From assembly GCA_028282385.1 (NCBI GenBank), contig JANQIB010000119.1, forward strand, positions 1 to 34,493: DNA of 34,493 nt. The letters run 5' to 3'. The position numbers were made by a program, and so were the translations under genes. Below, in pieces: positions 1-34,493 of the stretch (positions are counted from its first letter, which is position 1; each line of letters starts with the position of its first letter). The notes beneath the pieces are model-generated. The model saw nothing but the letters and a program-made list of their open reading frames with translations, ran no database searches and had not been told where the DNA came from. Origin of the DNA: Alphaproteobacteria bacterium. Its GTDB lineage: Bacteria > Pseudomonadota > Alphaproteobacteria > Micavibrionales > Micavibrionaceae.

Positions 1-1478
1 AGCTTTTCAGATTCTTCAACCAATGGGCAGACCCAGTAGGCTCGCGCGCCTTTTTCGGTTTGGTTGTGAATGGCCTCCATAATGTCTTCGACTTTTTCCC
101 TGGAGAAAAGACGTGTGTCGACCGGTTTGCGTCCGGGCGGCTTTTCATCAAGACGGCTGACCTCCATATCGCCATAAGCTGTCAGAGTCAGTGTGCGTGG
201 AATGGGCGTTGCCGTCATCACCAGAACATCCGTGCCTTTGCCTTTGGAGGAGAGTTCTAAACGTTGATGGACGCCAAAACGATGTTGCTCATCAATCACA
301 GCCAATCCTAGGTCATAAAACTCGACACCACTTTGGAAGAGGGCATGGGTGCCGATAATAATATGAACATCACCGTTTTTGATCTGCTCTAAAATGTCTT
401 CGCGGATTTTACCTTTATCCCGACCCGTCAGGGTAATAGCTTTCAGGCCTGCCGCTTCGATCCAGGGCTTGAAACTTTGCTCATGCTGGCGGGCGAGAAT
501 TTCGGTCGGCGCCATAATCGCGGCTTGCGAACCGCATTCAATGACATTGAGCATCGCCATCATCGCGACCACTGTTTTCCCGCTGCCGACATCGCCTTGT
601 AGTAGACGAAGCATTTTGATAGCCGCATGCATATCTTCGTCAATTTCAGCAATAGCTTTAACCTGCGCGCCAGTCAGATCAAACGGGAGAACATCTAAAA
701 CTTTTTTCCGCAAGCTTTCATCATTTGTCCAGGCGCGCCCATTTTTCTTGCGCTGTTTTTGGCGAACAAGGGCAAGTGCTAACTGATTGGCCAGGAATTC
801 ATCATAGGCAAGGCGCATCCGCGCCGGATCTTCAGGCAGGATGCCGCCTATATCGTGCGGCGCGTGAAGTTTTTGAAGCGCTGCATCAAAATCCGGCCAG
901 TGATTATTTTTCTTATGCGCCGGGTCGAGCCATTCCGGCAAAGGCGTTACAAATTTAAGCGCACCACCCATTGCTTTTCGCACTGCTTTATTGGTCAGGC
1001 CGGCGGTTAACGGATAAACAGGTTCAAGCGTTTCAATGCTGGATCGTTCTTCCGGTTTCACAATAGCATCCGGGTGTACGATTTGCGGCTTGCCCTGATA
1101 AAACTCAACCTTGCCGGAGATAACGCGAACGTCATGCAAAGGCAGGTTCTTTTCAATCCACCCTTTATTTGCATTAAAAAAGACAAGATCAATGGCGCCG
1201 GTGCCATCTGTCGCGTGAACACGGTAAGGCAGACCATGGCGGGTGGCAGGCTTATGGCTTTCAATCCGGACTTCAACCGTGACGATTTTACCGTTTGGCA
1301 CATCTTTGAGTTTTGGCGAATATCGCCGGTCGACAAAATCCACTGGCTTGTGCCAGAGCAGGTCGATGACTTTTTCTCCACCGGTCAGTTTTTGGAAGAG
1401 CGGCAGAGTTTTCGGCCCGACACCCGGCAAAGTTGTCAGGTTTTTAAAGAGCGGATCAAGGTCAAACGGACGCGGCAT
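1..1478 (-). CDS. recG: ATP-dependent DNA helicase RecG, 3' part cut by window edge
   Basis: RecG is the superfamily 2 helicase that regresses stalled replication forks and remodels Holliday junctions. About 492 N-terminal residues are present; the C-terminal helicase half runs off the left edge. The N-terminal wedge/OB-fold region is followed by Walker A GDVGSGKT near residues 294-301, the DEQHRFG box near residue 395 and the MTATPIPRTL motif III. The start ATG (1476-1478) opens MPRPFDLDPLFKNLTTLPGVGPKT, the usual RecG beginning with a helix-hairpin-helix-like GVGPKT. It is divergent from sdhE, and the 90 bp between the two start codons is almost entirely a palindromic repeat, so the promoter is not obvious. 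RecG next to sdhE-mfd is a known alphaproteobacterial gene order. Confidence 0.96.
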   Translation of the reverse strand, partial: MPRPFDLDPLFKNLTTLPGVGPKTLPLFQKLTGGEKVIDLLWHKPVDFVDRRYSPKLKDVPNGKIVTVEVRIESHKPATRHGLPYRVHATDGTGAIDLVFFNANKGWIEKNLPLHDVRVISGKVEFYQGKPQIVHPDAIVKPEERSSIETLEPVYPLTAGLTNKAVRKAMGGALKFVTPLPEWLDPAHKKNNHWPDFDAALQKLHAPHDIGGILPEDPARMRLAYDEFLANQLALALVRQKQRKKNGRAWTNDESLRKKVLDVLPFDLTGAQVKAIAEIDEDMHAAIKMLRLLQGDVGSGKTVVAMMAMLNVIECGSQAAIMAPTEILARQHEQSFKPWIEAAGLKAITLTGRDKGKIREDILEQIKNGDVHIIIGTHALFQSGVEFYDLGLAVIDEQHRFGVHQRLELSSKGKGTDVLVMTATPIPRTLTLTAYGDMEVSRLDEKPPGRKPVDTRLFSREKVEDIMEAIHNQTEKGARAYWVCPLVEESEK

Positions 1479-1490
1479 AATCTAGTAATA

Positions 1491-1559
1491 AACCACAGAG
1501 GCGCAGAGGCACAGAGCATTTTTAAAATTAAGACTCTGTGTCTTTGTGTCTCTGTGGTT
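1491..1559. repeat. Interspersed palindromic repeat between recG and sdhE
   Basis: Two 26-nt arms (1491-1516 and 1534-1559) form a long inverted repeat beginning AACCACAGAG. The only four mismatches, at arm positions 11, 13, 16 and 19, are all G on the left against T on the right, so they become G-U pairs in a plus-strand RNA. The ACCACAGAG...CACAGAG core resembles a repeat I remember from many unrelated bacterial genomes. It leaves 12 bp to the recG start codon and 9 bp to the sdhE start codon. Confidence 0.8.
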
Positions 1560-1568
1560 ATATATAAT

Positions 1569-1874
1569 ATGCCTGATCTTTTTGAAAAAACTCGAAAACG
1601 CCTGATTTTCCGTTCCTGGCACCGGGGGACGCGGGAAATGGACCTGATTTTGGGCAGCTTTGCCAATGCCAATGTCCCGGATTTTTCTGAAGATGAGCTC
1701 GCCCTCTACGACAAATTGTTGCAAAACCCCGACCCCGACCTCTATAACTGGATTTCCGGCCGGGAGGATGTTCCCAAAGAAGAACATTCTGCGGTCATGG
1801 ATCAATTGTTAGAGCATCATTATGCACAGTGCCGCGCCACAGGAAGCGACGACATCCCCGGAAGATCTAAGTAG
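1569..1874 (+). CDS. sdhE: FAD assembly factor SdhE (succinate dehydrogenase flavinylation factor)
   Basis: SdhE is a small cytoplasmic chaperone that promotes covalent attachment of FAD to the flavoprotein subunit of succinate dehydrogenase. The 101-residue product has the family signature RKRLIFRSWHRGTREMD near its N-terminus, including the RGxxE motif that contacts the flavoprotein, and a helical body of usual length. The start ATG at 1569 was chosen because homologs begin just before this motif; no convincing Shine-Dalgarno sequence precedes it and a TATAAT string (1563-1568) abuts the ATG. The frame is open far upstream only as a shadow of recG. Its last 53 nt overlap the start of mfd, suggesting translational coupling. 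Confidence 0.93.
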   Translation: MPDLFEKTRKRLIFRSWHRGTREMDLILGSFANANVPDFSEDELALYDKLLQNPDPDLYNWISGREDVPKEEHSAVMDQLLEHHYAQCRATGSDDIPGRSK

Positions 1875-4800
1875 TTTACAGGACAGGTGCGTCTTCGGTG
1901 CGCCGGAGGGGCAGGATGCGCGCTATCTTATTCAGAAGGCGCAGACACTTTCCAAAGAACAAAAGATTTTAATACATATCGCGCTGGATGATACACGCGC
2001 GGCAATGCTGATCGAGCTTATTCATTTCTTTGCGCCGGAGATTGATGTTGTTCACTTCCCGGCTTGGGATTGTTTGCCCTATGATCGCGTCTCTCCGAAT
2101 AAAGACGTGTCCGGTCAGCGTGTCGCCGCGCTTTGCCGTCTTTTGGAGTGGCAAAAAGAAGAAAAATTCCTCCCGCGCATTTTGATCACGACAGTGAATG
2201 CCGCTACGCAAAAGGTTTTACCGCAGGGTGCTTTAAAAGACGCGAGCTTCAGCGCGTCGGTTGGTGGACGTCTCAACCAGGACGCGTTGATGTCATTCCT
2301 GACCGCCAACGGATATTTGCGCAGTGACACGGTGCGTGAGGCTGGGGAATACGCGGTGCGCGGCGGGATCATTGATATTTTTCCGCCAGCTTCTGAAGAG
2401 CCGGTGCGGATTGATTTATTCGGGGATGAGGTAGAAAGTATTAAATCTTTTGATCCTTCGACTCAACGTACGGAAAAATCTTTAGAACATTTTTCTTTAA
2501 AACCGGTTTCCGAGTTTTTCCTGAATGAAGAGTCGATACACCGCTTTCGCTCCGGTTACCGGGAATCCTTCGGCGCGGTGCGGGAGGATGATCCGCTTTA
2601 TGAAGCGGTCAGTGAAGGGCGGCGCTATAACGGGATGGAGCATTGGCTGCCGCTTTTTTATGAGCGGATGGAAACGCTTTTTGAATATTGCCCGAACGCT
2701 TTTATCACGCGTGACCATCACAGCGCACGATCTGCGCATGAACGGTGTTCGCAAATAGAAGATTTTTACCAGGCGCGGAAAACACTTGAAGCAGCATCGC
2801 AGAAAAAACCGGGGAAGAAAGGCACCGATGTCTCTCTGTCCGGGACAAAATATCACCCGCTTGAGCCAGGCCGGCTTTACTTGCGGGAAGAGGAATATAA
2901 GGCGCAACTTGAGAATTCTTATTTACTGGTTCCTTTTTTGCCCCCTCTCCCTAACCCTCTCCCCGTGGGGGAGAGGGAAGCACCGCGAAGCGGTGCGGGT
3001 GAGGGGGGCGCGTGCAATGCTGGCGCGAAAAAAGGGCGGGACTTTGCCGATATCCGCGCTTTGCCGGATGGGGATGTTTTCGGGGAGTTGAAAACACATC
3101 TGGCCGGCCTCGCGCCGCGTAAAATCCTGATTGCCTGTTATTCCGACGGCGCCCGTGAGCGGGTTAAGACGATGCTCGATAATGCCAAGATCGGGCCGTT
3201 CACAGAAACGAATAGTCTTGATTTTAAAGAGACTGGCCTTGCGGTTCTAAGCCTGGAGCACGGGTTTGTGTCTGATGATCTTGTCGTGATTACCGAACAG
3301 GATCTTCTCGGCGACCGGCTGGCGCGCAAGAGCAAACGCCGCAAGAAGGCCGATAACTTTTTAACTGAGGTCTCCTCGCTGGAGCCGGGTGATCTGGTAG
3401 TCCATATCGAGCATGGCGTTGGACGGTTTGAAAGTCTTGAAACACTCGATGTGTCCGGCATTTTGCATGACTGCCTGAAGCTTGTTTATCACGGCGGCGA
3501 TAAGCTCTTCGTGCCGGTTGAAAATATTGAAGTGCTCTCGCGTTTTGGATCGGATGAAGGGTTTACACAGCTGGACAAGCTTGGCGGCGCGGGATGGCAG
3601 GCACGGAAAAGCCGGGTCAAAAAAGATTTAATGGTCATGGCCGAAGGGCTTTTGAAAATCGCCGCGGCGCGGCTCTTACGCAAGGGCGAACCGCTTCATG
3701 TTGATAAAACAATGTATGATCAGTTTTCCGCGCGCTTTCCGTATGCGGAAACGGAAGATCAGCTTCGCTCGATCAATGATGTGATTGAAGATCTTGGCGG
3801 CGGGCAGCCAATGGACCGGCTTGTCTGTGGTGATGTCGGTTTTGGGAAAACGGAAGTGGCGCTACGCGCGGCTTATGTCGCGGCAATGAGCGGCGCGCAG
3901 GTTGCCGTTGTTGTGCCGACAACATTGCTCGCGCGTCAGCATTATAAGAATTTTGTCACGCGCTTTGAAGGTTTGGGTCTGCGTATCGGGCAATTGTCGC
4001 GGATGGCAAATGCAAAAGATGTGAAAGCCACGAAAGACGGGCTTGCAGACGGCAGTGTGAATATTGTCATCGGCACACATGCTATTTTATCTAAAGATGT
4101 AAAGTTTGCGCATCTGGGGCTTGTGATTGTTGATGAAGAGCAGCGTTTTGGCGTTAAACAAAAGGAAAAGCTCAAAGAGCTCAAAGCTGATGTGCATGTG
4201 CTCACACTGACGGCTACGCCAATCCCGCGGACCCTGCAAATGTCTTTGTCTGGCGTGAAGGATATGAGCCTGATCACCACGCCGCCGGTGGACCGTCTCG
4301 CAATCCGGACCTTTGTTTTGCCTTATGATCCGATGGTCATCCGTGAGGCCTTGCTGCGGGAGCATTATCGCGGCGGGCAGAGTTTTTATGTCTGTCCGCG
4401 CATCAGTGATATCCAGGATGTTGAAGAACAGCTGAAGGAGCTTGTGCCGGAGCTAAAACTGGTCACGGCGCACGGGCAGATGCCGGCAGGTGAACTGGAT
4501 GAACGGATGAGCGCATTTTATGACGGGCAGTATAATGTTCTGCTCGCCACTAATATCATTGAAAGCGGGATTGATATCCCAAGCGCCAATACGATGATTG
4601 TACACCGCGCGGATATGTTCGGCCTGGCGCAGCTTTACCAGATCCGCGGGCGGATTGGCCGTTCTAAGGTGCGGGCCTATGCCTATCTGACCTATCAGCC
4701 GGATAAGGCTCTTACTGCGCAGGGGCAAAAGCGCCTTGAGGTGATTGAAACACTCGATACGCTTGGTGCGGGCTTTCAGCTCGCCAGTCATGACATGGAT

Positions 4801-5394
4801 ATTCGCGGTGCGGGGAACCTGCTGGGCGAAGAACAGTCCGGTCACATTAAAGAGGTCGGGGTGGAGCTCTACCAGCAAATGCTGGAAGAAGCGGTGGCGA
4901 CTGCGCGGGCTGGCGTTGATATTGAGGATATTAAAGAGCAGGAAAAATGGTCGCCGAATATTAATCTCGGCACATCTGTTCTGATCCCGGAAACCTATGT
5001 TGAAGATTTAAGCGTACGGATGAGTCTCTATCGCCGCCTGGCCGACCTGGAAACGCGGGATGATATTGAAAGCTTTGCGGCGGAGCTGATCGACCGGTTT
5101 GGAAAATTACCCGAAGAAGTTGATAATCTTCTCGATATTGTTGCGATCAAACAGCTTTGTAAAAGCGCCGGGGTGGACCGCGTCGATGCCGGACCAAAAG
5201 GGGCGACGATCGGTTTTTATAAAGATGTGCCGCCAAATGTGCCTGCGCTGATGGAGTGGATCGAGGTCAAGCGCGGGATGGTCAAACTCCGTCCAGATCA
5301 AAAAATTGGAATTATCCGGAGCTGGGAAGATACGGCCGCGCGCGTGAAGGGGATCCAGAGTGTGATGAAAGAGTTAGCCGCGCTGAAGACATAA
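1822..5394 (+). CDS. mfd: Transcription-repair coupling factor Mfd
   Basis: Mfd removes RNA polymerase stalled at DNA lesions and recruits UvrA. The 1190-residue protein has the UvrB-like N-terminal domains (about 20-340), an RNA-polymerase-interacting CarD-like domain (about 520-585, beginning PGDLVVHIEHGVGRF), the translocase with Walker A GDVGFGKT (670-677), DEEQRFGV (771 onward) and LTATPIPRTLQMS, followed by the TRG region and C-terminal autoinhibitory domain. The start overlaps sdhE by 53 nt; it gives the usual N-terminus reaching the conserved GAPEG motif, and the next Met is about 60 residues in. Residues about 374-396 (LPPLPNPLPVGEREAPRSG...) are encoded by an inserted palindromic element lying in a linker between the UvrB-like and later domains. 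A strong hairpin terminator follows immediately. Confidence 0.97.
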   Translation: MHSAAPQEATTSPEDLSSLQDRCVFGAPEGQDARYLIQKAQTLSKEQKILIHIALDDTRAAMLIELIHFFAPEIDVVHFPAWDCLPYDRVSPNKDVSGQRVAALCRLLEWQKEEKFLPRILITTVNAATQKVLPQGALKDASFSASVGGRLNQDALMSFLTANGYLRSDTVREAGEYAVRGGIIDIFPPASEEPVRIDLFGDEVESIKSFDPSTQRTEKSLEHFSLKPVSEFFLNEESIHRFRSGYRESFGAVREDDPLYEAVSEGRRYNGMEHWLPLFYERMETLFEYCPNAFITRDHHSARSAHERCSQIEDFYQARKTLEAASQKKPGKKGTDVSLSGTKYHPLEPGRLYLREEEYKAQLENSYLLVPFLPPLPNPLPVGEREAPRSGAGEGGACNAGAKKGRDFADIRALPDGDVFGELKTHLAGLAPRKILIACYSDGARERVKTMLDNAKIGPFTETNSLDFKETGLAVLSLEHGFVSDDLVVITEQDLLGDRLARKSKRRKKADNFLTEVSSLEPGDLVVHIEHGVGRFESLETLDVSGILHDCLKLVYHGGDKLFVPVENIEVLSRFGSDEGFTQLDKLGGAGWQARKSRVKKDLMVMAEGLLKIAAARLLRKGEPLHVDKTMYDQFSARFPYAETEDQLRSINDVIEDLGGGQPMDRLVCGDVGFGKTEVALRAAYVAAMSGAQVAVVVPTTLLARQHYKNFVTRFEGLGLRIGQLSRMANAKDVKATKDGLADGSVNIVIGTHAILSKDVKFAHLGLVIVDEEQRFGVKQKEKLKELKADVHVLTLTATPIPRTLQMSLSGVKDMSLITTPPVDRLAIRTFVLPYDPMVIREALLREHYRGGQSFYVCPRISDIQDVEEQLKELVPELKLVTAHGQMPAGELDERMSAFYDGQYNVLLATNIIESGIDIPSANTMIVHRADMFGLAQLYQIRGRIGRSKVRAYAYLTYQPDKALTAQGQKRLEVIETLDTLGAGFQLASHDMDIRGAGNLLGEEQSGHIKEVGVELYQQMLEEAVATARAGVDIEDIKEQEKWSPNINLGTSVLIPETYVEDLSVRMSLYRRLADLETRDDIESFAAELIDRFGKLPEEVDNLLDIVAIKQLCKSAGVDRVDAGPKGATIGFYKDVPPNVPALMEWIEVKRGMVKLRPDQKIGIIRSWEDTAARVKGIQSVMKELAALKT
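2941..3008. repeat. Palindromic repeat inserted in frame inside mfd
   Basis: This 68-nt element folds into a three-way structure. Hairpin one is CCCTCTCCCC (2955-2964), loop GTG, GGGGAGAGGG (2968-2977). Hairpin two is GCACCGC (2980-2986), loop GAA, GCGGTGC (2990-2996). An outer stem pairs 2941-2951 with 2997-3007 with a single T-T mismatch. It keeps the mfd frame open and adds about 23 residues. The CCCTCTCC...GGAGAGGG core resembles a widely dispersed intergenic repeat, but here it sits inside an essential-type gene. Confidence 0.85.
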
Positions 5395-5424
5395 AAAAAC
5401 CGCCCGAGGGAAGGGCGGTTTTTT
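5394..5424 (+). terminator. Rho-independent terminator after mfd, possibly bidirectional
   Basis: Stem AAAAAACCGCCC (5394-5405) with GGGCGGTTTTTT (5413-5424) around the loop GAGGGAA. It starts at the mfd stop codon, and because both arms carry A/T runs it could also stop the convergent gene ending at 5443. Confidence 0.9.
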
Positions 5425-5442
5425 GTAAAACTGGTTATTAAT

Positions 5443-5796
5443 CTATTTTGGACGCCATTGAGATTGACTAGCTAAGCACATGTACTCTCGTTGGAATTTG
5501 ACCCGAACACCGTCTTTATATCCCATATTTTTGGAAAAGCCACTGTTAAACATCATGCAACAGCTTACATTCGGATTTGTTTTCAGAAGGTTACGAATAT
5601 TTGATCGTTGCCTAGATTCGCTAGCGTGTCCAAAGCTATAGCGCTTTCCTGTTCTATTATCGTAACAAGTAGTACTCGCAGCTGCTTTCGTTGTACCGAG
5701 TACAGGCTCGAGTGGTGTGCCATCAAATGGAATTCCAGTGGCAGCAACGCCTGCTATAGCGACGGCCAAAAATGATCCACGTGCTGTTTTGTTCAT
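5443..5796 (-). CDS. Small secreted hypothetical protein
   Basis: I do not recognise this 117-residue protein. The N-terminus MNKTARGSFLAVAIAGVAATG looks like a signal peptide or membrane anchor, so the mature part is probably periplasmic. It has four cysteines (one in TTCYDN, two in VSCCMM, one in YMCLAS), enough for two disulfides. The start at 5796 is preferred over the in-frame ATG at 5808 because GGAGGA (minus strand, 5801-5806) sits four bases ahead of it. The gene is a monocistron, convergent with mfd and divergent from the gene at 5916. Confidence 0.75.
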   Translation of the reverse strand: MNKTARGSFLAVAIAGVAATGIPFDGTPLEPVLGTTKAAASTTCYDNRTGKRYSFGHASESRQRSNIRNLLKTNPNVSCCMMFNSGFSKNMGYKDGVRVKFQREYMCLASQSQWRPK

Positions 5797-5842
5797 ATTT
5801 TCCTCCATATCCGCTGTCAGGCGGTGTTCATAATTCTGAATG

Positions 5843-5877
5843 ATGAGGACACTATGTTTTTTTCATAATAATGTCAA
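5843..5877 (-). promoter_or_regulatory. Candidate promoter for the small secreted protein
   Basis: On the minus strand a perfect TTGACA (5872-5877) is followed 15 bp later by CATAGT (5851-5856), a fair -10 match. Transcription would begin about 50 nt before the start codon. The short spacer lowers confidence. Confidence 0.35.
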
Positions 5878-5915
5878 GCAATAAATTTAGGATTTCTTAA
5901 CAAATATGAAAAACC

Positions 5916-6392
5916 GTGCGGTTTGAAGCGTTTACAGCTATACTGGAAAAGAATCAAACAGCAGCGAAAGACGGCGTGATGACCCAGGACTATGTGATTT
6001 CCAAGATAAAACAGGCGCTTGAGAATAGCCGCGGCAATGAAACCAAGGCTCGTCAGCAGATTATTGCCTGGACCTATGAGGATACGAAACTGCTCCATGA
6101 TTTAGCCAAACCGCATATGACCGGGATTATTGCGCACGCCATTTCACGGGTGAAACGGATGCAGGAACGCGGGGAAAAGACCATTAAGCCGGAACCTGTG
6201 CCGGGGCCGGTCAGCGATCCGGAACTGGATGGAACGTTCGGGATTGAACTTTTGAAAGCCATTGCCGCAGACGGGCGCGCGAAATTCGGCATGGAGTCCA
6301 ATGACAGGCCAGCACCGAAACGCGGCGCGGCGTCCCAGCAGCATATTGATGCGATTAAAATGATGGCCCGGAAGGGGAAATCGGAAGAGTAG
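5916..6392 (+). CDS. Conserved hypothetical protein upstream of sugar kinase
   Basis: I do not recognise a named family. The soluble, helical 137-158 residue product contains a well-formed core, MTQDYVISKIKQALENSRGN followed by ETKARQQIIAWTYEDTKLLH, a Pro-rich middle (KPEPVPGPVSDPE), and a basic C-terminus. There is no signal peptide or membrane segment. The longer frame starts at a GTG (5916); the ATG at 5979 (MTQDYV) looks equally or more likely to be the real start, though neither has a clear ribosome binding site. The stop codon (6390-6392) directly abuts the ATG of the kinase gene, so the two are surely co-translated and may share a pathway. Confidence 0.7.
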   Translation: MRFEAFTAILEKNQTAAKDGVMTQDYVISKIKQALENSRGNETKARQQIIAWTYEDTKLLHDLAKPHMTGIIAHAISRVKRMQERGEKTIKPEPVPGPVSDPELDGTFGIELLKAIAADGRAKFGMESNDRPAPKRGAASQQHIDAIKMMARKGKSEE

Positions 6393-7352
6393 ATGCCCTC
6401 TCTGCCCGCGCAGATCTCAGATCATCTCAATCACTTTATAGAGCAGGCCGGATGGGCCGGCGCTTTGCGAGAGCCTTTGCAGGCGGACTGGAGCGTTAAA
6501 ACATTTGAGCGCTTACAGAAGGACAATGGTGAGACCGCTTGTCTCATAGTCTGGAATGAGTCTGCCGATCCTTTTGACCGTTTTTTAACTTTGGCCGACG
6601 TTCTACGCAAAGAAGGTTTAAGTGCACCGGAGATCTATGCCGCCGATCCGGAAAACCGTTTTGTCCTGTGCGAAGATTTTGGAGACCAGGATGTTTCAGC
6701 TGCTCTGGAAACAGGGGCCGATCAAAAAAAGCTTTACGGTTTGGCCGCCGATGTTTTGGACCATATCCGTTTGACGTTTCAGGGCAATGATCTTGATCTT
6801 CCCGCATTTCACGGCGGGCGGCTTCACAAGACAAAAGATTTCCTGGTGTCTTATTATTTGAAAGGCTCGCCGGAGCAGGTAGAGGAATATAACGCGCTCT
6901 GGGATACGTTTGAGGCAAAGCAGCCACCTTGCCCGAAGACTTTTATCCATGGCGATTATCACCCGCATAATCTCATGTGGCTGCCAGACCGGAAGGGCTT
7001 AAAAGTCGTTGGATTGATTGATTTTGCCGGAGCCATGTGGGGGCCGGCGCCCTATGACCTGGTTAATTTACTCGAAGATATAAGGCGTGATGTTCCTGAA
7101 GAGATTAAGCCCGAAATGCGGGCGCGATATTGCGCGCAGATGAGTAAAGGGGATCGGGCGGTTTTTGATCTCTGGTACGATATCCTGGCATTTCAATTTC
7201 ATGCCCGTGTGATTGGCCAGATTCTAAAACTGGAGCGGGAGGATTTGAAAATTCATTTGCCGCGGCTAGAGAGATTTCTCAAAGAACATCTTGAAAAAGA
7301 CGTCTTCGCACCGTTTAAAGAGTTTTTCAGCGCGCAGGGCTTTTCCTTATAA
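6393..7352 (+). CDS. APH-fold phosphotransferase, AmgK-like sugar kinase
   Basis: This 319-residue protein has the aminoglycoside phosphotransferase/choline kinase fold. The catalytic loop HGDYHPHNLMW places the base at D188, and IDFAGAMWGPAPYDL provides the metal-binding D210. The whole-length pattern (short N-terminus, C-terminal helical lobe) fits the COG3178 group that includes AmgK, the anomeric kinase of MurNAc/GlcNAc in peptidoglycan recycling. No MurU-like nucleotidyltransferase is adjacent, so the sugar substrate is inferred only from family resemblance. The start immediately follows the upstream stop codon; the last 26 nt overlap the convergent O-antigen ligase gene. Confidence 0.8.
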   Translation: MPSLPAQISDHLNHFIEQAGWAGALREPLQADWSVKTFERLQKDNGETACLIVWNESADPFDRFLTLADVLRKEGLSAPEIYAADPENRFVLCEDFGDQDVSAALETGADQKKLYGLAADVLDHIRLTFQGNDLDLPAFHGGRLHKTKDFLVSYYLKGSPEQVEEYNALWDTFEAKQPPCPKTFIHGDYHPHNLMWLPDRKGLKVVGLIDFAGAMWGPAPYDLVNLLEDIRRDVPEEIKPEMRARYCAQMSKGDRAVFDLWYDILAFQFHARVIGQILKLEREDLKIHLPRLERFLKEHLEKDVFAPFKEFFSAQGFSL

Positions 7353-8637
7353 AGGGCACACAAAGCGCCATGCCGAGCAGGAACCAGATTTGCCGTGTAT
7401 AAGCCATTTCGTGAAACACACACATCACGCCATAGCAGAGGAAAGCCAGGAAAATAGAAAAGGTCAGGGGATCTTTCCGGCCGAGCCAGAGCCGATGGAG
7501 ACAAAACAGGAAAAAGAGAGAAAAAATCAAAAGGCCAGCTATACCCGTTTCGATGAGGAGCCAAAGCGGCGTTGAATCCAAAAGGGCAATATATTTTCCA
7601 TCTTCCAGTTTTTGGTGATACAAGGCCGCGCCGAGCCCGGCGCCAAACAGTTCGTGGTCTTTAAAAATAATCAGGGCTTCTTCGAGTGTGGACAGGCGGT
7701 TTTCATCTCCCTGGTAGGTGAAATCCTGGCGGACTTCCTTGGTGTCTTTTAATGTTTTGATTTCCGATGCTTTTTGAAAAATCTCATGATTTTGTTCCCG
7801 GACAAAACCAAGCTTTTGGGGGGCATGTGCATAAAGAGCCGTCAGAGCAATGATCCCCAGTAAGAAGGGAAGAAGAAATCTGACGGTGCGTTTTCTGTAG
7901 GCAAACAGCAAATAAACAAAAAGGATGAGCAGGGCCAGGAAGCTGGCACGGGACCCGATATCAACCAGTCCAAATGGTAAAAGGAACAGGATAATATTTG
8001 TCATTCGCTGCGGAAAAAGAGGTTTGCCTGAAAGGTCAAAGCCGATCAGCAGGCATAAACTTATGAGAGTAAAGAGGGCATAGGCATTTCTATTGGCCAT
8101 AAAACCTTCCAGAGGAAACCAGAGATCAAGATCGATAAAGAACCAGGTTGATGGCGGGTAGGCGATCATCAGAGTCATGCAGTAAATCTGGAGGATCAGG
8201 ATAACAAAAAAGAACGTGCATAAGGTCTGTGTGAACTGAAACACTTTTTCAGAGCAAAGATTGGTGGCTATCCAGCCGCCAAGTGCCATGTAGGCAACCA
8301 TGACGGCAAAGCCGGGAAGTTTATTCATAAGGGCCCAGTTGCTCCAGACGTCATACAGATAGTAGGTGTTTAGTGCGGCCAGCACCAGCAGGCTAAAAAG
8401 ACCGGCAAGCCAGGCGTAAGTGTAAGGTAACTGCCAGTCCGGCCAGTGCGACTTTTTACGCAGCAGGCTATACAAAATTGCGAGCCCGGTAAAAGGAATG
8501 ACAATATCTGATAAAGCAATCCGAAGGCCGGTATAATATTCATCCTGAAACAGGTTGAACTGAACCTGAAGCAGGACGGCAAATGCTGTCAGCAGAATCA
8601 GGGGCAAAGAAAAGCTGTCGAAGGAAAAGCCGCGCAT
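7327..8637 (-). CDS. O-antigen ligase/polymerase (WaaL/Wzy-like) membrane protein
   Basis: The 436-residue polytopic inner-membrane protein has about ten to twelve hydrophobic segments and the Wzy_C-type signature: a cytoplasmic-end helix pair with GSRASFLALLILFVYLLFA, and a large periplasmic loop (residues about 265-355) containing the ALIIFKDHELFGAGLGAALY motif with the family's G-x-G element, followed by TPLWLLIETGIAGLL. Such proteins ligate or polymerise lipid-linked O-antigen or exopolysaccharide. The start follows the stop of the flippase-like gene by 3 bp, so they form an operon. The exact polymer is unknown; ligase and polymerase cannot be told apart from sequence alone. Confidence 0.8.
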   Translation of the reverse strand: MRGFSFDSFSLPLILLTAFAVLLQVQFNLFQDEYYTGLRIALSDIVIPFTGLAILYSLLRKKSHWPDWQLPYTYAWLAGLFSLLVLAALNTYYLYDVWSNWALMNKLPGFAVMVAYMALGGWIATNLCSEKVFQFTQTLCTFFFVILILQIYCMTLMIAYPPSTWFFIDLDLWFPLEGFMANRNAYALFTLISLCLLIGFDLSGKPLFPQRMTNIILFLLPFGLVDIGSRASFLALLILFVYLLFAYRKRTVRFLLPFLLGIIALTALYAHAPQKLGFVREQNHEIFQKASEIKTLKDTKEVRQDFTYQGDENRLSTLEEALIIFKDHELFGAGLGAALYHQKLEDGKYIALLDSTPLWLLIETGIAGLLIFSLFFLFCLHRLWLGRKDPLTFSIFLAFLCYGVMCVFHEMAYTRQIWFLLGMALCVPFIRKSPAR

Positions 8638-8640
8638 TGT

Positions 8641-9612
8641 TTATCTGAGGCGGTCTTTCAGGCTGACGAACACAAGTTTTGACTGATGCCCGATTTTTTC
8701 CAGGTCAACTGTCAGGGCGGCAGGAATGCCGATCAGGATGGTGGCCAGCATACCGATCAGGCCGATCTGGACAGAGATCAGGAAGGCTTCCTCCATCGGA
8801 ACGCCAAGCAGGCCAAGACCGAAAATAAAGGCGCCTTCACGCAGGCCCCAGCCGCCAATGCTGAAGGGCAGACTAGCGACCAGCGTAATAATCGGCAGGA
8901 CGACCATCAGATCCATAAAGCTGACATTGATATTGGCCGGCAGGCAAATAAAGTAGATTGAAACAAACAGGCAGGCCTGCCCAAGCAGGCTGCTGAGGAT
9001 GACTTTCAATGTGATTATCGGTTTGCTTAAAATAATTTTTGTATAGCGCTGTGCCGTTTTGATGTTCCGTGTCGAGAGCGGCAGGCGATCCATATTTTTA
9101 AACAGGGCAAAAACCATGACTGGCATCAGGCCGAAGATCAACGCCATCAGAATGATCAGGTAAAGCGTCAGGTTGGTATGCAGGGCGGCATCGAGATAAC
9201 TGCCCAGCGAGGGGAGAAACAGAGCGGAGAAAATAATCAGGGCAATCAGCGTCATAGCCCGGTCTATGGCCGTGGCAAAGAAGGCCTTAAAAAGAGAAGA
9301 GCCATATTGAACAGCCATGGCAATCCGGACAATCACACCGGAGAGCGATGTTAAAAACACAATATTGGCCATAAAGCTGACCATTGTGACCTGCACAGCC
9401 TGCATAAAATTAAGATGATTGCGGCCGATATTGATCAGGATCATCCAGCGGTAGGATAAAAACAAAGACTGAAGAACGACCATCACCATCGCATATCCCC
9501 AGGCGGAGGGCTTGATATGATTGATAAGCTCGCCAAGAATGTCCCAGTCCATACGCCAGACCAGGGCAAGAAGAATTCCTACAGACAGGAATATTTTGAC
9601 AGCCGTTTTCAT
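8641..9612 (-). CDS. Flippase-like / lysylphosphatidylglycerol synthase TM-domain protein (UPF0104)
   Basis: A 323-residue integral membrane protein with about eight hydrophobic helices and the features of the LPG_synthase_TM/UPF0104 family: the N-terminal single helix followed by MDWDILGELI, the SYRWMILI segment, and the late SIGGWGLREGAFIFGL motif typical of the family. It lacks any aminoacyl-transferase domain, so it is the stand-alone membrane module, often linked to lipid or glycolipid flipping. It is first in the two-gene leftward operon with the O-antigen ligase-like gene, which favours an envelope glycolipid role. Confidence 0.82.
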   Translation of the reverse strand: MKTAVKIFLSVGILLALVWRMDWDILGELINHIKPSAWGYAMVMVVLQSLFLSYRWMILINIGRNHLNFMQAVQVTMVSFMANIVFLTSLSGVIVRIAMAVQYGSSLFKAFFATAIDRAMTLIALIIFSALFLPSLGSYLDAALHTNLTLYLIILMALIFGLMPVMVFALFKNMDRLPLSTRNIKTAQRYTKIILSKPIITLKVILSSLLGQACLFVSIYFICLPANINVSFMDLMVVLPIITLVASLPFSIGGWGLREGAFIFGLGLLGVPMEEAFLISVQIGLIGMLATILIGIPAALTVDLEKIGHQSKLVFVSLKDRLR

Positions 9613-9634
9613 TAAAAATCTTCAGTGCACCGAA

Positions 9635-9660
9635 ATTGATTATTGCGACGCTTAATCAAT
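9635..9660. promoter_or_regulatory. Perfect 8-bp inverted repeat, possible operator
   Basis: ATTGATTA (9635-9642) and TAATCAAT (9653-9660) are perfect inverted copies with centres 18 bp apart. They lie in the divergent region between the flippase-like gene and aspartate aminotransferase, a plausible dimeric regulator site. No specific regulator is identified. Confidence 0.35.
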
Positions 9661-9718
9661 ACAGCCATCCGCCCCGTCCTGCAAGTTTGATGGGAGGAGT
9701 AACCCCTGAAAAATCTTT

Positions 9719-12058
<2,340 letters not shown>

Positions 12059-12189
12059 ATTACGTAATAGGCTTGAACATATATTTAAATTATCTGATAT
12101 ATAGCGTGATCTAAAATATGTGTTCTGTCATTTTGCAGCGCAAAAATTCAGGGACATCTTGTGGATAACTGGGCGTGTTTTCGGCTTTT
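12059..12189. promoter_or_regulatory. AT-rich intergenic region with one consensus DnaA box
   Basis: This 131-bp gap is AT-rich near the hydrolase start and carries a perfect TTATCCACA on the minus strand (12160-12168), the DnaA box consensus. Only one copy is seen and no other origin feature is present, so a replication origin is unlikely; a chance match or DnaA-regulated promoter are alternatives. Confidence 0.3.
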
Positions 12190-13455
12190 TCAGCGTAAAA
12201 ACGGGATTTTGTTTTTGAGAGTCTGAAGCAGGGAAGGACGCGTGTTGATGGCGGGAATAAAAGAAGAATCGCCAGTTTTCGAATCCCGGTTTTGGACCAG
12301 AAGGTTGCAGATCAGGTCGAATTTTTCTGCATTTTCTTCAATCACCATCTGGGCGAAATCTTTCATCTTTTTCAGATTGTCCGGGCTGCCGTCATCAATC
12401 TGCGTGCCTGGATAGTCTTCTACCGGCCCGGAGGTCAGGGATTTGTTGAAGACAAAAAGATTATCGCGCATTTCTGCCGTGAAGGATTCCAGAAGGGCGC
12501 TTTCCGGGGCATGGAACAGAATATTGATCAGCGGCAGGTCATTGACCGGGTCAACGACGCCCAGCGAGCCGAACTGGTTCCATTCTTCTTTGGTAACTGA
12601 CTTGTTGGTATAACCTGTGCCAAGGCAAATCATAATCACCTGGCGGTCCGGTTCGATATGCTGGCGCAGCGCGCCGAGATAACTAATGCAGGGGTTATCG
12701 AAGATCGACCCGTCAATGCCGGTATATTCATGTTTGGGCATGGTTTCATTCAGGCGGGCTTTAAAATGATGGCAGGGGAAATAGGTTGGCGCCGCCGTCG
12801 AGGCCATCACTGCATCGAATAAAGAAGCATCAGCAGGGAATTTATAGGTTGGAAGATGCCGGCCAAAACGAATATGTTTGAGCCAGATAGCATGGCCGCC
12901 TTCATCAACAAAATTATTCATTGTGTGAACCGGCGTTTCCTCGCTTTCTCCTTCTTCTTCCACAATGCGCAGTTGTTCGCCGTCAATATTATAGGTTGGA
13001 ATGACCAAAGAGCTCATCGTTTCGGACATCCGGGTATCGCCATATAAATCCCGCAGGCATTTAGCCAGATAGGCCGGATTATAATGGCCGTGGCGAAACA
13101 TCCGGTTAAGCTGGCCGATTTTCATGGTCCGGTTATTAAAGTCATGGATCAGGCCGCGTAATTCCCGGAACTTATCCTGCGGAAAAATATTGATCCCCTC
13201 GCGTTCATAAAATCGCACCATATGCCGGGCGCGGAATTTGGGCCGCCCTTTTTTTGTCGGGTGAGGAACGTTTAATGCCGCATTCAGGATGGAGCCGGTG
13301 GACGGGCCGCAAAATGCATCCACCATATTGGCCATTGGCAGGCCGGTGCGCCGTTCAATCTCAACCATGATATGGGCCGGGCTCAGGCCGCGCAGACCAC
13401 CGCCGTAATTGAACAGGACGATAAGGGGAGGTTTGTTGGAAAAAGATGCAGGCAT
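12190..13455 (-). CDS. Patatin-like phospholipase
   Basis: Patatin family serine lipases use a Ser-Asp dyad to release acyl chains from phospholipids. The 421-residue protein shows the oxyanion hole GGGLRG (18-23), the nucleophile elbow GPSTGS with S52, and the catalytic Asp D248 in GIDGSIFDNP (DGS rather than the common DGG or DGA). There is no signal peptide, so it is cytoplasmic or delivered by an unusual route; patatins are also known as secreted effectors and as nucleotide-signalled defence nucleases/lipases, but no cyclase partner is nearby. The start at 13455 has no clear ribosome binding site. It precedes the alpha/beta hydrolase gene on the same strand. Confidence 0.9.
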   Translation of the reverse strand: MPASFSNKPPLIVLFNYGGGLRGLSPAHIMVEIERRTGLPMANMVDAFCGPSTGSILNAALNVPHPTKKGRPKFRARHMVRFYEREGINIFPQDKFRELRGLIHDFNNRTMKIGQLNRMFRHGHYNPAYLAKCLRDLYGDTRMSETMSSLVIPTYNIDGEQLRIVEEEGESEETPVHTMNNFVDEGGHAIWLKHIRFGRHLPTYKFPADASLFDAVMASTAAPTYFPCHHFKARLNETMPKHEYTGIDGSIFDNPCISYLGALRQHIEPDRQVIMICLGTGYTNKSVTKEEWNQFGSLGVVDPVNDLPLINILFHAPESALLESFTAEMRDNLFVFNKSLTSGPVEDYPGTQIDDGSPDNLKKMKDFAQMVIEENAEKFDLICNLLVQNRDSKTGDSSFIPAINTRPSLLQTLKNKIPFLR

Positions 13456-13525
13456 GAATCAGCTTAAGATATTATTTAAATATCATAGTACGGCAGCTTG
13501 CGAATTTGAAAAAGTATTTAGGCAG

Positions 13526-13551
13526 AAAAAAACCGGGCCATTAAAGCCCGG
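13526..13551 (-). terminator. Intrinsic terminator of the small RNA / LysR transcript
   Basis: Minus-strand stem CCGGGC (13546-13551) with GCCCGG (13533-13538), loop of seven, followed by seven T (13526-13532). Confidence 0.85.
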
Positions 13552-13677
13552 CGAGTTGAACAGGGAGGTTTTTCGTCTGGGAGACGAAGGATTCTTCGAA
13601 AAGAACCCCAAACGCCCGAAGGCGTTAACGGTGTTTATAACCCTATTCGGACTCTGCCGTCCAGTAAAAAACCCTCA
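13526..13677 (-). ncRNA. Candidate structured small RNA with intrinsic terminator
   Basis: No protein is supported in the 316-bp gap 13456-13771. Read on the minus strand it gives consecutive hairpins: GGAC/GTCC (13649-13662); AACGCC-UUCG-GGCGUU (13611-13626); GGUUCUU-UUCG-AAGAAUCC (13589-13607); UUCGUCU-CCC-AGACGAA (13572-13588); then an unpaired stretch containing ACCUCCCU and a GC-rich terminator with seven U (13526-13551). AAAAACC and GGTTTTT (13667-13673, 13567-13573) could close the multibranch. Two C(UUCG)G tetraloops and perfect stems argue for a selected RNA. The CCUCC segment could pair with Shine-Dalgarno sites. I do not match it to a named family; it could instead be a 3' UTR of the LysR gene. 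Confidence 0.6.
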
Positions 13678-13683
13678 AAATTC

Positions 13684-13712
13684 ATGATATATATGCATTC
13701 CTGGCATACCAA
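13684..13712 (-). promoter_or_regulatory. Candidate promoter of the small RNA
   Basis: On the minus strand TTGGTA (13707-13712), a 17-bp spacer and TATCAT (13684-13689) resemble a sigma-70 promoter, placing the transcript start near 13677, just before the first hairpin. Confidence 0.5.
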
Positions 13713-13771
13713 AAACGGATTGCTAGATGAAATAAAATTTCAAAAACATAGTATAACTATATGTTTTTATA

Positions 13772-14662
13772 TCAAAAATTTGTTTCCTGAATGGTCTTAA
13801 GCAGGAAGTCGCGGAAGATTGCCAGGCGCTTGGAATGTTTACGTTCTTCGGGATAAACAAAGTACATATCCACAGGCTGGCGCTCCAGGTCCGGAAGGAC
13901 GGCTTTAATTTTTTGTGAATCCTGCACCAGATAATCCGGCAGGGCAGCAAGACCAACACCGGCGCGCACAGCTTCATAAATGCCATAGAGTGAATTCATC
14001 ATAACCAGGTTCGGGTTGCTGTCCATATCCGCACCGGCGACGCGGAACAGCCAGTTCGGATCTGAAAAGGGCGGAGCGACTGTTTCCGGATAACCGATCA
14101 GGGTGTGCTTTTGCAGGTCTTTGACTTTTTCCGGGGTGCCGTGTTTTTTCAGATAATCTTCTGAGGCGCAGATATGAAATCGGATGCTGGTTAAATGGCG
14201 CTGGATCAGTTCAGGTTGTTCGGGTTTGTACAGGCGGATTGCCGCATCAGCCTCACGCATCGACAGGTTTAAAATCTTGTCATCAAGAAGCATGGTGAGC
14301 TGAATATCCGGATGTTCATCTTTGAGCGCGGCCAAGCGTGGAGCCAGCCAGGTTGACCCGATAAAAGGCGCCGCGGTAATCCGCAGCGGCCCGGAGGCGA
14401 GCTGGCGGGAGTCGTTAATCTGCCCCTCAATCATGCTGAGCTTGGCAAAAATATCCCGCGCCGCATTATGCAGGATTTCCCCCTCTTCGGTGAGAATGAG
14501 CCCGCGTGCATGGCGATGAAACAAGGTGACACCAATACTTTCTTCAAGCGTACTGATTTGCCGGGAGACAGCTGATTGGCTGAGACCAAGTGTTTCCCCG
14601 GCATGGGTAAAGCTTCCGGCTTCAACAACACAATGAAAAATACGAAGCTTGTCCCAGTCCAT
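13772..14662 (-). CDS. LysR-family transcriptional regulator
   Basis: The 296-residue protein has the N-terminal winged helix-turn-helix (about 2-62; FTHAGETLGLSQSAVSRQISTLE) and a periplasmic-binding-protein-like effector domain (about 90-290) of normal length. The HTH reading MDWDKLRIFHCVVEAGSFTHA is typical of the alphaproteobacterial regulators found next to trxB. The start ATG overlaps the stop of the upstream secreted-protein gene (TAATG), so it is the last gene of the ELM1-trxB-secreted protein-lysR run. LysR proteins usually act on a divergent gene; here there is none, so its target and effector are unknown. Confidence 0.93.
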   Translation of the reverse strand: MDWDKLRIFHCVVEAGSFTHAGETLGLSQSAVSRQISTLEESIGVTLFHRHARGLILTEEGEILHNAARDIFAKLSMIEGQINDSRQLASGPLRITAAPFIGSTWLAPRLAALKDEHPDIQLTMLLDDKILNLSMREADAAIRLYKPEQPELIQRHLTSIRFHICASEDYLKKHGTPEKVKDLQKHTLIGYPETVAPPFSDPNWLFRVAGADMDSNPNLVMMNSLYGIYEAVRAGVGLAALPDYLVQDSQKIKAVLPDLERQPVDMYFVYPEERKHSKRLAIFRDFLLKTIQETNF

Positions 14663-15252
14663 TATTGTGCTTTCTCTGTTTCTTCATATTGATCACAGTT
14701 TTCAGCGCCGTCCAGAAGACTCATGCATTTGATTTTGTTAATGCTAACTTGCTCTTTAGCTTTTCCAGCAAGAGGAAATTCAGTGTGGCTGAGGGAACCG
14801 CCTGCGCCGCAATATCTGCGGTTACAGGTCATGCTGTCCTGCGCTTTTAAATGAATATTTTTATCATCCATAAAAATATCGAGTTCACACACTTTTTCAC
14901 TTTTAGATCCTGAAGCATCGCTATATTGCCAGCCTTCTTCACTCTTCTCGGCCTTGCCTCCTATCGTGCAGCTATATCCGCTGGAGAAAAAGAGCAGGGC
15001 AGAAAAATACAAAGACCCATCAGAATTTTGATAAAGCGCTAACCTGTCGGAGGTGTCATATTCTGCAACGCATATATCTCCTGCCAGAATATAGGGAGCG
15101 TCGCAGCTTTCCCCTTCTTCAAGATGGGCTGGGGAGGTGATTTTGTGTATTCTTTCATAGATGCCGTTTATCTCTTCAGGGGCGTTTGACATTGCCGGAA
15201 CGGATGCCGGTATGAAAAAGAGCAGGGTTGATAAAACGGCAAAAAATTTCAT
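14662..15252 (-). CDS. Secreted cysteine-rich hypothetical protein
   Basis: I do not recognise this 196-residue protein. MKFFAVLSTLLFFIPASVPAMS is a clear signal peptide. The mature part has eight cysteines and short aromatic-rich strands, consistent with a small disulfide-bonded periplasmic or surface domain. Its ATG overlaps the trxB stop by four bases (ATGA) and its stop overlaps the lysR start, so it is embedded in a tightly coupled operon. TrxB acts in the cytoplasm, so the link to disulfide chemistry is only suggestive. Confidence 0.8.
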   Translation of the reverse strand: MKFFAVLSTLLFFIPASVPAMSNAPEEINGIYERIHKITSPAHLEEGESCDAPYILAGDICVAEYDTSDRLALYQNSDGSLYFSALLFFSSGYSCTIGGKAEKSEEGWQYSDASGSKSEKVCELDIFMDDKNIHLKAQDSMTCNRRYCGAGGSLSHTEFPLAGKAKEQVSINKIKCMSLLDGAENCDQYEETEKAQ

Positions 15253-16235
15253 TCAGCGGCCTCTTGTTGTCCGTCATTATCTTCCAATTCAGCGATAAAT
15301 TTATCTGCTTCCAGGGCCGCCATGCAGCCCATGCCAGCAGCGGTGACGGCCTGTCGGTAGATTTTATCTTTCACATCACCGGCGGCGTAAACACCGGGCA
15401 CAGAGGTTGCTGTGGAATCCGGTGCGGTCAGGATATAACCTTCTTTATCCATATCAAGCTTATCCTGAAAAAGCGCTGTGGCCGGGTCATGGCCGATCGC
15501 CACAAACATCCCAGCTACATCAATGGTGCTTTCTTCATTTGTTTTGACATTTTTCAGGCGCAGGCCGGTAACGCCCGGCGCATCTCCCTGGCCGACTTCA
15601 ATGCCGAGCACTTCTTCAACAACGCTATCCCAGATGACATCAATTTTTGGATGTTTAAGTAATCGGCCTTGCGCGATTTTTTCCGCGCGCAGTTCATCAC
15701 GCCGGTGAATAAGAGTTACTTTTTCACACATATTGGCAAGAAAGAGCGCCTCTTCGACGGCTGAATTACCGCCGCCGACCACGGCAACATGCTTGCCACG
15801 GAAGAAAAACCCGTCACAGGTTGCGCAAGCCGAGACGCCCATATTCATAAATTTTTCTTCACTGGGCAGGCCAAGCCAGCGGGCCTTGGCGCCCGTGGAG
15901 ATAATAATCGTATCAGCCGTATAGATTGCGCCGCCATCGCCTTTGGCGACAAGGGGACGTTTGGTAAAATCAACCTCGGTAATCAGGTCGTGAATCGTTT
16001 TTGTGCCGACATGTTCGGCCTGGGCTTTCATTTGTTCCATCAGCCATGGTCCCTGAATCACATCGGCAAAGCCGGGATAGTTTTCAACATCTGTCGTAAT
16101 GGTCAGCTGGCCGCCGGGCTGCAGCCCTAAAACCTGGACAGGTTCCAGACCTGCACGCGCGGCGTAAATTGCTGCTGTGTATCCGGCCGGGCCGGAACCG
16201 ATAATAAGAACCTTGGTATGCAAATTTTCGGACAT
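15249..16235 (-). CDS. trxB: Thioredoxin reductase
   Basis: The flavoenzyme passes electrons from NADPH to thioredoxin. The 328-residue protein has the FAD-binding GSGPAG (13-18), the redox-active CATC (C137 and C140) followed by DGFF, the NADPH-binding GGGNSA (154-159), and the late CATC-partner region ending with the FAD motif VYAAGDVKD. Length and order match bacterial low-molecular-weight TrxB. An AAGGTGAT ribosome binding site precedes the ATG. It lies 52 bp downstream of the ELM1-like gene and is translationally coupled to the secreted protein gene. Confidence 0.97.
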   Translation of the reverse strand: MSENLHTKVLIIGSGPAGYTAAIYAARAGLEPVQVLGLQPGGQLTITTDVENYPGFADVIQGPWLMEQMKAQAEHVGTKTIHDLITEVDFTKRPLVAKGDGGAIYTADTIIISTGAKARWLGLPSEEKFMNMGVSACATCDGFFFRGKHVAVVGGGNSAVEEALFLANMCEKVTLIHRRDELRAEKIAQGRLLKHPKIDVIWDSVVEEVLGIEVGQGDAPGVTGLRLKNVKTNEESTIDVAGMFVAIGHDPATALFQDKLDMDKEGYILTAPDSTATSVPGVYAAGDVKDKIYRQAVTAAGMGCMAALEADKFIAELEDNDGQQEAAE

Positions 16236-16287
16236 AGATCACCTTTTTTGGAATATCAGTTCGTTTTACGCGCCTTGAAAGAGCGGC

Positions 16288-17244
16288 TCAAGCTTCTTTT
16301 TGTCTTTGTCCCATACGGGACTGGATTGCCTCAGCCACTTTTAACGCATCTTGTAAGGGTTCGTAGGTGTAAGGCGCTAAGTTACCGTCAAAATCACGGA
16401 TCACGCCGCGTTCACGCAGATGCGCATGAAGGTTATCAATACGCTTGCCGCCACCTTCCATTTTGATCATATAGACCGGTTTTCCGGTTGTTCCAGCCTC
16501 CGAAAGCATTGATGCGCTGTCTTCTGTAACGAGAAGAGTATCCGCCCAGGCAAGCATACCGAAATAGGGATTTTCACCGCTGCCATCCCAGAGATAACTA
16601 TGCGGCCTGTTTTCCAGCGCGGTTTTTAAAATCTCCATGCAGGTTTGATCCGTGCGGCGTGAGGCGGTGATCATTAAGCCGGCATCCAGATTTTGAAGCT
16701 GCTCGCCCAGTTGCCTCATGACCGCAGGAGTCATTTTATGCGCTTTACTGGTTCCGCCTATTAACACAGCAACACGCGGCGAGGGCAGATTTTCAAACAA
16801 AGAGGCGCATTGCGCGCGCGCTTCTTCCAGTTTTTGATCTGTCAGCCGGTTTGGCGCGGCGTCCGTGACGATCACATTCTTACCACGCGTAGGATCATGA
16901 TGTGGCACGGCAACAAGATCAAAATATTCAGGGTCGATGCGTGGGTCCTGGATTTGCACAGTAAAGGTTCGTCCGCCGCTTTGTTTTTTAATGTAGCGGG
17001 AGGCGGCGATGCTTTTGCGTCCGGATGCGATTAATAAATCCGGCCATGGAGCTTCAAGTTTTTCAGTAAAACTCCAGCCTTGTTCAAAGCCCAGCCAGGG
17101 AGAAAATTCTTTCCAGGGCTGATGCAGGCTAACCCTTTTGACAAGGGGGGATAACCCTAGAGCTTCGGTGACCCCAAGGCACTGATTTTCTGTGCCGGCC
17201 ATGCCTTCTGTGATAATCCAGCAGCTTGGAAATGCTTCACTCAT
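16288..17244 (-). CDS. ELM1-family protein (mitochondrial fission ELM1-like, DUF1022)
   Basis: The 318-residue cytoplasmic protein fits the ELM1/DUF1022 family by its N-terminal WIITEGMAGTENQCLGVTEALG, IQDPRIDPEYFDLVAVPHHD, the VLIGGTSKAHKM segment and the VTEDSASMLSEAGTTGKPVY block, a glycosyltransferase-B-like fold with a nucleotide-sugar-type C-terminal half. Plant ELM1 recruits the dynamin that divides mitochondria; the bacterial role is unknown, though alphaproteobacterial homologs are the likely ancestors. It opens the leftward operon with trxB and is divergent from the Lrp gene, with a 97-bp gap between the start codons. Confidence 0.85.
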   Translation of the reverse strand: MSEAFPSCWIITEGMAGTENQCLGVTEALGLSPLVKRVSLHQPWKEFSPWLGFEQGWSFTEKLEAPWPDLLIASGRKSIAASRYIKKQSGGRTFTVQIQDPRIDPEYFDLVAVPHHDPTRGKNVIVTDAAPNRLTDQKLEEARAQCASLFENLPSPRVAVLIGGTSKAHKMTPAVMRQLGEQLQNLDAGLMITASRRTDQTCMEILKTALENRPHSYLWDGSGENPYFGMLAWADTLLVTEDSASMLSEAGTTGKPVYMIKMEGGGKRIDNLHAHLRERGVIRDFDGNLAPYTYEPLQDALKVAEAIQSRMGQRQKEA

Positions 17245-17341
17245 AGGTTTAAAAAAGCCCTTGTCTTTCTAGTTTTAGAATCTTATACCTGAGTCATCCA
17301 TATTTTGGAAAGATTTGTACGGATTATAGAAAGAAAATTTC

Positions 17342-17821
17342 ATGCCACATCGGATCAAGCTCGACAAGATTGATCGTAAAATTTTGGATGCGCTTCAAAA
17401 GGATGGCCGCATTACAAATGTTGATCTTTCCAAGCTGGCGGGGATTTCCGCGCCGCCTTGCCTTCGCCGGGTTCGTGCGCTGGAAGAAGCCGGTTTGATT
17501 AAATCCTATCATGCCCGTTTAAATGCGCAGGCGCTTGGCTATGGGATTACGGTCTTTGCGCATGTCAGTCTCAAGTCACAGGCAGAAACAGATCTGAAGA
17601 AATTTGAAGATCAGTGCAGGGATTGGCGCCTTGTCCGTGAAGCACATATGCTTTCGGGAGAAGTTGATTATCTGCTCAAAATTGTTGCCAAGGATTGGGA
17701 CAGCTATCAGAAATTTTTAACCGAAGATTTAACGTCCGCTGAAAATGTTACATCGGTTAAAACCATGCCGCTGGTGCGGACAGCTAAGGAAAAGCCCGGC
17801 GTTCCGGTTGAAATCGAGTAG
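17342..17821 (+). CDS. Lrp/AsnC-family transcriptional regulator
   Basis: The 159-residue protein has an N-terminal helix-turn-helix (about 6-55; DRKILDALQKDGRITNVDLS then AGISAPPCLRRVRALEEAGLI) and a C-terminal RAM amino-acid-sensing domain (about 65-145) with the LSGEVDYLLKIVAKD motif. It is close in type to global Lrp. It diverges from the ELM1-trxB operon, so control of that operon is plausible. A palindromic repeat separates it from the convergent greA. Confidence 0.95.
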   Translation: MPHRIKLDKIDRKILDALQKDGRITNVDLSKLAGISAPPCLRRVRALEEAGLIKSYHARLNAQALGYGITVFAHVSLKSQAETDLKKFEDQCRDWRLVREAHMLSGEVDYLLKIVAKDWDSYQKFLTEDLTSAENVTSVKTMPLVRTAKEKPGVPVEIE

Positions 17822-17823
17822 GA

Positions 17824-17897
17824 AGTTATAAGGAGGGAGAGAATTAAGGTGCAAAATTTTTTCCTTACTCCCTGCTAGCCTCTCCCTACTCATAACT
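17824..17897. repeat. Palindromic element spanning the lrp-greA junction
   Basis: Eighteen-base arms AGTTATAAGGAGGGAGAG (17824-17841) and CTCTCCCTACTCATAACT (17880-17897) are inverted copies with two mismatches. The right arm contains the last codons and stop of greA (VSYE-stop, 17886-17897), so the element or its copy was built from the greA end or replaced it. It sits between convergent genes and could work as a terminator-like structure. Confidence 0.6.
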
Positions 17898-18362
17898 CAC
17901 TTCAACAACTTCATAATCAACCGCGCCTTTGGGGCTTTTGACAGTTACACTGTCGCCTTCTTTCTTTCCAATCAGCGCGCGGGCAATCGGGGATGTCATG
18001 GAAATCCGGCCTTCGTCGGCATTCGATTCATATTCCCCGACAATCTGGAATTTCCTCTCTTCATCGGTTTCTTCATCTGCAACAAGAACGGTTGCACCAA
18101 AACGCACTTGCTTGTCCCCGGTGAATTTGGAAATATCAATCACGTCGGCTGAGCCGATCACGCCTTCAAGTTCCTTGATCCGGCCTTCGTTAAAACTTTG
18201 CTGTTCCCGGGCTGCATGATATTCCGCATTTTCAGACAGGTCGCCATGCGCACGCGCTTCTGCAATCGCCTCAACAATACGCGGGCGCTCAACATTTTTG
18301 CGGCTTTTTAATTCATCTTCGAGGCGCAGGAGCCCCGGCCGTGTCATCGGTATTTTATCCAT
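17886..18362 (-). CDS. greA: Transcription elongation factor GreA
   Basis: GreA enters the RNA polymerase secondary channel and stimulates cleavage of backtracked RNA. The 158-residue protein has the N-terminal coiled coil (about 10-75) with the acidic tip residues D41 and E44 in [12 protein letters not shown], and the C-terminal FKBP-like domain containing [16 protein letters not shown]. Length is standard. It follows carB with one small gene between, an arrangement related to the common alphaproteobacterial carA-carB-greA order. Its 3' end lies inside a palindromic repeat. Confidence 0.97.
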
Positions 18363-18389
18363 GATGTCCTCTTTTATATCATAAAAGAA

Positions 18390-18405
18390 CCCGCCATAAG
18401 GCGGG
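18390..18405 (-). terminator. Possible terminator upstream of greA
   Basis: Minus-strand hairpin CCCGCC-TTAT-GGCGGG (18390-18405) followed by TTCTTTTAT. It would stop transcripts arriving from the carB side about 28 bp before the greA start codon. The U-tract is interrupted, so attenuation rather than full stop is possible. Confidence 0.5.
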
Positions 18406-18451
18406 ACAACCTTTAATTTGGTGTGAAAAACCTTTTACGTCAAGAGAAGAT

Positions 18452-18486
18452 CTATAAAGCCCTTACGCAGGGTAAGGGCTTTATAG
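18452..18486. terminator. Perfect 15-bp hairpin after the His-rich protein gene
   Basis: CTATAAAGCCCTTAC (18452-18466) pairs perfectly with GTAAGGGCTTTATAG (18472-18486), loop GCAGG. It follows the stop at 18495 on the minus strand but has no U-tract, so it may be an mRNA 3'-end stabiliser or rho-type stop. Confidence 0.5.
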
Positions 18487-18494
18487 GAGGGGGG

Positions 18495-18794
18495 TTATCT
18501 GTTTTTGTTAAAGTTCTGGGTTTTATGAGGATGTTGATAAGGAGCTTCTCTCCATTCCTGGTGCCCATGGCTGTCATGCGTGGATGTTCCGGCAGCAGGC
18601 TCCTGCGCCGCATATTTATGACCATCCATTTCCTGATGTGCCGCTGAAGCGGAACCGGTTTCGTAATGATGGGCCCGGAGGCTTCCGACATTTTCCCCTG
18701 AGGAGGTTTTCAGGTTTGAGAAACTGCCGGCAAGGGCAGGGCTTGCCAGCATGACGGCCAGCCCGGTGACAATCATTTTCGTTTTAAGAGACAT
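18495..18794 (-). CDS. Small exported histidine-rich hypothetical protein
   Basis: I do not recognise this 99-residue protein. MSLKTKMIVTGLAVMLASPALAG is a textbook signal peptide with an ALA-type cleavage site. The rest is short, polar and low in hydrophobics with nine histidines (for example AHHYE, DSHGHQE, YQHPHK), consistent with periplasmic metal binding, which is only inference. AAAGGA lies about nine bases ahead of the ATG. It sits between carB and greA on the same strand and is followed by a long perfect hairpin. Confidence 0.72.
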   Translation of the reverse strand: MSLKTKMIVTGLAVMLASPALAGSFSNLKTSSGENVGSLRAHHYETGSASAAHQEMDGHKYAAQEPAAGTSTHDSHGHQEWREAPYQHPHKTQNFNKNR

Positions 18795-18837
18795 TGGGTT
18801 TAAGTCCTTTCATTTCATTTAGCTGTGAGCCTCATAT

Positions 18838-18854
18838 GGGACTGAAGCAGTCCC
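18838..18854. other. Short hairpin between carB and the His-rich protein gene
   Basis: GGGACT (18838-18843) and AGTCCC (18849-18854) flank the loop GAAGC. No U-tract follows on either strand; its role, if any, is unclear. Confidence 0.3.
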
Positions 18855-18891
18855 GTTTCAAGAAGCAGATGAGATAAATTTTTGAAAAGAT

Positions 18892-21800
18892 CTATTCCGC
18901 AGCAATGTTTTCCGTATTGCTCTGCGGTGTTTCCGCGAAATAATCCTGAATAGAACGGACTTCAATGTCCCGGTGTTTTAGGGCGCGGATTCCCTGGACG
19001 CCGGCACGGGCGGCGGTAAGCAGCGTGTAGTAGGGGATTTTGTGGGCCAGCGCATTGCGGCGGATGGAAAAACTGTCGGCAACGGCCTGCGGGCCTTTGG
19101 TCGTATTGATCATGAAATCAATTTCTTCATTGATAATCGCATCGACAATATGCGGATGGCCTTCCATGACTTTATTAATTCGTTCAACAGGCAGGCCTGA
19201 GTCTTTTAAGTGATCGCAGGTTCCGCCTGTGGCAATGAGTGTAAAGCCAAGCTCGACCAGTTCACGGGCAATCGGGGCGAGGGCATCTTTGTCGCTGTCT
19301 TTAACCGACAGAAAAACTTTTCCTTCGGTGGGCAGCATGGTGCCTGCGGCAAGCTGTGATTTGGCAAAGGCCTGCGCGACATCTGTATCAATGCCCATCA
19401 CTTCGCCGGTGGATTTCATTTCCGGGCCCAAAATCGTATCGGTGCCGGGAAATTTATTGAACGGGAAGACAGGCGCTTTGACAGCAACGTGATCCATCGA
19501 CATGCCGGTCAGTTCTTCGTCAAAGCTGGGGAGTTTTTCTCCGGCCATGATCCGTGCGGCGATTTTGGCAACCGGCACACCGGTGGCTTTGGCGACAAAC
19601 GGCACGGTCCGGGAGGCGCGCGGGTTGACCTCAAGAATGAAAATATCATGCTCGCCGGTTTGTTTATTTTTCTTCAGGGCAAACTGGACATTCATCAGGC
19701 CTTTCACTTTGAGGGCCTTGGCAAGTTTTTCGGTTTGCTGCTCAAGCTCTTTGACTTTTTTGAAGGGCAGTGAATGCGGCGGCAGGACGCAGGCGCTATC
19801 GCCGGAATGGACGCCGGCTTCTTCAATATGTTCCATGATGCCGGAGACATAGACATTTTTCCCATCGCACAGCGCATCGACGTCAATTTCAAGGGCGCCT
19901 TTCAGATAACGGTCAAGCAGAACCGGGTTTTTCCCGGAGACTTTGACCGCGCGGCCCATATAGCGTTTCAGTTCATCCATATTCTGGACGATTTCCATCC
20001 CTTGTCCGCCAAGGACATAGGATGGGCGGATCACAAGCGGAAACCCGATCTCTTCGGCCATGCCGAAAGCTTCCTCCTGGGAGTGCGCCAGACCGTTTTT
20101 GGGTTGTTTGAGTTTGAGTTTTTTAAGCAGTTTCTGGAATCGTTCGCGGTCTTCGGCAAGATCAATCGCATCAGGGTCTGTTCCAAGGATTGAAATACCT
20201 GCTGCTTTCAGATCATGACAGAGCTTCAGAGGTGTTTGTCCGCCAAGCTGAACAATGACGCCTTTGACTTTTCCATTTTGTTGTTCGGCTTTAATGATTT
20301 CGATGACTGTTTCAGCCGTTAACGGCTCAAAATAGAGACGGTCAGCTGTATCATAATCGGTCGAAACAGTTTCCGGATTGCAGTTGATCATAATGGTCTC
20401 ATAGCCCGCTTCCTGCAGGGCGTAGCAGGCATGAACACAGCAATAATCAAATTCAATACCCTGGCCGATCCGGTTTGGTCCGCCGCCAAGAATGACAATC
20501 TTTTCTTTCCCTGTCGGCCCGCATTCGCTTTCACCGGAAAATTCATAAGAGCTGTACATATAAGGTGTTTCAGACGGAATTTCCGCGGCGCAGGTATCGA
20601 CCCGTTTAAAGACCGGGAAGGCTTTATGTTTATGGCGCGCCTTGGTGACGGCCTTTTCATCAACGCCGCAAAGCTGCGCCAGCCTTGCATCACCAAATCC
20701 TGCCTGTTTGACGGTAATCCATCCGGGTACATCAATTGGCAAACCGTTTTCCCTGAGGCTGTTTTCCGTTTCAATGATGTGCCTGATGCGTTCTAAAAAC
20801 CAGGGGTCGATTTTACAGGCATCAAAAATTTCTTCATCGGTAAAGCCGTGACGCATGGCCTGCGCGACATAGAGAATCCGGCGCGGGGTCGGGACAGACA
20901 GGGCCGCGCGGATTTGATCTTTATGGGGCTCTTCGCCTTCCCCGATTTGTATTTCATTAAAACCGGTCAGGCCTTCTTCCATGGAGCGCAGGGCTTTTTG
21001 AATAGATTCCTCAAAGTTCCGGCCAATCGCCATGACTTCACCGACGGATTTCATCGCCGTCGTCAGGCGTTTTTCGGCGCCTTTGAACTTTTCAAAATTA
21101 AAGCGCGGGACTTTTGTGACAACGTAATCAATCGTCGGTTCGAATGAGGCCGGGGTGCGCCCGCCTGTAATGTCATTGCCAAGTTCATCGAGCGTATAGC
21201 CAACCGCAAGCTTGGCGGCGATTTTGGCAATTGGAAAACCTGTGGCCTTGGAGGCAAGGGCAGAAGAGCGCGAGACACGCGGATTCATTTCAATCACGAT
21301 CATCCGCCCGTCATCGGGATTGATGGCGAACTGCACATTCGAGCCGCCGGTCTCCACGCCGATCCCGCGCAGTACGGCGAGAGAGGCATTGCGCATAATC
21401 TGATATTCTTTGTCGGTGAGGGTCAGGGCCGGGGCGACGGTAATGGAATCGCCGGTATGGACCCCCATCGGATCGAGATTTTCAATCGAACAGATAATGA
21501 TGCAATTGTCGTTTTTATCACGGACAACCTCCATCTCGTATTCTTTCCAGCCTAAAAGCGATTCTTCGATAAGAATCTGGCTGATGGGGGAGGCATCAAT
21601 TCCGGCTTCCGTGATTTGTTCAAATTGTTCCTTGTTGTAAGCAATTCCACCGCCCGTGCCGCCAAGAGTGAAAGCGGGGCGGATGATGCAAGGCAGGCCA
21701 ATTTGTTCAAGCGCAGTGTCGCATTCTTCTTTGTTGTGCGCGAGCAGGGAACGCGCACTTTCAAGGCCAATTTCGGTCATACATTTTTTAAACAGGTCGC

Positions 21801-22185
21801 GGTCTTCGGCCTTGGCAATGGCCTCGCGGTTCGCGCCAATCAGCTCAATGCCGAGCTTGTCGAGGGTGCCATCTTCAGCAAGTGCAAGAGCGGTGTTCAG
21901 GGCTGTTTGCCCGCCCATGGTGGGCAGCACGGCATCCGGTTTTTCTTTTTCCAGAATTTTAGCGACAACGTCCGGTGTAATTGGTTCGATATAGGTTGCA
22001 TCCGCCATAGACGGATCGGTCATAATCGTGGCCGGGTTGGAGTTGACCAGAATGACGCGATAGCCCTCTTCTTTCAGGGCTTTACAGGCCTGTGTGCCGG
22101 AATAATCAAATTCGCAGGCCTGGCCAATGACAATAGGGCCTGCACCAATAATGAGGATGGATTTTATATCGTTACGTTTGGGCAT
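18892..22185 (-). CDS. carB: Carbamoyl phosphate synthetase large subunit
   Basis: CarB makes carbamoyl phosphate from bicarbonate, ammonia and two ATP for pyrimidine and arginine synthesis. The 1097-residue product has the duplicated CPSase/ATP-grasp halves: the first with [17 protein letters not shown] at the N-terminus, [10 protein letters not shown], and [18 protein letters not shown]; the second starting at about residue 560 with [16 protein letters not shown] and [18 protein letters not shown]; and a C-terminal MGS allosteric domain (about 950-1097, ending ...IAAE). Length is normal. It is separated from carA by three genes and is divergent from the PII-like sbtB gene. Confidence 0.98.
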
Positions 22186-22316
22186 AAACTCTCAATATCT
22201 TTAAGTGATACTGAGAATGAGTTTGTAACGTATAGAGCCGCATCTGACAATCTAAAAATGTCAAAAAATCTAAAGAAATCCACGGTTTTCAAGACCTCTT
22301 GCCAAGGAGGCTGCGA

Positions 22317-22367
22317 ATGCTTAGGCTGCAGCTATTATGGATCATCATAAAGCCAAAAAAGTTGTGA
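22317..22367 (+). CDS. Possible leader peptide overlapping the sbtB start
   Basis: A 16-residue frame (MLRLQLLWIIIKPKKL) starts at 22317, six bases after the only strong Shine-Dalgarno sequence here (AAGGAGG, 22304-22310), and ends inside sbtB. The sbtB ATG (22337) lies within it in another frame and has no good site of its own, so coupled or re-initiating translation is plausible. It could also be chance. Confidence 0.4.
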   Translation: MLRLQLLWIIIKPKKL

Positions 22368-22651
22368 TCATTACCGAGAAGCTAATTACCGATGAGGTTG
22401 CAAAACTTGTCGAAGAATGCGGTGCAACCGGTTATACGATTACAGGCGCAGGTGGAAAAGGCAGCCGGGGCGTCCGTGCGGCGCGCGGTGGGGTCACGGA
22501 TGCATTTTTAAATGTGAAGTTTGAAATCATCACGGCCAGCGCCGACATTGCCAATAATATTTCCGATAAGGTCGCTGAAACCTTTTTTGAGAATTATTCT
22601 GGGATTACTTATCTTGAGGATGTTGAAATCCTCCGTCCTCAGAAATTTTAA
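22337..22651 (+). CDS. sbtB: PII-like signalling protein SbtB
   Basis: The 104-residue protein resembles SbtB, the PII-superfamily regulator that binds and controls the bicarbonate transporter SbtA in cyanobacteria, sensing adenine nucleotides including cAMP. Seen here are VIITEKLITDEVAKLVEECG, GATGYTITGAGGKGSRGVRA covering the T-loop base, NVKFEIITAS, and the ending YLEDVEILRPQKF. It ends where many SbtB cores end and lacks the C-terminal Cys-loop extension of some SbtBs. Classic PII uridylylation (Y51 motif) is absent. It is convergent with the sbtA gene and divergent from carB. An in-frame stop at 22322-22324 rules out a longer N-terminus. Confidence 0.85.
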   Translation: MDHHKAKKVVIITEKLITDEVAKLVEECGATGYTITGAGGKGSRGVRAARGGVTDAFLNVKFEIITASADIANNISDKVAETFFENYSGITYLEDVEILRPQKF

Positions 22652-22656
22652 TTTCA

Positions 22657-22730
22657 TGTCATCCTGAGCGTAGCGAAGGATCTTATTATGTTGCCATGAG
22701 ATTCTTCGGGCTAAAGCCCTCAGAATGACA
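22657..22730. repeat. Interspersed palindromic repeat between sbtB and sbtA
   Basis: TGTCATCCTGAG...GAAGGATCT (22657-22683) and AGATTCTTCG...CTCAGAATGACA (22699-22730) are imperfect inverted arms. The GTCATCCTGAGCG...GAAGGATC sequence resembles a repeat I recall from many bacterial genomes. Lying between convergent genes, it may double as a transcription stop. Confidence 0.75.
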
Positions 22731-22743
22731 GCGTGAATTTATT

Positions 22744-23742
22744 TTAAAACATCGCTTCAGCCAGTGCGATAAAGAGCGGGATGCAAATTGCAATCGCGAC
22801 CGGTGTGCCAATACTGGTCGACGCCCCGATATAGGTGGACGGGTTAGCAGATGGTATAGCTGCGCGGATTGTCGGCGGGCCCGAGACATCCGAACTGGAC
22901 GCTGCCAGAATTGCCAGAATGACAACCCCGCCGGGCGATAACCCTATCATATGATGCGCGATCACGCCAAGTCCGAAGCCCATCAGACCGTGGAAGATGG
23001 GGGCCAGCGCGCCGTAAATCACGTACCAGTGTGCCACGCGGCGTAACTCATTGATGCGGGTATAGGCTTCAATCCCCATGGCGAGCATAAGGATGGAGAG
23101 CAGGCCGCGGAAAAGCGGGTCGTAAAAACTGCCAAAGACTTTATCGACATTGGCAAGCAGGCCAAGTGCCATGCCCAGTAAAAGCGCGGACAGGGCGGAG
23201 CTGCGCAGCGAGTCTTTGATAATGGACAGAATATCAACTTTGGTTTTGGTTTCTTTTGTTTTGGACAAATAGAGATTGGCCAGGACGATGGCCAGTACCA
23301 GCGCCGGGATATCCATGAATGGATATAACGCAGGTGCCCAGGCTTCGTAAGCAAGGTCTTTTTCTTCCATCAGCGCCATAGCGGCGGCAAGCGTGGAGGC
23401 GCTGACCGCGCCGAACAGGCCGGAGGTGGCAATCCCGTCCTCGGTTTTAATGCCGGGCAGGCGGGCAAGGGCCAGGCTTCCGATAGAAACAATCGCAATA
23501 CCAAGGCTGATGGTCATGACAACCGGCAAAAGCATGTCGACAAGATCGGCCTCTTTAATCGCCATACCGCCATTAATCCCGATCCGCATTAAAAGCATAA
23601 AGACACAGAATTTATAAATCGCATCGGGGATTTGAAGCTTGCTGCCGAACGCCGCCAGCGCCATCCCGCCAATCAAAAAGGCCAGTGCAGGCGACTGGAA
23701 TTGCGTGATAAAACGCAGGGCAAGATCAATAAGAAAGTCCAT
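22744..23742 (-). CDS. sbtA: Sodium-dependent bicarbonate transporter SbtA
   Basis: SbtA is a high-affinity Na+/HCO3- symporter best known from cyanobacteria. The 332-residue protein has about ten membrane segments arranged as two inverted halves and the family-defining ASSSDVSGPPTIRAAIPSAN followed by PSTYIGASTSIGTPVAIAICIPLF near the C-terminus, plus the early GLFGAVSASTLAAAMALMEE. A cytoplasmic loop (about 168-184) is Lys/Thr rich. Its ATG directly follows the stop of the GNAT gene (TAA-ATG), so it is co-translated with the carA operon. The partner regulator sbtB is convergent on the other side. Confidence 0.9.
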   Translation of the reverse strand: MDFLIDLALRFITQFQSPALAFLIGGMALAAFGSKLQIPDAIYKFCVFMLLMRIGINGGMAIKEADLVDMLLPVVMTISLGIAIVSIGSLALARLPGIKTEDGIATSGLFGAVSASTLAAAMALMEEKDLAYEAWAPALYPFMDIPALVLAIVLANLYLSKTKETKTKVDILSIIKDSLRSSALSALLLGMALGLLANVDKVFGSFYDPLFRGLLSILMLAMGIEAYTRINELRRVAHWYVIYGALAPIFHGLMGFGLGVIAHHMIGLSPGGVVILAILAASSSDVSGPPTIRAAIPSANPSTYIGASTSIGTPVAIAICIPLFIALAEAMF

Positions 23743-24192
23743 TTACAGAAGTTTCTCCAGTTCGATACTAAAAAACTGCTCTTCCCCGTGTGGCAGGTGA
23801 AGTGTGTTTAATTTCTTAAAGCCCTGTTTTAAATGAAAGCCCAGCCCGTCCGGATATTTTTTTCCGTCCGGATCTCCGGCTTCCGAAGAGCTGATCAGGA
23901 TCTTAAAATTTTTTGCTTTCATTTCGCGCGCTGCAGCGCGCATGAGTGCTATGCCAATACCGTTGCCTTCACATCCTTCTTTGACCTTCAAGATTTCTAT
24001 AAACGGACAATTGCCCCACCAGACTGTATAGATAAGAAATCCGGCAGGCTGTCCATCCATTTCGGCAAGAAGTCCGAATTTGTCGTTCAGGCGCGATGTA
24101 ATGAAATAGTCCGGATGGTAATCCGGGATAGTGCCGCCATAGATATCTTCTAAAGCGCTTTTGGTCAGGTTTTGAGAAATATCGAACTTCAC
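23743..24192 (-). CDS. GNAT-family N-acetyltransferase
   Basis: The 149-residue protein has the GNAT acetyl-CoA-binding signature: the beta-4 strand FIEILKVKEGCEGNGIGIALMRAA (Q/R-x-x-G-x-G/A loop as EGNGIG) and a C-terminal GFHLKQGFKKLNTL. The start is a GTG that overlaps the carA stop by four bases, and the gene's stop abuts the sbtA ATG. The substrate is unknown; it sits between carA and the bicarbonate transporter and may modify a protein or amino acid of the pathway, which is speculation. Confidence 0.88.
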   Translation of the reverse strand: MKFDISQNLTKSALEDIYGGTIPDYHPDYFITSRLNDKFGLLAEMDGQPAGFLIYTVWWGNCPFIEILKVKEGCEGNGIGIALMRAAAREMKAKNFKILISSSEAGDPDGKKYPDGLGFHLKQGFKKLNTLHLPHGEEQFFSIELEKLL

Positions 24193-25367
24193 GCCGCGGC
24201 CTTAATATTCTCAACAAACCGTTCGAACAGATAATGGCTGTCCTGCGGGCCGGGGGAGGCTTCGGGGTGGTACTGGACGGAAAAGACGGGCTTACCTTTC
24301 ACCGCAAGGCCTTCATTAGAACCGTCAAAGAGACTTTCATGAGTGATCTCGACATCATCTGGCAAGCTTTCCGGGATGACCTTAAACCCGTGATTTTGCG
24401 ACGTGATTTCCACCTTGCCCGTCGTTAGATCTTTAACCGGGTGATTGGCGCCGCGATGGCCGAGATGCATTTTCTCTGTCTTGCCGCCAAGGGCCAGGGC
24501 GAGCATCTGGTGCCCTAAACAAATCCCGAAGATCGGAATGTTTTTGTCTAAAAGCGCTTTGATCGTCGGCACGGCATATTCTCCTGTCGCGGCGGGGTCG
24601 CCGGGACCGTTGGAGAGAAAGACGCCGTCCGGTTTGTAGCCGAGAATATCATCCACCGTCGCCGTTGCCGGGACAACCGTCACGCGGCAGCCGCTGGAAG
24701 CCAGGCAGCGCAGGATATTACGTTTGGCGCCAAAATCCATGGCGACAACATGCAAGGGGGCGTCGTCCTGTTTGCCGTATCCGTTTTTGAGATCCCACAG
24801 CGTTTCTTCCCAGAAATAGGTCTGACCGCAGGTGACATCCTTGGCCAGGTCCATGCCTTCCAGTCCCGGCCACTGCGCGGCTTGTTCTTTTAAGGCATCG
24901 AGATCAAATTTGCCCTCATAGTTTACGGCCAAAACCGCATTGGGTGCGCCGCTATCGCGGATCATCCGCGTCATTGCGCGTGTATCAATGCCACAAATGC
25001 CGGGCAGGTTATGGTCTTTCAGCCAGTCATTAAAATGCTTGCCCGCCCGCCAGTTGGACTCAGATGTAATATCTTCGCGTAAAATGCATCCGCGCGCAGC
25101 CGGATTGACCGTTTCAATATCTTCCTCGTTCGTGCCGACATTGCCGATATGTGGAAAAGTAAAGGTGATGATCTGCCCCGCATAAGAGGGATCGGTCAGG
25201 ATTTCCTGGTAGCCGGTCAGGGAGGTGTTGAAGCAAACCTCACCTATAGAGCTTACTTCAGATCCTAATCCTTTGCCGTAAAGGACTGATCCATCAGCAA
25301 AAACAATAACAGCGCTTGCGTTTGAGGGGGGAGTAGCGGTAGAAATACTCTTCGTTTCTTTGGCCAT
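24189..25367 (-). CDS. carA: Carbamoyl phosphate synthetase small subunit (glutamine amidotransferase)
   Basis: CarA hydrolyses glutamine and channels ammonia to CarB. The 392-residue product has the N-terminal CPSase small-chain domain (SLTGYQEILTDPSYAGQIITFT) and a class I glutamine amidotransferase domain with nucleophile C283 in GICLGHQMLALALGG and the HPEASPGPQD histidine/glutamate region. The start at 25367 (MAKETKSI) is chosen over two upstream in-frame starts because GGAAGAG lies five bases ahead; that site is part of a hairpin arm (25374-25403). It leads the carA-GNAT-sbtA run and diverges from yqeY. Confidence 0.97.
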   Translation of the reverse strand: MAKETKSISTATPPSNASAVIVFADGSVLYGKGLGSEVSSIGEVCFNTSLTGYQEILTDPSYAGQIITFTFPHIGNVGTNEEDIETVNPAARGCILREDITSESNWRAGKHFNDWLKDHNLPGICGIDTRAMTRMIRDSGAPNAVLAVNYEGKFDLDALKEQAAQWPGLEGMDLAKDVTCGQTYFWEETLWDLKNGYGKQDDAPLHVVAMDFGAKRNILRCLASSGCRVTVVPATATVDDILGYKPDGVFLSNGPGDPAATGEYAVPTIKALLDKNIPIFGICLGHQMLALALGGKTEKMHLGHRGANHPVKDLTTGKVEITSQNHGFKVIPESLPDDVEITHESLFDGSNEGLAVKGKPVFSVQYHPEASPGPQDSHYLFERFVENIKAAA

Positions 25368-25373
25368 CGATTC

Positions 25374-25403
25374 TCTTCCAGTTGACGTTTGCCTACTGGA
25401 AGA
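25374..25403 (-). promoter_or_regulatory. Leader hairpin hiding the carA ribosome binding site, or operator
   Basis: TCTTCCAGT (25374-25382) and ACTGGAAGA (25395-25403) are perfect inverted repeats with centres 21 bp apart. In the carA mRNA the 3' arm contains the Shine-Dalgarno GGAAGAG, so folding would block initiation. At DNA level the 21-bp spacing would also suit a dimeric repressor between carA and yqeY. Confidence 0.5.
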
Positions 25404-25444
25404 CATTTTATTAAGCTGTTTTGCAGCAAATGGGAAGGAAAAAA

Positions 25445-25906
25445 ATGTCAAAACGCGAAGAAATTAACAGCGCTCTCAAAACAGCGATGAAAGAAAAAGA
25501 CCAGGTGGCGCTTTCCACCGTCCGCTTGATTAATGCAGCGCTCAAAGACCGGGACATCAATGCACGCGGAAGCGGCAATGCGGAAGGCATCCCGGATAGT
25601 GAAATTCTCTCCATGCTCCAGTCGATGATTAAGCAGCGTTTAGAGTCTGCCAAGACTTACGCCGATGCAGGTCGTCCGGAACTGGCCGAACGCGAGCAGG
25701 CCGAGATTAAAGTGATTGAAACATTCCTGCCCAAGCAGATGAGCGAAGACGAAGTCGCTGCCGCAATTGACAAAATTATCTCCGAAACCGGCGCCGCCGA
25801 TATTAAAGCCATGGGGCAGGTGATGGGACAGCTCAAAGTCCAATATGCCGGTCAAATGGATATGGGCAAGGCCGGCGGCCTCGTTAAGGCGAAGTTGGCG
25901 GGATAA
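25445..25906 (+). CDS. yqeY: GatB/YqeY domain-containing protein
   Basis: YqeY proteins carry the helical tRNA-binding domain of GatB as a stand-alone unit. The 153-residue product (from MSKREEINSALKTAMKEKDQ) shows RLINAALKDRDINARG, the AEREQAEIKVIETFLPKQMSE core, and a C-terminal GQVMGQLKVQYAGQMDMGKAG, matching the family in length. The start at 25445 follows GGAAGGA by seven bases. It lies at the head of the yqeY-dnaG-rpoD set that diverges from carA, a known alphaproteobacterial order. Its molecular role is not settled. Confidence 0.9.
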   Translation: MSKREEINSALKTAMKEKDQVALSTVRLINAALKDRDINARGSGNAEGIPDSEILSMLQSMIKQRLESAKTYADAGRPELAEREQAEIKVIETFLPKQMSEDEVAAAIDKIISETGAADIKAMGQVMGQLKVQYAGQMDMGKAGGLVKAKLAG

Positions 25907-25913
25907 ATTTTTA

Positions 25914-25942
25914 TTGACATAATATAAAAAGCCTTTTAATAT
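25914..25942 (+). promoter_or_regulatory. Strong promoter placing the start site at the next ATG (leaderless)
   Basis: Perfect TTGACA (25914-25919), a 17-bp spacer and TAATAT (25937-25942). The predicted start nucleotide is about 25949-25950, the A of the following gene's ATG, so the mRNA would lack a 5' UTR. No Shine-Dalgarno precedes that ATG. Confidence 0.55.
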
Positions 25943-25949
25943 CTTTGGC

Positions 25950-26470
25950 ATGACTCAGGACTACACAGATCCGCTATTTATTGAGCAGGAAAGAGACAAA
26001 GTCGTCCAAGAGATTGTCAGGGCTTTTTCTGATGATCTTTCAGCCGTTTCTTCAGATAGTATTTATGCTAAATTTTTACGCCATGTAGGCGTATATACAG
26101 GACCTTATCAAGATACACCCGCCTCCCAGAAAGAGAAGTTTGCCCGAATAAGCGAACAAACATTCGCAGAAAGAGGTCCACGCTTTAATACTACAATAGA
26201 CGGTTCTAAATCCGTCTTTGTCCCGGGTATGTGTAAACATGCTTTTAATGCTGGTGCAGCAGACTTAAATGGTGCAATAGCGGGATCGGATGCCGATTAT
26301 ATATCACAGTATAAAGGCGGTGCAAAAGCGCTTGAAACAATGGCATGGAGTGTATCAGAAGCAATCCTGCATAAGGATTAAACGGCGCTTTAACTGCTGT
26401 TTATGGCCGTGAATGGACGGATTTTGATCCAGACGTAAAACCTGATTCACGCTTTAAGAAAATTATCTAA
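25950..26470 (+). pseudogene. Hypothetical gene with a frameshift near its 3' end
   Basis: I do not recognise this protein. The 143-residue frame (MTQDYTDPLFIEQERDKVVQ...) ends at TAA 26379-26381, but coding continues in the -1 frame as GLNGALTAVYGREWTDFDPD and on to a stop at 26468-26470. The second frame has its own stop at 26372-26374, so the shift must lie within 26375-26381. No classic slippery heptamer is present, so an indel is more likely than programmed frameshifting. A full product would be about 170 residues, soluble, with no signal peptide. It sits between yqeY and dnaG, separate in composition (AT-richer), and may be a recent insertion. Confidence 0.65.
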
Positions 26471-26503
26471 CATTTTTTATTTTAATCCTCTACTATCCGC
26501 TTT

Positions 26504-28267
26504 ATGACCATTCCGCCGCGGTTTTTAGATGAGCTTCGGGCTCGGCTCAATGTGTCCGATATTATCGGGCGCAAGATCAAGCTCACGCGCGCGGGGCGGG
26601 AATATAAGGCGTGCTGCCCATTCCATCATGAGAAAACGCCTTCCTTTTACGTGAATGACGATAAGCAGTTTTATCATTGCTTTGGCTGCGGGGCGCATGG
26701 GTCAATCATCGATTTCACCATGCAATACGACAATCTGTCCTTCCCGGAGGCAGTGGAAGCGCTCGCCGGTGAGGCAGGCATGGAAGTGCCCAAGGCCTCC
26801 CCGCAGGAAATCGAGCGGGCGAAAAAGCAAAAGGATCTCTACAGCCTGATGGAAGAAGCGACGCGCTGGATGGAGGGTCAACTCCGCAGCGCCGAAAATC
26901 GTGGGGCTTATGAGTATATCACGCAGCGCGGGATGGATGAGGAAACGCTTGTCAGGTTCCGGATTGGTTATGCCCCTGCCGACCGGCAGGTCATGCGGAC
27001 CTACCTGAAGGGACAAGGTTACAGCGATGAGCAGATGATTGAAGCCGGTGTGATGCGTCCAAAAGGCCAGGACGGCCAGCCTTATGCCTTTTTCCGGGAG
27101 CGGATTATGTTCCCGGTGATGGACCGGCGCGGGCGGGTGGTCGCCTATGGCGGGCGGATCTTACCTGATCATTTACGACCACCGGATCAGGGGGATTACA
27201 CCCCGGCCAAATATATGAACTCCTCCGACACGCCGCTCTTCCATAAGGGGAAGATGCTCTACGCCGAAAGCCATGCACGCCAGGCGGCAACAGAAGATAA
27301 GCCCGTTATCGTTGTTGAGGGCTATATGGATGTGATTGCGGCCAACAAAGTTGGTTTTACCGGGGCTGTTGCGCCGCTGGGGACTGCTTTAACAGAGGAC
27401 CAGATTATCGTGCTCTGGAAGATGATCCCCGCCGATGAGAAGGTTCCGGTTCTGTGTTTTGACGGTGATAATGCGGGGCGGCGGGCTGCCGCACGAGCGG
27501 CTGACCGCGTGATCCCGATGCTCCGCCCTGGCCAGTCGGTCAAGATTGCCTTTCTGCCCGAAGGGCAGGACCCGGATACGCTGGTCAAAGGACAGGGCGC
27601 GAAAGCGCTGGAGCGGGTGATTGAAAATGCGATGCCGCTGGCCGATTTTCTCTGGGCCGAGCAGACGGCCGGAAAACGGTTTGATACGCCGGAAGCGCGC
27701 GCTGGCCTAAACAAGATATTAGAGGAAATAACAAACCGTATTCCCGACCGTGATGTCCAGTTTTACTACCGCCAGTCTTTTAAGGATAAAAGCTGGAAAA
27801 TGTTCGGACCGTCCGGCAAAGGCGGGAAAACACACCGCCCGTTCGGCGCGCCGAAAACGCATGCGGAGATTGATGGAACCTCCCATCTCCGCCGGCCGTC
27901 CTTTGATAAGGAAAGCCTAATTTGCAGTGCTTTGCTGGCCTGCGCCCTGAATTATCCGGACATTCTGGAGGAGGTGGAAGAGGATTTGGGCGCTCTGGCA
28001 GTATCTGATGTGCGTCTTGACGCATTACGACAAATATTGCTATCACATGTGGTTCCCGAAGGTCTTGATCCGCAAACGGTGCAGGACTATGTGAAGAAAG
28101 AAGGATTTGAAGGCGAGCTTCGTGCGCTCTTGTCCGAGCAAATCTATACTCACGCTGCTTTTGCGCGCCCTGGCCGGGATCGTGAAGCGGTTTTGGAAGG
28201 GTGGAGGCAGGCACGGCAGGTGCTTGAAAAACTCCACGCGCAGGCAGATCTGAAAAGACAGGCCTAG
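26504..28267 (+). CDS. dnaG: DNA primase
   Basis: DnaG synthesises RNA primers for replication. The 587-residue protein has the N-terminal CHC2 zinc finger (C38, H41, C59, C62 in CCPFHHEKTPSF...CFGCG), the TOPRIM domain with VVEGYMDV near residue 272 and the CFDGDNAGRRAA acidic motif near 320, and a C-terminal helicase-binding region that is fairly short for the family. No clear ribosome binding site precedes the ATG. It is followed after 87 bp by rpoD, a common macromolecular-synthesis gene pair. Confidence 0.97.
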   Translation: MTIPPRFLDELRARLNVSDIIGRKIKLTRAGREYKACCPFHHEKTPSFYVNDDKQFYHCFGCGAHGSIIDFTMQYDNLSFPEAVEALAGEAGMEVPKASPQEIERAKKQKDLYSLMEEATRWMEGQLRSAENRGAYEYITQRGMDEETLVRFRIGYAPADRQVMRTYLKGQGYSDEQMIEAGVMRPKGQDGQPYAFFRERIMFPVMDRRGRVVAYGGRILPDHLRPPDQGDYTPAKYMNSSDTPLFHKGKMLYAESHARQAATEDKPVIVVEGYMDVIAANKVGFTGAVAPLGTALTEDQIIVLWKMIPADEKVPVLCFDGDNAGRRAAARAADRVIPMLRPGQSVKIAFLPEGQDPDTLVKGQGAKALERVIENAMPLADFLWAEQTAGKRFDTPEARAGLNKILEEITNRIPDRDVQFYYRQSFKDKSWKMFGPSGKGGKTHRPFGAPKTHAEIDGTSHLRRPSFDKESLICSALLACALNYPDILEEVEEDLGALAVSDVRLDALRQILLSHVVPEGLDPQTVQDYVKKEGFEGELRALLSEQIYTHAAFARPGRDREAVLEGWRQARQVLEKLHAQADLKRQA

Positions 28268-28278
28268 GGAAAACAGGT

Positions 28279-28295
28279 AAGGGTTTGAAACCCTT
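28279..28295 (+). other. Hairpin between dnaG and rpoD
   Basis: AAGGGTTT (28279-28286) and AAACCCTT (28288-28295) form a near-perfect palindrome, followed only by TGATTT. It may be a weak terminator, processing site or chance. Confidence 0.35.
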
Positions 28296-28354
28296 TGATT
28301 TAGATAAGAAAAATGCTTTAATCGCTTTTTGTAGGGCGATTCGGATTTGATGTT

Positions 28355-30601
28355 ATGGCGGCAGCGAAAAAAGCAGCATCCAAGAAAAAGACGACAAAAA
28401 AAACCGCAGTAAAAAAGTCGGCGAAAAAACCGGCTAAGAAGACTGCGGCGAAAAAGTCGCCTGCCAAAAAAACGGCAAAGAAAACGGTGAAGAAGACAGC
28501 GAAAAAAACTGCTTCCAAAACAACGAAAAAAACGGCAAAAAAGGCGGCCCCTAAAAAGACGACCAAGGCGGCGGCGAAGAAAACGGCAAGTAAGAGGGAT
28601 ACAAAAGTGACAAAGACGGCCCCGGCAAAAAAGACGTCTGCAAAAAAAGCGGCCAAAGCGGAAAACAAAAAAGCGGCGAAAAAATCATCCGCAAAATCAT
28701 CCGCGGCCAATGATGCAGAGAATGAAGAGGAAGAAGAGACGACTTCTTCTAAAAAAGCATCGAAAGGCACGCTGGCCCAGATCGTTAAAAAACTGATCAA
28801 AGATGGTAAGGAAAAAGGCTATATCACCTATGACCAGCTTAACGCGGCTTTGCCTGCCGAAGAATTCACCTCAGAACAAATAGAAGATGCGATGTCCACG
28901 CTTTCCGATGTCGGGATCCAGATGTCGGAAGGTGATGATGACAATGATGACGAGGAAGAAGAATACGAATCCGGCGGGAATATTTCTTCCGACGATACTG
29001 GGCGGACGGATGATCCGGTGCGCATGTATCTGCGCGAAATGGGAACGGTTGAACTGCTGTCCCGTGAGGGCGAGATCGCCATTGCCAAGCGTATTGAAGC
29101 CGGTAAGGAAATGATGATTAGCGGGATTTGTGAAAGTCCCCTGGCCATTGAATCCGTGATTGCCTGGTATGAGGCATTACAAAAAGGTGACATCCTTCTG
29201 CGCGAGATTATTGATCTGGATGCGACAATGGGCGGAGAGCAAGCAGATGCTACGCAGGAGTCTGACGATGATGACGAAACGGAAGATGAAAAATCAGAAA
29301 GCGGTGAGGGCGGTGATACCGATGATGAAGCTGACAACATGTCTCTTGCCGCGATGGAAGAAGAATTAAAGCCCCAGGTTTTTGAAACTTTTGCAAAAAT
29401 TAAACGCACTTATAACCGTATCAAGAAAATCCAGGCCGAGCGTCTGGAAGCTTTGAATAAAGGGAAAGAGCCATCTGACGCGGTGAATAAGAAATATAAA
29501 AAAGCCAATCAGGATATGGTTGAGTTGATGGAAGAGGTGCGTTTTAACCCGGCGCGGATTGAGCAGCTTGTCGAAGCGCTTTATAAAATCAACCGTGAGC
29601 TTGTCGGTCTGGAAGGGCAGATTATGCGCCTGGCAACAGGATGCAAGGTGAAGCGTGAGTCTTTCCTTGAAGAATATTACGGCGCAGAGCTGGATCCGAA
29701 ATGGTTGACCCGTGTGAAAAAAATCGACAAGAACTGGGACAAATTTGTCGACAAGCATAAAGATAAAGTGACCGCGATCCGCGATGAAATCGGGTCCTTG
29801 TCGGAAGAAGCCGCGCTGCCGATCAAGGAATTCCGCCGGATTGTCGGCACGGTACAAAAAGGGGAAAAAGAAGCCGCCCGCGCCAAGAAAGAAATGGTTG
29901 AAGCCAACCTGCGTCTTGTGATCTCCATTGCCAAGAAATATACAAACCGCGGCCTGCAATTCCTCGATCTTATTCAGGAGGGGAATATCGGGCTGATGAA
30001 AGCGGTTGATAAATTTGAATATCGCCGCGGTTATAAATTCTCAACCTATGCGACCTGGTGGATCCGGCAGGCGATTACACGTTCGATTGCCGACCAGGCC
30101 CGGACAATCCGTATTCCGGTCCATATGATTGAAACGATCAATAAACTCGTACGGACTTCCCGCCAGATGATGCACGAGATGGGCCGTGAGCCGACGCCGG
30201 AAGAACTTGCTGCGCGTTTGCATATGCCGCTCGATAAAGTTCGCAAGGTTCTCAAAATTGCCAAGGAGCCGGTTTCTCTTGAAACGCCGATTGGTGATGA
30301 AGAAGATTCTTCACTGGGTGACTTTATTGAAGATAAAAATGCGATCCTGCCGGTTGAAGCGGCGATCCATTCTAACCTGCGTGAAACCACAACCCGCGTA
30401 CTGGCTTCCCTGACACCGCGGGAAGAACGCGTCCTTCGGATGCGGTTTGGGATCGGGATGAATACCGACCACACGCTCGAGGAAGTTGGCCAGCAATTCA
30501 ACGTGACCCGCGAGCGGATCCGCCAGATCGAAGCCAAGGCCCTGCGGAAGCTGAAACATCCGAGCCGGTCGCGCAAGCTACGAAGCTTCCTCGACACGTA
30601 G
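28355..30601 (+). CDS. rpoD: Primary sigma factor RpoD with a histone-H1-like N-terminal tail
   Basis: This is the housekeeping sigma-70. From about residue 138 the layout is normal: region 1.1 (138-190), region 1.2 ([20 protein letters not shown], 219 onward), a nonconserved acidic insert, region 2 (from about 512: [20 protein letters not shown]...[12 protein letters not shown]), region 3, and region 4 with the -35-binding helix-turn-helix [14 protein letters not shown] (about 715). The unusual part is residues 1-118, almost entirely Lys, Ala, Thr and Ser in AKKTA-type repeats, then an acidic run (NEEEEE) before region 1.1. No Met occurs between residue 1 and about 180, so the tail cannot be dropped by an internal start before region 1.1. 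A clear ribosome binding site is not seen. Confidence 0.97.
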
Positions 30602-30629
30602 AATATCTTTGGCTATAAGATTGGAGAAA

Positions 30630-30706
30630 GGGCCTGTAGCTCAGTTGGTTAGAGCAGACCGCTCATAACGGTTTGGTCGGGGGTTCAAATCCCTCCGGGC
30701 CCACCA
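30630..30706 (+). tRNA. tRNA with CAU anticodon, probably tRNA-Ile2 (k2CAU)
   Basis: A 77-nt cloverleaf with encoded CCA. Acceptor GGGCCTG (30630-30636) pairs with CGGGCCC (30696-30702), discriminator A30703. The anticodon loop is CTCATAA (CAU). D- and T-arms (GGTTCAAAT) are canonical. The acceptor stem is identical to tRNA-Ile(GAU) of many bacteria, which favours the lysidine-modified isoleucine tRNA over elongator Met. Its location just after rpoD matches other Alphaproteobacteria. Confidence 0.9.
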
Positions 30707-30848
30707 CCCTGCGCAGTTAGCGCGCCTGTGGCAAGCTTACGAGCAGGAGTGTCCGCCGAAGCCTTGGCGAAGGCGGGCCTGTCAAAACGGCTTCGGGTGG
30801 CAGGCCACCTTACAGGAAAAGCAAACAATAAATCTGAAAACACAAACC
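30707..30848. repeat. Intergenic repeat-derived sequence with GC hairpin
   Basis: CCGCC (30753-30757) and GGCGG (30772-30776) enclose GAAGCCTTGGCGAA. The CCGCCGAAGCCTTGGCGAAG motif resembles a frequent bacterial interspersed repeat. No gene is seen here; the CHAP gene starts after it. Confidence 0.5.
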
Positions 30849-31439
30849 GTGAAAAAATCTCTTCTTCTTTTATTGATCTCAACTTTAACAGCCTGCGTCT
30901 CGATGGATTTATCACCGTCTTCAAATCTTTTTCCTGAAACAGGCATCACCCGCGCGCCTTATGTGCCCGGCCCGCAATTTTCTGAGACCGGCTTGCCTTT
31001 GCCTGTTAAAAAACCCAGCCTTGATGAGGATTTTGATTATTACCGGATTGCCAAGCCGGTCCAGTGTGTGCCGTATGCGCGGGAGCGCTCCGGCATTCAG
31101 ATCCGCGGGAATGCGCATACCTGGTGGCATCAGGCAGCCTACCGGCCGGAATATCAACAAGGCAGCAGGCCCAAGGAGGGAGCTGTTCTGGTTTTATCAA
31201 GAGCAGGGAAGCTGAAATACGGCCATGTTGCGGTTGTTCAAAGAGTTATCGATAGCCGGAATATTGAGGTGGCGCATAGCAATTGGGGCTATAACAGGAC
31301 AACGCGCAGCTATATTTATAACCGTATGCCAGTGAAAGATGTTTCGGCAAATAATGACTGGTCGAAGGTCCGGTTCTGGGATTATCCTTCAAGAAGCTAT
31401 GGGCGCGCCTTTCCTGTGTCGGGTTTTATTTACCGCTAA
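30849..31439 (+). CDS. CHAP-domain lipoprotein (cell-wall amidase/peptidase-like)
   Basis: The 196-residue protein has a lipoprotein signal with lipobox LTAC (C16) and a CHAP domain from about residue 70: the catalytic Cys is C73 in VQCVPYAR, the His is H126 in YGHVAVV, and an Asn/Glu helper lies near residue 143 in EVAHSNWGYNR. CHAP enzymes cleave peptidoglycan peptides. The start is a GTG (30849) because homologous lipoprotein signals begin MKKSLLL; a ribosome binding site is not obvious. It is convergent with the next gene, 10 bp apart. Confidence 0.85.
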   Translation: MKKSLLLLLISTLTACVSMDLSPSSNLFPETGITRAPYVPGPQFSETGLPLPVKKPSLDEDFDYYRIAKPVQCVPYARERSGIQIRGNAHTWWHQAAYRPEYQQGSRPKEGAVLVLSRAGKLKYGHVAVVQRVIDSRNIEVAHSNWGYNRTTRSYIYNRMPVKDVSANNDWSKVRFWDYPSRSYGRAFPVSGFIYR

Positions 31440-31449
31440 AAATCTGTGC

Positions 31450-32265
31450 TTAAAAGGTGTTATGTCCGTAGAATTCAACGCTGTGCCGATGATCGCTTTG
31501 CGGGCATGTAATAGCAAGATGAAAAGTGCCCTTAGAAACGAAGTAATCGAGGTCATATTCACCGTTATTAAACTGGTCTGAGATATCGGCGATAGAGTTA
31601 TCGTCATCTGTTTTAAAAGACACAACCGGTCTGTCATCGTTACCAAAACGCTTATTTGAGATATCTATAAGCGATAAAAGAGGGTCTGCGCTATCTTCAT
31701 CGGCAAGAGTAAATATGCTGTCTGTTTCTGTTAGAGCGCGTACAGTATCGACGATTTTAGGGCCGTAATAGGCTGTTTCGTTTATGCTCGTATGTCGTAT
31801 AGATAGATTTATATCGGGGGATAATGTTTTAAGCCTGTCGCGCAAATTCGTTATCAGGCAGTTGCATGCGCCGTGAGCGATATCCTTAAGCATATCGAAT
31901 TTTCCAAAAATGTTTTTTAAGCTGGTCTCTTCATCGGCTACGGATGCTTTGCAGGAAATAACTGGCTTGTCCTCATCGCAGCGGGCTGACAGGATCACTT
32001 CAATTTCTCTTGATCCCTTTTTTAAGCTGATTTTTATTCGGGAATTTAAGAGCGTTTCACTCTCGGCCTCTTCTATCTCAAGCTCTTCTATATCAATGGT
32101 GTATCTGCTCTTGAGCGTTTTTCCCAGTTTTTCAGGCGAAAGCTCTTTTAGAGCCGCTATCAATTCTCCATTCGCACGATCGTCATAGATTTTACTTGCT
32201 GGATTTTTGTTATAAATATTAATCTTTTGCAGGATTTCAAGACAGGTTTTTTCAGGAGAGGGCAT
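31450..32265 (-). CDS. Hypothetical cytoplasmic protein
   Basis: I do not recognise this 271-residue protein. There is no signal peptide or membrane segment; it is Asp/Glu-rich with repeated charged helices (ELEIEEAESETLLNSRIKIS) and a His/Phe-rich tail (HRHSVEFYGHNTF). The ATG at 32265 is used; an ATG at 32307 and a TTG at 32346 extend the frame, and none has a convincing ribosome binding site. It is convergent with the CHAP lipoprotein gene and divergent from rpsD, and its codon usage is more AT-rich than the housekeeping genes nearby. Confidence 0.7.
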   Translation of the reverse strand: MPSPEKTCLEILQKINIYNKNPASKIYDDRANGELIAALKELSPEKLGKTLKSRYTIDIEELEIEEAESETLLNSRIKISLKKGSREIEVILSARCDEDKPVISCKASVADEETSLKNIFGKFDMLKDIAHGACNCLITNLRDRLKTLSPDINLSIRHTSINETAYYGPKIVDTVRALTETDSIFTLADEDSADPLLSLIDISNKRFGNDDRPVVSFKTDDDNSIADISDQFNNGEYDLDYFVSKGTFHLAITCPQSDHRHSVEFYGHNTF

Positions 32266-32385
32266 TGTTATTACTCTATCATTATTGCGAATATGAATAT
32301 TATGCATATTTGAAAAATGCTTTCCAGCCCCCCTTTTCCTTGACAAAGACAGCTAAATCCTTATAAATCCGCTCATTCCTGCAAA

Positions 32386-32418
32386 AAGGCCGGAGGCCTT
32401 GGTGATTACTTTAATCAC
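32386..32418 (+). promoter_or_regulatory. Two hairpins in the rpsD leader
   Basis: AAGGCC-GGA-GGCCTT (32386-32400) and GTGATT-ACTTT-AATCAC (32402-32418) precede rpsD by about 50 nt. Ribosomal protein S4 often represses its own mRNA, so these may be a control site; this is inference. Confidence 0.35.
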
Positions 32419-32469
32419 TCCACAATGGGACGCGGGACAATAATTTGTTGAAAAGAAAAGGAAAATGAC

Positions 32470-33084
32470 ATGAGCGAAAAACGCCCTAAGTCGAAATACA
32501 AAATTGACCGCCGCCTGGGTTGTAACCTGTGGGGCCGTCCGAAATCCCCTTACAATGTTCGTCAAAGCGCCCCCGGTATGCATGGGGCCCGCCGTGCAAA
32601 GCCAACCGATTACGGGATTCAGCTTTTTGCCAAGCAAAAGCTGAAAGGCTATTACGGCAATATCGGAGAAAAGAAATTCCGCCGTTACTATCTGGAAGCT
32701 GTGCGTCTGCGCGGCGATACAGGTCAAAACCTGGTTGGTCTTTTGGAGCGCCGTCTGGATGCGGTCATTTACCGCGCCAAGTTTGTGCCGACCGTCTTTT
32801 CTGCCCGCCAGTTTGTCAGTCACGGCCATATCTTTGTAAACGGTAAAAAAGTGACAATCCCGTCTTACCAGGTCAAAGAAGGCGATGTGATTGAGGTTAA
32901 GGAAAGCTCGCGCCAGATGCCGCTTTACCTGCAGGCTGTTGAGTCTCAGGAGCGTGAAGTGCCTGAATATGTTGATGTTGACGGAAAAGGCAAAGCAACT
33001 TTCCTGCGTATTCCGAAACTGGAAGACATTCCATACGCCGCGCAGATGGAACCGCATCTCGTGGTCGAATATTACTCACGTTAA
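32470..33084 (+). CDS. rpsD: 30S ribosomal protein S4
   Basis: S4 nucleates 16S rRNA folding. The 204-residue protein starts [20 protein letters not shown], continues with the central [20 protein letters not shown] and the S4 RNA-binding domain [20 protein letters not shown], and ends [16 protein letters not shown] lies about seven bases before the ATG. It is monocistronic, with a two-hairpin leader and a strong terminator downstream. This stand-alone position outside the alpha operon is usual for the class. Confidence 0.98.
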
Positions 33085-33086
33085 TC

Positions 33087-33190
33087 AGAGCGTTCATCGT
33101 TTCATTTGGGCTGCGTTGCTGCGTCGTTCGTGTACGTCATTTGTACACTTCACTCCTTGCGCCTGACCCAAATAAAACGCTGTTAGCTCT
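33087..33190. repeat. Interspersed palindromic repeat after rpsD
   Basis: A long imperfect palindrome: AGAGCGTT/AACGC...GCTCT outer ends, ATTTGGG (33104-33110)/CCCAAAT (33167-33173), and GTGTAC (33130-33135)/GTACAC (33143-33148) around the tip. The ATTTGGGCTGCGTTGC...CTCCTTGCGCC pattern resembles a repeat I recall from several alphaproteobacterial genomes. Confidence 0.75.
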
Positions 33191-33207
33191 GAAAGCCAAG
33201 AAGTTTT

Positions 33208-33233
33208 AAAAAGCCGCCTTCGGGCGGCTTTTT
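33208..33233. terminator. Bidirectional UUCG terminator between rpsD and a membrane protein gene
   Basis: AAAAAGCCGCC-TTCG-GGCGGCTTTTT (33208-33233), perfect 11-bp stem with a UUCG loop and A/T flanks on both sides. It serves rpsD (plus) and overlaps the stop of the convergent gene (33232). Confidence 0.93.
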
Positions 33234-33903
33234 AGTTTTTGATAATGAGTTTTTCTTTTGGATGTTTTTGAAAAATCCGGTGTTCCACAATATGCATACT
33301 TACATCTGCCAGTGTTTTTAACCCCAGAAATAGCAATAACATTTTCGCCGATGTTTCAAATTCGCTCAGGGAGCCGAAGAAGACAATGACAAGATGCATC
33401 GGGATAATCCGAAGATACGGATAAAACATCAATGTTCCGATATTCGGTTTTTTATGTTTGAAGTCGCGTCCTGTGTTGTAAAGCAGTGAAAATCTGTGAG
33501 ACCCGGCAAAGGCGCTAAAGGCTGCGATGATTAAAACAATGTCGGTTTGAGAAAATTCTGCCAGTGGGGCTTCCTGCCATAAAAATGCGGCATAGCCGAA
33601 ATGAAAAAAACCGTAATGAAAGGCAAAGAATGTCGCGACCTGCTTTTTCCCGGCATCGGTTTCCGGAACAGGTTCATCATTCATTTTCAGATTTTTGGTG
33701 CTGAATTCCTTGAGTGTCCACATCCGCCAGAAATTCATCACGCCAATCGCAACGCTCTGCCCCCAATAGACCCAAAGCAGCTGCCCCATATCCCAGCCAA
33801 AACTGAGAGCCATCACGATTGAGACCAGGTTTCCAAGCAGGATGGCCAGCAGGGAGGGGTCTTTTAAAACAGAATCCTGTTCGGTGCGGGGTAAATCAGT
33901 CAT
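33232..33903 (-). CDS. DUF6498-like integral membrane protein
   Basis: The 223-residue protein has about six hydrophobic segments (first SLLAILLGNLVSIVMALSFG) and the FAFHYGFFHFGYAAFLW motif, which I associate with the DUF6498 family; the assignment is from memory. Function is unknown. It is convergent with rpsD and shares its terminator. Confidence 0.7.
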   Translation of the reverse strand: MTDLPRTEQDSVLKDPSLLAILLGNLVSIVMALSFGWDMGQLLWVYWGQSVAIGVMNFWRMWTLKEFSTKNLKMNDEPVPETDAGKKQVATFFAFHYGFFHFGYAAFLWQEAPLAEFSQTDIVLIIAAFSAFAGSHRFSLLYNTGRDFKHKKPNIGTLMFYPYLRIIPMHLVIVFFGSLSEFETSAKMLLLFLGLKTLADVSMHIVEHRIFQKHPKEKLIIKN

Positions 33904-33943
33904 GCGTTAAATAATTTAACCTTTTTCACGCTTTTTTAATACT

Positions 33944-33981
33944 CCACCCCGTATATTGTTATGTATACAAATCTGGGGTGG
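33944..33981 (+). promoter_or_regulatory. Inverted repeat ahead of a small ORF, possible leader hairpin
   Basis: CCACCCC (33944-33950) pairs with GGGGTGG (33975-33981), with an inner GTATA/TATAC stem (33951-33955, 33964-33968). The GGTGG at its 3' arm is the only candidate ribosome binding site for the ATG at 33989, so the hairpin could control access. Confidence 0.4.
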
Positions 33982-33988
33982 GATCACG

Positions 33989-34117
33989 ATGTTAGAAACA
34001 CTTGTAGCGGCGTTTTTGCCGTATTGGACGCTGGACTGGGGTGCAGCCTTTTTAAGCCTTGCTGCCGCTATTCTTATGAGCCGGAAGGCTCATCCTGCTT
34101 TGCAATCAAAGCCGTAA
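33989..34117 (+). CDS. Possible 42-residue membrane micropeptide
   Basis: This short frame encodes MLETLVAAFLPYWTLDWGAA followed by FLSLAAAILMSRKAHPALQS and KP. It has one likely hydrophobic segment and a basic C-terminus. GGTGG lies eight bases before the ATG, within a strong hairpin. Its last 44 nt overlap the convergent trmJ-like gene. Only composition and the leader support it. Confidence 0.4.
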   Translation: MLETLVAAFLPYWTLDWGAAFLSLAAAILMSRKAHPALQSKP

Positions 34118-34493
34118 TGATTCCATGAAAAGTCTGAACTTCCTGCGCTGTTAATTCTGCACGGGAGAGCATATTTTGAATATTGCGCATGACATTCGGG
34201 CGAAGTTCCTGCGTTTTGAAAAAATCATGAGCGGTTAGTTCTTTTTCCAGCCGCTTGAATAGGAAGTTTAGCTCTTCATGCGGGGCCGGGATTTGTTCGC
34301 TTTCCTGTCTTTCAAGATCGCCAGCCTGTGACCATTCATACGCGCAAAGCAAAACACACTGCGCCAAATTCAGTGATGAAAAATCTGCATTTAGCGGAAT
34401 GGTGATAATGGAGTGCGCCAGTGCGACGTCATCATTATCAAGGCCGGCGCGTTCGGCGCCAAACAGAAAAGCCGTTTTTTGCCCTTCGGCTGA
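34074..34493 (-). CDS. trmJ: SpoU-family RNA 2'-O-methyltransferase (TrmJ-like), start cut by window edge
   Basis: The C-terminal 139 residues are present. They include the SPOUT knot motifs FLFGAERAGLDNDDVALAHS and ITIPLNADFSSLNLAQCVLL (cofactor and RNA-binding motifs II and III), followed by the helical TrmJ extension PAPHEELNFLFKRLEKELTA and RPNVMRNIQNMLSRAEL. TrmJ methylates tRNA position 32. The N-terminus lies outside the window. A GAGCC-GGAA-GGCTC hairpin (34079-34092) lies at the 3' end of the gene. Confidence 0.9.
   Translation of the reverse strand, partial: SAEGQKTAFLFGAERAGLDNDDVALAHSIITIPLNADFSSLNLAQCVLLCAYEWSQAGDLERQESEQIPAPHEELNFLFKRLEKELTAHDFFKTQELRPNVMRNIQNMLSRAELTAQEVQTFHGIITALIAKQDEPSGS

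Follow-up and report, generated by a model that had tools for sequence, protein, structure and literature searches.

AbcR small RNAs and the LysR-type regulator LsrB/VtlR have been studied as a system of rhizobia and Brucella that adjusts nutrient uptake and interaction with the host, LsrB/VtlR being the activator of AbcR1 in Sinorhizobium and Agrobacterium. Concerning S. meliloti, it was demonstrated experimentally that LsrB activates abcR1 through a promoter box (PMC8844928), the VtlR/LsrB element being situated at -61 to -49 of abcR1 (PMC7486931, PMC8844928), while mutational analysis established that AbcR1/2 repress transporter mRNAs by means of two anti-Shine-Dalgarno motifs (PMC8844928). 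In rhizobia trxB precedes lsrB/vtlR and abcR is located downstream (PMC7486931).

In the current study, a 34,493-nucleotide stretch of a Micavibrionaceae genome (contig JANQIB010000119.1 of assembly GCA_028282385.1; hereafter the window) was found by sequence comparison and folding to hold a conserved small RNA, predicted to be approximately 104 nt in length and to consist of three hairpins, the open stretch ACCUCCCUGUUCAACU and a terminator. The locus lies on the minus strand, in the gap between a lysR gene (13772-14662) and a patatin gene (12190-13455). We consider it probable that this is an independently transcribed, trans-acting anti-Shine-Dalgarno RNA, activated by LsrB/VtlR and similar to AbcR. 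The features of the locus are as follows.

15249-16235, minus strand: trxB, thioredoxin reductase, which is conserved upstream of lsrB/vtlR (NCBIfam TIGR01292, 400.8 bits, cut-off 343)
13772-14662, minus strand: lysR, LsrB/VtlR orthologue by structure-sequence comparison and neighbourhood, proposed activator of the RNA
13692-13708, minus strand: putative LysR-type (LsrB/VtlR-like) binding box TATGCCAGGAATGCATA, a T-N11-A dyad TATGC-N7-GCATA, from conservation and the published consensus (PMC7486931, PMC8844928)
13658-13663, minus strand: putative -35 TGGACG, its position conserved upstream of the conserved -10
13634-13639, minus strand: putative -10 TATAAA, its spacing placing the start at about 13629 (+/- 3)
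13526-13629, minus strand: small RNA of about 104 nt, its ends placed from promoter and terminator
13611-13626, minus strand: hairpin 1 with a cUUCGg loop, kept as a hairpin in relatives despite nearly complete sequence turnover
13588-13609, minus strand: hairpin 2 with a UUCG loop and, here, a U-A closing pair, with compensatory changes among relatives
13573-13587, minus strand: hairpin 3 CGUCUCCCAGACG, its tip being CUCCCA, from fold and alignment
13554-13569, minus strand: the open, invariant 16-nt ACCUCCCUGUUCAACU, a putative anti-Shine-Dalgarno seed, from conservation and exposure
13526-13552, minus strand: intrinsic terminator, hairpin 13552-13532 plus U-tail, from fold and covariation

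Fold and conservation of the small RNA

Folding of the 104-nt RNA yielded a minimum free energy of -39.4 kcal/mol compared to -26.9 +/- 3.1 kcal/mol for shuffled sequences (z = -4.1), none of the 200 shuffles equalling its stability, and the minimum free energy structure was identical to the centroid structure. The entire 187-nt stretch from 13526 to 13712, on which a first-pass annotation had reported, also outperformed its shuffles, albeit to a lesser extent (z = -3.1). That annotation had described, on the minus strand between lysR and the patatin gene, tidy hairpins and a strong terminator together with an unpaired CCUCCCU, all of which are confirmed by the fold, with the unpaired run extending from 13572 to 13553 between hairpin 3 and the terminator. 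Its mention of two UUCG tetraloops holds in that both loops read UUCG in the window, although the canonical cUUCGg form is present in hairpin 1 only and the loops vary across the order. The unpaired probability of CCUCCCUGUU was 0.94 in the window RNA and averaged 0.85 across 69 relatives, as against 0.40 for all 10-mers.

Plain blastn analysis revealed the RNA to be conserved in 38 of 58 relatives, and a pattern scan of named genomes produced matches in Micavibrio and related Micavibrionales records, as well as a handful in unrelated genomes, for example Streptomyces, that are attributed to chance. The sequence ACCTCCCTGTTCAAC was present in all 30 loci retrieved by blastn, where no seed pattern was imposed; loci added later by pattern scan carry no independent weight for the invariance of the seed because the scan itself demanded it. 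In the stems of hairpin 3 and the terminator 93.2% of alignment cells were paired, and both sides had changed in 32 cells compared to 6.4 in shuffles, while RNAalifold detected compensatory changes in hairpin 2; the stem compensation that the annotation had proposed looking for is therefore present in all three elements, and neither a lack of conservation nor broken hairpins, which it had named as grounds for doubt, was encountered. Three hairpins were predicted 5' of the seed in 49 of the 69 RNAs and two in 19. The CCUCC-bearing stretch proved to be the least variable and most exposed part of an RNA that is conserved beyond the order and whose stems compensate, thereby substantiating the earlier proposal that this is a small RNA exposing an anti-Shine-Dalgarno segment. 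Some relatives (for example L027 and L124) lack the CUCCCA of hairpin 3, so that the open stretch alone looks essential.

The possibility that the locus encodes a small protein was dropped since hairpin lengths vary by non-multiples of three and every position of the open stretch is invariant, in agreement with the first reading, which had seen no supported protein here.

A second copy type was observed at four other Micavibrionales loci (L045, L054, L089 and L109), where an AT-rich leader is combined with ATACCTCCCTGTTCAACT and a terminator, and the ACGTCTCCCAGACGT hairpin is absent.

Promoter, LysR box and neighbouring genes

In the aligned upstream regions of relatives, a TATA-type -10 is nearly fixed in place directly before hairpin 1, and TGGACG-like -35 boxes are found in many of them. 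The promoter pair TTGGTA/TATCAT (13712-13684) advanced by the first-pass annotation was rejected because its letters overlap the conserved dyad of the LysR box (13708-13692) and because the conserved -10 lies downstream, the conserved -35/-10 pair being situated some 50 bp further on; the predicted transcript is therefore approximately 104 nt rather than the suggested 150 nt or so.

The 3' side of the box in the window, GCATATATATCAT, fits GCAT-N3-TG-N3-T with one mismatch (TA for TG), and the consensus of this side across 57 relatives, GCATAnCTGnnAT, is the published VtlR/LsrB element GCAT-N3-TG-N3-T. In register, the element was exact in 15 of the 57 boxes and matched with at most one mismatch in 45, while approximately 0.9% of shuffled 150-nt regions contained an exact copy anywhere. 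The presence of the box depends on that of the regulator: among 30 Micavibrionales loci with whole genomes, LysR absence being called at E <= 1e-40, the box was present in all 24 genomes with a LysR orthologue (score of at least 8 of 10) and absent from all six without (score 6 in each), an association with a Fisher p of 1.7e-6 that carries no correction for phylogeny, the six LysR-less genomes representing five genera and three families. At L022 and L027 the box is present and lysR is found in the genome on another contig. In three of the six LysR-less promoters, TGGACG is replaced by TTGACG or TTGACC, and the joint loss of box and LysR provides a natural experiment in how the promoter of a small RNA changes once its activator disappears. 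Across the class, with a threshold of 7 matching letters out of 8, the box was recovered at 42 of the 44 loci adjacent to lysR; among the 32 other copies, some of which lie on stretches too short to include lysR or farther off from it, 15 had the box. No recognisable box was found in four lysR-adjacent relatives (L038, L042, L062 and L084).

Seven loci outside Micavibrionales (L130, L131, L135, L138, L140, L147 and L149) have an additional inverted repeat, TGTTGCGTYGCAACA, downstream of the LysR box and ahead of the first hairpins.

Concerning the regulator itself, the best solved relative of the window LysR is A. tumefaciens LsrB (9HH1) at 261 bits, the next best scoring 131, and trxB lies upstream; the gene order trxB-lysR-sRNA is also found in relatives. 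The first-pass annotation had given the lysR-patatin context and had missed both the LsrB/VtlR identity of this lysR and its binding box. The redox cysteines C144 and C273 of Agrobacterium LsrB are conserved among rhizobial and Brucella LsrB proteins (PMC11975290). Ala and Val occupy the aligned positions in the window LysR, and since the pair is missing this orthologue may sense a signal different from that of Agrobacterium LsrB.

The relation of the RNA to its neighbours raises two further explanations. It is unlikely that the RNA represents the 3' UTR of the lysR transcript, freed by RNase E cleavage in the manner of SorX from ompR-1 and devoid of a promoter of its own: in most genomes it follows lysR on the same strand, which would be in keeping with such an origin, as would the fact that SorX, the closest Rfam family, arises in that way (PMC8625941), but the -10 is nearly fixed before hairpin 1 with the LysR box further upstream, the RNA is kept where lysR is missing, right behind trxB or elsewhere (L016, L029, L057, L077 and L118), and it is also present at the two loci whose lysR is on another contig. 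A role for the RNA in cis, as leader or attenuator of the patatin gene that follows it, is very improbable, since a strong terminator separates the two; while most Micavibrionaceae have patatin downstream on the same strand, at a distance of approximately 100-240 nt, no patatin match follows the RNA in other relatives and outside the order, where it is still located behind lysR (L015, L018, L020, L061 and L087). An independently transcribed RNA under LysR control thus continues to be the preferred reading.

The patatin-like phospholipase gene (12190-13455, minus strand), which adjoins the RNA in most Micavibrionaceae, has as its top NCBIfam model the CBASS lipase, at 100 bits and under the cut-off of 200. 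Between trxB and lysR, a gene at 14662-15252 (minus strand) encodes a 196-aa protein that matched no Pfam or NCBIfam family and is limited, among the compared loci, to the genus of the window and one other genus.

Distribution in the class and relation to AbcR, SorX and mmgR

A covariance and Rfam search had been recommended in the first-pass annotation, and its two halves differed in outcome. The covariance model R1, built on the 3' core and searched in 385 genomes sampled evenly from the class Alphaproteobacteria, matched 173 of them at E <= 0.05, a threshold at which approximately 19 of 385 would be expected by chance, and nearly all matches listed were below 1e-6; in a sample of the phylum, all 11 matches at E <= 1e-4 were Alphaproteobacteria. 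Among the matches listed, 83 of the 106 genomes that contain both had the RNA on the lysR strand, 122-506 nt downstream of the gene, the median distance being 212 nt, and 15 further copies, likewise all on the same strand, lay 0.6-5.6 kb downstream. The Tistrella mobilis megaplasmid NC_017958.1 is a named match. Outside Micavibrionales the seed mostly reads AAGCCUCCCUGUU and hairpin 2 often GGGUCCUUCGGGAUCC. Rfam, on the other hand, returned nothing for the window RNA at the gathering threshold, and no family exceeded its threshold for the RNA at 20 class-wide loci. Judged by these matches, the RNA recurs over much of the class and has no Rfam family of its own. A literature search, in a collection with few subscription journals, retrieved nothing relevant on the seed string, on Micavibrio small RNAs or on an AbcR relative outside rhizobia.

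AbcR1 and AbcR2 (alpha-r15, RF02345; Sinorhizobium, Agrobacterium and Brucella) resemble the window RNA in several respects, being also located behind trxB-lsrB/vtlR (in Agrobacterium and Sinorhizobium), carrying an LsrB box at a comparable distance within the promoter, and displaying two C-rich motifs, CUCCCA in a hairpin loop (M1 in Brucella) and a single-stranded one, ahead of a terminator. CUCCCA is present in hairpin 3 of the window RNA and not in all relatives, whereas the single-stranded motif differs, reading ACCUCCCUGUUCAAC here compared to GUUCCCCUC in AbcR (GUUCCC/UUCCCCUC). The window RNA furthermore has two extra 5' hairpins, usually occurs as one copy and is spread far more widely. 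The window gave no hit to the Rfam ar15 model at E values up to 5, nor did the model exceed its cut-off in any of 142, then 385, class genomes (0/385); of three weak matches, one was mmgR and two were far under threshold, and all three were set aside.

SorX (RF02784, Rhodobacter) obtained the top Rfam score, with 31.3 bits for the window and 38.5 bits for L131, both below the gathering threshold of 46.6, and has in common with the window RNA ACCUCCCUGUU followed by a terminator. It differs, however, in being cut from the 3' UTR of ompR-1, in not lying beside lsrB, where the gene upstream of the window RNA is lysR, and in having no CUCCCA hairpin. The mmgR/suhB family (RF00519, in the Rfam clan of ar15) shares an open CUCCCU before the terminator hairpin, but had no window match up to E = 5 and reached 26.3 bits at L131 where 41 are required.

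Tandem copies, two or three in number, were found at lsrB in three inspected genomes of one family (L191:1230-1840, L192:1290-1945 and L194:1440-1593), in which a first loop UUUUCCUCCCAG or CUUCCUCCCAG, resembling the ar15 consensus, is joined to the CCUCCCUGUUAGACUU-terminator module of the window RNA. Common descent with AbcR is favoured by these hybrid copies and by the locus, regulator box and CUCCCA motif that the two have in common, and on this sequence evidence it is plausible. The RNA was nevertheless not filed as an AbcR, because the ar15 model misses it and because AbcR entered the comparison solely through the Rfam ar15 model and consensus and published descriptions. We regard it as an even question whether trxB, lysR and the small RNA constitute an ancient class-wide module with LsrB/VtlR, of which AbcR of rhizobia and Brucella would be a derived, duplicated branch linked to it by the tandem hybrid copies. 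If the module is indeed class-wide, and thus includes the small-genome relatives of predatory Micavibrio, it would represent a core regulatory circuit whose original job was not symbiosis or virulence; it would in that case be open to testing in free-living hosts, and a large family now missing from Rfam could be added.

Proposed mode of action and candidate targets

By analogy with AbcR, the window RNA is likely to work in the same manner. The LsrB/VtlR-type LysR encoded by the upstream gene would bind TATGC-N7-GCATA some 60-80 bp ahead of the transcription start and recruit RNA polymerase to a promoter that combines a weak -35 (TGGACG) with a good -10 (TATAAA). Hfq, whose gene is present in 53 of 58 relatives including the genome of the window, probably holds the 104-nt RNA at its U-tail, leaving two C-rich anti-Shine-Dalgarno motifs on display, one being the CUCCCA that caps hairpin 3 and the other the open ACCUCCCUGUUCAACU; for AbcR, the silencing of ABC-transporter mRNAs depends on Hfq. 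Pairing with the ribosome-binding sites of several mRNAs would then reduce their translation, as AbcR1 does in rhizobia; the most likely role of the open seed, on this analogy, is to cover such sites.

Target searches identified no conserved regulon and no excess of pairing. Among 1302 genes crudely predicted in a genome of the same genus, 63% of which was covered, 81 had duplex energies below -14 kcal/mol compared to 113 +/- 32 for flank-shuffled seeds, and long perfect complementarity to the seed occurred at 6 sites in 35 genomes versus 2 in the control. This lack of a genome-wide signal, and the fact that 16 invariant bases exceed what an anti-Shine-Dalgarno seed needs, could be accommodated if the RNA acted mainly by binding a protein or as an RNA sponge through its C-rich invariant stretch. 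We consider this quite unlikely, as similar C-rich motifs in AbcR1/2 and NfeR1, likewise alphaproteobacterial RNAs, pair with mRNA, with proof by mutation for AbcR1/2 (PMC8844928), and pairing with ribosome-binding sites is the mode of action we prefer.

The top single candidate target encodes a 149-aa protein of unknown family, in which GAACAGGAGGU is complementary to the seed over the ribosome-binding site. The site is strong in the genome of the window and in G001 and fades elsewhere, and the candidate corresponds to L297 and L298, orthologues of L261:4714-5160:-, in both genomes of the genus.
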